From Acidobacteriota bacterium (GTDB lineage: Bacteria; Acidobacteriota; Terriglobia; Bryobacterales; Bryobacteraceae), in the NCBI GenBank assembly GCA_003223115.1, contig QHXW01000003.1, positions 1 through 56,933 of the forward strand: a stretch of 56,933 nucleotides of DNA, read 5' to 3'. Shown in pieces: positions 1 to 56,933 of this stretch. The notes below the pieces were generated by a model. It searched no databases, was not told the DNA's origin, and saw only the letters and a list, made by a program, of their open reading frames with translations. Both the position numbers and the translations under genes were made by a program. Positions within the stretch are counted from its first letter, which is position 1. Each line of letters starts with the position of its first letter.

Positions 1-86
1 GTCCGCTTGACCGCTACGAAGCAAAGATCCAGAACGGGAAACTGCTGTTGGGCGCGCTGCGCGAGTCCGGCGCGAAAAACGCATGA
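1..86 (+). CDS. Rieske iron-sulfur protein, C-terminal end (partial)
   Basis: An open frame enters from the left edge (first full codon at 3) and ends in TGA at 84-86. The last 27 residues read PLDRYEAKIQNGKLLLGALR and a short tail, which resembles the C-terminal strand of Rieske [2Fe-2S] subunits of bc complexes, where a PL-x-RY motif is usual. The Cys/His cluster ligands lie outside the window. The stop overlaps the ATG of the cytochrome b gene (ATGA at 83-86), so the two are probably translationally coupled in a quinol-oxidising complex operon. Identification rests on about 27 residues plus context. Confidence 0.7.
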   Translation, partial: PLDRYEAKIQNGKLLLGALRESGAKNA

Positions 87-1714
87 GCTGGAAGACGCGG
101 CTGATCACCTGGCTCGATCACCGTACGGGCGTCGAGACCGCGGTGCGCAATTTTCTTTACGAAAAAATTCCAGACTCGAGCGGCTGGCGCCAGGTGTTCG
201 GCAGCGTGGCGCTATTTCTGTTCCTGGTGCAGGCCTTCACGGGCGCGCTGCTGGCATTCAACTATGCGCCTACTCCGGGCGATGCCTACAACAGTCTGCG
301 CTATATCCTCACTGAGCTGACCGCCGGCCGGCTGATTCGCGGCCTCCACCACTGGGGCGCCAGCATGATGATCGTGGTGGTGGTGGTGCACATGGTCCAG
401 GTCTTTCTTTATGGCGGATACAAGAAACCGCGAGAGGCCACTTGGATTGCGGGTGTTTTTCTGCTGCTGCTCACGCTGGCCTACGGGTTGACGGGATATC
501 TTCTGCCCTGGGACAACAGAGCCTATTGGGGAACCGTGGTTACTACGCAGATCGCGGCAAAGGCTCCGGTCTTGGGACATTACCTCACCCGTTTGCTGGG
601 CAGCACGGGCGACGTGGGCGTGGTTACTTTCGCGCGTTTTTATGGCCTGCACGTAATGCTGTTGCCACCCGCCACGATGCTGCTGATCGTGCTCCATGTT
701 TATCTGGTTCGCAAGCACGGCGTTGCGCCCGTCCCCGGCGATGAACTACAGCCCGGCCGCAAATTCTATCCAGAGCAGGCATTCAGAGACACCGTCGCCA
801 TTTTTCTCGCGTTCGCGATCTTGTTCGTCATGGCCGCAGCCGTGCACGTGCCGCTCGAAGAGCTGGCCGATCCTACCGACACGACCTACGTGCCCAGACC
901 GGAGTGGTATTTCCTCTTCCTATTTCAGACACTCAAGCTTTTCAAAGGGCCGCTCGAAATGGTCGGAGCAGTCCTCTTGCCTGCGCTCGCCATTCTGGTG
1001 CTGATTCTGGTGCCGTTTGTGGATCGCGGCCGGATCAAGAAAATCACGGAACGAGGGTTCGCGGCGGCAATCGTGGTACTGGCGGCGCTGGGTTGGGCCG
1101 GCTTGACGGCAGTGGCGCTGGTCACCACTCCCAAGCCGGCGGTAGCGCAAGTGGATTTCTCGCAGCCGACGGGCTGGCTCCAACTGTCTCCAATGGAGCT
1201 GGCCGGCATCGGATATTTTCGGGAGGAGAATTGCGCCAGTTGTCACACCCTGGGCGGAGGAAAATCCAGAATCGGCCCGGATCTGGCGAACGTGCCTATC
1301 AAAAGGTCCGCCGCCTGGATGATTCAACACTTCAAACGCCCGTCCGCCATGGTGCCTGGAAGCGCCATGCCCGCCATTCAGCTAACAGACGCTCAACTGA
1401 ACACGCTGGCCGCGTTCCTGCTGAAATTGAATCTACAGAACGCCGAGGCACTGCAATCTGCCCCCGATTTCGCCACGCAGGGCGCGCTGATCTATCAGAA
1501 GAGTTTTTGCGGATCCTGTCATCTGTTGAATGGAGTGGGTATGAAGATTGGCCCGCCGCTCAACGGGCTGGGCAAACGACGCTCTAAGGACTGGGTGGAG
1601 CAGCATTTCCGGAATCCCCAGGCGGCGTCCCCGGGAAGCATCATGCCGGCGTACAAATTCTCGCCGGCCCAGATGCAGGACATCATTTCGTATTTGTTCG
1701 TCCTGCCGGAGTAG
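83..1714 (+). CDS. Cytochrome b fused to a diheme cytochrome c (bc-type complex)
   Basis: 543 residues. This should be the membrane core of a quinol:acceptor bc complex. Residues about 1-350 are cytochrome b: heme ligand pairs H89/H103 and H190/H205, and the quinone-site PEWY motif at 273-276. The second His pair is one residue wider than in mitochondrial-type cytochrome b, as in b6. After the last membrane segment the chain continues into two class I cytochrome c domains, CASCH at about 384 and CGSCH at about 476, each followed by a methionine-containing MP-A segment. Cytochrome b and c1 are normally separate chains, so this is a b-diheme c fusion. It is coupled to the Rieske gene by a 4-base overlap. 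The family call is secure; the electron acceptor is unknown. Confidence 0.93.
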   Translation: MSWKTRLITWLDHRTGVETAVRNFLYEKIPDSSGWRQVFGSVALFLFLVQAFTGALLAFNYAPTPGDAYNSLRYILTELTAGRLIRGLHHWGASMMIVVVVVHMVQVFLYGGYKKPREATWIAGVFLLLLTLAYGLTGYLLPWDNRAYWGTVVTTQIAAKAPVLGHYLTRLLGSTGDVGVVTFARFYGLHVMLLPPATMLLIVLHVYLVRKHGVAPVPGDELQPGRKFYPEQAFRDTVAIFLAFAILFVMAAAVHVPLEELADPTDTTYVPRPEWYFLFLFQTLKLFKGPLEMVGAVLLPALAILVLILVPFVDRGRIKKITERGFAAAIVVLAALGWAGLTAVALVTTPKPAVAQVDFSQPTGWLQLSPMELAGIGYFREENCASCHTLGGGKSRIGPDLANVPIKRSAAWMIQHFKRPSAMVPGSAMPAIQLTDAQLNTLAAFLLKLNLQNAEALQSAPDFATQGALIYQKSFCGSCHLLNGVGMKIGPPLNGLGKRRSKDWVEQHFRNPQAASPGSIMPAYKFSPAQMQDIISYLFVLPE

Positions 1715-1718
1715 CTAA

Positions 1719-1753
1719 AGGCCGCGAGCAACTGCTTCTTGCTTCGGAGGCCT
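1719..1753. terminator. Hairpin between convergent genes, possible bidirectional terminator
   Basis: Nested inverted repeat between the cytochrome b stop and the sigma factor stop: AGGCC (1719-1723) pairs with GGCCT (1749-1753), and AGCAA (1727-1731) pairs with TTGCT (1739-1743). It has no long T run on either side, so Rho-independent activity is uncertain. Its place between two convergent stops supports a terminator role. Confidence 0.35.
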
Positions 1754-2517
1754 ACGCCAGTGCGTCCGGCGAATGAATGCCGGCCGAGTGCAGGGCCTTG
1801 GCCATTTTCTCGAGGGCCGTCTTGCGGATCTGGGAAACGCGACTTTCGTTGATGCCCAGGCCGCCAATTTCTTTCATGGTCATTTCTTTGGTGTAGGCAG
1901 TACAGCAGGACCACCTTCTGATAACGTTCCGGTAGAGTCCGAACTGCTATGGCCAGCACTTCGCGCAATTGCTCGCGAGCGCACATTGAATCCGGCTGGC
2001 TCTCGGCCGCCGCGGGAAACTCCGGCGTCCCCGACTCGTGATCGGAGCTGTAGGTTGATGGCGAAATCAAACCCACCGTCCTTCGTTCCAGAACCACACG
2101 CCGCCAGCGATCTAGGCCCACACCCATCTTCTCGGCGACTTCCAATTCAGTGGGCGTGCGCTGTAACTTCTCCGTCAACTCTCTGTTAATGGCTTCCACC
2201 ATCTTCTGACGCTTGCGCAAGTCTCTCGAAGCCCAGAGCTGCCGCAGGCTGTCCAGAATCGGGCCTTTGATCCGGTACTTCGCGTAGCTGTGAAAGACTA
2301 CTTTAACTTTCTGGTCGGGAGTGTACTTCGAGGCGGCATCGAACAGGCCCAACACACCGGCGTGGACAAGATCATCGAGATCCACATGCACAGGCAGATT
2401 CTCATGGACTCTTACCGCGATGGCCTTCAGCAGCGGAAGGTGAGCGAGCACAATCCGATCCCGGACCACATTCGAGATCTTTTTCCGTTTACGGACCGGC
2501 ACACTCGGAGCCTGCAT
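1752..2517 (-). pseudogene. FliA/WhiG-type sigma-70 factor, interrupted by one frameshift
   Basis: The frame starts at ATG 2517 behind a purine-rich RBS (AGAGGA) and encodes sigma regions 2 to 3 (about residues 20-150, with DLDDLVHAGVLGLFDA and a YRIKGPILDSLR segment typical of the FliA group). Around residue 214, after VVLLYC, the frame breaks near 1893-1903. The next frame continues with YTKEMTMKEIGGLGINES and the region 4.2 helix-turn-helix SRVSQIRKTALEKMAKAL, ending in TAG at 1752-1754. Removing one C of the CC at the break restores a continuous protein of about 255 residues. A consensus error is therefore as likely as a real mutation. FliA factors direct motility or developmental genes, but no flagellar gene is in this window. 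Confidence 0.85.
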
Positions 2518-2544
2518 TTTTTCCTCTTCATTCCAGTTACTTGA

Positions 2545-2919
2545 TTCGGGATCTTGAGATCGGCTTTTTGCCGCCCGCCTGACCTAATGCAACACAGCGG
2601 CCATGAAACCTGGATAGTCAAACCACTGAGGTTCAATCGCAGGAGCATGCCCCGGCTGGCCTTCGTTCCCAAGCGGAGCCAGCTAGGTGTTTCGATGTGA
2701 AACCGACGTTCCGTATGCGGGTCACAGGACGAGGTGAGTTGGCCATTCAACGAGAGACCAGATGGCGGCTATCCAAAGTTATCGGCTGAACGCGAATTTT
2801 CTGATCACTGCCGATGATGCCCATCGTTGCTTAGGGGAATTTAATGTGGCCCGCGCGTTCTGGCGCGCGACTTCTGGCCCTATTCTGCATTTAGCAATAC
2901 GTAGGAGGAGGAACTCAAG
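2545..2919. other. Intergenic region without a convincing gene
   Basis: About 375 bases separate the sigma factor start from the next gene. An open frame on the minus strand (2427-2750) overlaps the sigma factor start, has no recognisable domain and is not called. A short stem (GTTTC gatgt GAAAC) lies near 2689-2703. The far end carries the strong RBS of the next gene. I see no RNA family I can name. Confidence 0.4.
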
Positions 2920-3231
2920 ATGAAACGTTTTGGTTTTATTTCATTGATTGCGGTGGGCCTGATGATCTCAGGACTCAATGCGGGTGAGATTCAAAGACGC
3001 GAGGTGCACCAGCAAAAGCGCATTGCGCAGGGCGTCAAATCCGGCCAGCTCACGCCCGGCGAAACCGCGAAGCTCGAGCACAAAGAAGCCAAACTGAACC
3101 GCGAAATCCGGAATGATCGTCAGGAGAACGGCGGCAAGCTGACCGCCAAAGAGCGCCGGCAGATCAACCACCAGCAAAACAAGTTGAGCCGCCAGATTTA
3201 TCGGGACAAGCACAACGCCCGTCAGCAGTAA
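2920..3231 (+). CDS. Small secreted charged helical protein with an internal repeat
   Basis: 103 residues, started at ATG 2920 behind a strong AGGAGGAGG Shine-Dalgarno. Residues 1-21 form a signal peptide (KRFGFISLIAVGLMISGLNA), so the product is probably periplasmic. The mature part is rich in Lys, Arg, Gln and Glu and shows a twofold repeat: IxxGVKSGQLTPGETAKLEHK and then NGGKLTAKERRQINHQQNK. The LTxxE segments resemble single calcium-loop-like or coiled modules of small periplasmic proteins found in many Gram-negatives. No function is known to me. It stands alone, convergent with the TonB-like gene. Confidence 0.75.
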   Translation: MKRFGFISLIAVGLMISGLNAGEIQRREVHQQKRIAQGVKSGQLTPGETAKLEHKEAKLNREIRNDRQENGGKLTAKERRQINHQQNKLSRQIYRDKHNARQQ

Positions 3232-3243
3232 GCCGCGAGCCCA

Positions 3244-3370
3244 GGGTTGCTGAAAGACTTTCGCAGATGTGTGCCAGACAGGCGTCGAGTCGAACGTCCT
3301 CGACCCTTCGTGACCCGCGTCGTATCCTTTCGCCTGCGATGCCCTGTCCCCTGAGTTTTTCAGCAACCCC
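3244..3370. repeat. Possible MITE or inverted-repeat element (126-127 bp)
   Basis: The left end (3244-3259, GGGTTGCTGAAAGACT) and the right end (rc of 3355-3369, GGGTTGCTGAAAAACT) form terminal inverted repeats of about 16 bases with one mismatch. They flank about 95 bases of non-coding DNA with no ORF. The element lies between convergent stops, so a terminator hairpin is an alternative. I see no clear target-site duplication and found no second copy in the window. Confidence 0.45.
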
Positions 3371-3372
3371 GA

Positions 3373-4407
3373 TCAGCGCGCCGGGATGTTGTAAAGATAT
3401 GTGAACTGTAAACGGACTACGTTGCCGCGGAATTCGGTGGGCAAGGGCGGAAATGGATTGGACATGCTGATGCTCGCTACCGCGGCACGATCCAGTGCTT
3501 CGGTGCCTGAAACGGTTCCGAACACCACCTTAGTGACAGAGCCGTTTCTTGCGATGGCAAACTGAACAGCCACTTTCCCGGCCCGGCCCAGCCTGGCGCT
3601 CTCCGGCCATACTGCGAACCAGTTGCGCCGCACGGTGGAGAGAATCTGCAACAAATAGGGCCGGAAATCCACTCCCATCGGGTCACTGAGCAGCTCGAGA
3701 CTGCTGCCGCGCTTTCCAGGCGTTGGCGTCTGGTTGATGGTGTCGCCGATGCCGCTGATTCCCGCGCCTACATCGCCTACCATCAATCCGCCCCCACCTC
3801 CATGCGACAGGCTGCGCACGGCCTCCGTCACCGACGTATTGGGCGGAGCAATTTTGCCCAGGCCGGCGCCCTTGCCTGTTTCCGATCCGCCAGGGCTTTC
3901 AAATGCCAGCTTGGGCTTCTCTTCGGGCTGGATTTGCGGCGGTGGCGGCGCCTGCGGAATCCCTTGTTGCGGCAACTTCGGCCCGGTGTTCTCGGCCGCC
4001 TCGATCTTGGGCGGCTCCGGCAGAGTAGCCATCGTCGGCTTCGGGGCAGGCATCGACAAATTGGGCGCGCTGGGACGTGAGATGGAAGGCGGCGATGGTG
4101 GAATCTGAATGCGGTCGCGCGGCTTGAGCGATTCGACGTTGAATTCTTTGCTGATCTTGCCGCGATTGGGTGTGGTCTGCGTCAGATCCTTGGGTGGAAC
4201 GATCAGCGCGGTGAAATGCCGCGCCGCTGGCTTTGGATGAAATGTTTCGCGCGGCATCAGCAACAAAAGACAGACTGCTACGATGTGCGCGGCGATCGAG
4301 AGCGCTCCCGCGCGCTGTTCTCGCGAGCGGTCTTGTCCATGTTCCCAGGCAAGCAAAAGACGAAGATCTTCCCGGTTTTCTACGGGGGATTGGTCGACGA
4401 CTTCCAT
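3373..4407 (-). CDS. TonB-family energy transducer-like protein
   Basis: 344 residues. A short cytoplasmic N-terminus precedes one membrane segment at about 37-52 (ALSIAAHIVAVCLLLLM). A long Pro/Lys-rich periplasmic linker follows (about 85-185), then a Gly-rich stretch (about 200-225), and a TonB C-terminal-like domain (about 250-344: GKVAVQFAIARNGSV, LDRAAVASISMSNPFPPLP). This is the usual TonB layout: the inner-membrane anchor passes ExbBD energy to outer-membrane receptors. No exbB or exbD is adjacent. Its start overlaps the 3' end of the upstream dehydrogenase gene by 28 bases, so it may be the last gene of the fabZ-lpxA-lpxI operon. Confidence 0.8.
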   Translation of the reverse strand: MEVVDQSPVENREDLRLLLAWEHGQDRSREQRAGALSIAAHIVAVCLLLLMPRETFHPKPAARHFTALIVPPKDLTQTTPNRGKISKEFNVESLKPRDRIQIPPSPPSISRPSAPNLSMPAPKPTMATLPEPPKIEAAENTGPKLPQQGIPQAPPPPQIQPEEKPKLAFESPGGSETGKGAGLGKIAPPNTSVTEAVRSLSHGGGGGLMVGDVGAGISGIGDTINQTPTPGKRGSSLELLSDPMGVDFRPYLLQILSTVRRNWFAVWPESARLGRAGKVAVQFAIARNGSVTKVVFGTVSGTEALDRAAVASISMSNPFPPLPTEFRGNVVRLQFTYLYNIPAR

Positions 4408-5357
4408 CCGGACCCCAGGGCTTGAGCTACGCTGCGCGAGTGCTCTTCAATCTTAGCAAGAATGGCCAGAGCGACTTCCAGGCTTCGACGCGCCTCCGGC
4501 CCGCCCGGTTTCGGCGTCTTACGTGCCGCCACGCACTCGAGAAACGATTCGAGCTGCAATGCCAGCGGCTCGCCCTGGTTAACAGGTAACTGTTCGAACG
4601 AGATCTGGTGATTCGCGCCGACGCTGAAAACCATCACATCCTGGCGGCTATAATCGACCGAAATGTACTGGTGCGGCTGGAACAGGCGCAGTTTGCGCAC
4701 GCGATCGGTGGAGACGCGGCTGGCGGTGATGTTCGCCACACACCCACCCGGAAACTGCAGGCGCACGTTAGCGATATCCACTTTAGGCGTCAGGATCGAA
4801 ATCCCTGCCGCGCGGACCTCTTCAGGCTCACGGTCCACCAGGCTCAGAAGAATGTCGATGTCGTGGATCATCAAGTCGAGCACCACGTCCACATCCAGGC
4901 TGCGCGGGCTGAACACGCTCAGACGGTGGATTTCGAAAAACAGCGGCAGCCGTGCGATTTTCCCGAGTGCCATCACGGCCGGGTTAAAGCGCTCGAGATG
5001 GCCCACCTGCAGGGCGCGCCCGTGCCTTTCAGCGGCGCGGATAAGACGGTCGGCCGAAGGCAGGTCATGAGCAATAGGTTTTTCGACCAGGACATCGGCA
5101 CCGGCTTCGAGAAGCGCGCAGCCGGCGTCCGCATGAGCCGAGGTCGGGACGGCAACGACCGCGGCATCCACCTTGTCCGCCAGCTCACGTGCATCCGTCA
5201 GCGCCATGCAGCCATTGGCCGCGGCGACTTCCTCGGCGCGTGCCCGGTCTGTATCCACCACCGCCACCAATTCCGCCCCAGGCGATTGCCGAATCACCCT
5301 GACATGGTTGCGCCCGAACTCACCGACGCCGACTACTGCCAGACGGAGCTTACTCAT
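4380..5357 (-). CDS. Gfo/Idh/MocA-family NAD(P)-dependent sugar dehydrogenase (GnnA-like candidate)
   Basis: 325 residues. The N-terminal Rossmann fold starts VVGVGEFGRNH (about 8-18) and carries the family EKP motif at 92-94. The C-terminal alpha/beta domain includes the conserved DLMIHDIDILL segment around 160-170. The family oxidises sugar hydroxyls or reduces ketosugars. It sits directly after lpxI and lpxA in one operon. In Acidithiobacillus and Leptospira a family member beside lpxA, GnnA, oxidises the 3-OH of UDP-GlcNAc so that GnnB can aminate it. That role is an inference here, because no GnnB aminotransferase is in the window. Confidence 0.88.
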   Translation of the reverse strand: MSKLRLAVVGVGEFGRNHVRVIRQSPGAELVAVVDTDRARAEEVAAANGCMALTDARELADKVDAAVVAVPTSAHADAGCALLEAGADVLVEKPIAHDLPSADRLIRAAERHGRALQVGHLERFNPAVMALGKIARLPLFFEIHRLSVFSPRSLDVDVVLDLMIHDIDILLSLVDREPEEVRAAGISILTPKVDIANVRLQFPGGCVANITASRVSTDRVRKLRLFQPHQYISVDYSRQDVMVFSVGANHQISFEQLPVNQGEPLALQLESFLECVAARKTPKPGGPEARRSLEVALAILAKIEEHSRSVAQALGSGWKSSTNPP

Positions 5358-5405
5358 AAGCCCGTTTGATGGATATTCGACGAATCGGGAGGCCGCGCCT
5401 CTCTG

Positions 5406-6224
5406 TCACTCTTTTGCCGGTGCATATCCTACGATCGCCACATGGGCTTCGTTCGCTCGTTGAAGCAACTCCTCGCGGTCGAGCATCAACGTCCTTCCGG
5501 CGTCTACAGCCAGGGCCGTCGCGCCGGTTTCCCGCATGACTTTGACCGTCTCTACTCCCACCACCGGCACGTCAAATAACAAATGTTTACGGCGCGCTCC
5601 GGATTTCACCAGCACCAGCGGCCGGCCATTCACTAGCGATGCCGCGCGGCGCAACACGGCATCGGTGCCCTCCATAGCCTCGACCGCCACGCACGCCCGC
5701 CCCGATACAGCCACGCTTTGTCCGACATCCCATCCAGCCAGGGCGCGAGCGATCTCGAGACCATATTCCAGGTCGTCATGCTCGTCTCTAGCGGGCTTAC
5801 GCCGTGTCATCACGCCTAACGGGGCCAGCAGTGGCTTCAGCAGCGCGGTCGAATCGTGGAGATGAATGCCTTCGTCCTTCAATACCTTGGCCACGCCGCC
5901 AATCAGCGCATCGGTATTCTTTCGCGGAAGCCCTGCCAGCATCTTCAACAGGCGCCAATCCGGCCGTATGGAGGAAAAAATATTCGCGTGCTTGATCTGC
6001 CCCGCCATCACCACCTGATGGATACCTTCGCGTTTCAAAATCTCGATTAGGCGGCTCAGCTCGCCCAGCGAAATCCAATAGCAGCGCATGGCCAGTTTCT
6101 CAATCTCGCGCGAAGCTTCCTCTTGAATTCCGATGGCGATGACTTCGTGCCCCAGCTTATGCGCGCTCTCCAGCGTCAACAGGGGGAAGCGGCCGTTTCC
6201 GGCGATCAGACCGTAGCGCATCAT
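5406..6224 (-). CDS. lpxI: UDP-2,3-diacylglucosamine pyrophosphatase LpxI
   Basis: 272 residues, full length for LpxI (DUF1009). The enzyme cleaves UDP-2,3-diacylglucosamine to lipid X and UMP in lipid A synthesis at the inner membrane face, replacing LpxH. Recognisable segments are the N-terminal GLIAGNGRFPLL, GIHQVVMAGQIKH, the glycine-rich middle and the C-terminal LVKSGARRKHLLFDVPVVG. The ATG at 6224 overlaps the lpxA stop by four bases (ATGA), so the genes are translationally coupled. The Gfo/Idh/MocA gene follows after 48 bases. Confidence 0.93.
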   Translation of the reverse strand: MMRYGLIAGNGRFPLLTLESAHKLGHEVIAIGIQEEASREIEKLAMRCYWISLGELSRLIEILKREGIHQVVMAGQIKHANIFSSIRPDWRLLKMLAGLPRKNTDALIGGVAKVLKDEGIHLHDSTALLKPLLAPLGVMTRRKPARDEHDDLEYGLEIARALAGWDVGQSVAVSGRACVAVEAMEGTDAVLRRAASLVNGRPLVLVKSGARRKHLLFDVPVVGVETVKVMRETGATALAVDAGRTLMLDREELLQRANEAHVAIVGYAPAKE

Positions 6225-6997
6225 TTCACAAATCCGCGCTCAGCGGAACGCATGAATTCGAGCAGCTCTTCAAGTTCGGAAGAATTCGGAATTTCGGCTC
6301 GAATGCGCTCCACTGCCTGCGTGGTGTTCAGACCGGCCCTCGTCAGCAATCGAAAAGCCTTCTGCAAATCTTCGATCCGATCGTTCGAAAACCCGCGGCG
6401 CTCGAGCCCGGTCCGATTGGCGCCAAACACGCGGATTTCGCGTTCACTCACCGTACTTGAATAGGGCAGAATGTCCTGCGTCACCACGCTGTATCCGCCG
6501 ATGAACGCGTGCCGGCCCACCCTGCAGAACTGGTGGACGCCCGTGTAGGCGCCGACGATGGCCCAGTCCGCAACCATCACGTGGCCGCCAAGTGTCGCGC
6601 CATGAGAGAGCACCGCATGATTTCCCACCTGCGCATCGTGCGCCACGTGGACGTAAGCCATCAGCAGGTTGTCATCGCCAATTTTGGTTACCAGGCCGCC
6701 GCCTCCGGTGCCGCGATGAATGGTGACGAATTCACGGATTTTGTTGCGGCTGCCGATGCGCGTCTCGGCGCGCTCCCCCTTGTACTTTAGATCCTGTGAC
6801 GCCACGCCGACGGTGCTGTACGGATAGAAGATGTTGTCCTCGCCAATCCAGGTGGGCCCTTCGATATAGACATGCGCCATCAATCGGGAACCCGCGCCGA
6901 TTTCTACATCAGCGCCAACAATCGAATAAGGTCCAACTTCCGCCGTCTGGGCGATGCGTGCCTTGGAATCACAAATCGCGTTGGGATGGACGGGCAT
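6221..6997 (-). CDS. lpxA: Acyl-ACP--UDP-N-acetylglucosamine O-acyltransferase LpxA
   Basis: 258 residues, usual length. It performs the first step of lipid A synthesis, moving 3-hydroxyacyl from ACP to UDP-GlcNAc. The N-terminal two-thirds is a left-handed beta-helix of hexapeptide repeats. VAHDAQVGN around 118-126 contains the catalytic His (H120), and HQFCRVGRHAFIGG is the conserved coil near 165. The C-terminal helical domain is present. Start at ATG 6997. The gene follows fabZ by 74 bases and overlaps lpxI by four. If the neighbouring dehydrogenase is GnnA-like, this LpxA could prefer UDP-GlcNAc3N, which the sequence alone cannot show. Confidence 0.95.
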   Translation of the reverse strand: MPVHPNAICDSKARIAQTAEVGPYSIVGADVEIGAGSRLMAHVYIEGPTWIGEDNIFYPYSTVGVASQDLKYKGERAETRIGSRNKIREFVTIHRGTGGGGLVTKIGDDNLLMAYVHVAHDAQVGNHAVLSHGATLGGHVMVADWAIVGAYTGVHQFCRVGRHAFIGGYSVVTQDILPYSSTVSEREIRVFGANRTGLERRGFSNDRIEDLQKAFRLLTRAGLNTTQAVERIRAEIPNSSELEELLEFMRSAERGFVK

Positions 6998-7071
6998 CGA
7001 TCAGCGGCTGCGCGCGAGCACTGCGGTTTCGCGGAGTGTCCCCCGAAAAAATCCTTCGATATCGAGCGACA

Positions 7072-7551
7072 TCAAACTTTTTCCACGGGCTGGAGAACCG
7101 GCGGCGGTTGGAGTTCGTTCTTGTCCGCCAGCTTGCACATGACTTCGGCCTCGGCTACCACCACACCATTGACGGTGGCGCGGCCCTCCATGACGGCCAC
7201 GGTATGCTTGCGCCGGACCACGGTCATCTCCAGGCGCAGCTGGTCGCCGGGAATCACCGGCTTGCGAAATTTCGCGCGTTCGATCGATACCAGCAGAACA
7301 CGCTTGCTTTCGCGGTCCGGAATGCTCTTGAGCACCAGGACGCCCGCGGTCTGCGCCATGGCTTCCACGATTAGCACTCCCGGCATCACCAGAAAGTCCG
7401 GAAAATGGCCGGCGAAAAAAGGCTCATTGGCTGTGACGTTCTTGATGCCGACGATGCGTTCCGAATCCAGTTCGACGATGCGATCCACTAGCAGCATGGG
7501 ATAGCGATGCGGCAGGATCTCGCGGATCTCATTGATATCCAAAATGGGCAT
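7072..7551 (-). CDS. fabZ: 3-hydroxyacyl-[acyl-carrier-protein] dehydratase FabZ
   Basis: 159 residues, hot-dog fold. It dehydrates 3-hydroxyacyl-ACP in fatty acid elongation and so competes with LpxA for 3-hydroxyacyl-ACP, which explains the shared operon. Visible motifs are LPHRYPMLLVDR (13-24), FFAGHFP with catalytic H49, and PGVLIVEAMAQ with catalytic E63. The start at ATG 7551 lies only 23 bases from the divergent peptidase start. A perfect TATAAT ends 11 bases upstream of the ATG. No lpxD precedes it here. Confidence 0.95.
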   Translation of the reverse strand: MPILDINEIREILPHRYPMLLVDRIVELDSERIVGIKNVTANEPFFAGHFPDFLVMPGVLIVEAMAQTAGVLVLKSIPDRESKRVLLVSIERAKFRKPVIPGDQLRLEMTVVRRKHTVAVMEGRATVNGVVVAEAEVMCKLADKNELQPPPVLQPVEKV

Positions 7552-7562
7552 GGAAACTGGCT

Positions 7563-7568
7563 ATTATA
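7563..7568 (-). promoter_or_regulatory. Putative -10 box (TATAAT) of fabZ-lpxA-lpxI
   Basis: On the minus strand the hexamer TATAAT ends 11 bases before the fabZ ATG. A transcript from it would have a leader of only a few bases. I see no convincing -35 hexamer at 16-18 bases. The site lies inside the 23-base interval between divergent genes. Confidence 0.4.
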
Positions 7569-7574
7569 GCAGCG

Positions 7575-8717
7575 GTGGATGAAGTCCTCGCTCACGTTCA
7601 AGCGCAGCAAAACGAGCTGATTGCGCTTATCCGGCGGTTTGTGGAGTGCGAGTCGCCCAGCGACGATCCGCACGCCGTGAACGGCTTTGTAGATCTGATA
7701 GCGTCAACCGTCGAGCCTTTCGCAGGCGTCGAGACCTTCGCCGGCGGCGGCTTCGGGCAGCATCTGTTGTGCGAGTTTGCGCTGCCCGGGCCGGCCAAAA
7801 GGAAAGGCGACATCCTGGCGTTGGGACATTCCGATACCGTATGGCCCATGGGCACGCTCGCCAAAATGCCGTTTCGTAACGAAAAAGGGCGCCTTTGGGG
7901 ACCAGGCGTGCTCGACATGAAGGCGGGCATCGCGTTCTTCATTTTCGCCATGCGTGCGCTGCGCGATCTGGACATCCCGGTGCGCAGCCGCGTCAGAATG
8001 CTGATCAATTCTGACGAAGAGGTCGGCAGCGATTCTTCACGCCACCTGACCCAGGAAACCGCGCGCCGGGCCAAAGCCGTCCTGGTGCTGGAACCGGGCA
8101 CCGGCCTTGAAGGCAAACTCAAGACCGCGCGCAAAGGCGTGGGCGATTACACCATAAACGTGCACGGACGGGCCTCTCACGCCGGCGTCGATTTCACCGC
8201 GGGCGCGAGCGCCATCGTGGAACTGGCCCGCCAGATCGAGCGCGTTGGCGGATTCACGAATCTGAAGCGCGGCATCACGGTAAATCCGGGCCTGATCTCC
8301 GGCGGCTCGCGCTCGAACGTCGTGGCGGCAGAAGCGAGCGCAGTAGTGGACATTCGTGTCCCGCGTTTGCGCGATGCGGAAGTACTCGATCGCAAATTTC
8401 GCGCTTTGAAGCCGTTCGATAAACGCTGCAAGATCGAAGTGTCCGGCGGATTGAACCGGCCGCCCATGGAACGTTCCGTGGCCATTGTTCAACTCTTCCG
8501 CACCGCTCAGCAGCTCGCGCGGGAATTGGGCGTTGAGCTCGAAGAATCCATGACGGGTGGCGGCTCGGACGGTAATTTTACGGCTGCGCTCGGCATCCCG
8601 ACGCTGGACGGCCTGGGCGGCGTGGGCGAAGGGGCTCATGCATCGCACGAAAGCATCCTGGTCAATCGTATGGCCGACCGGACCGGGCTCCTGGCGAAGC
8701 TGGTCGCGGCTCTTTAG
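7575..8717 (+). CDS. M20-family zinc peptidase (glutamate carboxypeptidase-like)
   Basis: 380 residues from a GTG start at 7575; the next in-frame Met lies deep inside the domain and the N-terminal residues match M20 proteins. Metal ligands and catalytic residues are visible: GHSDTVWPMG (about 90-99), GPGVLDMKAG (112-121), INSDEEVGS (Glu pair near 150), LEPG (about 175) and a C-terminal HASHES. A bacterial exopeptidase dimerisation domain lies between about 190 and 290. Closest in type to CPG2-like carboxypeptidases that release C-terminal glutamate; the substrate is not predictable. No signal peptide. It is divergent from fabZ with almost no space. Confidence 0.88.
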   Translation: MDEVLAHVQAQQNELIALIRRFVECESPSDDPHAVNGFVDLIASTVEPFAGVETFAGGGFGQHLLCEFALPGPAKRKGDILALGHSDTVWPMGTLAKMPFRNEKGRLWGPGVLDMKAGIAFFIFAMRALRDLDIPVRSRVRMLINSDEEVGSDSSRHLTQETARRAKAVLVLEPGTGLEGKLKTARKGVGDYTINVHGRASHAGVDFTAGASAIVELARQIERVGGFTNLKRGITVNPGLISGGSRSNVVAAEASAVVDIRVPRLRDAEVLDRKFRALKPFDKRCKIEVSGGLNRPPMERSVAIVQLFRTAQQLARELGVELEESMTGGGSDGNFTAALGIPTLDGLGGVGEGAHASHESILVNRMADRTGLLAKLVAAL

Positions 8718-9127
8718 TTCGTCGCTCCAGCAGGAGCAGCGCCAAAAGGTGTACGCCAGCGCCATGACGAACAAATTGATTCGCTCGACGAATTTTGGGT
8801 TCCATGATCCAACCCCCTTTGGCCGGTGGACAGCTTTTCAACCCACGATAGACGCGCCGGCGGCCGAAGTGTGAACCGTGCGACTTCCTCGTGTCCTGCC
8901 AAGAAAACTTGATCTTCTAACGCGGCGGCGATTCAGTGTCACCAGAAAAAGGTATGCAAAAGGACCGCCCGTGGTCGCCTGGAGGTGTCATAAGAGCCAA
9001 GGTCCGTTGGGTTAGACGTAGGTCACACTACAAACATTTCGCATGCAGTCTTCGCCCGTCTGCGCCAACCAAAATAGATTGACTTGGCGCACAAGAATCC
9101 AAGCCCGCACGTCTGTCTTGGGGAAAG
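8718..9127. other. Non-coding stretch, no feature seen
   Basis: About 410 bases between the M20 gene and the decayed minus-strand gene. Short open frames exist, but none has an RBS, domain or compositional support. No terminator with a T run and no RNA fold that I recognise. Confidence 0.35.
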
Positions 9128-9804
9128 CTAGCGGTAGATCCCACGCGGAAAAGACTCGTGGGGACTAAGCGCCTTGGAGAGAAATTGTTCGACCGAGTCC
9201 ACCGCCTCAAACGAAAACTCCGGCGCGACACGTTGGGCGGGTGCTGCCGGCGCCGCCAACACATATACGTTCCACGCGCCGCTGGACTCAGAACAGCCTG
9301 ACGCGTGCGCAACTCGTAGCGGCCGCCGTTCCATGAAAAATTGAGGACCCGACCGTTCACCACACCCGCCTTCTGAAAGGCGTAACCGGACTGGGGAGAA
9401 AGAGACAGAAGAAACCGGGCGCGGCCTGGAACCGACAGCCACACCAACCCGCGGTTGATCACCATGTCCGCAATCGCTGGAGGGACCGCGACGTCATTCA
9501 CGAGAAGAGAAGGAGCGACAATGTGAAGAAGCACGTCAGCAACCTGAAAGTCGCGCGGAGCAGCCCTGCTGGGAACTTCGCCGGTCGGTTCGAACGTGAC
9601 TTGGATGTAGTCCACAACCTTCTGGCCGGTGGTGGGATTGATCAGCAGATCGACGGCAATCATCTGACCGGACTGAAACGTCTGCGACGGAAATTCAGGA
9701 ACTCCCAGGCTCCGGAACTCGGCCGCATGCTATTCCTTGGGCAACTGGTCGGCCCGCAAGCTGAAAGCCTGAAACCTCAATATTGCCGCCAAGGGTCTCG
9801 TCAT
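9128..9804 (-). pseudogene. Decayed acidobacterial secreted protein of unknown function
   Basis: Three pieces line up on the minus strand. A first piece (9804-9733, ending LRADQLPKE) is cut by an in-frame TAG at 9730-9732. The frame reopens with HAAEFRSLGVPEF and MIAVDLLINPTTGQKVVDYI and runs through VWLSVPGRARFLLSLSPQ and GRVLNFSWNGGRYELRTR. Near 9270-9300 it shifts frame and ends with YVLAAPAAPAQR and a 30-residue tail at 9128. The pattern (DIxVTFEP, LPGRGRF, FxxGGxxYxL, YVxx) resembles a Solibacter-type hypothetical exported protein known to me only as uncharacterised. One stop plus one frameshift mark it as broken. Confidence 0.55.
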
Positions 9805-9931
9805 GCGGTGGATTGAATTCATCAAAGACGAGAACGGAAAGGTGACCGAACTCGTTGCAAATGCGAGCGGCATACAGGTCAAAGCGTACCGCCGTAAAAG
9901 TAGGCAGGCCAAGCGCTGCCCACCGTCATGA
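9773..9931 (+). pseudogene. Short relic of a C-terminal domain (DUF3471-like tail)
   Basis: The plus-strand frame from 9773 to the stop at 9929-9931 contains RWIEFIKDENGKVTELV followed by a Q-x-K-A-x-RRK end. This FxRDxxGKVTxLxxxxxG...KARRK pattern is typical of the C-terminal tail of secreted serine hydrolases and metal hydrolases in acidobacteria. Nothing of the catalytic domain remains, and the segment overlaps the decayed minus-strand gene. It is low confidence and could be chance. Confidence 0.25.
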
Positions 9932-10060
9932 GACGGCAGTTCTGTACGTCCCGTTGTGGGAGGCTGAGCAGCCCTGCCGGAGGATCGCAGCCATTCGCGT
10001 CTAACGCATAAGCTGATAACTGCTATGCGCAATGCCGAGGCCATAGGGTAAGGATGCCGC
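9932..10060. other. Short non-coding stretch
   Basis: No gene, hairpin or repeat that I can support lies between the relic and the end of the thioredoxin-like gene. Confidence 0.3.
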
Positions 10061-10574
10061 CTAGTGTTTGGACAGCATTGCCTTGATATTCGCCTCGACA
10101 TCGTCTTTGTCCACCAGACCCGCGAGGTACGCTGCCGCTAACTTTCCGTGGCGGTCGATGAGAAATGTGTCGGGCAGGTTCTCGATTCCGTACTGCTTCG
10201 CCATCGCATCGTCCCCTTGCAACATCCGGTAGGTCACGTGCCGTCTCGGCCAGGAAGGGCTTCACCACCTTCCAACCGCCTTCGTCCATCGAAACGCCGA
10301 CCACAGCCAGGCCTTGGGCGCCGTAAACTCTCTCGAATTCCGCAAACCAGGGGATTTCCTTTTTGCATCCCGTACACCAGGTGGCCCAGAAATCGAGCAG
10401 AACCACTTTGCCCCGATAATCCTTGAGCTTTACAGTCTTGCCGGAACTGTCTGTGAGCGCGAACTCGGGAGCCGGCTTGCGCGCTTTTGCCTGATGAATA
10501 GCGGCGCGGACTGCGGTTTGGCCCGCAGCGGCGGAGAGGCCGGCCAGCGCGAGAAGCAGCGATCCGAAACGCAT
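10061..10574 (-). pseudogene. TlpA-like thioredoxin (redoxin), interrupted by one frameshift
   Basis: The start at ATG 10574 gives a signal peptide (about 1-19) and a thioredoxin fold of the TlpA/ResA type: KPAPEFALTDSSGK, LDFWATWCTGCKKE with redox Cys67 and Cys70, then VVGVSMDEGG. After PFLAETAR, near 10237-10243, the frame is lost. The next frame supplies VTYRMLQGDDAMAKQYGIEN, LPDTFLIDRHGK with the cis-proline region, and a C-terminus ending MLSKH with TAG at 10061-10063. Joined, the protein has the normal length of about 170 residues. It would act as a periplasmic thiol reductant, for example in cytochrome c maturation. Only one indel is needed, so a consensus error is plausible. Confidence 0.85.
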
Positions 10575-10625
10575 CAGGTTGATTCGAATTAAAGACGTGT
10601 CCGTGAGTGCATGAGTGTTTCTCCT

Positions 10626-11516
10626 TTAAATGGAAGCCGTCCTGCCGTGCCGGCGCCGCCAGACTGCGCTTGCGGTCCAGTACACAACCGGCCAGTACAC
10701 AAGCATCTGTAACAAACTTACTTGCCAAGCGTGCCACATCCATGGCCGCCAAAACGGGCGAAGGAAAAAGCCAAATCCTGGTTCCTGGATCACCAGCACA
10801 CCCAGAGTACTGATTGCTGCGGTCCACAGGACGATGCGGAGCATTGGCGGAAACCTTCCCAAATTCGCGCCTTGACGCATTCCCCACAGAGAAGGGACCG
10901 CGACCAGGACTGCCTGCGCGATAAACGGGAGAATCTGCCGGTAAAACGCCAGCGCGTCAACAGGGCCGACCGCATCGGGGGTTTGCGGGCGGTGAGGAAC
11001 GTACTGGAAAAAATACGCGAAATATCGGGGCGCGCCCAAAAGCGCTCCGAACACCAGCATGAGACAAAACAGCAGGCCGTAGACCTGAACGAATCGGCGC
11101 GACGTGGAACCGAGCACAAAACCGGCGGTCCATGACCAGCAAACCAGCAATAAGAAACTATGGGAGATGACCGTGACGCAGTAAGCAAACGCATACCAGA
11201 ATGCCCTGTCCGTCAGGAGAGCCCAGTCCCAGTTGTTCGCATACATCCAGAAGTAAGTGGCGCTATGGCCGGCCGTAATCCACGAAACGATGGAGAGTAG
11301 CATGCCGAGTGGGATGATCAGGCCCACGAACGCCACCCAGGGCCGCCAATCCTTCCACGAAGCTGCCTGCCGCCGGACGACAAGACCCAGCACATCGCGC
11401 AGCGCTTGTACACCACTCTCGCCGGACTCCGTAAAATCCCCGCGCACGGCGTCCCGCTCGCCGGGCTCCAGCATCCGGGACACAAGGTCCACCAACCACC
11501 AACAGATTCGGGTCAT
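10626..11516 (-). CDS. PadR-associated integral membrane protein of unknown function
   Basis: 296 residues from ATG 11516. The N-terminal 50 residues (LVDLVSRMLEPGERDAVRGD, ALRDVLGLVVRRQ) are a segment I associate with acidobacterial proteins paired with PadR regulators. About six hydrophobic segments follow, starting at residues 56, 100, 140, 170, 220 and 270. No catalytic motif is visible. The ATG overlaps the stop of the padR gene (ATGA at 11513-11516), so the two are translationally coupled. The regulator presumably controls this membrane protein in response to a small molecule or stress, as in other PadR operons; this is inference. Confidence 0.65.
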   Translation of the reverse strand: MTRICWWLVDLVSRMLEPGERDAVRGDFTESGESGVQALRDVLGLVVRRQAASWKDWRPWVAFVGLIIPLGMLLSIVSWITAGHSATYFWMYANNWDWALLTDRAFWYAFAYCVTVISHSFLLLVCWSWTAGFVLGSTSRRFVQVYGLLFCLMLVFGALLGAPRYFAYFFQYVPHRPQTPDAVGPVDALAFYRQILPFIAQAVLVAVPSLWGMRQGANLGRFPPMLRIVLWTAAISTLGVLVIQEPGFGFFLRPFWRPWMWHAWQVSLLQMLVYWPVVYWTASAVWRRRHGRTASI

Positions 11517-11839
11517 GGCCGGACCTCGATCCGCTTCGACCATGCAACGCCGCGGCTCACTCGTGTCACCGCGTTGTAAAACTCGGCCGCAGCCTCCGCG
11601 CCCTTCCCCGTCACGCGCACCATTCGCTTGGGCCGCCCGCCTCGCTGCGGAGTCGGATCCCCCATCCATGTTTTGACGAAGCCCTTCGCCTCCAGACGAT
11701 CCAGGGTGGTGTAGAGCGCTCCGATGGAGCAGCGGCGTCGAATCGCGCCCTCAATTTCCTGCCGCATCGCCGCGCCGTAAGCGTCCTCGCCCAAGCGCGC
11801 GGCCGCGGTAAGTATCAGGTACTCGAACTCGCCCAGCAT
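11513..11839 (-). CDS. PadR-family transcriptional regulator
   Basis: 108 residues from ATG 11839 (an upstream GTG at 11851 is possible but less likely). Winged helix-turn-helix: LGEFEYLILTAAARLGEDAYG, then SIGALYTTLDRLEAKGFVKT and the wing GGRPKRMVRVTGKG, all typical of the acidobacterial PadR subgroup. Such regulators are dimeric repressors. A TACAAT hexamer (minus strand, 11852-11857) ends 12 bases before the ATG, suggesting a very short leader. The gene overlaps the membrane protein gene that follows and is divergent from fumC. Confidence 0.92.
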   Translation of the reverse strand: MLGEFEYLILTAAARLGEDAYGAAMRQEIEGAIRRRCSIGALYTTLDRLEAKGFVKTWMGDPTPQRGGRPKRMVRVTGKGAEAAAEFYNAVTRVSRGVAWSKRIEVRP

Positions 11840-11948
11840 GATTACTATCACATTGTAGTTCTAATTGTGAATCCGTGTCAAGGTGCAAACTCCTGACATA
11901 CTGAAATGGAGGCCGCCCCCCACGGCCAACGCTCTCAAGGAGGACTTC

Positions 11949-13304
11949 ATGGCCGAGGAGTTTCGAATTGAGCGGGACACCATGGGTGAGATGCGCGTCC
12001 CGGCAGAAGCGCTGTATGGTCCGCAAACTGCGCGCGCGATTGAGAACTTTCCAATCAGCAAATTGAGATTGCCCCGCGCTTTTATACGCGCTTTGGGACT
12101 TCTCAAGAGCGCCGCGGCGCAAGCCAACCGCGAACTGGGCCACCTGCCTGCCGAACGAGCCGAAGCCATCGAACGCGCAGCCGAACAAGTTTCAGGCGGC
12201 GCCCATGACGACCAGTTCGCCGCGGACGTCTTTCAGACCGGTAGTGGCACCTCTACCAACATGAATGCGAACGAGGTGATCGGTCACCTGGCGCAGGCGC
12301 ATCCGAACGATGAGGTCAATCGTGGTCAATCGAGTAACGACGTGATTCCTTCGGCCATTCATATAGCCGCCGCCGAGACGGTGCATCGCGATCTGTTCCC
12401 GGCCATGGATCGCCTGCGCGGCTCGCTGTTGCGTAAAGCGCACCAGTTCTGCGACGTCATCAAGATCGGCCGTACGCATTTGCAAGACGCCGTGCCCATG
12501 CGGCTTGGGCAGGAATTCAGTGGATACGCGTGCCAAGTGGCAGCCTCGCGTGAGCGCATCGAGTGCGCGCTCCCGGGTATCTATGAATTGGCGCTGGGCG
12601 GTACGGCTGTGGGCACCGGCCTGAATGCGGAGCCCGGTTTCGCCGCGGCCGTGATCGGTGAGATTGCACGCCGTACGGAGCTGCCGTTCATAGAGGCCCG
12701 CAATCACTTTGAGGCGCAGGCCGCCAAGGACGCCGTAGTTTTCCTGAGTGGCGCGCTGCGCACCTACGCCGTTGCGCTCACCAAGATCGCGAACGACATC
12801 CGCTGGCTGGGCTCGGGACCGCGTTCAGGCCTCGGTGAATTGCGTCTGCCTGCGGTGCAGCCGGGTTCGAGCATCATGCCTGGCAAGGTGAATCCGGTGA
12901 TCGCCGAGAGCCTTCTGATGGTCTGTGCTCAAGTGATTGGCTACGACGCGACCATTTCGTGGTGCGGCGCCGCGGGCAACTTCGAGCTCAACGTCATGAT
13001 GCCTCTGATGGCTTACGATCTGCTCGAATCCATCTCATTGCTGGCTGCCGGATCGCGGAATTTTGCGGAACGTTTAGTTGACGGCCTTGAAGCCGATCGC
13101 GAACGCGCCGGTGGATACGTCGAGCAGTCGCTTGCCATGGGGACGGCGCTTGCCCCCGAGATCGGATATGAGAAGACTGCGGCTCTGGTGAAAGAAGCCT
13201 ATCAGACCGGTAAAACGGTGCGCGAAGTAGCGCTGAAAAAAAGTGGAATCCCCGAAGCGCGGCTCAACGAATTACTGGATCCGGCGCGTCAGGCTGGCGA
13301 GTGA
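11949..13304 (+). CDS. fumC: Class II fumarate hydratase
   Basis: 451 residues. It interconverts fumarate and malate in the TCA cycle without an iron-sulfur cluster. I chose ATG 11949, not the upstream in-frame ATG at 11883, because AAGGAGG lies at 11937-11943 and the protein then begins EEFRIERDTMGEMRVP as FumC proteins do. Motifs in order: TGSGTSTNMNANEVI (about 97-111), GRTHLQDAVP (about 180) with the catalytic His, and the superfamily signature GSSIMPGKVNPV (about 310) with the catalytic Ser. Monocistronic as far as can be seen; the next gene starts 76 bases later. Confidence 0.96.
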   Translation: MAEEFRIERDTMGEMRVPAEALYGPQTARAIENFPISKLRLPRAFIRALGLLKSAAAQANRELGHLPAERAEAIERAAEQVSGGAHDDQFAADVFQTGSGTSTNMNANEVIGHLAQAHPNDEVNRGQSSNDVIPSAIHIAAAETVHRDLFPAMDRLRGSLLRKAHQFCDVIKIGRTHLQDAVPMRLGQEFSGYACQVAASRERIECALPGIYELALGGTAVGTGLNAEPGFAAAVIGEIARRTELPFIEARNHFEAQAAKDAVVFLSGALRTYAVALTKIANDIRWLGSGPRSGLGELRLPAVQPGSSIMPGKVNPVIAESLLMVCAQVIGYDATISWCGAAGNFELNVMMPLMAYDLLESISLLAAGSRNFAERLVDGLEADRERAGGYVEQSLAMGTALAPEIGYEKTAALVKEAYQTGKTVREVALKKSGIPEARLNELLDPARQAGE

Positions 13305-13380
13305 TGGTCCCCATTGTGCGGCAGAGGCTCTCATCGGCATCGCCGCCGAATAACCCTGCGTTACAGTAAAAACAGCGGCC

Positions 13381-14736
13381 ATGAATTACTACGAACAGAA
13401 TCGCCAGAACTTTCTCGAAGGGTTGCAGACTTTCCTTCGCATTCCCAGCATCAGCACGCTCACTGAGCACAAGCCGGACATCCAGTGCGCCGCCGAGTTC
13501 GTACGCAACGAATTACGAGCTGCTGGCCTCGCCAATGCCGAGTTGATTGAAGGCGAGGGCAATCCGCTGGTTTATGCCGAATGGACCGGCGCCCCTGGAA
13601 AACCCACGCTTCTGCTCTATGGCCACTACGACGTGCAGCCGCCTGACCCGCTGGATGCGTGGAAGTCGCCGCCTTTCGAGCCGGCCATTCGTGGCGACGA
13701 TATCTTCGCGCGCGGTTCCTCCGACGACAAAGGTCAGATCTACATCTTGATGAAGGCGGTGGAAGGACTGCTCAAGAGCCGAGGCCGTCTGCCCGTCAAC
13801 GTGAAATTTCTGATCGAGGGCGAAGAAGAGACGGGCGGCGAGCACATCGAAGCCTACGTGCGCAGCAAACCGCCGCGGCTTAGAGCCGACGCCGCCGTCA
13901 TCTGTGACACCGAGATGTTTGCGCCCGACCTGCCTACGCTCTGTGTGGGTCTGCGCGGCATCGTGTATGCCGAACTCCACGTTGAAGGCGCGAATCACGA
14001 TCTGCACTCGGGTGTTTACGGCGGCGCGGCTCCCAACCCCATCCAGGCCATCGCCGAAATCCTCAGCACTCTCAAGGACCGCGACGGCCACATCCGCATT
14101 CCGGACTTTTACAAACGCGTGGTGCAGCCGGCGGCCAAAGAGCGGGAGGCTTGGGCGCGGCTGCCGTTCGACGTCGCTGAGTATACGCACAAGGAAATGG
14201 GCTCGAAGGAACTGGTCGGCGAGCCCGAGGTCGAGCTGTTTGAGCGGCTCTGGGCGCGGCCTACGCTCGAAGTGCACGGAATTCGCGGCGGATTTACGGC
14301 GGAAGGAGCAAAGACCGTGATTCCGGCGCGCGCGGTGGCCAAGATCAGCACTCGCCTGGTGTTCGATCAGCGGCCGGACGAGGCATTCGCACAATTGCAA
14401 AAGGCTGTGAAGGACTCCTGCCCGCGCGGAGTCACCGCCGAGGTCAAGTTGATCCACCTCGCGGCGCCGTCGCTGGTCAATCCCGACAATCCGTTCATCC
14501 GCGCTGCGGCCGACGCGATGAAGCAGGTTTTCGGCAAAGAAACGGTTTACATCCGTTCGGGCGGATCAATTCCCATCGTGGGACTTTTTGACCAATACCT
14601 CGGGATTCCGAGCGTCATGATGGGCTTCGGGCTTCCGGACGACAACCTGCACGCGCCGAACGAGAAGTTTCATCTGCCCAACTTTTTCCGCGGAATCGAG
14701 GCTGTGGCGCGCTATCTCGAGGTGCTGGGCGCGTGA
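13381..14736 (+). CDS. M20-family dipeptidase
   Basis: 451 residues from ATG 13381. A dinuclear-zinc M20 dipeptidase of the carnosinase/PepV-like type: LLLYGHYDVQPPDP, RGSSDDKGQ, FLIEGEEETGG (catalytic Glu pair), ICDTEMF, and the C-terminal NLHAPNEKF with the last metal His. The lid/dimerisation domain (about 185-340) includes VEGANHDLHSGVYGG. No signal peptide, so cytoplasmic peptide turnover is likely. It follows fumC in the same direction and may share its transcript. Confidence 0.93.
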   Translation: MNYYEQNRQNFLEGLQTFLRIPSISTLTEHKPDIQCAAEFVRNELRAAGLANAELIEGEGNPLVYAEWTGAPGKPTLLLYGHYDVQPPDPLDAWKSPPFEPAIRGDDIFARGSSDDKGQIYILMKAVEGLLKSRGRLPVNVKFLIEGEEETGGEHIEAYVRSKPPRLRADAAVICDTEMFAPDLPTLCVGLRGIVYAELHVEGANHDLHSGVYGGAAPNPIQAIAEILSTLKDRDGHIRIPDFYKRVVQPAAKEREAWARLPFDVAEYTHKEMGSKELVGEPEVELFERLWARPTLEVHGIRGGFTAEGAKTVIPARAVAKISTRLVFDQRPDEAFAQLQKAVKDSCPRGVTAEVKLIHLAAPSLVNPDNPFIRAAADAMKQVFGKETVYIRSGGSIPIVGLFDQYLGIPSVMMGFGLPDDNLHAPNEKFHLPNFFRGIEAVARYLEVLGA

Positions 14737-14762
14737 GCCAATAGAGCCGGCGCCCACTGATT

Positions 14763-14948
14763 TCAAGCCGTCGCGGCGCGGCTGCCTTTGATTGTTTCTA
14801 CACCCGGCTTGTACACGGCCGCCGCCGTGATCCCCAGCAGAATGGTCTGGGCCGTACCGTATAGGAACCATTGGAACGCCAGCGGGTATGGGATTGGGAT
14901 CATCATGTAGGTGCCATGGGCCATCGGCACCGAAAGAAACACGCCCAT
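14763..14948 (-). CDS. Small membrane protein, possibly a truncated C-terminal half
   Basis: 61 residues from ATG 14948, although the frame is open further upstream into the end of the lipoprotein gene. Two hydrophobic segments (about 2-14 and 22-47) and the end VYKP resemble the C-terminal half of a small four-helix membrane family (FGxxxGLFxSVPM...LPIPxxLAxxWFxxG). The N-terminal half is missing, so this may be a remnant rather than a functional gene. No good RBS. Confidence 0.35.
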   Translation of the reverse strand: MGVFLSVPMAHGTYMMIPIPYPLAFQWFLYGTAQTILLGITAAAVYKPGVETIKGSRAATA

Positions 14949-14985
14949 GATCGCTCCGAAGCGTGCTCCAGCGGCGCGGTTTTTC

Positions 14986-15831
14986 TTAGTACCGGTCCGT
15001 CTTCTTGAAGCTGGCGGTGATCTTCTTGGTCAGTTCTTTGGTCTCCTTGGTCTCCGGCACTGATTTCAGCGCGTCCAGAGCCCGATCGCAGAAGATCTTG
15101 TACTTATCCGGATTGTCTATTTTGCGCGTGTTATAAAGTTGGCCCGCGTCGAACAGCGCGTTTGCCATGGCAGTCACGAAGGCCGTGCGCGGCACTTGTA
15201 AATTTCCGGATTTAAGCAGTTCCTGCGCCTTCGGCGGATCGTCGGTCGCGCCCACGGCATTGCAGGCGCCCAGCAGCACTCCGCGCGACAGCACCCGTTT
15301 TTCCGCCGGCTCGAGCTCACCCTGCGCCAGTACCATTCCTGCCGAAGCCTTCGTGAGCTCTACCACGGGCGCGGCGCTGCCAGTGGGAAAGGGGAACGCT
15401 AGCGGCACGGGATCATCTTTGGATTTTTGAAATTTGTCGTAAGCCTCGACGAACTCGAGCGCGTACCGGCTGGCCTCCACCCGGTAATTGTGCGTGCTGC
15501 GGCGAAAGGCGGCAGGGTTGTTCTTGTTGGCGCGTGCGCCGGCTTCGAAGCTGTCGGCCAGGTCCTGGTATCCGCGCGCAATCCCTGAGGTCAATGCCAG
15601 TTGCCAAGTGCGCGCCCGGGCAGTGTACTCGTTTTCGGTAGCGGTGATCCGAGCAAGGTTCTCGCTCGTTTTGACGTAATCCCGCGCTGCGAAAGCTTCC
15701 TTTGCGCCTGCCCAGTAAAAGGCCGGCGTCCCTTCGCGTGGGCCGCTATCGCTCCCGCAAGAGTAAAGCATCAGGCTGGTTGAGACCAGCGTCCCCGTAA
15801 GAATGAATCGAATGGCACTGGTGTGCGTCAT
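14986..15831 (-). CDS. Putative lipoprotein of unknown function
   Basis: 281 residues from ATG 15831, chosen over the upstream ORF start because GGAGGTG lies just before it. The N-terminus is a signal peptide ending in LYSC, an acceptable if unusual lipobox, giving an acylated Cys at about residue 27. The mature part is helical and Ala/Lys-rich, with segments like ARDYVKTSENLARI that suggest TPR-like helices, but no named domain. It is divergent from the zinc oxidoreductase gene, with 95 bases between them. Confidence 0.65.
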   Translation of the reverse strand: MTHTSAIRFILTGTLVSTSLMLYSCGSDSGPREGTPAFYWAGAKEAFAARDYVKTSENLARITATENEYTARARTWQLALTSGIARGYQDLADSFEAGARANKNNPAAFRRSTHNYRVEASRYALEFVEAYDKFQKSKDDPVPLAFPFPTGSAAPVVELTKASAGMVLAQGELEPAEKRVLSRGVLLGACNAVGATDDPPKAQELLKSGNLQVPRTAFVTAMANALFDAGQLYNTRKIDNPDKYKIFCDRALDALKSVPETKETKELTKKITASFKKTDRY

Positions 15832-15913
15832 GCCACCTCCATTGCAGTCGCTTCTATCATAAAGGCCGAGAGGCATGCAAGCGGACCGCTTCGGTCATCC
15901 AGCAAGCTGACGT

Positions 15914-15919
15914 TATACT
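15914..15919 (+). promoter_or_regulatory. Putative -10 box (TATACT) of the zinc oxidoreductase gene
   Basis: TATACT ends 7 bases before the ATG at 15927 and no Shine-Dalgarno lies between. The expected start point falls at or next to the ATG, so the mRNA is probably leaderless. No clear -35 hexamer. Confidence 0.4.
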
Positions 15920-15926
15920 GTCCCTC

Positions 15927-16955
15927 ATGAAAGCTGCCCGCATTCATCAGCACGGCTCGCCTGATGTGTTGGTCTACGAAGATGTTCCCGAGCCGAAAAT
16001 CAAGGCCAATCAGATTCTGGTGCGCGTCCGCGCCTGTGCGTTGAATCACCTGGACCTCTGGGTGAGAGCCGGTATTCCAGGCATCACCTACACGATGCCA
16101 CACATTCTCGGGAGCGACATCGCGGGTGAGGTAGTCGCGGTGGGTGAGTTATGCGAGCGCGTGAAAACAGGCTGGCGCGTGGTCCTCTCTCCCGGAGTGA
16201 GTTGCCGCCAGTGCGACCAATGCGCCGCCGGCAACGATAATTTTTGCCGCCGCTACACCATCTTCGGGTCCGGAGTGGATGGCGGCAATACGGAGCTGAT
16301 CGCTGCGCCCGAGTGGACGGCCATTCAGATTCCCGATGATTTGAACTTCGAGCAGGCCGCGGCCGTGCCTCTGGTATTCCTCACCGCGTGGCACATGCTC
16401 GTGGGCCGGGCAAATATCCATGTAGGTGAAGACGTGCTGGTGCTCGCGGCCTCGAGCGGCGTGAGTTCAGCCGCCATTCAAGTGGCCAAACTTTTTCATT
16501 GCCGCGTGATCGCTACGGCGGGCGGAGAGGCCAAGCTGGCCAAAGCCAAGGAGCTGGGCGCCGATCACACCATTGATCATTACAAACAGGACATCGCGGC
16601 CGAGGTCAAACGCATCACGGGTAAGCGCGGCGCGGATATTGTCTTTGAGCACGTGGGTGCCGCCACCTGGCCCAAGAGCCTGGAATCGCTGGCCCCCGGC
16701 GGTCGTCTGGTGACCTGCGGAAACACCACCGGTTACGATGTCAAGCTTGACCTGCGGTTCCTGTTCAGCAAACAGTGGTCGCTGCTGGGCTCCTTCATGG
16801 GAACGCTGGGCGACTTGCACCAGGTGTTGAAATTCGTGTTCCGCAAGGAACTGAAGCCGGTGATCGACAAGGTTTATCCGCTGAGCGAAATCCGCGCGGC
16901 GCACGAACGTTTGGAAAACAAGGAGCAGTTCGGCAAAGTGGTCGTGATGCCGTAA
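15927..16955 (+). CDS. Zinc-binding alcohol dehydrogenase / quinone oxidoreductase family
   Basis: 342 residues, medium-chain dehydrogenase. The GroES-like N-terminal domain has the structural zinc motif CRQCDQCAAGNDNFC (about 93-107) and LNHLDLWVRAG with an Asp where catalytic-zinc enzymes carry Cys-x-x-Asp. So it keeps structural zinc, but a catalytic zinc is doubtful. The Rossmann part has VLAASSGVSSAAIQVAK (about 170-186), a typical NADPH-binding turn. Likely an NADPH-dependent reductase of quinones, enones or aldehydes. Substrate unknown. The probable leaderless start is noted separately. Confidence 0.87.
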   Translation: MKAARIHQHGSPDVLVYEDVPEPKIKANQILVRVRACALNHLDLWVRAGIPGITYTMPHILGSDIAGEVVAVGELCERVKTGWRVVLSPGVSCRQCDQCAAGNDNFCRRYTIFGSGVDGGNTELIAAPEWTAIQIPDDLNFEQAAAVPLVFLTAWHMLVGRANIHVGEDVLVLAASSGVSSAAIQVAKLFHCRVIATAGGEAKLAKAKELGADHTIDHYKQDIAAEVKRITGKRGADIVFEHVGAATWPKSLESLAPGGRLVTCGNTTGYDVKLDLRFLFSKQWSLLGSFMGTLGDLHQVLKFVFRKELKPVIDKVYPLSEIRAAHERLENKEQFGKVVVMP

Positions 16956-17027
16956 GAAGCTGGTGAATACAAAATCGCCAGTGGAGTTAGGTGTCCTGGT
17001 TCGCCGGCCGCCTGGGCACAGCACCCT

Positions 17028-17798
17028 TCATAGCTTTAGCAATTCCCGCAAGCGTTTGGTCTGCACCCGGCTCACTGGCACTTCCGTGCTTTTTTTGTCA
17101 TCCATGCGGAGCTGGTAACTGGACTTGAACCACGGCACCACTTCTTTGATGCGGTTGATGTTCACCAGATAGGAGCGGTGTACGCGCCAGAAGGTATCGC
17201 GATCGAGATTGGCCTGCAAATCTTCAAGCGTACGGTAATTCGATTGACCCTCCAGGTGCGTGGTCACGAGCGTAATCAATCCGCTGTCGATCGTGGCGTA
17301 GATGATGTCCTGCGCGTCCACGATGAAGTTGCGGTTGTCAGACCGAACCAGAAGTTTGGTGCGCTGCGGCGTGAGGCGCGGCGAGGGATCCGCATCCACT
17401 TTCTGCCGTTCTTGTATCACGCGGCGCGCGCGCTCGATGGTCTCCGCCAGCCGGCCCTTGTCCAGCGGTTTGAGCAGATAATCCAGCGCCTCGAGTCGAA
17501 AAGCCTCAATCGCATACTGGTCGTACGCCGTGATGAAAATAACGTGCGGCAGTTCCAGACCGCGCTCGCGCAGTTGCCGGATAACGCCCATGCCGTCGAG
17601 TCCGGGCATCTGCACGTCCAGAAAAACCATCTCCGGCTCGAGCTTTTGGATGAGGTCCACGGCTTCGAGACCATTGCGCCCGGTGGCCAGCACTTCGACT
17701 TCGGGAAAATCCTTGAGTAAGTAAGTCAGCTCCTCGCACGCCAGCGCCTCGTCATCCACAATGAGCGTTGTGAGCGTAGCTGTCGCGCGGTCACGCAT
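17028..17798 (-). CDS. LytTR-type response regulator
   Basis: 256 residues from ATG 17798; the longer upstream frame overlaps ino1 and is not used. The receiver domain (about 8-125) has the acidic pair VDDEAL, phospho-acceptor Asp in VFLDVQMPGLDG (about 60), ITAYDQYA and LKPLDKGR. A LytTR DNA-binding domain follows (about 155-256: YATIDSGLITLVT, LDRDTFWRVHRSYLVNINRI). These regulators (AlgR/LytR group) usually pair with a histidine kinase of the LytS type, but none is adjacent, so it is an orphan here. A TATAAT ends 9 bases before the ATG. Confidence 0.93.
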   Translation of the reverse strand: MRDRATATLTTLIVDDEALACEELTYLLKDFPEVEVLATGRNGLEAVDLIQKLEPEMVFLDVQMPGLDGMGVIRQLRERGLELPHVIFITAYDQYAIEAFRLEALDYLLKPLDKGRLAETIERARRVIQERQKVDADPSPRLTPQRTKLLVRSDNRNFIVDAQDIIYATIDSGLITLVTTHLEGQSNYRTLEDLQANLDRDTFWRVHRSYLVNINRIKEVVPWFKSSYQLRMDDKKSTEVPVSRVQTKRLRELLKL

Positions 17799-17807
17799 GG
17801 AGTTGGT

Positions 17808-17813
17808 ATTATA
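17808..17813 (-). promoter_or_regulatory. Putative -10 box (TATAAT) of the LytTR regulator
   Basis: On the minus strand TATAAT is followed by 9 bases and then ATG 17798. No Shine-Dalgarno is present, so a leaderless or nearly leaderless mRNA is expected. No strong -35. Confidence 0.4.
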
Positions 17814-17850
17814 ACAAATCATCTTTTTCATCCCTGGGAGAACATGATCC

Positions 17851-19170
17851 GTGTCGCACAAAGAAACCGTTCGCATTGCGCCTGCTGATGGAAAGTTAGG
17901 CGTGCTGATTCCCGGAATGGGCGCTGTCACCACTACATTCATCGCCGGCGTGGAGGCAGTAAAGCGGGGATTGGCGAAGCCCATCGGATCTGTCACTCAG
18001 TTTTCGACCGTCCGCCTGGGTAAGCGCACCGAAGGCCGCAGTCCTAAGATCAAAGATTTCGTTCCCCTCGCCGGGCTCGAAGACCTCACCTTCGGCGCCT
18101 GGGATATTTTCGAAGAGAATGGCTACGAAGCAGCGCTCAATGCCGGGGTTCTCGAACGCCCGCTGCTCGACCAGGTGCGCGAGCCGCTTGCAGCCATACG
18201 GCCCATGCCGGCGGTATTCGATTCCGAATACGTCAAGCGTATCCACGGCCCAAACCTAAAGCCTAAAGGCTCGAAGATGGATTACGCCCAGATGCTGATG
18301 GACGACATCCGGAAATTTCAGGAATCATCCGGTGTGGCGCGAACGGTGATGATCTGGTGCGGCTCGACTGAAGTATTCCACAAACCCGCTGCCGTGCACG
18401 CGACACTCAAAGACTTCGAGTGCGGCTTGCAGAAGAACGATCCTGAAATCTCGCCCAGTCAGATTTATGCCTACGCGGCTTTGAAAATGGGTGTGCCGTA
18501 CGCCAATGGCGCGCCGCATCTGACCGTGGACGCCCCCGTTTTGACGCAACTTGCGCGCGACCACAAAATCCCGATTTGCGGCAAAGATTTCAAGACCGGC
18601 CAGACATTCATGAAGACGCTGATCGCGCCAGGACTGAAATCGCGCATGCTGGGCGTCTCTGGGTGGTTCTCGACCAATATTCTGGGCAATCGTGACGGCG
18701 AGGTACTGGACGACCCGGGCTCTTTCAAATCCAAGGAGGAGAGCAAGCTCTCGGCGCTCGAGCAGATTCTGCAGCCGGAACTTTATCCGGACTTGTACAA
18801 AAACGTCTACCACAAGGTGCGGATCAACTATTACCCGCCGCGCGGCGATGCCAAAGAGGGCTGGGACAACATTGACATTTTCGGCTGGCTGGGCTATCCC
18901 ATGCAGATCAAGATCGACTTTCTTTGCCGCGATTCCATCCTGGCCGCGCCGCTGGTCCTGGACCTGGTGCTGTTCATGGATCTCGCCCAGCGCGCCGGTA
19001 TGAGCGGCGTACAGGAGTGGCTCTCGTTCTATTTCAAAGCGCCCATGACCGCGCCGGGTTTGTATCCGGAACACGATATTTTCATTCAATTAATGAAGCT
19101 CAAAAATACGCTGCGCTGGATGCGCGGCGAAAATCTCATCACGCACCTGGGACTCGAGTATTACGATTGA
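17851..19170 (+). CDS. ino1: Inositol-3-phosphate synthase (NAD-dependent)
   Basis: 439 residues, GTG start at 17851. The enzyme converts glucose-6-phosphate to inositol-3-phosphate, the first step to phosphoinositides, inositol-linked solutes or mycothiol-type thiols. Visible: the N-terminal nucleotide loop VLIPGMGAVTTTF, IWCGSTEV (about 165), GKDFKTGQTFMKT (about 248-260, active-site lysines), SGWFSTNILGNRDG and YYPPRGDAKEGWDNIDIFGWLGYPMQ-type C-terminal segments. Length fits the prokaryotic subgroup. An epimerase gene follows after 17 bases and is probably co-transcribed. It is divergent from the LytTR regulator. Confidence 0.93.
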   Translation: MSHKETVRIAPADGKLGVLIPGMGAVTTTFIAGVEAVKRGLAKPIGSVTQFSTVRLGKRTEGRSPKIKDFVPLAGLEDLTFGAWDIFEENGYEAALNAGVLERPLLDQVREPLAAIRPMPAVFDSEYVKRIHGPNLKPKGSKMDYAQMLMDDIRKFQESSGVARTVMIWCGSTEVFHKPAAVHATLKDFECGLQKNDPEISPSQIYAYAALKMGVPYANGAPHLTVDAPVLTQLARDHKIPICGKDFKTGQTFMKTLIAPGLKSRMLGVSGWFSTNILGNRDGEVLDDPGSFKSKEESKLSALEQILQPELYPDLYKNVYHKVRINYYPPRGDAKEGWDNIDIFGWLGYPMQIKIDFLCRDSILAAPLVLDLVLFMDLAQRAGMSGVQEWLSFYFKAPMTAPGLYPEHDIFIQLMKLKNTLRWMRGENLITHLGLEYYD

Positions 19171-19187
19171 TTGCAGCGCGCTGACCG

Positions 19188-20189
19188 ATGAAAGTACTGG
19201 TGATCGGAGGAACCCTGTTCATCGGCCGTCTGCTCGTCCAAGAGCTGCTGCAGGCTGGCCATGCGGTGGCCATTCTCCACCGCAGACGCAAGCACCCATT
19301 TTCCAAACGAGTCGAGAACCTGGTCGCGGACCGGAACGATCCCGTGGCGGTCCGGCGCGCTATCGGCACGCGCCGCTTCGAAGCCGTTTTCGACAACGTC
19401 TACGATTGGGAGCAGGGCACCACGGCAGCCCACGTGGAAGGCACCGCGCTCGCCTTCGGCGACAATCTTGAACGCTATGTTTTCATGTCCAGCGTGGCCG
19501 CGTATGGCGATGGTCTGAACCACTACGAAAGCGAGCCCCTGGCTCCGGACAATCATTCCGAGCCTTATGTTCGCAACAAGGCCATGAGTGAGCGGGCGCT
19601 ATTCCGGCTGCACCGCAAGACCGGCTTTCCCGTGGTGACGTTTCGCCCCCCGTTCGCTTACGGACCGGGGAACCCCTTCTACCGTGAGGCGTTCTTCTGG
19701 GACCGTTTGCGCGCCAACCGGCCGATTATTATTCCAGGCGACGGCACGCGTCTGATGCAGTTCGCCTATGTGAAGGATCTGGTCACGGCCTGTTTGCGCG
19801 CGCTTGAAACACCGCAAGCCGTCGGCGAAGCCTTCAACATTGGGAACTCGCGGCCTGTTACTCAGGTTGAGGCAGTTCGCGCTCTGGCGCGCGCCGCTGG
19901 CAAAAGCGCCACACTGGTCCGGGTTCCGCGCGAGCGGATTCTGACCGCCGGCGGAAACGTGTTCCGCGATCCCCTGTATTTCGGTGAGTATTTCGACCTT
20001 CCCCCCATCACCGAAAATGTGAATAAGCTGCAGCGCGTCTTGCGCGTACGCCTCACCGCGTTTGACACCGGCTTGCGCGAGACGTACCGTTGGTATATAC
20101 GTCAGCCGAAGCGAAGGACTGACGTCAGTTTCGAACAACGATTGATCGAGTCAGCGGTCGCGCCCGCCGGCTCCCGTCGCGCTGGGTAA
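19188..20189 (+). CDS. NAD-dependent epimerase/dehydratase-like SDR protein
   Basis: 333 residues. An extended short-chain dehydrogenase: the cofactor loop is VIGGTLFIG (5-13), a variant of GxxGxxG. FMSSVAAYGDG supplies the catalytic Ser and YVRNK (about 125-129) the YxxxK pair. FNIGNSRPVT is the usual sugar-binding turn. The overall look is that of the CSP41-like/atypical epimerase subgroup. It lies 17 bases after ino1, so it might act on an inositol or nucleotide-sugar derivative, but the substrate cannot be read from the sequence. Confidence 0.85.
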   Translation: MKVLVIGGTLFIGRLLVQELLQAGHAVAILHRRRKHPFSKRVENLVADRNDPVAVRRAIGTRRFEAVFDNVYDWEQGTTAAHVEGTALAFGDNLERYVFMSSVAAYGDGLNHYESEPLAPDNHSEPYVRNKAMSERALFRLHRKTGFPVVTFRPPFAYGPGNPFYREAFFWDRLRANRPIIIPGDGTRLMQFAYVKDLVTACLRALETPQAVGEAFNIGNSRPVTQVEAVRALARAAGKSATLVRVPRERILTAGGNVFRDPLYFGEYFDLPPITENVNKLQRVLRVRLTAFDTGLRETYRWYIRQPKRRTDVSFEQRLIESAVAPAGSRRAG

Positions 20190-20222
20190 GTTACTCCGGA
20201 GCGGATCGGGGACCAAACAAAA

Positions 20223-22379
20223 ATGTTTCGGCGATTTACTCTTCGCGCGGGACTTTGCTCTACAACGCGGCTCCTGCTTCTGTGGGCACTGTCAACCTTT
20301 CCTGCAACGTCCCAAATTCAAGAGCCAGCGCAAGACGTTCCTTCGCTGGCGGTAGCCCCCGCGAGGAGACTACCCGGTGCCGCGCCGCCGAACCGGCTTT
20401 TGTGGCAGGACACGCCTCCGGCTCACGTTCTGCGCGCTGTGACTGCCGAAGAGATTCTGGAACTCTCGCGCCCTCCCCATCACACCAGGATGGGTGCTAC
20501 GCGCCAGTTGCCGCCGGACCTCCTGCGCCAGGGCGTCTGGTTTACCGATGCGCAGGGCCGCCGCACCTGGGCTCTGCGTGTGACCGCCACAGACGCCCGA
20601 GGCCTTCGATTGCATTTCGAGAATTTCGACGTCGGCGCCGGACAGGTTTGGACATTCGCGCCGGGCGGTGGACCCAAACAAGTGGTGGGTCCGTTTTCCA
20701 GTAAAGGACCAGCGCAACACGGTGCGTTCTGGACCGTCCTTCTGGCCGGCGATACCATCGAGATCGATTACCAGCCCGCGCCCGATAGCGCCGTCGGCAT
20801 CCCGTTCACTATTTCCGAGGTCTTTCACATGTGGGCGGAGCCTGGAGCGATCGCGAACGCCACCTCTCGACTCCTGATGAACTCATCACCGCTAAATTCC
20901 GCCGGCAGCGTGGGCACCCTCGACAACGCCTGCTTTGTCGATGAGACCTGCATGGATGCTCAGGTGGATACCCATGCGGCATCGAAGGCCACTGTATTTC
21001 TGCTGCTCGAAAACAACGCTTGTTCCGGAGTGTTACTCAACGATCGCAATAGCACCGGGACGCCTTTTCTGCTCACTGCGGGTCACTGTGTGGCCACCAA
21101 TCATGACGCTCAATTTCTGCTGGCGATCTTCACCTACAAGACATCCAGCTGTTTCAATTACACGACATCCAGCGCGTCCTATCCGCCTTCTTTCTGGGAT
21201 CCCAAGCAACAGGCAAGCGGTGGCATTCTTCTGGCGCAGAACGTTCATCTGTCTGGCCAGGACAATATCTATCTCGATAAGCCGGACTTTGCTTTCGTCA
21301 AGCTCGATGAGCGTCCGGATTGGCCGTTCACGATGGCGGGCTGGTCGCGGGACGCCGCATTCGGACAACAAGTCATCTCGGTAAGCCACGCGCAGGCTTT
21401 GCCACAGGTAGTCGCGCGCGGAAGCATCCAGGCAATTCCCGCAAATGATTTCTTTCAGACGTTCTGGACCCAGGGAAACACCGACCAAGGCTCTTCGGGA
21501 GCCGGAGTTTTCGATGCCAATGGCAGCGTTGTGGGGGTTGTCAGCAACGGGCCTTACGGCCCGAATTCCGCCTGCCAGGCAAATGTTAAAATTGTTAACT
21601 TTACTCGGTTCTCATCCATCTACGGGGCGGTACAGGGCTGGCTGGAAGATACCGTCAAACTGCCAATCGCGCCATCGTTCACAGTCAGCGGAATCACCAA
21701 CGCCGCCAGTTACGTTGGCGGCCTGGTACCCGGCAGCCTGGCTACTTTGTTCGGAACGAACCTCACGACGTCCGCGGGCATCGTAACCGCACGAAGCTTT
21801 CCGCTTCCTACCGAATTAGCGGGCGTCCACGTGGAGGTGAATGGACTTCCGGCTCCCTTGCTGGCCGTGGCGAACGTCAACGGGACCGAGCAGATTAACT
21901 TTCAAGTGCCGTGGAAAGGACCGGGCACGGCCTCCGTGACGGTCACCAATGGAAACGGGGGTGTGAGCGCGCGGAGCGATGTGCCGCTATTCGGCTGGCA
22001 GCCCGGCATCTTTACTGATAGCCATGGTTACGGCGCGATTCTCCATGGTCTCGATAACCGTCCTGTCACTCCAACTGATCCGGCGGCGCCGAGTGAGATT
22101 GTCGCGCTGTTCACCACCGGGCTCGGCGCGGTCGATTCAGACCAGATTGCGGGCGTACCTGCCGGTTCAAAACCCCCGGCCCGGACCGTGCAGGGGGTGC
22201 CACAGGTCACGATAGGCGGCGTTGCGGCAGAGGTGCGGTTCAGCGGACTGGCGCCGGGTTTTGCAGGGCTTTATCAAGTCAATGTTGTGGTGCCGCAGGG
22301 CTCGCCGGCCGGTGATTTGCCGGTTGTGGTCATCCAATTTGATGTCGCTAGCAACACCGCGAAGCTGCCGGTGCGCTAA
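20223..22379 (+). CDS. Secreted trypsin-like serine protease with Solibacter-type C-terminal domain
   Basis: 718 residues with a signal peptide (about 1-30). The middle (about 240-480) is a chymotrypsin fold: LLTAGHCV gives the catalytic His, KPDFAFVKLDE a likely Asp, and TDQGSSGAGVFDANG the catalytic Ser, with GSSGAG instead of the usual GDSGG. The C-terminal 230 residues (ITNAASYVGGLVPGSLATLF, VNGLPAPLLAVANVNGTEQ, QINFQVPW, IVALFTTGLGAV) match the TIGR03437 domain, a beta-sandwich module expanded in Candidatus Solibacter. Probably an exported lysyl-endopeptidase-like protease, exposed or released. Weak RBS before ATG 20223. Confidence 0.85.
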   Translation: MFRRFTLRAGLCSTTRLLLLWALSTFPATSQIQEPAQDVPSLAVAPARRLPGAAPPNRLLWQDTPPAHVLRAVTAEEILELSRPPHHTRMGATRQLPPDLLRQGVWFTDAQGRRTWALRVTATDARGLRLHFENFDVGAGQVWTFAPGGGPKQVVGPFSSKGPAQHGAFWTVLLAGDTIEIDYQPAPDSAVGIPFTISEVFHMWAEPGAIANATSRLLMNSSPLNSAGSVGTLDNACFVDETCMDAQVDTHAASKATVFLLLENNACSGVLLNDRNSTGTPFLLTAGHCVATNHDAQFLLAIFTYKTSSCFNYTTSSASYPPSFWDPKQQASGGILLAQNVHLSGQDNIYLDKPDFAFVKLDERPDWPFTMAGWSRDAAFGQQVISVSHAQALPQVVARGSIQAIPANDFFQTFWTQGNTDQGSSGAGVFDANGSVVGVVSNGPYGPNSACQANVKIVNFTRFSSIYGAVQGWLEDTVKLPIAPSFTVSGITNAASYVGGLVPGSLATLFGTNLTTSAGIVTARSFPLPTELAGVHVEVNGLPAPLLAVANVNGTEQINFQVPWKGPGTASVTVTNGNGGVSARSDVPLFGWQPGIFTDSHGYGAILHGLDNRPVTPTDPAAPSEIVALFTTGLGAVDSDQIAGVPAGSKPPARTVQGVPQVTIGGVAAEVRFSGLAPGFAGLYQVNVVVPQGSPAGDLPVVVIQFDVASNTAKLPVR

Positions 22380-22541
22380 CCTGAAGAGTCAGCCGTCGCG
22401 GAAACGTTCCTCCCTGGTCATCACTACTTCGTGACGGAACACCACGGCGGTGTGAGAAAACGGCCCACTTGACGGCCCTTGAACGGCGGAAATACAATTG
22501 AAACAGTTGAACTTAAAGTCGTTTGAGGAGGCCGTGAGCGT

Positions 22542-24224
22542 ATGAAACCGGCGCGCTTTTGGATTCCCAGCTTGTTGTCCCTTGGTTTGCTTCTAACGGT
22601 TAACTCCGGTTATGCAGCAAAGAACAAGGACAAGAATGCCGCCCAGGGCCGCGAGACCGTCGCCAAGCCTCTCACCGAAAAAGAAAAGCGCAAACGCGAA
22701 GAAAAACTGCGCAAAGAACTCGAGACGCCTTACCGCAAATGGCTGAACGAGGACGTGACGTACATCATCACCGATGAAGAACGCACCTCGTTCAAACGCC
22801 TGAGCACGGACGAGGAACGCGAGCAGTTTATCGAGGGCTTCTGGCTCCGTCGCGATCCCACGCCCGATACCATGGAAAACGAGTTTAAGGAAGAGCATTA
22901 CCGGCGCATCGCTTACGCCAACGAGCACTATGCCTCCGGCATTCCCGGCTGGAAAGCGGATCGGGGCCGCATCTACATCATGTACGGGCCTCCGGATGAG
23001 AATGACTCGCATCCCTCGGGCGGCAGCTACGAGCGTCCTCCGGAAGAGGGCGGCGGCCAAACCTCCACGTTTCCGTTCGAGATCTGGCGCTACCGCTATA
23101 TCGAGGGAGTCGGCTCGGACATCATGATTGAATTCGTGGATCCGACAATGACGGGCGAATACCGCATGACCATGGATCCGTCCGAAAAAGACGCGCTGCT
23201 CTATGTGCCGAACGCCGGCCTGACCATGATGGAGCAGATGGGTATGTCGAGCAAGCTGGATCGCTTCAATCGCACCGACGGCACGCACCTGGGAACTTCG
23301 TTGGGCGGTACGCCGGCGCGCATGGGAGAGTTCGAACGCCTGGAACAGTTCACGAAACTGCAAAAGCCGCCGGCCATCAAGTTCAAAGATCTGGAAGCGG
23401 CGGTGACCTCGCACATCACCTTCAACATTCTGCCGCTCAAGGTGCAGGCTGATTTCATTAAGGTCACCAACAGCTCGGTCATCACCAACATCACCATGCA
23501 GTTCGAGAACAAAGATCTGCAATTCCAGTTGAAAGATGGAGTGCAGAAGGCGGTGGTCAACATTTATGCCCGCATCACTACCATGTCCCGCCGCGTTGTA
23601 AACGTTTTCGAAGACACCGTCACGGTGGATACGCCGGCTCAAATGATGCAGGCCATCACCGGCAAGATGTCGCTCTATCAGAAATCCGTGCCGCTGGCTC
23701 CTGGAATGTACCGCCTGAATCTTGTGGCCAAAGACATTGTGGGCGGCAACATGAACAACTACGAAATGGCCCTGAGCGTTCCGCATTTCGACGATGAGAA
23801 GCTGGCATCCAGTACCCTGATTTTGGCCGATCAGATTGAAAAAGTGCCGACCCGGCAAATCGGGAGCGGGCAGTTCGTCATCGGCAGCTCGAAGATCCGG
23901 CCACGCTTGGGGGACAGCTTCCGGCGCGACGAGAAAATGGGCATCTATGTGCAGCTCTATAATTTCCAGCCGGATGAGAAGACGCACAAGCCCGAGGGCT
24001 CCATCCAATACGAAGTAGTGAAAAACGGTAGTAACGAGAAGGTTTTCGACTTTACCGAGGATATCGTGAAGCTGCCGGAGGCCTCGGCGCAGCAGGTGAC
24101 CATAGAGAAACTGCTGCCTCTAAATACCCTGCAGCCCGGGCAGTACACCCTAAAGATGAAGGTTACCGATAAGCTACGGAATCAGACGTTAACACCCACG
24201 GCCACATTTACGGTAACCTGGTAA
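22542..24224 (+). CDS. GWxTD domain-containing secreted protein
   Basis: 560 residues. The RBS GAGGAGG is 11 bases before the ATG and a signal peptide spans about 1-26. A basic helical segment (44-62) is followed by the GWxTD region: YRKWLNEDVTYIITDEERTS, FIEGFWLRRDPTPDT, and GIPGWKADRGRIYIMYGPPD, where the signature reads GWKAD. The C-terminal half (about 260-560) is beta-rich, with bacterial Ig-like strands (NMNNYEMALSVPHFD, QYTLKMKVTDKLRNQ). The function of GWxTD proteins is unknown to me. The gene is followed after 38 bases by a beta-barrel protein, a pairing that suggests a joint envelope role. Confidence 0.88.
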   Translation: MKPARFWIPSLLSLGLLLTVNSGYAAKNKDKNAAQGRETVAKPLTEKEKRKREEKLRKELETPYRKWLNEDVTYIITDEERTSFKRLSTDEEREQFIEGFWLRRDPTPDTMENEFKEEHYRRIAYANEHYASGIPGWKADRGRIYIMYGPPDENDSHPSGGSYERPPEEGGGQTSTFPFEIWRYRYIEGVGSDIMIEFVDPTMTGEYRMTMDPSEKDALLYVPNAGLTMMEQMGMSSKLDRFNRTDGTHLGTSLGGTPARMGEFERLEQFTKLQKPPAIKFKDLEAAVTSHITFNILPLKVQADFIKVTNSSVITNITMQFENKDLQFQLKDGVQKAVVNIYARITTMSRRVVNVFEDTVTVDTPAQMMQAITGKMSLYQKSVPLAPGMYRLNLVAKDIVGGNMNNYEMALSVPHFDDEKLASSTLILADQIEKVPTRQIGSGQFVIGSSKIRPRLGDSFRRDEKMGIYVQLYNFQPDEKTHKPEGSIQYEVVKNGSNEKVFDFTEDIVKLPEASAQQVTIEKLLPLNTLQPGQYTLKMKVTDKLRNQTLTPTATFTVTW

Positions 24225-24262
24225 ACAGCAGGTTTAGGCCTGCAGGAGAAAGGACAGGGACG

Positions 24263-26080
24263 ATGAGGTTGTTCACCTCCGTCATCGCTTCGCCTAAATT
24301 CCGGGCAGTGTTGGCGCTTGGTGCCCTCTCCCTCGCCCTCCCATCCCTCAGCTTTGCAGTTTCTCCCGTCAAGCTTTCGGGCGGTATCACGGGCCTGGTA
24401 CGCAACGGCACCGGCATTCCGCAGATGGGCGCAACGGTCCTGCTGTTCAACCGGGAAGACCGGTTGAGCGGGAAGGCTTTGACCGACGAAAACGGCGCCT
24501 TCGGCTTTCTCAGTCTCCTTCCGGATGTCTATTCGGTTCGGGTGACGCTGCGAAGCTTTGCTCCGGTCTTTCGTAATCACATCGTAGTGCAGCCGGGCGT
24601 TCGCAGTATGCTTAACGTAAATCTCACCACGCTGTTCAGCAGCATCGAACTAATCACGCCGCCTGCGGGCCATCGCGATCTGATGAACGACGATTGGAAA
24701 TGGACGCTGCGCACCGCGAGTTCCACCCGGCCTGTGCTGCGCTTGCTGCCGAAGTTGGATCCCAATCCCATCCCTCCGCGTTCAACCCAGCGCGCCTCTG
24801 CCGTGTTCTCCGAAACGCGCGGTCTGGTGAAGCTCTCAGGAGGCGATGGCGGGCAGGCTTCAGGTTTTGCCAATGAAGCCGATCTGGGTACCTCCTTCGC
24901 TTTCGCCACATCGCTGTTCGGCAGCAACCAGGTCGCGTTTAGCGGAAACCTGGGATATACGTCGCAGTCGGGTATGTCGTCCGCCGGGTTCCACACCAGC
25001 TACACGCGAAACGTGGGCCCCGTCAGCCCCGAAGTCTCCGTCACCATGCGCCAGCTTTTCCTGCCGCGGGTGACCGATTCTCTAGTGGGCGGTCCCAGCG
25101 ATCTGCCGCGGTTGCGGACCATGTCGGTGAACTTCGGGGACGAAGCTCCGATCTCTGATTCGTTGCACCTGAAATACGGTTTCTCGCTTGATTCAGTATC
25201 CTTCCTCGACCGGCTGCATTATTTCAGCCCGTACGCCCGTCTCGATTATTCGCTGCCAGATTCGAGTAAGATCCAGCTCTCCTACACATCGGGCAATGCG
25301 CGGCCGGACCTTGCGCACCGCTCCGCGGCGGATACGGATCTACAGCAAAGTCTCAGTGCGCTCTCTAGGATGCCGCGTGTTTCAGTGAAAAACGGGCGGG
25401 CCAAAGTGCAGCGCGGTGAAAATATTGAGTTGGGCTATACCCGCACTGCGGGGTCGCGGACTTACCAGGTGGCCGGTTATCGGGAGCACGTCACCAACGC
25501 CGCGCTGACCATCGTCGCTCCAAACGGGCTTTATGCCGGAGGCGATATTCTCCCGGACTTGTTCTCCAGCGGCTCGGTATTCGATTCAGGCAGTTATCAG
25601 ACTTTAGGCTATAACGCTTCAGTGACGCAGGCGCTGGGCGATAACTTTCATGTCAGCCTGATCTACGGCTCGGTGGGTGTTCTCACGCCGCGGTCGAGCG
25701 ATCTGGTAACCGATAATCCGGATGAGCTGCGCTCCTTGATTCACGCCGGGCGCCGTCACGCGGTCACTACGCGCACATCCGCAACAATCCCGCACAGCGG
25801 CACGCATTTTGTCGCAAGTTATCAATGGATGGAGCAGGGGTCCATTACACCAGGGCACATGTATTCGACTCAAACGCTACGCCCCGAAGCTGGCTTGAAT
25901 CTTTACGTGCGTCAGCCCATTCCCACGTTCTTCTCGCTGCCGTGGCGCATGGAGGCGAGTGCCGATTTGCGCAATCTGCTGGCGCAAGGTTATGTCCCGC
26001 TCTCTTGCGCTGACGGCCGGCGTTTACTGCTGGTCCAGACGCCTCGCAGCTTCCGCGGCGGTCTAAGCTTCATTTTCTAA
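24263..26080 (+). CDS. Carboxypeptidase-regulatory domain plus outer-membrane beta-barrel protein
   Basis: 605 residues. A signal peptide (about 1-32) precedes a carboxypeptidase-regulatory-like beta-sandwich (about 37-125: GGITGLVRNGTGIPQMGATV, GAFGFLSLLPDVYSVRV). The remainder alternates polar and hydrophobic residues as in an outer-membrane barrel (NQVAFSGNLGYTSQSG, LDYSLPDSSKIQLSYTSGN) and ends in SFRGGLSFIF with a terminal Phe, the BAM recognition signature. I cannot find a TonB box or plug domain, and it is shorter than acidobacterial TonB receptors, which carry the same N-terminal module. It follows the GWxTD gene by 38 bases, behind AGGAGAAAGGA. Confidence 0.8.
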   Translation: MRLFTSVIASPKFRAVLALGALSLALPSLSFAVSPVKLSGGITGLVRNGTGIPQMGATVLLFNREDRLSGKALTDENGAFGFLSLLPDVYSVRVTLRSFAPVFRNHIVVQPGVRSMLNVNLTTLFSSIELITPPAGHRDLMNDDWKWTLRTASSTRPVLRLLPKLDPNPIPPRSTQRASAVFSETRGLVKLSGGDGGQASGFANEADLGTSFAFATSLFGSNQVAFSGNLGYTSQSGMSSAGFHTSYTRNVGPVSPEVSVTMRQLFLPRVTDSLVGGPSDLPRLRTMSVNFGDEAPISDSLHLKYGFSLDSVSFLDRLHYFSPYARLDYSLPDSSKIQLSYTSGNARPDLAHRSAADTDLQQSLSALSRMPRVSVKNGRAKVQRGENIELGYTRTAGSRTYQVAGYREHVTNAALTIVAPNGLYAGGDILPDLFSSGSVFDSGSYQTLGYNASVTQALGDNFHVSLIYGSVGVLTPRSSDLVTDNPDELRSLIHAGRRHAVTTRTSATIPHSGTHFVASYQWMEQGSITPGHMYSTQTLRPEAGLNLYVRQPIPTFFSLPWRMEASADLRNLLAQGYVPLSCADGRRLLLVQTPRSFRGGLSFIF

Positions 26081-26224
26081 GCCCTCGATTTGACCGCTCG
26101 CTGGACGTTCGCGGTTCTCAGTGCAGGGCGTGAATTTCCCGTTAACACTCGAGCGCTACTCCCCGTCTGGACTGCTGTCACAGGCATTCGCGTCTGTGTT
26201 CAGTCCTGAGAGGAGGACAGAATA

Positions 26225-26716
26225 ATGCTTCACAATTGGCGAATTCGTTTGCCGCTCGCCGTGGCAGCCGTGTTGGGGGCTTCTACGATTGCCGTAGTAG
26301 CCGGCGGGTTCTGGATTTCGATTCAAAACCCGAGCACGCTCAAAGACAAAGACCCTGTGGCTGCTCGCGCGGTGGTGCTGGTTCGCGCCGACGGCTGCCA
26401 CAATCCTGCCGAAGCACTGATTAGCGGCAATGCTGAAGGCTTGGTCAACGGTGTGCGTAAGTCGATTCCATTAAAGCTCGAGCGTTTGTCACAGCCTGCG
26501 ACTTATGCGGTCACACCGCAGTAGCCGGCCGAAGGAGTCTGGGTACTCAATATCAAGGGTACTTATTTGGGCCGCACCACCGGAGCGTTGGTCGAGATCA
26601 CACGGCACAAATTCGAGAAGGAATCGGCAAAGCTTTTCCCGCGCGAGGCAACAGCCGAAGAGATTGAAGCTTCGCTAAAATCGCTTGCGCGCCAGACCAT
26701 CGCCAAAAACAATTGA
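26225..26716 (+). pseudogene. Small exported protein interrupted by an in-frame TAG
   Basis: ATG 26225 stands behind GAGGAGGACAG. Residues 1-33 hold a hydrophobic segment (LPLAVAAVLGASTIAVVAGG) that could be a signal or anchor. The frame stops at TAG 26522-26524 after YAVTPQ. It then continues in the same frame with PAEGVWVLNIKGTYLG and a Lys/Glu-rich tail to TGA at 26714-26716. A QWPAEG-like junction is natural, so one TGG to TAG change explains the stop. The intact protein would have about 163 residues. Function unknown. It follows the GWxTD/barrel pair in the same direction. Confidence 0.6.
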
Positions 26717-26731
26717 GCCGACACGGTAGAG

Positions 26732-26776
26732 CAGGTCCGCGCTGAAGTTCGACGTGGACCTGTTTCATTTTCTTTG
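26732..26776. terminator. Probable terminator between convergent genes
   Basis: CAGGTCC (26732-26738) pairs perfectly with GGACCTG (26756-26762), followed on the plus strand by a T-rich tail (TTTCATTTTCTTT). It lies between the plus-strand small exported protein and the convergent minus-strand alcohol dehydrogenase. Confidence 0.55.
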
Positions 26777-26827
26777 GAGCGAAGCGCCAGCCTGACAGTC
26801 GAACACAGCCTGTCCCACCGGCGCTAA

Positions 26828-27832
26828 CTAACTGGCGACCTGGATCACCGCGGCGCCGTTGATTTGGTCGTTCTTCAACGCGTTCAGCGCGCGATTGGCT
26901 TCGGCCAGCGGAAATGTCTCGACACGCGTGCGAATCGGTATCTCGGCTGCGACGCGCAGAAAATCCTCACCATCCTGGCGGGTATTGTTGGCGACGCTGC
27001 GAATCACGCGCTCGTGGTAGAGCAGCAGAGCGTAATCCATGGCCGGAATGGTGCTCATGTGGATTCCAGCCAAAGCCACCGTGCCGCCTTTCTTCAGCAC
27101 ACGTAGCGCCGCCGGAACCAGCTCTCCGGCAGGAGCGAAAATGATGGCGCTATTCAGCAGCTTGGGTGGGTCCTCAGTCGAGTAACCGGCCCATACGGCG
27201 CCCAAATCGAGCGCCAGCTTCTGATGCGCTGCGTCACGGGTAAACGCGTACACCTCTGCACCCCAATGGCGTGCCACCTGGATGGCCACATGCGCGGCTG
27301 CGCCGAAACCGTAGAGCCCCAGCCTCCCTCCGTGTACGATTCCGGACAGGCGCAGCGAACGGAAACCAATGATCCCAGCGCAGAGCAGCGGCGCGGCATC
27401 CAGGTCCCCGAAGGATTCAGGGATGGGATAAACAAAAGCCTCCGGCGCCAGCACGTACTCCGCGTACCCGCCATCCACAACCCATCCGGTGAAAGTGGCG
27501 CGCTCGCACAGGTTCTCTTTTCCCGAGCGGCAGTATTCGCATTCGCCGCAAGTCCAGTGCAGCCATGGAACACCCACACGCGCGCCCGGGCGGAATCTGG
27601 TGGTCTGCGCACCCATCTCCTCGATTGTTCCGACCACTTGATGCCCTGGAATCACAGGTGATTTGCGCTGCGGCAATTCGCCCTCCACAACGTGCAGGTC
27701 GGTGCGGCAGACACCACAGGCGTGCACGCGCACCAGCACTTGGTCGCTCTCGGGCTTCGGCTTTGGAATATCCGCAAGCCGCAGCGGGTTCGTTTTTACG
27801 GACGCGGGCTTGTCAAGAACACAGGCTTTCAC
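26828..27832 (-). CDS. Zinc-dependent alcohol dehydrogenase
   Basis: About 334 residues from a GTG at 27832, whose last two bases start the TGA of the upstream hydrolase gene (GTGA overlap), so translation is coupled. Catalytic zinc ligands are visible in [10 protein letters not shown] (Cys, near 40) and GHQVVG (His). The structural zinc motif is [15 protein letters not shown]. The Rossmann part has [15 protein letters not shown]. The C-terminal [15 protein letters not shown] fits the subfamily of zinc-binding alcohol dehydrogenases described by TIGR02822. It probably oxidises or reduces a small alcohol or aldehyde, perhaps a product of the coupled hydrolase; the substrate is unknown. Confidence 0.9.
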
Positions 27833-29979
27833 AACGGCCAACTGGAAAGGCTGGCAATGTCCCAATCGCCTTTGTCGCGAATGGTCAAAATCCCAGCAGC
27901 ATCGGCCGCGGAGTAAATCCGGCGCGCGTCCGCGGCATTCATTTCATGGCCTGAGGCATTCACGACGCCGCCCAGCACAATTTTGCGCGGCGCGAGCGAA
28001 GCTACCACCTCCGGCAGGTCTGTGTGCAGCAGCAAATTGGGCACGAAATTGGCGAAGCTATGGTCGTAATCTTCTGTATCCACGACATCGCGAAACGAGA
28101 CCAGCCCGCCCGCTAGATAAAGCCCACCGATCTGCGGGTCGAGCGCCGCGGCGAATAGCGCCGGTATCGTCAGCTTGCCTCGCGCCGCAACCACTACGCG
28201 GCGTCCACCCAGCGCGGGATGCCTGCGCAATGCCACCGCCAGCGCCAGAATGTCGGCTACACGCTGCCCTACCAGCGGCTTTCCCAGCATCAGCGAAGAC
28301 CAGGAATAATCTTCTTCGCTTTGATGCTGGCGCTGATAGCGCGGATCTCCGCGCCCGAACTCGGGCGAAAGATCTCCTACGCCGCGCACATCCGCACTAC
28401 ACACCGGAATTCCACGCACCGCCAGCGATTGGTACAACTCGCCCTCATGCCAGCGGTTGTTGCGGCCCGAAGAATCGAGCGCGAGCACCGTCGGCTGATC
28501 GCGGCGGGGTCCGCGCGGCAGCATCAGCCAGGCCGGAACCCAGACTTTCGGCGCGGACTGTACTTCCAACGCTTCGATGTCTAGCTCGCGGGCCAGCACG
28601 CGCCGCAGAATTGCGAACGCGGTTTCCTTGTCCGGTCGTATGACCCCAAGCAGCGCCGTCAGGTCCGCCGGTTGTTTTTCAACCACACGTGCTTTATTCA
28701 TGGCAAACGGTGTGAGCCCGCCAAACGACCGCACAACGTTCCCCGATTCTGAAGCCCACAGCGTCTTTTCCGGCTCCGGTGTCACAGGCGGTTCTTCTTG
28801 GATTTCCGACGTCCGTCCCTTCAGCCAGCGCTCAAACCAGTTGTAGGCTTTCAGGCGCGAATCGTACTCGAGCGAGTGCGGCAGCGGCGTATCCACCCAG
28901 TCGATGCGATCGGCATGGCCGAGCACTTCATAAACTTTCTTGAGCTTTTGAAATTCTTCCCAGCCGTTCGAGATGTATTGCGGCGAATAGGTGCCGAAGA
29001 AATCTTTATCGCTGACGGAAACCAGAAGCGGCTTGGGCGCGAACGGATACATCAGGTCCCAACGATCGAAACTCACTGGACCTGAGACGATAAAATCCTG
29101 CTCGGCGTCGTCGGTCGAGCCGGGTGGGTTGAAATCTGCGCAGGCCATATTTTCCGTGTTCCCGCTGAACTCGACCACCGCGGCCAAGCGGTCATCAGTG
29201 GCCATCAGCATCATGCTGAGCGTGGCTCCGCCCGATTGACCCGTGCCGCCGATGCGTTTCGAGTCGACCATCGGCAGTGACGCCAGATAATCCAGACTGC
29301 GTATCGCGTCCCACGCCTGCAGGCGCGTGCTGGTGTCGCCCAACAGCAGCATTTGCTTCCCAGGCCGGGTGTGCTCCTCATCGGCTGACGAAAGCCGGCT
29401 GTGAATACCGGTGGAATCGGGATAGTAGATTCGCTCGCCTTGGCCCATGGGGTCGAACGCCAGCACCACGTATCCCAGCCGCACCAGGGACTGGCAACAG
29501 CGTTGATAGGGCTCGTAGGCTTTGCCGTTATTCGAGTGGCCCATTTGAAACAGCACCGCGGGAAACGGGGGAGGGGCATTCGTGGGGATGTAGAGATTCG
29601 CCGGAATGTGGAAATTCGGCCGGCTCTGGTAGACGATGTTTTCGACTCGGTAACCAGAGCGCTCAAACGATCCTGTTTTGCGAACATCCAGCGGCGTGTG
29701 CTCGGGCTGCCCGCCGGCGAGCTTCCAGAACGTCTCGCGTGCCCACTGCTGGCGCGCGCGAATGGCCTCAGGTGTGGTGAGCCGCGCGAGGGCGTTGTTG
29801 CGCCGGCGATAACTCTCGCCGGCGAGATCCCGCAGGTAATCCGGAAGGCACCGCGGATAGTTGCGATAAGCCACACCGGGGAACGCGGCGTTTCCGTTGG
29901 CGGTATCGCGTTGTGAGTGGGCCGGCCTGGCCAGAAAAGCGCCGGCCGCCGAAAGCGAGAGCAGTTGACGACGTGTCAT
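27829..29979 (-). CDS. Tandem alpha/beta hydrolase (acetyl-xylan-esterase-like), Tat-exported
   Basis: 716 residues. The N-terminus [20 protein letters not shown] is a twin-arginine type signal. The first hydrolase domain (about 95-380) has FDPMGQGER and the nucleophile elbow GTGQSGGA with S249, plus the [18 protein letters not shown] end with a candidate His. A second, degenerate alpha/beta hydrolase-like half (about 450-716: [23 protein letters not shown]) lacks an obvious G-x-S-x-G. The family is often associated with deacetylation of plant polysaccharides. The gene is coupled to the alcohol dehydrogenase downstream. Confidence 0.83.
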
Positions 29980-30018
29980 TGGGAAAATGACAGTCTAGCT
30001 CACGCGGCCCCAAGTGTC

Positions 30019-30056
30019 AGGTGTCAGCCATGCCTCCCATGCCTCCGCATGCCTCC
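30019..30056. repeat. Short imperfect tandem repeats
   Basis: Two TGTCAG units are followed by three ATGCCTCC units with a 9-10 base period (30030-30056). The rest of 29980-30210, between the hydrolase start and the VWA gene end, contains no gene I can support. Confidence 0.4.
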
Positions 30057-30210
30057 GGCGGTGCCGGATTGAACAGCCTGTGACTTCGACCGCGGCCGAC
30101 TACCGGCTTCCCGCGCAGTTTTGCGGAGACAACCGATGTTGGAAATAAACGGCTTGACTGGAAGTCACAGACCAGGAAATGTGGGCCGGCCTCGAAGATG
30201 AGGTGCTCGC

Positions 30211-31188
30211 CTACTTTTCGCGCGAGGCCCAATAGCCTGTGCGCGTGCGGACAATCGGATCTCCCGCCGCTTTGACTTCGGCACGGATTTTGCGAAACGT
30301 GCCGTCGAGCGCCTGGTTCGTCGGTGTATACGCCAGTGTGTACTGATTGCGAACCTCGTGCGCGACTTCGCGGGCGATGCCGTCCACCTCGGACAACTCG
30401 TTCGGATACCAGGATTGCCCGCCGGTAGTGAATGTCAGTAGATCCAGTTGCTTCTTGGCACGCTCCGCGGTCCGCGCATCGTTGTCACCGAGCAGACCGA
30501 TGGCATAGATCAGCACGCCATTTTGTTGTGCCGTTTGCACCAGGTGGTCGATGGTTTCAACGCTGTTGTTATCTTCGCCATCAGTGACGACCAGCAGAAC
30601 TTTTTTCTCTCTCTTGGCGCCGTGTCTCAGGTGCTCGATACCCATGAGCAGCGCATCGCGCATGGCGGTTTCGCCTTTGGAGTCGATCTTCTTCAGCGTC
30701 TCTTCGAGCGCTGTGATGTTGTTGGTGAAGTCTCGTTCGAGCGACGGCTGGTCACTGAAATTCATGATAAAGACTTCGTCATCGGGATTTGACGCAGCCA
30801 CCAGTCCCAATGCCGCCAAGCCCACTTTCGCTCTCTTGTCGTGCATGCTGGCGCTGTTATCGATAATCAGGCCCAGGGACACCGGCGCGTCTCCCTGACG
30901 GAAAACTTTGATCTCCTGCCGGACGCCGTTTTCGTACACCGCAAACGCGCCCTGCGGCAGTCCCAGCACCAGGCGCCCATCGCGGTCCACCACCGTCGCA
31001 TGCAGATCCACCAGGCGCGTATCCGTGCGGAAAGTGACTTCTGAGCTCGAATTCGCCGGCTCGATAGCGGAGGGACTTCCGGCCGGTTTTTGATTCGGTG
31101 CTTTCGCAGGCTCCTGGGCCTGCGCTCCCAGCATGCTGGTGGCAAAAAGCGCTGCGCAAAGGCTTAATTTCGGTGACAAAAAAGACAT
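30211..31188 (-). CDS. VWA-domain secreted protein (TIGR03436-like)
   Basis: 325 residues from ATG 31188 (an upstream GTG is three codons earlier). Signal peptide about 1-25 ending AQA. A short beta domain (about 45-95: TDTRLVDLHATVVDRDG, FAVYENGVRQEIKVF) precedes a von Willebrand factor A domain with the MIDAS motif DNSASM (near 110) and VVTDGEDNNS. The combination matches the VWFA-related family first named from acidobacteria (TIGR03436). Probably a periplasmic or surface metal-dependent adhesion or scaffold protein. It stands alone. Confidence 0.9.
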   Translation of the reverse strand: MSFLSPKLSLCAALFATSMLGAQAQEPAKAPNQKPAGSPSAIEPANSSSEVTFRTDTRLVDLHATVVDRDGRLVLGLPQGAFAVYENGVRQEIKVFRQGDAPVSLGLIIDNSASMHDKRAKVGLAALGLVAASNPDDEVFIMNFSDQPSLERDFTNNITALEETLKKIDSKGETAMRDALLMGIEHLRHGAKREKKVLLVVTDGEDNNSVETIDHLVQTAQQNGVLIYAIGLLGDNDARTAERAKKQLDLLTFTTGGQSWYPNELSEVDGIAREVAHEVRNQYTLAYTPTNQALDGTFRKIRAEVKAAGDPIVRTRTGYWASREK

Positions 31189-31197
31189 GAATCCCAC

Positions 31198-31420
31198 CCG
31201 CTCACAGAATAGGGACGTGTGCGCGAAAACACAAGTTTCTCTAGGTTAATAGAAATACCTTCCCGAAGTGAACAAGCAATCGACAGTCCGAACGCGCGAT
31301 TCTAGCTAGTGAAATACAGGCGGGGAAGCTATTTTACGAAGCACACAGGCAGGACTGCAGATTCTACCGTGGGTGGTATGGCTTGCTGCATCTTTGCCGG
31401 CGTGTCTGGCTTCCCAGGAA
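31198..31420. other. Non-coding stretch upstream of decayed genes
   Basis: Between the VWA gene start and the first recognisable cytochrome c fragment there is no supported gene; the divergent promoters presumably lie here, but I cannot place them. Confidence 0.3.
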
Positions 31421-31830
31421 GAGCCCATACGCTGCAGTCACAAGCGGCACTCGACGCTGAAGATTGAGTGCAAGTATTGTCATCCGGCGGTCGACCAAGA
31501 CCCACTCGCCAGGGTTCCCCACGGCCGCTAAATGCATGACGTGTCACCGCACGGTCCAACGGGATATTCCGGAGATGCAGCGCCTGGCTGCACTGCCGGC
31601 CGGGCGGAAGCCGTTTCCCTCCCAAAACGCGTGTACACGCTGCCTTCTTATGTCTTATTCAGTCACACGCGGCATCGCAAAGCGGAGGTTGATTGCAAGA
31701 GCTGTCACGGTTACTGGCGCAAGACGTGGTGACCAAACAAGTGCCCACCAGCAGGAAAGCCTGTGTGGATTACCACAAAGCACATCGCGCCACAACCGCC
31801 TGCAACGCCTGTCATGAGCTGAGCCAGTAG
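31421..31830 (+). pseudogene. Decayed multiheme cytochrome c (class III-like)
   Basis: Pieces of one plus-strand protein occur in three frames. HKRHSTLKIECKYCHPAVDQ (CKYCH at 31469) runs into a stop; KCMTCHRTVQRDIPEM (CMTCH at 31533) follows in the next frame. HTRHRKAEVDCKSCHGYW (CKSCH at 31694) is in the first frame again and ends at TGA. KQVPTSRKACVDYHKAHRA and TTACNACHELSQ (CNACH at 31801) end at TAG 31828-31830 in the third frame. The fourth site reads CVDYH, a heme motif CxxCH whose second Cys became Tyr, a single TGC to TAC change. Several frameshifts and the lost heme ligand show real decay of a periplasmic tetraheme or pentaheme electron carrier. Confidence 0.7.
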
Positions 31831-31853
31831 AATAGAAGTTCGCCCTTCACAAC

Positions 31854-32276
31854 ATGCCAAGATGTATCCTCGCGTTCCTGATCGCCGCGTTCGCTGTGGC
31901 GACGTCAGCAGCCCCGGCTGAAAGCCCAAGCTCGTAGTTTTGATCGCGGTGGACCAGTTCCGCTACGACTACTTGCTGCGGTTCCGCGGCGATTACAAAG
32001 ACGGTTTCGACCGCCTGCTGACCCGCGGCGGCGTCTTCATGGAGTCAGCCACCGGTGCAACCGTCTGTCCCAGCACCTTCACACGCGGACCAACGCGCGC
32101 TACGAGCATTTCCCGACCGTCACTGCTATCGGGTACGGCCCGGGAATCAAGAAAGGGCGATTCGATCAGACCATTGCCTCAACGATATCGCGCCCACGCT
32201 GGCGACACTGCTCGGTGTCGAAACGCCTAGCGGCTCGGTGGGACGCGCGCTAGCCGAGATCTTTGCCGAAGAATAG
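31854..32276 (+). pseudogene. Alkaline-phosphatase-family remnant with a large internal deletion
   Basis: The frame from ATG 31854 gives a signal peptide, then shifts and reads PKLVVLIAVDQFRYDYLLRF and FDRLLTRGGVFMES, the N-terminal start of an alkaline phosphatase / nucleotide pyrophosphatase superfamily enzyme with the first metal-binding Asp. A third frame holds NARYEHFPTVTAIG joined directly to YGPGIKKGRFDQTIA, which belongs near the C-terminus. The last frame ends NDIAPTLATLLGVETPSGS and a short tail at TAG 32274-32276. About 300 or more residues of the catalytic core are missing at the IG/YG junction (near 32134). It cannot be functional. Confidence 0.72.
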
Positions 32277-32296
32277 ACTATAAGAGAGGGACCGTA

Positions 32297-32584
32297 ATGA
32301 AAATTCGTCCGTTGCACGATCGTGTATTAGTGAAGCGCCTGGAGGAGCAGGAGAGCCGGCGCGGCGGGATCATTATTCCCGACACCGCCAAGGAAAAGCC
32401 GCAGCACGCAGAGGTGATGGGTGTGGGCAGCGGCAAGATTTCGCCCAAGGGCGAGCGCTTTCCGCCGGAGGTGAAGGTCGGCGACAAGATTCTTTTCGGG
32501 AAATACTCAGGGTCGGAGATCAAGGTCGATGGCGCGGAAATGCTAATCCTGCGCGAAGATGAAATCCTGGGTGTGCTCGACTAA
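32297..32584 (+). CDS. groES: Co-chaperonin GroES (Cpn10), without groEL beside it
   Basis: 95 residues, full length. MKIRPLHDRVLVKRLEEQES starts the Cpn10 fold, RRGGIIIPDTAKEKPQ is the mobile loop that contacts GroEL, and VKVGDKILFGKYSG the roof. RBS GAGAGGG before ATG 32297. It caps the GroEL cage in protein folding. Unusually, no groEL follows; the next gene is an OmpH homologue, 53 bases on. I find no CIRCE element (TTAGCACTC-N9-GAGTGCTAA) upstream, so HrcA control is not indicated. Confidence 0.96.
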   Translation: MKIRPLHDRVLVKRLEEQESRRGGIIIPDTAKEKPQHAEVMGVGSGKISPKGERFPPEVKVGDKILFGKYSGSEIKVDGAEMLILREDEILGVLD

Positions 32585-32637
32585 AGCCGGCCTGTGCTAA
32601 CCTGTTAATTTATTACACTTTCCAAGGAGTTTTGAGC

Positions 32638-33162
32638 ATGTCTCGAATCGCCGGGCTTAGACTGTTTGGCCTTACCTTGGCACTGTTTCTGTTTGCCGGT
32701 CTGGCTTCCTCGCAGACCAAGGTCGCTGTCATCAATATGCAGCGGGCGGTGCTGGAGTCGGACGAAATTAAGAAGGCTTCCGACGCCATGGAAACCAAAT
32801 TCAAACCGCGCCAGCAGGACATTGAGAAATTGCAGAGAGATCTGCAGAACATCCAGCAGCAACTGCAGGCCGGCGCCGGCAAGTTGTCGCAGCAGGCCGA
32901 AGCGGATTTGACTGCGCTAGGCCAGAAGAAGCAGCGTGACCTGCAGCGCCTGAGCGAGGACCTGCAGGCTGATGTGGACCGCGACCGTAACGACGTTCTG
33001 GGTAAGAGTACGCAGAAGATGCAGGAGGTCGTTAAGAAACTCGCGGAGGAAAAGGGCTACGACGTGGTCGTGGATGTGTCAAACACGGTGTACTTCAAAC
33101 CGGCGCTCGAAATCACCGCCGAAGCGTTGGCCGCGTACAATAAAGCATATCCGGTCAAATAA
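32638..33162 (+). CDS. OmpH/Skp-family periplasmic chaperone
   Basis: 174 residues from ATG 32638, behind AAGGAG; an in-frame TTG at 32632 is less likely. Signal peptide about 1-25 (GLTLALFLFAGLASS). The mature protein begins with the beta strand KVAVINMQRAVLESDE and continues as a long Gln/Lys/Glu coiled coil (about 55-130: QQDIEKLQRDLQNIQQQLQA), then VVVDVSNTVYFKPALEITAE. This is the Skp layout: trimeric tentacles that hold unfolded outer-membrane proteins. It fits the outer-membrane context and follows groES. Confidence 0.92.
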   Translation: MSRIAGLRLFGLTLALFLFAGLASSQTKVAVINMQRAVLESDEIKKASDAMETKFKPRQQDIEKLQRDLQNIQQQLQAGAGKLSQQAEADLTALGQKKQRDLQRLSEDLQADVDRDRNDVLGKSTQKMQEVVKKLAEEKGYDVVVDVSNTVYFKPALEITAEALAAYNKAYPVK

Positions 33163-33179
33163 AGCCGCCTGGCGTACCG

Positions 33180-33623
33180 ATGGCTGGCTATCTGGCAACC
33201 TACGGGGCGGGTGAGGAGCAGCGGGAGCGGCTTAGAAAAAAGCTCGCACTGGGGGCCGTGATCCTGCTGGCTGTCGCCGGCGTGCTCTATTTTTACCTGA
33301 AAAATTTCCGGCAGGACCAGCAAGTCAAGAAGTTCTTCGAATTGCTGCAAAAGCACGATTACACAGCCGCTTACGCCTTGTGGGGATGCACGCAGGCGAA
33401 GCCGTGCCCGGAGTATCCGTTTAAGAATTTTATGGAAGACTGGGGTCCGCAGAGTAGCCGCGACAATATCGCGTCCTATAGCATTAAGCGGAGCCGTTCG
33501 TGCGGCTCCGGCGTCATCATGACCATCGATTTCGGTAAGAATCAGCAGGAAAAACTGTGGGTGGAACGCGATAGTCTGGTCATCGGATTTTCCCCCTGGC
33601 CCGGCTGTCCGGCGTTCAAGTAG
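33180..33623 (+). CDS. Single-pass membrane protein of unknown function
   Basis: 147 residues. A basic cytoplasmic N-terminus (1-22), a membrane segment at about 23-41 (LALGAVILLAVAGVLYFYL), then a periplasmic domain of about 100 residues with four Cys (WGCTQAKPCPEYPF, SRSCGSGV, PGCPAF) that could form disulfides. The FFELLQKHDYTAAYALW start resembles small NTF2/DUF-type domains. It follows the OmpH gene by 17 bases and may be co-transcribed. I do not recognise a function. Confidence 0.7.
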   Translation: MAGYLATYGAGEEQRERLRKKLALGAVILLAVAGVLYFYLKNFRQDQQVKKFFELLQKHDYTAAYALWGCTQAKPCPEYPFKNFMEDWGPQSSRDNIASYSIKRSRSCGSGVIMTIDFGKNQQEKLWVERDSLVIGFSPWPGCPAFK

Positions 33624-33711
33624 GCTCGTACTCGCGGGATCGTCGGCGAGCACCCGTTTTAGAATTTCGAGCGGTGGCTTTAGAATTAACGTAGGGGCGG
33701 AGTACCAAAGG

Positions 33712-34845
33712 ATGGGAACCACCATAACAACGGGCGCGGGTCTCGAAGGCGTCGTCGCCGGTGAGTCGGAGATTTGTTTCATCGATGGATATGCTGGAAT
33801 CCTCAGCTACCGCGGCTACAACATCCACACGCTGGCGGAGCACGCGACCTTTGAGGAAGTCATTTACCTGCTGTGGAACGGCCGTCTGCCCCGGCGCGCC
33901 GAACTGGATCAGCTCCGGGCGGATCTGGTTGCGAACCGGCCTATTCCCAAGCCCGTAGTCGATTTCTTGGGGAGCAACGGAAAGTCCGAGCTCATGGACG
34001 TGCTGCGCACCGCCGTCTCGATGCTGGGTCTCTATGATCCGCTGGGTCGCGATCAATCACTCGAGGCGAACCGGCGCAAGGCGCTCAAACTGATGGCGCA
34101 AACACCAACCATCGTGAGCACGTTCGACCGTTTGCGGAACGGACGGCCTGTGATCGATGGCGATGCAAAGCTCGGATTTGCGGCGAATTTCCTGTACACC
34201 GTAACCGGCAAACGGCCGGATGAGTTGATGGAACGGGCATTCGATGTCGCGCTCATTTTGCATGCGGATCACGAGTTGAACGCGTCCACTTTTGCGGCGC
34301 GCGTGACGGCGGCGACCCTCTCCGATATTTACTCCGCAATCACCTCGGCCATCGGCGCGCTCAAGGGCCCGTTGCACGGCGGCGCTAACCAGGACGTGAT
34401 CCAAATGCTGCTTGAGGCCAAGACTCCCGACAATGCCGTCGCGCACGTCAAGCAAATGCTGGCGCAGAAAAAGAAAATCCCCGGCTTCGGCCATCGCGTG
34501 TATCGCACCGAGGATCCACGGGCCACCCACCTGCGCTCTCTCTCGGAAGAACTCGGCAAACGAACCGGCCACACGGAGCTTTATCAGATGTCGCGCCTGG
34601 TGGAAGAGACCATCAAACAGGAGAAGCACCTGAACGCCAACGTGGATTTCTATTCGGCGTCGACATATTACTCGCTCGGCATTCCGGTGGATCTGTTCAC
34701 GCCGATCTTTGCCATCAGCCGCATGTCAGGCTGGACCGCGCATGTGCTCGAGCAATATCAGAACAACCGCCTGATCCGGCCGCGCGCCGAGTATAAGGGG
34801 AATCCCGACGGCATGCCCTGGGTTCCGCTCGAGCAGCGAACATGA
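33712..34845 (+). CDS. Citrate synthase (or 2-methylcitrate synthase)
   Basis: 377 residues, the shorter citrate synthase type of Gram-positives, archaea and many other bacteria. It condenses acetyl-CoA (or propionyl-CoA) with oxaloacetate. Catalytic residues are visible: LILHADHELNAS (oxaloacetate His), GPLHGGAN (catalytic His), and FGHRVYRTEDPRA (His/Arg loop), with the catalytic Asp in NVDFYSAS. The N-terminal half has GYAGILSYRGYNI. Citrate and methylcitrate synthases cannot be told apart by eye; no prpB or prpD is nearby, so citrate synthase is favoured. Confidence 0.93.
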   Translation: MGTTITTGAGLEGVVAGESEICFIDGYAGILSYRGYNIHTLAEHATFEEVIYLLWNGRLPRRAELDQLRADLVANRPIPKPVVDFLGSNGKSELMDVLRTAVSMLGLYDPLGRDQSLEANRRKALKLMAQTPTIVSTFDRLRNGRPVIDGDAKLGFAANFLYTVTGKRPDELMERAFDVALILHADHELNASTFAARVTAATLSDIYSAITSAIGALKGPLHGGANQDVIQMLLEAKTPDNAVAHVKQMLAQKKKIPGFGHRVYRTEDPRATHLRSLSEELGKRTGHTELYQMSRLVEETIKQEKHLNANVDFYSASTYYSLGIPVDLFTPIFAISRMSGWTAHVLEQYQNNRLIRPRAEYKGNPDGMPWVPLEQRT

Positions 34846-34872
34846 AGCACCAAATGGGGGAACGATACTAGC

Positions 34873-35151
34873 GTGGACGAACGCGCCTACTTTGTCGAAT
34901 CGCAGACTTCCAAAACGGCCACCCTGCAATGCCCGTACTGCAGGACCACCGAGAGTTACGAACTGCGCTGGATGTTGCGCAAAAAGAAAGACCGCCTGCC
35001 CCCCGGCGCAGATGAGCGTGACCGTGCCCGGTTCCAGAAATCTCAAAGCTACATGGTGTTGCTCGAGGATAAGGTGGCGTGCAAGAATCTGCGCTGCCGC
35101 AAGCGCTTCGACATCTCAGGCGTTAAAACCATGGCGTTCTTGAACGAGTGA
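34873..35151 (+). CDS. Small zinc-ribbon-like protein
   Basis: 92 residues from a GTG at 34873, 27 bases after the citrate synthase stop. One pair of cysteines is CPYC (about 20-23) and the second is CKNLRC (about 71-76), separated by a basic segment (LRWMLRKKKDRLPPG). The arrangement suggests a zinc ribbon in which C-P-x-C and C-x4-C bind one metal. A GATACT hexamer ends 3 bases before the GTG. I do not know the family or its role; RNA or protein binding is possible. Confidence 0.6.
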   Translation: MDERAYFVESQTSKTATLQCPYCRTTESYELRWMLRKKKDRLPPGADERDRARFQKSQSYMVLLEDKVACKNLRCRKRFDISGVKTMAFLNE

Positions 35152-35186
35152 GTTCTGAATCCTGACTCCTCCCGTCTCCCCCGTCC

Positions 35187-35987
35187 TCAGTGGTGATCCA
35201 CTCTTGGCCGGATCTCCCGCGCCCGGAATTCCTTCAGCAGCACGGTCATGCGCTCGACAACCGCCTCGACGAATTTTTGACCCTTCTCGCGCGTTGCCTT
35301 AGTCGGATCGCCCACCGTGCCGGTTTTTGAATACCGGCTGAACCATTCTTGAAAGAACACCGGCGACGGCGCTTCGAGGTCCCAGTAGAAATATTCTGTA
35401 CTTTGAAAATTGATATCTCGCGAAGCTTTCTCGAACTGCACCAGGTCGCCGCGCAAGTAGAGCAGCACGGAGGTTTCCAGTTCGCAGCCGTGCGCCATGC
35501 CTCCGGGATATGCCGATTCGCGCAGCTCCTTCATCAATTTCTTCGGCACCAGGTTCCACCAGGGCACCATAGCGCAGATGGCCGGTGTCTGGTTCGTAAT
35601 ATTACGCGCCGCGATGTCCAGAAACGGCACATTGCTGCCGTGCCCGTTCACCAGCAGAATTTTTCTGAAGCCATGATGAGCCAGACTCTAGCCGATGTCG
35701 GTGACATAGTTGATGAACGTATCGCCTTCCACTGCGATGGTGCCGGGGAAATCGAGATGATGCACGTTGAATGCGTAATAAACCGAGGGCATCAGAATGG
35801 CCTCGTCCGGAATTCGCTCGACCGCCATGCGCGACATCTCGGTTGCCGTCAGGACGTCGGTGACCAGCGGCAGGTGCGGACCGTGCTGCTCCACAGTTCC
35901 TACCGGCAATACACATACGCGATTCTGAGCCACGGCCTCGCGGATTTCAGGCCAGGTGAACTCTTCATAACGATACTTTTGGGGCAT
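35187..35987 (-). pseudogene. Creatininase-family amidohydrolase interrupted by an in-frame TAG
   Basis: The frame starts at ATG 35987 with KYRYEEFTWPEIREAVAQN and VLPVGTVEQHGPHLPLVTD, which carries the metal-binding Glu and His of the family. AFNVHHLDFPGTIAVEGDT follows. The frame then meets TAG at 35688-35690 after YVTDIG and continues in the same frame with SLAHHGFRKILLVNGHGSN (next metal site), MAHGCELETSVLLYL (Glu ligand) and a full C-terminus to 35187. A single codon change breaks an otherwise complete protein of about 266 residues. The family hydrolyses cyclic or linear amides such as creatinine or mycofactocin-type peptides. Amber readthrough is unlikely, since TAG ends many genes here. 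Confidence 0.8.
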
Positions 35988-36025
35988 GTTGATTGTCCGG
36001 CGGTACACTCGGGGAAGGAGCAATT

Positions 36026-37273
36026 ATGGCACATCCCAAGGATGGTTCCGTGACATTGCGGCCTCGCACCGCAGTGCTCACGCGCGGCTTCGACCCCAGC
36101 CTTTCGTTCGGCTCGGCACGGCCCGCGGTCTTTCGCAGCTCTACTTATGTCTTCGCTACACCGGAAGCGGCTGAACGCGCTTTCGCTATTGCGCACGGAA
36201 AAATCGCGCCCGAAGAAGGCGAGCGCGCGGACCTGATCTATTCCCGCATTTCACATCCTAACGCCGAAATTCTGGAAGACCAGATGGTGCCACTTGAAAC
36301 GGCCGCCCGGGAAGCCGCGGTATTCAACTCCGGAATGGCGGCCATCATGACGGCATTCTTCACCTTCGCCGAGCCGGCCAGCAGCATCGTGTACACCGTC
36401 CCGTTCTACGGTGGGACCATGCGGCTGATTCACGAATTTCTCGAACCCTTCGGCGTCACCGGCATTCCGGTGCTTGCGGGCTCAACCGCCGCTATTGAAA
36501 GGGCAATTCGTTCGGCACGCAATCCAAGCATCGTCTTCATCGAGACGCCCGCGAATCCAACCATGGTGATGACCGACATCCGCCGCGCCTCCGAAGTTGC
36601 AGCGGGGCATTCGCCCAAGCCCATCGTCATCGTGGACAACACGTTCCTGGGCCCGACTTTTCAACATCCGCTCACGCTGGGCGCGGACCTGGTGCTCTAC
36701 TCGGCCACCAAATATCTATCGGGCTTCAGCGACATGGTAGCTGGCGCGGCACTGGCCAAGGACCCAGCAATCATTCACAAAATGCGCAGCCGCCGTATCA
36801 TGTTCGGCAACATCCTGCAGCCCGATGAGTGCTGGATGCTGGACGGACGCTTGCCCACCGTGTCGCTGCGCATGAACCGGCAGAGCAAGAATGCCCAGAG
36901 GATTGCGGAGCACCTGGTGAGCAAACCGCAAATCCGGCGCATCCATTACCCCACGCTGTTCGATGACGCCGAGCAGGTCCGGATTCGCGCGGCGCAATGC
37001 GATTACCCCGGCGGAACTTTTTCCATCGACTTCCACGGCGGGCGCGACGCGGCCTTCACCTTTCTGCGGCATCTTAAGATTGCGCGCAATGCGGTGTCGC
37101 TGGGCGGAGTGGAATCGCTGGCCTGCCATCCCCGCACCACCACGCACTCCGGCATGACGCAGGAGGAGCTGGAGCAGGCGCATATCGGCGAAGGCTTGGT
37201 GCGCGTGTCGGTGGGGATCGAAGACCGGCGCGATTTGCTGGCCGACTTCGAGGGGGCGATAGAAAAGATTTAA
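36026..37273 (+). CDS. Cys/Met metabolism PLP-dependent enzyme (cystathionine gamma-synthase/lyase family)
   Basis: 415 residues from ATG 36026, behind GGAAGGAG; the upstream in-frame ATG at 35993 lacks one. Fold type I PLP enzyme: YSRISHPNAEILEDQM, FNSGMAAIMTAFFTF, VFIETPANPTMVMTD, VDNTFLGPTFQHPL and the PLP-binding lysine in LYSATKYLSGFSDMVAG (about 235). GVESLACHPRTTTHSGM completes the active site. The group includes cystathionine gamma-synthase, gamma-lyase and methionine gamma-lyase, which cannot be separated by eye. It is divergent from the creatininase gene, with only 38 bases between starts. Confidence 0.93.
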   Translation: MAHPKDGSVTLRPRTAVLTRGFDPSLSFGSARPAVFRSSTYVFATPEAAERAFAIAHGKIAPEEGERADLIYSRISHPNAEILEDQMVPLETAAREAAVFNSGMAAIMTAFFTFAEPASSIVYTVPFYGGTMRLIHEFLEPFGVTGIPVLAGSTAAIERAIRSARNPSIVFIETPANPTMVMTDIRRASEVAAGHSPKPIVIVDNTFLGPTFQHPLTLGADLVLYSATKYLSGFSDMVAGAALAKDPAIIHKMRSRRIMFGNILQPDECWMLDGRLPTVSLRMNRQSKNAQRIAEHLVSKPQIRRIHYPTLFDDAEQVRIRAAQCDYPGGTFSIDFHGGRDAAFTFLRHLKIARNAVSLGGVESLACHPRTTTHSGMTQEELEQAHIGEGLVRVSVGIEDRRDLLADFEGAIEKI

Positions 37274-37315
37274 TGTTGGTTTGTTCGAATGCATTCCGCG
37301 AAGCAGCCCCGGCCG

Positions 37316-37571
37316 TTAGCTGGCACGCCGCATCTCTTCCCGAATCACACGTCGGAGTGTTTTCTCTAGCTAGCGCTTCATGGACGTGGGCGATGTGTTG
37401 GCGCAGGGCATCATTGATGAGGGTTTGGTAGTTCGCCACCGGCCTTTTCGATCTGGCCTCGGAACCACGCAACCACATCCTCATCCAAAAGAATGGTAAT
37501 TCTCGTTTTTCCTTTCGGATCGGCATCACCCGGCCGCGCTTTGGTTTCTTAAAATCGTCGTTGCGCCTCAT
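37316..37571 (-). pseudogene. brnA: BrnA-type antitoxin remnant, three frame lesions
   Basis: Minus strand from ATG 37571. MRRNDDFKKPKRGRVM is in one frame, DPKGKTRITILLDEDVVAWF and RGQIEKAGG in the next. NYQTLINDALRQHIAHVHEA returns to the first frame, and EKTLRRVIREEMRRAS in the third, ending TAA at 37316-37318. Joined, this is an 84-residue BrnA/CopG-like ribbon-helix-helix antitoxin, with the ITILLDEDVVAWF strand and the YQTLINDALRQHI helix. Lesions: loss of one G at the M-P-D junction, a gain of one base near NYQ, and a 4-base CTAG duplication at 37366-37373. No BrnT toxin gene is present. The perfect palindrome upstream is listed separately. Confidence 0.7.
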
Positions 37572-37612
37572 CGGTTTCTTTATAAAGCTCGGCTGTGCAT
37601 TTACATGTATGT

Positions 37613-37628
37613 ATGTACAATTGTACAT
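37613..37628. promoter_or_regulatory. Perfect 16-base palindrome, probable operator of the brnA locus
   Basis: ATGTACAATTGTACAT is its own reverse complement. It lies 41 bases upstream of the brnA ATG, just past TGTATGTATG repeats. Antitoxins of this type bind palindromes to repress their own operon, so it is probably an autoregulatory operator. It also lies upstream of the plus-strand methyltransferase gene. Confidence 0.5.
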
Positions 37629-37694
37629 TGATTGTGTTACCGGTGCCCTAAGCTCCTATCGGCAACGTATACTCAGCGATGCACCCTTAACCCT

Positions 37695-38453
37695 ATGACC
37701 GCGCAAATCAATTTTGGATACCCCTGGTTCTTGAGTTACGGACACCTCGTTGTCAGCGCGGTCGCGCTGGCCTTCTGGCTTCTCGGGCGGGCCCGGCATT
37801 GGTCCAAGGTGCCGATGGTCCTGATTGCCGCGGTCACCCTGTGGTCGTCGGCCGCTTTCCTCGTGGCACGTTTTTACCTCAATGTAAACGGCCGTCTCTC
37901 CCTGCCCACTGAAAAATTCCTCGTCTCGGGCAGTGGACGAGTCCTCGACATGGGCGCCGGCACCGGGCGGTCAACGCTCATGGTTCTCGAAGCGCGTCCG
38001 CAAGCCACCGTCGTCGCTCTGGACCTCTTCGGCGAATCATTCAAGCAACACTTTGGGCCCGGGCAGACCGGCCAGGAGCGGCTCTTATCAAATTTGAAAG
38101 CTGCCGGCGTGGACCAGCGCGCCACAATTCAAACCGGCGACATGCGCAAGCTCCCGTTTGAGACGGCCACCTTCGACGCCGTCGTAAGCACTTACGCCAT
38201 CGATCACCTGGGCCGCTACGGAGTCACGGCGGCTCTCAGCGAGGCATCGCGGGTCTTGAAACCCGGCGGCGAATTCCTGATGATGGTGATCACCAAAGAC
38301 CTCTGGCTGAAGTTCACCTTCGGACCGCTGCTGCTGCATACCGGCACACGCAGCGCGGCGGGCTGGACCACTCTTTTCCACGACGCCGGATTTCAGGTGG
38401 TTGAGCAGGGCCCACGGCCAGGGACGCTTTATTTGCTGGCCCGAAAACCATAA
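37695..38453 (+). CDS. Membrane-anchored class I SAM-dependent methyltransferase
   Basis: 252 residues from ATG 37695 (earlier in-frame start has no support). Two N-terminal membrane segments (about 15-35 and 42-62) anchor the protein, then a Rossmann methyltransferase domain: VLDMGAGTGRSTL (SAM motif I, about 84-96), ALDLFG (motif II), and ATFDAVVSTYAIDHL (motif IV). A membrane-anchored methyltransferase may act on lipids or quinone-type substrates, but the target is unknown. It is divergent from the brnA remnant and has no obvious RBS. Confidence 0.8.
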   Translation: MTAQINFGYPWFLSYGHLVVSAVALAFWLLGRARHWSKVPMVLIAAVTLWSSAAFLVARFYLNVNGRLSLPTEKFLVSGSGRVLDMGAGTGRSTLMVLEARPQATVVALDLFGESFKQHFGPGQTGQERLLSNLKAAGVDQRATIQTGDMRKLPFETATFDAVVSTYAIDHLGRYGVTAALSEASRVLKPGGEFLMMVITKDLWLKFTFGPLLLHTGTRSAAGWTTLFHDAGFQVVEQGPRPGTLYLLARKP

Positions 38454-38621
38454 CCGATCGGGTTTCAGGAAAAGAGCTTTTGAGATGCCGCCCCAGCAAA
38501 TGAACCAAAAAATAATTGCTTGAACATTGTAAGGAGTTCCCGGGCCTGTTGACTACCTTAAATGTGATGAGGTCCTGAAGAGTAGTGGAGAGGCTGATAA
38601 AAAATATTAGAGAGGTGTCCC

Positions 38622-40411
38622 ATGATGTGGTTTCGTTGGTTGCCTGTGCTGTTTTCCCTGTGTGCTGCAGTGGCCCAGACACCGAAGCTCGGCGGCGATT
38701 ATTTAGGCATGTTGGGCGCGCTTCATCTCAAGCTGCACCTGAAGGTGGGCCCAAATGGAGCGACAGAGGGAACCCTGGACAGTGTGGATCAGGGCGCCAT
38801 GGCCTGACGTGCGCCAATTTTCACCTCGAGGAGAAAATGCTTTCCTTTGACGTTCCGAGCGTAGGCGGCAAGTGGCACGGCACAATATCCGGCGACGGAG
38901 CAATGCTGAACGGAAGCTGGTCGCAGGGCACGGAAATGCCGCTCGTGTTTCGTCGAGAGGAGCCATTCGCGGCCGCTGAGAAGCCCTCGCGCGTGGATGG
39001 TATCTGGCTGGGAACGATCGAGGCGGGCGCAGCAAAACTGCGCGTACAGGTGCAGGTGAAAAGCCGTGCGGGGAAGGAATATTGCTCGCTTGACAGCCTG
39101 GATCAAGGGGCGATGGGGCTGCCCTGCGACAACGTGCAGTTCAACGTGGATCATTTTTCGTTCGAGGTTCCGGCGGTGCATGGACGCTGGTCGGGAACGC
39201 TGACGGCGAACGGTAAAGAGCTGGTTGGGTCGTGGTCGCAAGGGCAGGACCTGCCGCTGCGCTTGATACGGCAGACCGTTGCGCTTTCACCGACGGCGCC
39301 GGAGCCGCCGAAGTATGATGCTGCTGTGCCTGCGGTCCCGGTAGGTGAATTGAAGGCGATGCTCGATCGCGATCTGGCCGCGGCGTTAAACGAAGGCGCA
39401 CTGGCGCCCGCTACGGGCGGAGGCGTGGTGATTGGCGTGGTACACCGCGGAACCCGGCGGATTCTTGTCTACGGCCCGGCGAGGGAGGATTCAATCTTCG
39501 AGATTGGGTCAGTCTCGAAGACCTTCACGGGCCTCATACTGGCGCAGATGGTGGCGCAGCACAAGGTGAAGCTGGATGAACCCGTGCGAGAGTTGCTGCC
39601 TCGCGGGACCGTGGCAAAACCCCAGGGCACCGAGATCACGGTGCTGGATCTGGCGACGCAGCAATCGGGCCTACCACGGATGCCCGACAATTTTCATCCT
39701 GCCGACCAGCAGGATCCTTATGCAGACTACCGGCCCGCGAACCTGTACGAGTTTATCGGCAAACACGGCGTCAGCAAGCCGGCAAATACGGCGTTCAACT
39801 ACAGCAATCTGGGGTTGGGGCTGCTGGGCCAAGCGCTGGCGAATCGCGCGGCGATGACATATCCGGAATTGCTGAAAGCGGAGATTACGGGACCGCTGGA
39901 GCTGAACGACACCGTGGTGAAGCTTTCGCCAGAGCAGGAAAAGCGATTCGCGGCAGGCCACACCGAAAAACACACGACAGCGCACGCCTGGAACCTAGAC
40001 GCGCTGGCCGGGGCGGGCGCGATTCGATCGACAGCCAGCGATATGCTGGCGTACCTCGAGGCACAACTGCATCCGAATATGGTCAAACGCGAGGCCGGAT
40101 CAGCAGCGGCTGACTCCCCCTCGGGAACGCTGGCAAGCGCGTTGCAGATGTCCCACGAAGTGCGTGCGGATGCGATGCCGTCGATGAAGGTCGGGTTGGC
40201 TTGGCTCTTCGAAACAAAGACGGGAAATTTCTGGCACAACGGAGGGACGGGCGGATACAGCAGTTACGCTTTCTTCAATCCGAAGGAAGATTACGCGGCG
40301 GTGGTGCTCTTCAATACGACGATCGGAGGAAACGGAAGCTTTGCGGACAGGCTGGGAGAACACATCGCAGAACGTCTTAGCGGGAAGCCTGCCATTTCGC
40401 TTAAAGAATAG
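38622..40411 (+). pseudogene. Beta-lactamase-family serine hydrolase with N-terminal repeats, one frameshift
   Basis: ATG 38622, behind GAGAGG, gives a signal peptide and a repeat unit ending LDSVDQGAMA, where the frame stops near 38803-38807. The other frame continues GLTCANFHLEEKMLSFDVPS; adding one G to the GG in ATGGCC restores QGAMGLTCANF. A second copy of the unit (SLDQGAMGLPCDNVQFNVDH) proves the join. The class C beta-lactamase/DD-peptidase domain follows: EIGSVSKTFTG (Ser-x-x-Lys), FNYSNLGLGLLG (Tyr-x-Asn) and HNGGTGGYSSY (His-x-Gly). About 595 residues once joined. Probably an exported esterase or peptidase. The slip in a short G run may be a consensus error. Confidence 0.85.
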
Positions 40412-40482
40412 ATTGAGTGGACGCCGCTCCTTTCGCCTAAAACAGAGAAACTTCCGCGTGGCGCAGTCACGCTTTGCCTGCC

Positions 40483-40504
40483 GTCTCGACACGCTTGTCG
40501 AGAC
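40483..40504. terminator. Perfect 9-bp hairpin
   Basis: GTCTCGACA (40483-40491), loop CGCT, TGTCGAGAC (40496-40504). A stable stem 72 bases after the hydrolase stop, without a T run, so a terminator or a repeat-type RNA structure. Confidence 0.4.
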
Positions 40505-40539
40505 CCACGGCTCTGCGGACCACAAAGACTCCTCGTAGC

Positions 40540-40572
40540 GCAGGGCTCCGCTCCTGGAGACCTGCGGCTTTT
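40540..40572 (+). terminator. Nested hairpin followed by T run
   Basis: GCAGG pairs with CCTGC (40540-40544 with 40561-40565) around CTCC/GGAG (40546-40549 with 40556-40559), followed by GGCTTTT. It fits a Rho-independent terminator for the serine hydrolase gene. The rest of 40412-40756 holds no gene. Confidence 0.5.
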
Positions 40573-40756
40573 CGTATCAACACAATTCCACCCAACTTTC
40601 GCGCCGGGACGGGTTATCCGCGCGCCGTTCCGAGTCCTTTCACCAACGGTTCTACACCACGACCGCCCAGGGAGTGGTCAGCAAGCGTTTTTGAACAAGC
40701 TCCTCGCCACCCCCTGTGCCAAAATGAATCTATCACCTCTTTCTAGAAGGATCTCT

Positions 40757-43395
40757 GTGACAGGTAATGAAATCCGGCAACGGTTCCTCGACTTCTTTTC
40801 TGCGCGCGGCCATCGTGTGCGGCCCAGTTGGTCGCTGGTTCCGGCCAATGATCCGACGCTGCTGTTCACCAACGCCGGAATGAATCAGTTCAAAGAAGTT
40901 TTTCTGGGACTCGAAAAGCGCGATTACAAGCGCGCCGCAACTTCGCAAAAGTGCGTTCGCGCAGGCGGCAAGCACAACGACCTGGAAAATGTCGGATATA
41001 CGCGCCGCCATCACACGTTTTTCGAAATGCTGGGCAATTTCTCGTTTGGTGACTACTTCAAAGCGGAAGCCATCGAATTCGCCTGGGACCTCATCACCAA
41101 AGAATGGGCGCTTCCAACAGACCGTCTCTACGTGACCATTTTTCGCGAAGATGATGACGCCGAGCGGCTCTGGCAGAAAGTCGCGGGCGTTCCCAAAGAG
41201 CGCATCTTTCGCCTGGATGAAGCGGATAACTTCTGGCAAATGGGTGAGACCGGGCCGTGCGGGCCGTGCTCGGAAATTCACTATGACCTGGGTCCTGAAG
41301 CTGCCGACCCGGGCCGCGCAAATGAGCCCTTCCCCAGCGATGCCGGCGGCCGCTTCGTGGAAATCTGGAACTTGGTGTTCATGCAGTACGATCGCGATGC
41401 GAGCGGCAAGCTGACTCCGCTGCCCCGGCCCTCGATCGATACCGGCATGGGTCTCGAGCGCGTTGCCGCTGTGCTCCAGGGCAAGCTTTCGAACTACGAT
41501 ACCGACCTGATCCTGCCCATCATTCATCGCGCCGCGGAACTGTTCGGAGGTGCGGTATACGGCATGGATCCCAAGCTCGATACCGCTCTTCGGATTGCAG
41601 CCGACCACGGCCGCGCGACGGCCTTCCTGATTCACGATGGCGTGTTGCCCTCGAATGAAGGCCGCGGTTACGTGCTCCGCAAGATCATGCGACGCGCCCT
41701 GCGGCACGCGCACATGGTGGGTGTCGAGGACCCGTTTCTCTATCAACTCGCTGGGTTTGTGGCCGAGGTCATGCGTCCCGGCTATCCCGAGCTGAGGGAG
41801 AGCGTACAGCGCGTGGCTCGCGTGGTGAAAGAGGAAGAGCACCGTTACGCGACTACGTTCCTGATTGCGGAAAAAGTTTTTAACGAGGAAGTGAAAACGC
41901 TCGCTGACTCGGTGCTGCCGGGAGCCGTGGCGTTCAAACTGTACGACACCTACGGGTTGGCGCTCGACGAACAGGAAGATATGGCCCGCGAGCGGGGGCT
42001 CGCGATCGACCGTGCAGGCTTCGAACGCGAGATGAACGAGCAGCGCCGGCGCGCCCGTGCCAGTTGGAAGCGCGCGGAAAAGGGCGTCATTGCTCCCGCA
42101 TATCAAACGTTGCTCGAAAAGGGCCGCACCCATTTCGTGGGCTACGATCTTCTGGAAACGCACGCGCGCGTGATTGGCCTGCTGGTGGATCAGCAGCTTG
42201 TGGATCGCATCGAGCCGGGCGCCCGCGCCGAACTGGTGCTCGACGAAACTCCGTTCTATGCCGAAACCGGCGGGCAGGTGGGCGATCAGGGGCGCTCTAC
42301 TCGGAGCACGGCGAAAATCTGGCTGATGTCGAGTCCACGTACCCGGCTGTCCCGGGACTCTCGGTCCATCGCATCACGGCGCATGCGCCCATCAAAGTAG
42401 GCGACGAAGTCTGGGCACGCGTGAACGATCCTTTGCGGCATTCCACCATGCGCAACCACACGGCGACCCACCTGCTGCATGCCGCGCTGCGCAAAGTGCT
42501 GGGCCCGCACGTCAAACAGGCGGGGAGCGTGGTCGAGCCTGCGCGCCTGCGCTTCGACTTCACGCATTACACCGCGGTCGACCGTGCGGAACTCGAGGAA
42601 GTCGAACGACTCATGAATACGGAAGTCCTCGAAAACATTCCGGTCGAGACCGAAGTCATGCCGCTCGATGTCGCCGTCTCGACAGGCGCCATGGCCTTGT
42701 TCGGAGAAAAATATGGCGATCGCGTGCGCGTGGTCTCCATTCCGGACTTCAGCAAGGAGCTGTGCGGCGGCACACATGTCAGCCGGACGGGCGCCATTGG
42801 CGTATGCAAGATTGTCTATGAAGGAAGCATCTCGGCGGGCGTGCGGCGCATCGAAGCAATTACGGGAGAAAAGGCGGTCGAGCAGTATCAGCACGCAACA
42901 CAGACCCTCGGGCGCATGGCGCAGCTGCTGAAAGTGTCCGAGCCCGAGCTGGTCGAGCACGTGGAAAAATTACTGGTGCGCGAGCGTGAACGGGAACGGC
43001 ATCTCGATCAGTTGAAAAGTAAACTCGCGCAATCGGCCTCCGGAGACCTGGAAAGCCAGGCGCGCACGGTGAAGAATGTGAAAGTTCTGGCCGCTCGTTT
43101 GGACGGTATGGACCGCCAGCAGCTTCGAGAGCTGGCCGATTCGTTGCGGAATAAGTGGAAAACGGGTGTGGTGGTCCTGGCTTCAGCCGAAGATTCGAAT
43201 ATCGCGATCATCTCGGCCGTTACTAAAGACCTCACCGGCAAAGTACACGCCGGCAAGCTGGTGGGAACCGTGGCCCAAGCGGTGGGAGGCAAGGGCGGCG
43301 GACGGCCCGATATGGCGGAGGGCGGAGGCAAAGATCCTGGTGCGCTGACGGCGGCGCTCGAGCAGGTTTACGCGGAGGTTGAAGGTAAGTTGTGA
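40757..43395 (+). pseudogene. alaS: Alanyl-tRNA synthetase, interrupted by one frameshift
   Basis: GTG 40757, behind AGAAGG, begins [19 protein letters not shown] as AlaRS proteins do. Class II catalytic motifs follow ([48 protein letters not shown]). The frame is lost at 42289-42292, where GGGG would have to be GGGGG. The other frame resumes at [20 protein letters not shown] and contains the editing and metal motifs HTATHLLH and CGGTHVS, then the oligomerisation and C-Ala domains (GGRPDMAEGGG) to TGA at 43393-43395. The rejoined protein has about 879 residues, a normal length. AlaRS is essential, so a missed G is the likeliest explanation. The stop overlaps the GTG of the next gene. Confidence 0.92.
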
Positions 43396-44384
43396 CGGCG
43401 TTCGATGCGCTGGTGGTCGGGGCTGGACCCACCGGGCTTGCCTGCGGAATCGAGCTGAAACTGCGCGGCCTCAATGCCCTGTTGATTGAAAAAGGCTGCG
43501 TGGTGAACTCGCTTTACCATTACCCTACCAACCTGGTTTTCTTTACTACACCAGAATTGCTGGAAATTGGCAACATTCCGATGACCAGTCTCAACGAAAA
43601 GCCAAATCGCACCGAGGCCCTGAAATACTACCGTCGCGTGGCGGATCATTACCAACTCAACGTTCACCAGTACGAGCATGTGGATAAGATCGGAGGCGGT
43701 GACGGCGCTTTCGAAGTTCACACCTCAGACCGTTACGGCTGTCATCACGCGTATTCCGCACGCAAGATTATACTCGCGACGGGTTACTATGACATTCCCA
43801 ATCTCATGAACATTCCTGGTGAAGACCTGGCTAAGGTGTTACATTACTACAAAGAACCTCATCCTTACTACGATCAGGATGTGGCTGTGATCGGCGCAAA
43901 GAACTCGGCGGCAGTTGCGGCGCTCGAGCTTTACTGGACGGGCGCACGAGTTACACTGATTCACCGCGGCGATAGAATATCCGAAAAAGTGAAATATTGG
44001 ATCAAACCCAATATAGAAAATAGAATCAAGAATGGCGAGATCAAGTCTTACTTCAAATCCCAGGTTGTGGAAATCCGGCCGGACACAGTTCTTGTCGCGA
44101 CGCCGGAAGGTGAAGTTTTGTTAAAGAACGATTTCGTCTTTGCTTTGATCGGTTACAGTCCTGATCTGAAGTTCCTGAATTCTATTGGTGTTACACTCGA
44201 TCCCGCAACCGAGCGCCCGCGCACGGACCCGGAAACACTGGAGAGTGAACGGCCAGGAGTTTACTTGGCCGGCGTGATTGTAGCCGGCATGCACACCAAC
44301 GAGATCTTCATAGAAAACGGGCGCTTCCACGGAAAGCTGATTGCTGAGTCAGTCGCCGGAAAACTCGCCCATCTGAAACGCTAG
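43392..44384 (+). CDS. ypdA: YpdA-like FAD/NAD(P)-dependent disulfide reductase
   Basis: 330 residues, GTG start overlapping the alaS stop (GTGA). Two Rossmann folds: VVGAGPTGLACGIEL (FAD, 8-22) and DVAVIGAKNSAAVAALELYW (NADPH, about 157-176), plus LATGYYDIPN and GYSPDLKFLNS. The late glycine-rich AGVIVAGMHTNEIFIENGRFHG closes the FAD site. There is no CxxC redox pair, as expected for YpdA (Bdr), a flavoprotein that reduces oxidised bacillithiol. It would therefore suggest bacillithiol or a related thiol in this organism. The coupling with alaS is unusual. Identity to YpdA is judged by eye. Confidence 0.85.
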   Translation: MTAFDALVVGAGPTGLACGIELKLRGLNALLIEKGCVVNSLYHYPTNLVFFTTPELLEIGNIPMTSLNEKPNRTEALKYYRRVADHYQLNVHQYEHVDKIGGGDGAFEVHTSDRYGCHHAYSARKIILATGYYDIPNLMNIPGEDLAKVLHYYKEPHPYYDQDVAVIGAKNSAAVAALELYWTGARVTLIHRGDRISEKVKYWIKPNIENRIKNGEIKSYFKSQVVEIRPDTVLVATPEGEVLLKNDFVFALIGYSPDLKFLNSIGVTLDPATERPRTDPETLESERPGVYLAGVIVAGMHTNEIFIENGRFHGKLIAESVAGKLAHLKR

Positions 44385-44438
44385 CCGCATTCGTATCAGT
44401 ACTTAGAAAACACTAAGGGTTTTCGCGCGGCTGGAGAT

Positions 44439-44540
44439 TTGAAACAACTAGGGCTTCTTACCATTAATTTGCTAGTGCTACTGACCGCGATCAGTTATGC
44501 TGTAGCTTCCCAATTTCAGTCACGCATGCAGACGCAGTAA
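44439..44540 (+). CDS. Possible 33-residue hydrophobic peptide
   Basis: A TTG start at 44439 would give LKQLGLLTINLLVLLTAISY, then VASQFQSRM and a short polar end, stopping at TAA 44538-44540. One membrane helix is evident. A GGAG lies only two bases upstream of the TTG, too close for a normal RBS, so this is a weak call in the otherwise non-coding interval 44385-44642. Confidence 0.25.
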   Translation: MKQLGLLTINLLVLLTAISYAVASQFQSRMQTQ

Positions 44541-44642
44541 GTTTAGAGAAATATACAACTTCAGCTTGCGTGCCGGTAAATAGGGGTCATTTTGAAACTG
44601 TTCTCCCCTGTGCTGTATCTAAGTGGGGGAGGGAAGGCCACT

Positions 44643-44879
44643 ATGTTAGGGTCCTTTTGGAACGCGCTCTTCGGATGCTCGCACCACAGAACAACCTTTC
44701 CGCTGACGCCTGGACATAAGCTGGCGTCCTCCAACAACCGTCACGGTACGTATGTCGTGTGCCTGGATTGCGGTCAAGAGTTTCGTTACGACTGGAAACA
44801 AATGCGCATCGGCGAACCGGTCGCAACTCGTAACACCGCGGGCACCGAAACATTCTCGCCCGCGCACACCGCTCGATAA
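44643..44879 (+). CDS. Small conserved-looking protein with Cys/His metal site
   Basis: 78 residues from ATG 44643, chosen because GGGAAGG precedes it; the frame is open 17 codons further up. MLGSFWNALFGCSHHRTTFP begins it, and TYVVCLDCGQEFRYDWKQMR follows at about 36-55. The Cys-His-His and Cys-x-x-Cys residues could bind one zinc. I have the impression that such proteins recur in acidobacteria, but I cannot name a family or function. Confidence 0.6.
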   Translation: MLGSFWNALFGCSHHRTTFPLTPGHKLASSNNRHGTYVVCLDCGQEFRYDWKQMRIGEPVATRNTAGTETFSPAHTAR

Positions 44880-45020
44880 ATGCTGACGATTTCCGCCCTT
44901 TTTACTGAAAAATAGCCACCAATATCAGGTGCAGGCGCCTGAATGACGTCCCGGCCGGAGTTTGGTCGCCGGGCTGTATAATGCTCCACATACATTGTGG
45001 AAAAATCACGGCCGCAGTAG
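44880..45020. other. Promoter-like intergenic segment
   Basis: A TATAAT lies on the plus strand near 44980 without a clear -35, and a small inverted repeat around GGTGCAGGCGCC is nearby. No gene. It may be the old promoter of the MFS relic. Confidence 0.3.
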
Positions 45021-46064
45021 GGCCAGTGTAACAGCAAGGGACGGTGTTTCACGGCCTGTGCTGGCCACGGCCTGCGCCAGCCTGATGGCCTTTGCGTTCT
45101 CCGCAAACTATAAAAACCACGCACCTATGGTGGTCTGGCTCTCTCTCCCGGGAGCTGGATTTTAACCAAATGCAGGCCGGATCTTCTGACTACCGGCATC
45201 TTTGTCAGCCACGCGGCTCTGCAGGCCCCTGGCGGCCATCTGGCGGATCGCCTGGGCCCTGGCAGGGTCCTGATCGCAGCCATGGCCGTGGTGGCCGTTG
45301 GGAACTTCGCCATTGCCTTCTCCGCCGCCTTCTGGCAGCTCCTGTTCTGGAACTATTTGTTGGCATTGGGACCGGGACATGTTTTGTGGCCGGCGCCAGG
45401 TACATTTCCGAGGCCGTTACCGGCACGCGGCGGCATGTGGCGCAAGGGCTTTACGGAGGGTCCATTCTGCTGGGTTCGGGGTTTGTAATCATGGTGGTGC
45501 CGCGCCTGGTGCCCCGGGTTGGATGGCGTGGGGCTTTCCTGGTTACCGCGGACTGGCCCTTGTGACTGGCGCGCGGATCGTGGTCTTGCTCGGCCTCTCG
45601 CTGCATATCCCGCCGCGTGAAGCCGGAACCATAGGATGGCTGGTGCTGCTGCCCGGAATCGTAACGCGGCCGCTGGGTGGAGGGTTTCGACGTAAAATTC
45701 CTGTGCAGCCGCTGTTCGTAATGAGTTTGCCGATGAACGCTGCCGGTTGTTTTGCACTGGCATCGGGTAGCCATTCATTGGCTCTTGCTGTGGTGGCGGC
45801 CATCCTGCTGGGTACCGGGTGCGTCTGCCCTACGCCGCGCTGTACACGCGCACGGCCGCTCTGGTTCCTGAACGCGCTGGCGCTGCCATGGGATTCGTAA
45901 ACATGCTGGGCATCCTGATGATCCTGGTGGGAACTCCACTGCCCGGCCGTCTGGCCGATTGGACCGGAAGCTTTCGCGCCAGCTTCATCGCCCTCGGCGC
46001 CTTCACACTTGTAACCTGTATCGCGGTATTTTGTCTCAGGGATGAACCTTCTCCAGTTATTTGA
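45021..46064 (+). pseudogene. Decayed MFS transporter
   Basis: Pieces of one transporter are spread over all three plus-strand frames. VLATACASLMAFAFSANY and HAPMVV start it. IFVSHAALQAPGGHLADRLG (the conserved loop 2-3 motif), a WQLLFWNYLLALG segment, TCFVAGARYISEAVTGTRRH, YGGSILLGSGFVIMVVPRLV, then ARIVVLLGLS and later VRLPYAALYTRTAALVPERA, and finally FVNMLGILMILVG to the stop at 46064. At least five frameshifts are needed. The pieces sum to about 340 residues, and the segment expected after GWRGAFLVTA is missing. The decay is too heavy for sequencing error alone. Its 3' end overlaps the start of the next gene. Confidence 0.7.
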
Positions 46065-47502
46065 CGTTTCGCTGGTGGGACGGCGGGACGCGCCCGCGCT
46101 CGAGTTTGCCGCAACAGATGGCCGCGTGCAGCACCGTACTTTTGGCCAGATTGAAGATCAAAGCAACCGCCTGGTGCGAGCGTTTCGGTCCAGAGGGCTT
46201 GCCGCTGGCGACCGAATTTGCGTGTATTTGGCCAACTCGGTCGAGATGATCGAGCTGTTTGTGGCATGCGTCAAGTTGGGCGTGATCTTCGTACCCATCA
46301 ATATCCTGTACCGCGAACGCGAGATCGAGCATATTCTGCGCGATGCTCAACCGAAGTTCACCATCGCAGCCGACCAATTGCCGGGCGCCAAGGGGGACTG
46401 GAACGTCGAGCAACTGCTGCGCGATTCGGCCGAGCAGAGCCCGGAGAGATTGCCTGTTCCAACGCTCGATGGCGATTCGCCCGCCGCCATCGTCTACACG
46501 TCAGGCACCACGGGCACATCTAAGGGAGCTCTCCTGACGTATCACAACTTCGCCGCCAACGCGGCGAATCTAATCGCTTGCTGGCAGATCACGAGCAGTG
46601 ACCGATTTCTATTGCCGCTGCCGCTTTTCCACGTGCACGGCCTGGCCAACGGCCTCCACTGCTGGCTGATCAGCGGCTGTCTGATGCGTCTCCTCGAGCG
46701 CTTCGAGCACGAGAAAGGTGTGGCGACGTTGCTGGCGTTCCGGCCGACGCTGGTCTTCGGGGTCCCGGCAATCTACGTGTGGCTGCTCGAAACACCTCCG
46801 CAGGCCGCGAGCGAGATCGGACGATCAATGCGCTTGTTCGTCTCGGGATCGGCGCCGTTGCCCGTGCAGGTGCTCGAAGAATTTCGCACGCTATTCGGGC
46901 ACACCATCCTCGAGCGCTACGGGATGAGCGAGACGCTCATGAACCTGAGCAATCCATACGCCGGTGAGCGGCGGGCCGGCACTGTGGGATTTCCGCTGCC
47001 GGGCGTTTCGGCGCGGCTGCTCGATAAGGAACTGCACGCGGTGGCCGATGGTGAAATCGGAGAATTGTATCTGCGTGGTCCCAACGTGTTTCCAGGCTAC
47101 TGGAATAGACCTGACGCCACGCGCGAAGTGTTCTTCGACGGCTGGTTTCGAACGGGAGATCTGGCGGTTCGCTCGGCGGATGGTTATTACACGCTCAAAG
47201 GCCGCACGAGCGACCTGATTATTTCCGGCGGCTACAACATCTATCCCCGCGAAATTGAGGAGTTTCTGGTGGAGCAGCCGGAGATCGTGGAAGCCGTGGT
47301 GGTGGGCCTGGCGGACCGCGTGCGTGGTGAAGTGCCGGTGGCCTACGTGGTCACGCGTTGCGATTTCAGCGCTGAAGATCTGGCAGCGCGCTGCCGGGCG
47401 GTGCTCGCGTCCTTCAAAGTTCCCAGAGCCTTTGTGGCGGTGGACAAGCTGCCGCGCAATGCCATGGGAAAAATCCAGAAACACCTACTGCCGCGCGGGT
47501 AA
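46042..47502 (+). CDS. AMP-dependent acyl-CoA synthetase (malonyl-CoA synthetase-like)
   Basis: 486 residues. ANL-superfamily adenylating enzyme: P-loop VYTSGTTGTSKGA (151-163), RYGMSET (about 293) and the hinge region FFDGWFRTGDLA. The C-terminal domain has GRTSDLIISGGYNIYPREIE and the catalytic lysine near the end in LPRNAMGKIQKHLL. The short N-terminus and LFHVHGLANGL segment recall malonyl-CoA synthetase (MatB), which makes malonyl-CoA from malonate, but other short or dicarboxylic acids are possible. It begins inside the end of the MFS relic. Confidence 0.88.
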   Translation: MNLLQLFDVSLVGRRDAPALEFAATDGRVQHRTFGQIEDQSNRLVRAFRSRGLAAGDRICVYLANSVEMIELFVACVKLGVIFVPINILYREREIEHILRDAQPKFTIAADQLPGAKGDWNVEQLLRDSAEQSPERLPVPTLDGDSPAAIVYTSGTTGTSKGALLTYHNFAANAANLIACWQITSSDRFLLPLPLFHVHGLANGLHCWLISGCLMRLLERFEHEKGVATLLAFRPTLVFGVPAIYVWLLETPPQAASEIGRSMRLFVSGSAPLPVQVLEEFRTLFGHTILERYGMSETLMNLSNPYAGERRAGTVGFPLPGVSARLLDKELHAVADGEIGELYLRGPNVFPGYWNRPDATREVFFDGWFRTGDLAVRSADGYYTLKGRTSDLIISGGYNIYPREIEEFLVEQPEIVEAVVVGLADRVRGEVPVAYVVTRCDFSAEDLAARCRAVLASFKVPRAFVAVDKLPRNAMGKIQKHLLPRG

Positions 47503-47536
47503 GCAGAATAATACGTCGTCCATCATGAAGTCCTCT

Positions 47537-48130
47537 CTACTGGCCGCCGTCCGATGACGCCGCCGTCAGCACCTGACTGGAAACCGGCTGAGCAGACGCG
47601 GCAGGTGTTGCAAAAATCTGTGCAATCTCAGCGTCGCGTTGCCCGTGGAGTTCCACCACGTCGCCCACCGAAACCAGCTCGAATAACTCTTCTACGTCGC
47701 TGTTTCGCATTCGGATGCAACCGTGGGAAGCACGCCGCCCGATGGAGCGGGGATTATTCGTCCCGTGGATACCATAACTCTTGCGGCTTAATCCCAGCCA
47801 GCGTGTGCCCACCGGATTATTCTTGCCCGCCGCCACCACCGTATCCCCACTGTACCAGGCCGGGTTTTTCACGCGCTGCAGAATCGTGTAAGTTCCGGCT
47901 GGCGACGGAGTCGCGGCGGCGCCCACGGCAGTCCGATAAATCTTCACCACGCGCCCGTCTTCAACCAGTGCCAGCTTCCGGTCGGGAATGCTGACCACAA
48001 TGCGGCGCTGGGGCCGAGCTTGAATCCGAACCTCATTTTGCTTGTCCTGGCTAAGAGCTTCGGCGGCCGCGACCACGGACATCACGATGAGCGATTGGAC
48101 GCGCCTGAGTGTCACAGGGGTGGGTCTCAT
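47537..48130 (-). CDS. L,D-transpeptidase (YkuD domain)
   Basis: 197 residues from ATG 48130, behind GGAGGAAC. Signal peptide about 1-27. The YkuD domain spans about 40-165: RRIVVSIPDRKLALVEDGRV, GAAATPSPAGTYTILQRV and the catalytic signature IHGTNNPRSIGRRASHGCIR with nucleophile C138. The family makes 3-3 peptidoglycan crosslinks or attaches lipoproteins to the wall in the periplasm. It is convergent with the acyl-CoA synthetase gene. Confidence 0.93.
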   Translation of the reverse strand: MRPTPVTLRRVQSLIVMSVVAAAEALSQDKQNEVRIQARPQRRIVVSIPDRKLALVEDGRVVKIYRTAVGAAATPSPAGTYTILQRVKNPAWYSGDTVVAAGKNNPVGTRWLGLSRKSYGIHGTNNPRSIGRRASHGCIRMRNSDVEELFELVSVGDVVELHGQRDAEIAQIFATPAASAQPVSSQVLTAASSDGGQ

Positions 48131-48269
48131 TTTCTTTGTTCCTCCGCTCACGCCGTTACATAAAGCAAGAGCGAAGCCAGCGTCTAAGTTATTGATTTAA
48201 TAGCTAGTACCCAAGAGGTTCCGTGTGTGAGAGGACACGGCTGTGGGAGTCCGGACGCAAAAAAGGGAG

Positions 48270-49577
48270 CTACTGCAAAAGCGGCCATCCATTGCGCGTT
48301 GGCAGCGCGGAATAAATGGCACGGGCTTTTTCGAACAAGGCGATCATGACCGCGCGATCCTGGCCGTTTCGAAAACCAGGCGCGGCTTTGTAGAAGCCGA
48401 TCTCACGATCGATCCAGTTGATGAAAAATCTCGCGTCCTGGGAAACCACTCCCGAGCGGCCCGCGAACTCCACATAAACGGGACTGGTTTGCGCGAAGTG
48501 AATGGTCGTGCCCGGGTGCTCGAAACACCGCGCCGCGAGCCAGCCCGTGTCGTCAACCGGAAAACGAAATCGAGCACTAGCTTCTGCTGGTTTCCGGTCG
48601 CCGCGGCCGAGCGGATCACGCGGCTCTTATGGATGACCTCTAGGCGATCGAGCGGAGCGGCCGATGAGGCTTCGGCGTGCACGCGCAGCTTGCGCGCTTT
48701 CCTTTCCTTCCAGCAAATCGCAATGACGCGCCAGGCTCCTGCCCGTTGACCGTCAGAAAGATCATGGGGCCGTTCGTCGCGAAATTGCGCCCGGCCTTTA
48801 GCGCGCTCAACCAGCGGTTAACACTGAATGGACGGCTGACTTTCACGTAGAGGCGGTTGTAGCCCAGGGGCGACGCCATCACGCCCGAGGCGCTTCCACC
48901 GGAAACCGGCAGTCGAAAGCCGCAATTGAGAAAGCGGTAATAGACATCCATGGCCCAGAGCGGCATGCCAGCCACGGTATTGAATTCCGGCCGCTCCTTC
49001 AGAATCATGCCCCCCTGTCAGTTTCGAGCAGGACGTTGTGACGGTTGAAGTGATTGTGCACAACGCCCGCGAAATCGACCAGGCCTAGCGCTACCAGTGC
49101 AGCCACGTCGCGCCGCATGATCTTTTCGGCATCGACATAAGCATGCTGGGCGTGAGCGGGGACGCAGAATTCATCGTTGGGCGGCCAACCCAGCCGGCTC
49201 ATGTCTATCCAGCGCTCAAGTGGAATCTTTACGGCGCGGTCCTCGCCGGTTTTCAAGTCAATCGAGCCGGTATAAGGACGGTATTCAGGGCCGCGCTCGC
49301 AGGTAAGCGAATATCGGCCGGCGGGAAGATCGATCGAGAAAGGGCCGGAAGAAATGAAATTGTGTTCGTCGTTCTTGTTGTACGTGATGGCGCCGGCAGG
49401 AGCCCAATTCTTACCCGCAGCGTCAGCGAGATAGAAACGGGCTGGGATAACCTTGCCGGTCTGGCGGTCTTCGACGCGCAGCTTGGCAGGCGATGCGGCG
49501 CGTAGCGCCTTCGGACCCACCAAAGCCGCCAATACCAGAAGCGCGATGACCGCTCGTCCGGGTAGTCGAGCTACCAC
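48270..49577 (-). pseudogene. CehA/McbA-family metallohydrolase-like protein, three frameshifts
   Basis: A GTG at 49577 overlaps the upstream DUF1501 stop. Signal peptide about 1-27, then an N-terminal beta domain and VVHNHFNRHNVLLETDRG. The frame ends at a G6 run near 49011-49016; with one more G it continues GMILKERPEFNTVAGMPLWA, LNCGFRLPVSGGSASGVM and GPMIFLTVNGQEPG. A second break near 48690 leads to HAEASSAAPLDRLEVIHKSR and a third near 48560 to FPVDDTGWLAARCFEHPG and a C-terminus at 48270. Rejoined length is about 435 residues, full for this group. The family contains PHP-type hydrolases. Indels in homopolymers suggest consensus errors rather than decay. Confidence 0.75.
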
Positions 49578-51010
49578 AACTCGAGGACGGGCTTGCCCTT
49601 CACCAGCTCGCGCGGCTGATTCAGATGATTCAGCACGGTCATGTCGGGATCGATGCCCAGCGAGTAGTACACCGTCGCCAGCAGGTCGTTCGGATGCACC
49701 GGTTTCTCTTTCGGCGCGGAGCCGGTCTGGTCAGAAGAGCCGTAGACTCGTCCGGCTTGCATGCCAATGCCGGCGACGAGCGCGGTGTAGCAGTAAGGCC
49801 AATGGTCGCGGCCGTCCGGAGAATTGGTGTTGCCGGAGGTACTGACACCCAGGCGCGGCGAACGGCCGAACTCACCGACCGTTACTAGCAGCGTGTCTTT
49901 GAACATGCCGCGCTGCGTCATGTCTTCGAGCAGTGCCGACACCCCCCGATCGAGGATGGGGCAGTGCAGATTCTTCAGCGGCCCGAAATTCGCCGCGTGA
50001 GTGTCCCAGGCGTCCACTTCCGGGTTACCGTTGGCGACAGCGGGCCAGTTCATCTGTACGAAGCGCGTACCGGCTTCAATCAGGCGCCGCGAAAGCAGCA
50101 GACCCTGGCCGAATGTGGTGCGCCCGTAGCGCTCGCGGACTTTGTCGGATTCCTTGGTCAGGTCGAAGGCCTCGCGCGCTTTGCCGGAGAGCACCAGGTC
50201 GAAGGCTTTGCCGTAGTACTCATCGATGGCGTAATCCTTGAGCGCTTTCTCGAGATCGGGCATCGACCCATTGATGCCTTTGAGCATGGTGAAGCGGTCT
50301 TTCAGACGATCAGGCGATACGTCTTTGCGCAACGTCAGGTCATCCAGCTTGATGGGTTTGTTCGGATCCTGATAGAGGCGATAGGGATCGTATGCTTTTC
50401 CTAGAAAACCCGCCGCTCCGCCTTTACCGATGACACCTGATTCCTGAAGCGGCCGCGGCATTTCGACGAACGGCAGCACGGGTTCGGTGGGCGGTTTGAG
50501 CTTGGAAATGTGCGAGCCGGCGGTGGGAAAGTCTGCAGGCGAGGGCGGCTCCAGTTGTCCGGACGGCGAAACTTTGTCGGGAGGATAGCCGGTGAGCATC
50601 TGGTAAATCGCCGCGGTGTGATTGAACAGACCGGTGGGCGTGTAGCTCATGGAACGAATAAGCGCGCACTTATCCATTTGCTGCGCCAGCATGGGCATGG
50701 TTTCGCTGAGCTGTATGCCCGGGACGTTGGTGGGGATGGCTTTGAATTCGCCGCGGATGCTGGTGGGCGCCTCCGGCTTTGGATCCCAAATGTCCAGGTG
50801 GCTGGGGCCGCCTTGCAGGAAGATCAGGATCACGGATTTGGCCGAGCCGAACCCGTGCGCGCCATCCAGACGCGATGCGCCCTGAGCTTTCTGCCATTGG
50901 AAGAAATTCGCCAGGTTCAATCCGAACAAACCCACAGAACCTGCGCGCAACAGCTCTCGCCTTGTTGGACCATCACACAAGCAGCCTTTACGGCCCGGAA
51001 TCGTCAGCAT
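49571..51010 (-). CDS. DUF1501 family protein, Tat-exported
   Basis: 479 residues. The N-terminus CDGPTRRELLRAGSVGLFGL is a twin-arginine signal. The DUF1501 domain, distantly related to sulfatases and alkaline phosphatases, shows VILIFLQGGPSHLDIWDPKP (near 60-80), FPTAGSHISKLK, WDTHAANFGPLKN and VTVGEFGRSPRLG, with GRDHWPYCYTALVAG as the last metal-site-like segment. Function unknown; these proteins occur with DUF1549/DUF1553 cytochromes in planctomycetes, verrucomicrobia and acidobacteria. Its stop overlaps the GTG of the next gene; the DUF1549 gene ends 94 bases upstream. Confidence 0.93.
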   Translation of the reverse strand: MLTIPGRKGCLCDGPTRRELLRAGSVGLFGLNLANFFQWQKAQGASRLDGAHGFGSAKSVILIFLQGGPSHLDIWDPKPEAPTSIRGEFKAIPTNVPGIQLSETMPMLAQQMDKCALIRSMSYTPTGLFNHTAAIYQMLTGYPPDKVSPSGQLEPPSPADFPTAGSHISKLKPPTEPVLPFVEMPRPLQESGVIGKGGAAGFLGKAYDPYRLYQDPNKPIKLDDLTLRKDVSPDRLKDRFTMLKGINGSMPDLEKALKDYAIDEYYGKAFDLVLSGKAREAFDLTKESDKVRERYGRTTFGQGLLLSRRLIEAGTRFVQMNWPAVANGNPEVDAWDTHAANFGPLKNLHCPILDRGVSALLEDMTQRGMFKDTLLVTVGEFGRSPRLGVSTSGNTNSPDGRDHWPYCYTALVAGIGMQAGRVYGSSDQTGSAPKEKPVHPNDLLATVYYSLGIDPDMTVLNHLNQPRELVKGKPVLELW

Positions 51011-51040
51011 GAAACCCTCCTCGAAAGGTGCCAGGTGCTT

Positions 51041-51097
51041 GGTGTTAGGTGCCAGGGAAAACCCAAAACCTGAAACTGAAACACCTGAAACCTAACA
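51041..51097. repeat. Inverted repeat between DUF1549 and DUF1501 genes
   Basis: GTGTTAGGT (51041-51049) is perfectly complementary to ACCTAACAC (51089-51097). The 94-base interval also has GGTGCCAGG direct repeats. Low-complexity spacer DNA, possibly an mRNA hairpin that tunes the two genes. Confidence 0.45.
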
Positions 51098-51104
51098 CGT
51101 GCCT

Positions 51105-53564
51105 TCACCTGTTGTACAAAAATGCCTTGCTGTTCACCAGCGACCAGAGCAGATCCTGCGCCCACGCGGCGCGGCTGGCTCCAGGCCGCAAGAATGTCAT
51201 GGCGGCGTCGTACTCTTTCGCCGTTGGAGCCCGGCTGAGCGACGCCAGATACAACTCTTCGACAATCGCGCGATCGGACGCGCCTGCCAGAATCAATTTC
51301 GCGACGCGGCCTTTGGGGTCGGCGATAGCGTCGGCGATGGTGCGGCCATTCACCAGGTTCAGAGCCTGGGGCAGGCTGATATCGCTGCGCCGTTCGCACT
51401 CACAGGACGATTCGCGGGCCGGGCGTCCGAAAACATCGAGAAATCCGTCTTTGCCAACATGCGGATCGGGAAACTCTTCAGCCTTGGTTTCGGGAGGCAC
51501 CTCGGGAAACTTGGGCCGATGTCCTGCCGCCAGCGAAATAGCATCCATCAACTCTTCGGCGCTAAGACGGCGAGGCATGGCGTGCGAGAAGTTGACCTTG
51601 TCATCCCCATTCCATTCGTTGGCGTGGATGCCGGCCTGATAAGCGCGCGAGCTGACGATGACTCTCATGAGGTGTTTCAAATCGAAGTCATGATCGGTCA
51701 GATCCTTCGTCAGAGCCTCGAGCAGCGCCTCGTTGACCGCGGGATTTGAAGCGCGAATATCATCCACAGGTTCGATGATGCCGCGGCCCAGGAAGTAGCT
51801 CCAGAGGCGGTTCGCAATGGCGCGCGCGAAAAATGGATTCTCTTTGGATGTCAGCCAATCGACCAGGGCCTCTCGGCGGTCCTTCGTGGGAATGGGCGGA
51901 GCACTGAGACTCGCCACCAGAAACTTGGGCTCGACCACGCGTCCGGTCTTGGGATGCTTAATTTCATTGTCATCGCGCTTGTCGTAAACGATTTCATCAC
52001 CGCTCTGGAAGCCGGGCTTCAAGCCGATGGAGCCGAAAAAGGCCACCATCTCGTAATACTGATTCTGAGTCCACTTTTCGAAGGGATGGTCATGGCACTG
52101 CGTGCAGACCATGCGTACGCCAAGGAACAATTGCGTGGTCTTTTCCATCGAGACCTTGGGATTTCGGGTGACACGGAAGAAATTGGCCGCTGGATTTTCG
52201 AACGAGCTTCCTCGCGCCGTCAGCAGCTCGCGCACGAACTTGTCGTAGGGTTTATTTTGCGCGATGGAGTCGCGAATCCAGTCGCGGAACTCCCACATAC
52301 CCTTGTCGCTGAGGTAGCGCCGGCTGACCTGCAGCAGATCGCCCCACTTGAGCGTCCAGTGGTCCACGTATTCCGGCTGCGACAACAGCTGTTCGATGGT
52401 GCGAGAGCGCTTGGTACGCGAATCGGTTTTATCCGCGATGAAAGCGCGCAGCTCTTCGGGTGTGGGCTGCACGCCGCTGATGTCGAGCGACACGCGCCTG
52501 AGAAACTCCGCATCGTCTACCGTAGGCGTCGGCAGAATTTTGAGACGTTTCAGCTTGGCGTCGATCAGTTCATCAACGTAGTTGTATTGCGGAAGTCTAT
52601 TCCAAACAAAGCCAGCGTTCGGATTGAGCATCGTGATGGGCACGGAGACAAACTTGCCTTCATAGCGCACCAGCAGCGCGGCTTCACCCTTGCGCTCACC
52701 TTTCACGCGGGCGGCGGCGTCAACGTCGGCGATCTCGGGTATGTTACTCGAAATATTGGCTTCACGGGTTACGTCGCGGACCGTGCCGTCCGAGTAATGC
52801 GCCAGCGCAATGACCTGCTGGCTTTGATCGGGCCCGTGCATGAAGACTTCTTTGGGCAGCACCTCGAGCTTGTCAACGCGGTCTGTCGTAGGATTGCCGA
52901 AGGGCACGCCGGCCGAAATCCAATGTAGCAGCGTGTTGTAATAGCGCGAGCCCAGTTCCACGCGCAGACCTCCGCCATGCGCCACCTGCTGTGTAGGCTT
53001 GGCCAGCATCAGGCTGCGGGCCGGATCAGCGCGATTAAAGCGACGGCCGGACATGTCATAGAGCAACGCTTCGTAATCGAATTCAGGATCGTATCCTCGC
53101 AGCGAGAGCTTGAACCCGTTCTTGCCTTTCGCGGAACCGTGACAGGTGCCAGCAGTGCAGCCGACCTTATTGAGCACCGGTTCCACATCACGGATGAAAC
53201 TGATCTGCGGCGGCTTCGAGAGGTCGCCCACGCGCACTGTGAATTGCGCTTGCTTACCGCCCGCGGTCACCGTCACTTGCGTTTCGCCCTGGCGGACCGG
53301 GTACAGATATTGATCGGACTCCACCTTGACGATGGATTCGGCGGGCACAAATTGCGCCGACGACGTGAGATCCAGCCTGTCACCTGCCGGAGTGGTGCCC
53401 GTCACCAGCACGCGCATGCCTTCATCCTGGGCGCGAAGAATCAGCTCGGCGGGCTCGACCAACAGCTCTGTAATTTTGGGACTTTGCTTGGCGCTGGACG
53501 GCGCGGCGCGCGTCGTCCAAGACAGTATGAACATCAGCGCGACGGTCCAACTCGTTCTCCACAT
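51105..53564 (-). CDS. DUF1549/DUF1553 protein with Ig-like and heme-like motifs
   Basis: 819 residues. Signal peptide about 1-20. An Ig-like (BIG2-type) domain at about 30-112 precedes a cytochrome-c-like segment: VGCTAGTCHGSAKG (C136, C141, H142, C-x4-CH spacing). The DUF1549 domain is about 325-520 (PQYNYVDELIDAKL, FLRRVSLDISGVQPTPEELR) and contains CTQCHDHPFEKW, a regular CxxCH. DUF1553 follows (about 560-800: RREALVDWLTSKENPFFARA, IANRLWSYFLGRGIIEPVDD, NSKAFLYNR). These planctomycete-type domains are of unknown function. Upstream gene ends 7 bases before the start, so it is in the same operon as DUF1501, PPC and WD40. Confidence 0.93.
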   Translation of the reverse strand: MWRTSWTVALMFILSWTTRAAPSSAKQSPKITELLVEPAELILRAQDEGMRVLVTGTTPAGDRLDLTSSAQFVPAESIVKVESDQYLYPVRQGETQVTVTAGGKQAQFTVRVGDLSKPPQISFIRDVEPVLNKVGCTAGTCHGSAKGKNGFKLSLRGYDPEFDYEALLYDMSGRRFNRADPARSLMLAKPTQQVAHGGGLRVELGSRYYNTLLHWISAGVPFGNPTTDRVDKLEVLPKEVFMHGPDQSQQVIALAHYSDGTVRDVTREANISSNIPEIADVDAAARVKGERKGEAALLVRYEGKFVSVPITMLNPNAGFVWNRLPQYNYVDELIDAKLKRLKILPTPTVDDAEFLRRVSLDISGVQPTPEELRAFIADKTDSRTKRSRTIEQLLSQPEYVDHWTLKWGDLLQVSRRYLSDKGMWEFRDWIRDSIAQNKPYDKFVRELLTARGSSFENPAANFFRVTRNPKVSMEKTTQLFLGVRMVCTQCHDHPFEKWTQNQYYEMVAFFGSIGLKPGFQSGDEIVYDKRDDNEIKHPKTGRVVEPKFLVASLSAPPIPTKDRREALVDWLTSKENPFFARAIANRLWSYFLGRGIIEPVDDIRASNPAVNEALLEALTKDLTDHDFDLKHLMRVIVSSRAYQAGIHANEWNGDDKVNFSHAMPRRLSAEELMDAISLAAGHRPKFPEVPPETKAEEFPDPHVGKDGFLDVFGRPARESSCECERRSDISLPQALNLVNGRTIADAIADPKGRVAKLILAGASDRAIVEELYLASLSRAPTAKEYDAAMTFLRPGASRAAWAQDLLWSLVNSKAFLYNR

Positions 53565-53571
53565 TGTCTAT

Positions 53572-56067
53572 CTACCTCGCTGCTTGCGTGGCTTTGTTTT
53601 CGGAAATGATCAGCTTCGCGGTCACGGGCGCGATCTTGTACACCGTCTCGCGCTTATTGAGTCCGACCACGATCGAAGCCGGTGTCAGTTCAAATTCGTA
53701 TTCGCCCGGTTTGGCCGAAGCCGTGGCTTCGCAGGCCAGGTGGTATTCGCTTTCATTCATGTGCAACTCGACCGGCTGGCAACTCACTTGAGCCGGCAGG
53801 TATTCCGCCTTCAGAGTCACTGGCTGAGTGAACTCCGGTTCTCGATGGAAGGCTCCAACCAGCTCCGCTTTACCGCCTGGTTGCAGAGCGACGGGCTCTT
53901 TAGGCGCACCAATGCTGTAACCCTGCACAATTTCGAGCGTAAGGGAAGGCGTGAGTAACACTTCATCTTCGCCCTCTTTAGACTCGCCGAATAGCATCAG
54001 GTCGTATTTTTCCGGAGAAGTGTGCGTGGTGGTCAGGATGTTGAATTCGCCTTCCTTCGCATATTTCTCTTTCTTCTGCTCGGTATTAGCGCGCCGCACC
54101 TGAATTTCGGCGGCAGCGGGCGCAGTCACAGCCACGCCGATATTCTCGGGCGGCCCGTTGTCGGGAACGCTGGGTTTGAATTTCCACTTCAGCGCGTAGC
54201 CGGTGCCCTGAACCAGGCGTAACACGCGCGGTGCTTCCATTTCAATGCTGCCAGTGGGCTCTTTCGTCATAGCCACGGGCAACTGAAGGCCCAGCCAGGG
54301 CGCCACGAATGGATTCTGATTTTCGCGGCCTTCGGCGTCCGCTATGCCGGTGCCGCCCGCGATACTAGTGATCATGCCCAGGCACACGGCCCGGCGGCGA
54401 ACCACGGCGCCATCGTTCGTTTTGCCTTCACCCCAAACCGTTACTTCGGTCAGCGGGCGCGGCTTCGCACCGGGCTTGGCGGTAATGGTGAGCTTTCCAC
54501 TGCGCGACGTCGAGTACGCGTCGTCTTTCCACTCACCGGGAATGTGCCCGCCCTCGACGATGAAATCATCTCCCAGATCCGCAATACTCAACTGCACGGG
54601 CCAGATGAATCCATGCCGGTTGATCGTGACGTCGACGCTGACCGTGCCTTTTGCTGGAATGTTCAGGTACGGATTCGACACGGTGAGAACGAAATCTGCA
54701 GGCTGTTTGCGCGCGGCCAGGCGATAGGCATATCCAGGACCGCCGCGAGCGAGCAGATCCTCCACCGTGACCACGATTTCGTGTGCGCCTGCCGGAACTT
54801 TGAAATCGAGCCAGGGATCAGAACTGGTCCGGCCCGCGGAAAGCAGCGAGAAGACGTCTTCCTTGGGCGGCTGGTCTCCGGCGGATGCCAGCTTCTTTCC
54901 CTTGGAATCGTAGACTGTCACAACGCCATCCAACCGGGACGTTCCCAATCCTCTGGCGCGTAGTTCAAACGCCCAGTGCTCGCCCGGTGAGACAGCGATC
55001 TTGTAACGATCCACTTCGCCGGGTTTCGAAATCCGCCCGTTCATCACGGTGGACGGAGCTAATGCGAGAGCTTCATCATCTGTGCGGCGCGCAGGTTCGA
55101 TGGTCTCGGGCAAATCACCGACCGTAAATAGAAACGGCAGACTACCGGGCTCGCCAGGAACATTCAGCCGCGTAAATTCGAGTTGCGGACCGATGGAGGA
55201 TAAGTCCACCGCTGTCTTGGCCGGAGCGCGCAGGTTGCCGCCAAAGAAGTCCACATCCAGCTTCTCGCCGCGCTTCCATCCCAGGGGGAACATGCCGTCC
55301 GCGTATGCGAAGTTTCCAACTTTCAGGCGATAGAAATTCTGCCTCTGCTCGCTGAAGCGGGCATCGTGCACGATGGCATAGTAATCGCCGTCATGCGGGA
55401 ACGTGAGGTCCACGCGGGCATCCACTCCCAGGCCCGGGGCATCCTCGCTGCGTGCCACCTGTTTGCCCGAAGAATCCACAATGCGCAGCACCGGATCGAT
55501 CGCGGAACCGGCGCGCCGGGCTTCCATTTCAAATACCAGACGCTCACCCTGCGTGGCGTGAACGCGGTAGTAGTCGCGGTCAGGACCGTCCAAGGTTCCA
55601 TTGATGATAACCGGGGCGTCAATGCGTTGAGCTGTTTCGATGGAATCGTTCGAATGCTCGCGCGCATCAGGCCTCGACTCCTCTTCGATTACTTCCGGAA
55701 AAGCGCCGACGGTGAACAACAGAATATTGGAAACTCCATCCGGTGTCACAACGCGCATGGGATAACTGCCGATGGCCGCATCGGCCTTCAACTCCACCAG
55801 GTACGGCAGGCGGCGCCCGGCCAGCATCTTTTCTTCAGACGGGGTGAGCGGTGTAAACGTCGCCGGCAGCGTCGTGAGGATCTGCGCGCCCTCGCTGAGA
55901 TTCTTGCCGGCCAGTGTCAAGGTGAACGATTTCCCGCGCTGTGCGCCACGCGGCTCGAGTTCCGTCAGAGACGGCGGCGCGGCTGCGGCCGGCACGATTG
56001 AAGCTGGCACGGCTGAAACTATCCAGGAAATCGAGACCAGCAGCCCAGTAGCTTTGCGCATGTTCAT
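53572..56067 (-). CDS. Exported PPC-domain protein (planctomycete-type)
   Basis: 831 residues from ATG 56067, whose A is the last base of the upstream TGA (TGATG; GTG 56070 is an alternative). Signal peptide about 1-30. Several beta-sandwich modules: an IPT-like N-terminus (LEPRGAQRGKSFTLTLAGKN), then two bacterial pre-peptidase C-terminal (PPC) domains, the first about 140-250 (INGTLDGPDRDYYRVHATQG) and the second about 340-470 (MNGRISKPGEVDRYKIAVSP). The C-terminal third holds further Ig-like strands. No catalytic residues seen. Likely a cell-surface scaffold or binding partner of the DUF1549/DUF1501 proteins. Confidence 0.9.
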   Translation of the reverse strand: MNMRKATGLLVSISWIVSAVPASIVPAAAAPPSLTELEPRGAQRGKSFTLTLAGKNLSEGAQILTTLPATFTPLTPSEEKMLAGRRLPYLVELKADAAIGSYPMRVVTPDGVSNILLFTVGAFPEVIEEESRPDAREHSNDSIETAQRIDAPVIINGTLDGPDRDYYRVHATQGERLVFEMEARRAGSAIDPVLRIVDSSGKQVARSEDAPGLGVDARVDLTFPHDGDYYAIVHDARFSEQRQNFYRLKVGNFAYADGMFPLGWKRGEKLDVDFFGGNLRAPAKTAVDLSSIGPQLEFTRLNVPGEPGSLPFLFTVGDLPETIEPARRTDDEALALAPSTVMNGRISKPGEVDRYKIAVSPGEHWAFELRARGLGTSRLDGVVTVYDSKGKKLASAGDQPPKEDVFSLLSAGRTSSDPWLDFKVPAGAHEIVVTVEDLLARGGPGYAYRLAARKQPADFVLTVSNPYLNIPAKGTVSVDVTINRHGFIWPVQLSIADLGDDFIVEGGHIPGEWKDDAYSTSRSGKLTITAKPGAKPRPLTEVTVWGEGKTNDGAVVRRRAVCLGMITSIAGGTGIADAEGRENQNPFVAPWLGLQLPVAMTKEPTGSIEMEAPRVLRLVQGTGYALKWKFKPSVPDNGPPENIGVAVTAPAAAEIQVRRANTEQKKEKYAKEGEFNILTTTHTSPEKYDLMLFGESKEGEDEVLLTPSLTLEIVQGYSIGAPKEPVALQPGGKAELVGAFHREPEFTQPVTLKAEYLPAQVSCQPVELHMNESEYHLACEATASAKPGEYEFELTPASIVVGLNKRETVYKIAPVTAKLIISENKATQAAR

Positions 56068-56933
56068 CACCTCGCAGACGCCAGTTGCCTTTCGACCGGA
56101 ACCGGAACGAACTCACGCACCAGCTTGCCGTTCGCGACCTCGAAAATTCGCACGAGGCCATCAAAACCGCCGGTAGCGAGTTGGCGGCCATCCGCGCTGA
56201 ACGCTGCCGCGTAGGTTCCCCGGTGACCTTTGCAGGTGGCGATGCGCTCGCCGGTTTCAGTTTGATAGATGGGCACTTGTTCAGCAGCGCCGGCCACCGC
56301 GATTCTGCCCCCGTCGGGTGAAAAAGCGAGAGCAAAGATCGCGCCGTCCTGCATTTCGAACTTGCGGATGAGCGTGGAATCGTCGGCTATTCTCATGGAA
56401 GCCGGACGGTCCATCATGTACAGGTAAGGGATTCGTTCAGCGCCGCCGATCAGGATGATATCGCGGCTGGGGTGCCGGGCGATAGCGGTGAGTTCGCCGC
56501 GCAGCGCGTTGATGTTTTCGATGAAAGCGCCCGTCGTCGCGTCGCTCAACTTGGCGGCCTGGTCGCGACCCACCGAAACCAGACGCTTCCCGTTCGCTCC
56601 AAAAACTGTGCCTAAGACCCAGTTTTCGTGGTAGGACAACTTGAGCGCTTCCTTTCCGGCGGCGGTGTCCACCACGCGGACGGTATTATCGGCGCAGCCA
56701 ACCGCGACACGCGAGCCGTCAGCCGAAATGGAGGCGCCGAACACGGTGTCGTTGCTGACTGTGACCGAGCGTTTCAATTTTCGTGTGCCCACGTCCCACA
56801 GTTGAACTTCGCCGAAGCGTGCCGGAGTGCCGCCCGCGGCCACCAGCGTCTTGCCATCTGCCGAGAACTGGAGCGATTGAATGCGATCTGAAATTCCCAA
56901 AAGGCGGGCCGCAAGCCCGGAGCCATCGGCCTT
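56067..56933 (-). CDS. WD40-repeat protein, C-terminal part (partial)
   Basis: The frame enters from the right edge and ends in TGA at 56067-56069, giving at least 288 residues. WD-type blades are visible: SLQFSADGKTLVAAGG, GASISADGSRVAVGCADNTV, TVFGANGKRLVSVGRDQAAK, ALAFSPDGGRIAVAGAAEQV and AAFSADGRQLATGGFDGLVR. The N-terminus, where these proteins often carry a cytochrome c (PSCyt1-type) domain, lies outside the window. Its stop overlaps the start of the PPC-domain gene, so it heads the operon segment WD40-PPC-DUF1549-DUF1501-CehA. Confidence 0.92.
   Translation of the reverse strand, partial: KADGSGLAARLLGISDRIQSLQFSADGKTLVAAGGTPARFGEVQLWDVGTRKLKRSVTVSNDTVFGASISADGSRVAVGCADNTVRVVDTAAGKEALKLSYHENWVLGTVFGANGKRLVSVGRDQAAKLSDATTGAFIENINALRGELTAIARHPSRDIILIGGAERIPYLYMMDRPASMRIADDSTLIRKFEMQDGAIFALAFSPDGGRIAVAGAAEQVPIYQTETGERIATCKGHRGTYAAAFSADGRQLATGGFDGLVRIFEVANGKLVREFVPVPVERQLASAR

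Follow-up and report, generated by a model that had tools for sequence, protein, structure and literature searches.

A GnnA-type dehydrogenase in the lipid A operon of an Acidobacteriota bacterium and a candidate unlinked aminotransferase partner

The window analysed here, i.e. the whole stretch of 56,933 nucleotides of contig QHXW01000003.1 from an Acidobacteriota bacterium, carries next to fabZ, lpxA and lpxI a gene (positions 4380-5357) whose product is, on the basis of sequence and predicted fold, GnnA, with a predicted activity as UDP-N-acetylglucosamine 3-dehydrogenase. Together with an aminotransferase of the DegT family encoded elsewhere in the genome, and with the LpxA of the operon, this enzyme would lead to a lipid A with amide-linked instead of ester-linked acyl chains, a pathway that, taken as a whole, appears reasonably probable. 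Amide-linked lipid A is known chemistry and differs in chemical stability; it is probably found throughout the Acidobacteriota, and, if this is true, it concerns the lipid A of a major phylum. Its relevance for innate immune recognition is indicated by Campylobacter jejuni, in which activation of TLR4 rose on loss of gnnA and gnnB (PMC8036547). No lipid A structure of any Acidobacteriota member was found in searches of the open-licence literature.

The lipid A operon and its dehydrogenase

The genes of interest are all on the minus strand, as follows.

7072..7551, minus strand: fabZ, 3-hydroxyacyl-ACP dehydratase (TIGR01750, 190.5 bits, cut-off of 155 exceeded)
6221..6997, minus strand: lpxA, UDP-GlcNAc (or UDP-GlcNAc3N) acyltransferase (TIGR01852, 302 bits, cut-off of 231 exceeded)
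5406..6224, minus strand: lpxI, UDP-2,3-diacylglucosamine pyrophosphatase (Pfam LpxI_N at 2.4e-36, LpxI_C at 4.5e-39)
4380..5357, minus strand: gnnA, predicted UDP-N-acetylglucosamine 3-dehydrogenase of the Gfo/Idh/MocA family (sequence, fold and tree)
3373..4407, minus strand: TonB C-terminal domain protein (TonB_C at 2.1e-8)

The order fabZ-lpxA-lpxI-dehydrogenase proposed in the initial annotation is borne out by the strand and family matches of the four genes, with LpxI reaching 134.6 bits, below the NCBIfam LpxI equivalog cut-off of 400, and the gnnA product matching Pfam GFO_IDH_MocA at 6e-30. Gaps of 74 and 48 bases separate fabZ from lpxA and lpxI from gnnA, respectively, and lpxA shares 4 bases with lpxI; a further 28 bases are common to the end of gnnA and the start of the TonB-C gene, the two genes being possibly co-transcribed. 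A promoter and terminator scan gave no signal exceeding that of shuffled sequences. Genes for LpxD and LpxB, the two further proteins searched for, are present in the genome, lpxB being on another contig.

In a phmmer search of the PDB, the dehydrogenase matched 7bvj at E 2.5e-52, the second match being at 4.8e-21. Foldseek, starting from the predicted fold, retrieved the same entry, which is the GnnA of Acidithiobacillus ferrooxidans (E 1.4e-33, TM 0.89/0.95; next protein at 7e-24), with 36% identity and an rmsd of 1.5 Å between the two proteins. In a quick tree, calculated without bootstrap and with long branches on some of the outside rows, the window protein falls inside a GnnA clade (98 SH-aLRT, branch 1.15; 57 rows), which includes GnnAs with an aminotransferase nearby, while 12 of 12 tested paralogues from the same genome, which holds 42 more Gfo/Idh/MocA matches, fall outside. 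The PDB match, the predicted fold and the tree thus sustain the earlier suggestion of a GnnA-like protein, which groups with characterised GnnA and away from unrelated members of the Gfo/Idh/MocA family. The E92-K93-P94 and D161-x3-H165 motifs are invariant across 24 GnnAs of diverse phyla, and the Rossmann EKP lysine and the D-x3-H element are those of the catalytic site of the family. A WlbA-like identity was rejected, the WlbA-like protein of the genome (L002) lying outside the GnnA clade and in a separate wlb-type cluster on contig C585.

GnnA was detected in 141 of 149 Acidobacteriota genomes (130/132 among the good ones), as a single copy per genome at E <= 1e-40, and LpxA is also undetected in seven of the eight genomes that are devoid of GnnA, including both good ones. 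LpxA or LpxI was detected in short flanks of GnnA (approx. 1.5 kb) in 21 of the 29 best Acidobacteriota loci and in the flanks of 42 of 80 named loci from many phyla, the latter a set with the full 8 kb on both sides in only 35 loci and with LpxA on the opposite strand in a few. Because LpxA and LpxI recur in the flanks in this way, the gene order is not due to chance. Neither in the window nor in the Acidobacteriota loci that were read does an aminotransferase gene adjoin gnnA.

The aminotransferase step

The lipid A operon of the window contains no DegT gene; the nine full-length DegT aminotransferases of the genome are encoded on other contigs, and their presence led us to reject the absence of any GnnB-type enzyme. 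The genome search for a GnnB homologue, which the initial annotation had proposed as a check, yielded one reasonable candidate among them, namely the DegT protein on contig C72 (L031/L160), which matches PF01041 with 384.5 bits and carries a lysine, K193, that is invariant in A2 and is presumably the PLP lysine. This protein ranks first of the nine both with an alpha-type profile (397 bits vs 357 and 323) and with a profile of 15 gamma-type DegTs linked to the operon (459 vs 404 and 382). With the latter, 27 rows score above the C72 protein, 12 of which are DegTs that carry L/V/I-H, a residue pair typical of rows other than GnnB, and the top score, 526 vs 459, is that of PDB entry 7b0d, which weakens likeness to linked GnnBs as a means to identify GnnB.

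The C72 candidate belongs to a clade (L031 clade; 42 rows, 99 SH-aLRT) with zero operon-linked members, and 15 of the 17 linked DegTs fall in clades apart from it, the other two being unplaced. The clade is represented in 0/10 genomes with an operon-linked GnnB vs 54/118 (Fisher 0.005) and, among the Acidobacteriota, in 0/14 genomes with an alpha-type GnnB vs 77/127 (Fisher 6.6e-6), values that overstate independence because the genomes are related. Such a distribution fits a replacement of the linked GnnB, with genomes G087 and G097 as exceptions: in both, an L031-type DegT occurs together with a gamma-like one that is unlinked, and exclusivity is therefore imperfect. Of the 141 GnnA-bearing Acidobacteriota genomes, 50 hold neither an L031-type nor an alpha-type DegT. 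The L031 type is also found in 2 of 20 Desulfobacterota that lack GnnA, and all 18 GnnA-bearing genomes tested encode one or more DegTs that match L031 at E <= 1e-78.

The residues Q299 and Y324 (numbering of the trimmed L031 row), which were chosen post hoc, are common to linked GnnB and the L031 clade; two columns are shared by linked and L031 rows, five by linked and other rows and four by L031 and other rows. Both residues are present in 10 of the 12 readable alpha-type DegTs obtained afterwards (from 13 of the 14 genomes, L311 being unreadable and L302 already part of the earlier set). However, the diagnostic value of the pair for GnnB is weakened by the failed control, i.e. the finding of the glutamine in five of nine GnnA-lacking genomes examined, out of 20. 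In GnnA-bearing Desulfobacterota with neither DegT type (20 of 64 genomes sampled, L343 being incomplete), the glutamine is present in only 9 of 19 readable best matches.

Genes for a UDP-sugar dehydrogenase, a polysaccharide deacetylase and an FkbM methyltransferase neighbour that of the C72 DegT, so that its surroundings resemble an exopolysaccharide locus. Inspection by eye places some clade members from elsewhere (L224, L238) beside nucleotide-sugar genes and the L031-type DegTs of several further genomes among housekeeping genes; a Kdo/WaaP kinase gene adjoins two members of the clade, both from one family. The C72 protein is a reasonable candidate for GnnB, a role that similarity and residue signature do not prove, and gnnB cannot be annotated from gene neighbourhood. 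Extended to the phylum, a tentative reading, to which we would give somewhat less than an even chance, is that the lipid A of Acidobacteriota is built on 2,3-diaminoglucose and carries amide-linked chains, that GnnA is kept approximately as firmly as LpxA and mostly within the operon, and that the GnnB step has been repeatedly taken over by non-sister DegTs that are unlinked. Within this reading, operon-based searches miss the GnnA-GnnB pair because of such a takeover.

Proposed pathway and alternative roles

In the pathway that we infer, as regards each reaction, the choice of the DegT as GnnB, the preference of LpxA and the lipid A structure, GnnA would turn UDP-GlcNAc into its 3-keto form by NAD+-dependent oxidation of the 3-hydroxyl, amination of this sugar by an unlinked DegT (with the C72 protein as the best candidate) would give UDP-GlcNAc3N, and the LpxA of the operon would acylate the new 3-amino group. 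LpxC, LpxD, LpxI and LpxB would then complete a lipid A in which 2,3-diamino-2,3-dideoxyglucose would make up at least part of the backbone and would carry its primary acyl chains in amide linkage. The window LpxA keeps the E. coli positions H122, H125, D126, G143, H144, Q161 and G173; the catalytic positions compared are common to the E. coli, Leptospira and window proteins and do not distinguish UDP-GlcNAc from UDP-GlcNAc3N as the substrate. No position of LpxA is known to discriminate between the two.

The 3-keto product of a true GnnA could instead be destined for a surface polysaccharide or a different amino sugar and not for lipid A, in which case the position of the gene in the operon would simply be inherited. 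The missing gnnB, the exopolysaccharide-like surroundings of the best aminotransferase candidate, the occurrence of 3-amino sugars in polysaccharides and the separate wlb-like cluster of the genome speak for such a role, which is nonetheless unlikely: a near-universal, single-copy GnnA fits a housekeeping function in lipid A synthesis, GnnA and LpxA are mostly absent together, their linkage, or that with LpxI, extends across many phyla, and the L031-type DegT lies among housekeeping genes in several other genomes. Equally improbable is a GnnA that, orphaned of a linked gnnB, has drifted to another reaction on lipid A precursors (e.g. redox or epimerization) with lipid A retaining GlcN. The genomes with neither DegT type are in favour of it, since by these criteria GnnA and GnnB need not occur together, but the protein retains residues of the catalytic type and the overall fold, and each GnnA-bearing genome tested has an L031-matching DegT. 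That the protein belongs to another branch of the large Gfo/Idh/MocA family (inositol, WlbA-type or general sugar dehydrogenases), so well represented in this genome, and lies among lipid A genes by coincidence is highly improbable given the tree, the conserved synteny and the lead of approximately 31 orders of magnitude that 7bvj has over the second PDB match.

Comparison with known systems

The GnnA of A. ferrooxidans (PDB 7bvj/7bvk) shares fold and clade with that of the window and, to judge from the relative L080, also the neighbourhood of lpxA; the window differs in the presence of lpxI between lpxA and gnnA and in the lack of an adjacent gnnB. The Desulfobacterota operons L284 and L285 (genomes G195, G231 and G263, L287 included) read lpxD-fabZ-lpxA-lpxI-gnnA-DegT-lpxB, and L287 has the same order up to the contig end, stopping after DegT. 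The segment fabZ-lpxA-lpxI-gnnA is, therefore, common to these three and the window, whereas gnnA is followed by DegT and lpxB in L284 and L285 and by the TonB-C gene in the window. The same gene order as in organisms with GnnA and GnnB had been claimed for this DNA: the proximity of gnnA to lpxA holds, while, in comparison with L080, L284, L285 and L287, gnnB is missing, which is what sets the window apart from operons with adjacent gnnA and gnnB.

By family name, the archaeal UDP-GlcNAc 3-dehydrogenase (NF040723) catalyses the same reaction; it is the top NCBIfam match of the window GnnA, at 206.8 bits and, thus, under the equivalog cut-off of 450. The lipid A of Mesorhizobium loti is built on GlcN3N. 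In this organism gnnA and gnnB occupy separate places, both away from lpxA (PMC5644692), a precedent for the separation of gnnA from the candidate gnnB in the genome studied here, with gnnA outside the lpxA cluster in M. loti and inside it in the window.

Gene order and identity of the dehydrogenase

The order fabZ, lpxA, lpxI and then a Gfo/Idh/MocA dehydrogenase gene, which in the initial annotation had hinted at an unusual lipid A, is borne out for the window, where all four genes are minus-strand:

7551-7072, minus, fabZ, over the curated NCBIfam cut-off
6997-6221, minus, lpxA, over the curated NCBIfam cut-off
6224-5406, minus, lpxI, both Pfam domains, under the NCBIfam equivalog cut-off
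5357-4380, minus, Gfo/Idh/MocA dehydrogenase (gnnA), GFO_IDH_MocA domain

The lpxA and lpxI genes overlap by 4 bases, and gnnA and the next gene (for a TonB-C protein) by 28. Divergent from fabZ, with start codons 23 bases apart, lies an M20 peptidase gene (7575-8717, plus strand). By eye, an open frame at 83-1714 (plus) resembles a fusion of cytochrome b with a pair of c-type haem motifs, CASCH and CGSCH, and the C-terminal part of a sigma-factor-like frame at 1519-2517 (minus) is seemingly out of frame, possibly owing to a frameshift or an assembly error.

Judged from sequence and predicted model, the dehydrogenase is GnnA, the UDP-GlcNAc 3-dehydrogenase which, paired with the DegT aminotransferase GnnB, leads to UDP-GlcNAc3N for amide-linked lipid A. 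Its top PDB sequence match is the GnnA of Acidithiobacillus ferrooxidans (7bvj; E 2.5e-52, runner-up 4.8e-21), which the predicted model (mean pLDDT 95) also resembles most (E 1.4e-33, TM 0.89/0.95; next protein 7e-24). In a 57-row tree, obtained by a quick method with no bootstrap and with some long branches outside the clade, the enzyme groups with 7bvj and the seven named GnnAs having an aminotransferase nearby (98 SH-aLRT), away from twelve Gfo/Idh/MocA paralogues of its own genome, one of them WlbA-like, in keeping with the proposed assignment. EKP and D-x3-H are invariant across 24 diverse GnnA members, and the nearest of 23 sequences compared are those of three named Acidobacteria MAGs (L113, L138, L154; 49-55% identity), which points to Acidobacteriota as the window's phylum. 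The window's genome also carries a wlb-like cluster (L162, G000:C585:28000-39130) of Gfo dehydrogenase, acetyltransferase, DegT aminotransferase and epimerase which, as read by eye, is a separate 3-amino sugar pathway.

Distribution of GnnA

In the window's phylum, 141 of 149 genomes, among them 130 of the 132 good ones, have GnnA, with one match each (E <= 1e-40). In Desulfobacterota, the phylum of Desulfopila, it is found in 131/148 genomes (E <= 1e-30). An LpxA match (E <= 1e-30) is absent too in seven of the eight GnnA-less genomes of the window's phylum, although part of this joint absence may be a shared assembly gap, because the genes are often neighbours. In G072 of the same phylum (95% complete, 30 contigs), which has neither match, both genes look truly absent, which may reflect a loss of LPS.

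Among 80 named GnnA loci from many phyla, many with flanks ending at contig ends, LpxA or LpxI is found in the flank of 42 and DegT in that of 8, 7 of them counted as linked (one large ORF separates gnnA from DegT in L144, and a different DegT lies about 5 kb off in L088). Thus, GnnA commonly lies among lipid A genes with no gnnB close by. In a WOR-3 MAG (L158, 2457-3722), lpxC and fabZ are apparently fused directly ahead of lpxA and gnnA (lpxC part by eye).

A candidate aminotransferase on another contig

PF01041 gives 20 matches in the window's genome, nine of them full-length, among which the DegT on contig C72 (L031, L160) ranks first both by the alpha-type profile and by one from 15 gamma-type DegTs linked to gnnA. 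In trees it belongs to a clade (L031-type; 42 rows, 99 SH-aLRT) whose members are unlinked and come from Desulfobacterota as well as the window's phylum. Of the 17 linked DegTs, 13 are placed in a gamma clade and 2 in an alpha clade with PDB 4qgr; 2 (L094, L291) are unplaced. With kinship ignored in all Fisher tests, the L031-type occurs in Desulfobacterota in 0/10 linked-DegT genomes versus 54/118 other GnnA genomes (0.005), and in 2/20 genomes lacking GnnA (cut-offs of 1e-40 and 1e-30 give 0.006 and 0.018, respectively); in the window's phylum, the 141 GnnA genomes comprise 77 with the L031-type, 14 with the alpha-type, none with both (6.6e-6) and 50 with neither. The gene adjoins a Kdo/WaaP kinase gene in two genomes of one family; elsewhere, by eye, it is surrounded by housekeeping genes in several genomes and adjoined by nucleotide-sugar genes in some. 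In G124 (L292, L365), gnnA lies >1 Mb from the lpxA locus on the same contig, and an L031-type DegT about 30 kb from lpxA.

Against this candidate, its surroundings in the window's genome resemble exopolysaccharide genes, and 27 rows outscore it with a linked-only profile, including PDB 7b0d (526 against 459); 12 of these (7b0d and 11 others) bear the non-GnnB residue pair. A two-residue signature, picked only after the sequences had been compared, proved non-diagnostic when checked against a control. Furthermore, G087 and G097 each hold an L031-type together with an unlinked gamma-like enzyme.

Proposed route and related operons

Most likely, GnnA would convert UDP-GlcNAc to the 3-keto sugar, an unlinked GnnB would aminate it and LpxA would N-acylate C3, the usual pathway then leading to a lipid A in which at least one sugar bears amide-linked primary chains. 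For that pathway, the genome has genes for LpxD and LpxB. Escherichia coli LpxA accepts both UDP-GlcNAc and UDP-GlcNAc3N, and the LpxA residues compared do not discriminate between these substrates. The GnnA/GnnB pathway itself is already known; as far as literature listings show, the near-universal GnnA of the window's phylum and a displaced, apparently non-orthologous GnnB are new.

That gnnA and gnnB can be separate is described for Mesorhizobium loti in PMC5644692. In ten Desulfobacterota genomes DegT adjoins gnnA, with lpxI intervening in one. Two of the loci (L284, L285) read lpxD-fabZ-lpxA-lpxI-gnnA-DegT-lpxB, a third (L287) has the same order as far as DegT, where the contig ends, and in the remaining ones lpxI is not detected or the locus is clipped by contig ends. 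The L284 and L285 operons have the gene order of the window, but with their aminotransferase in place.
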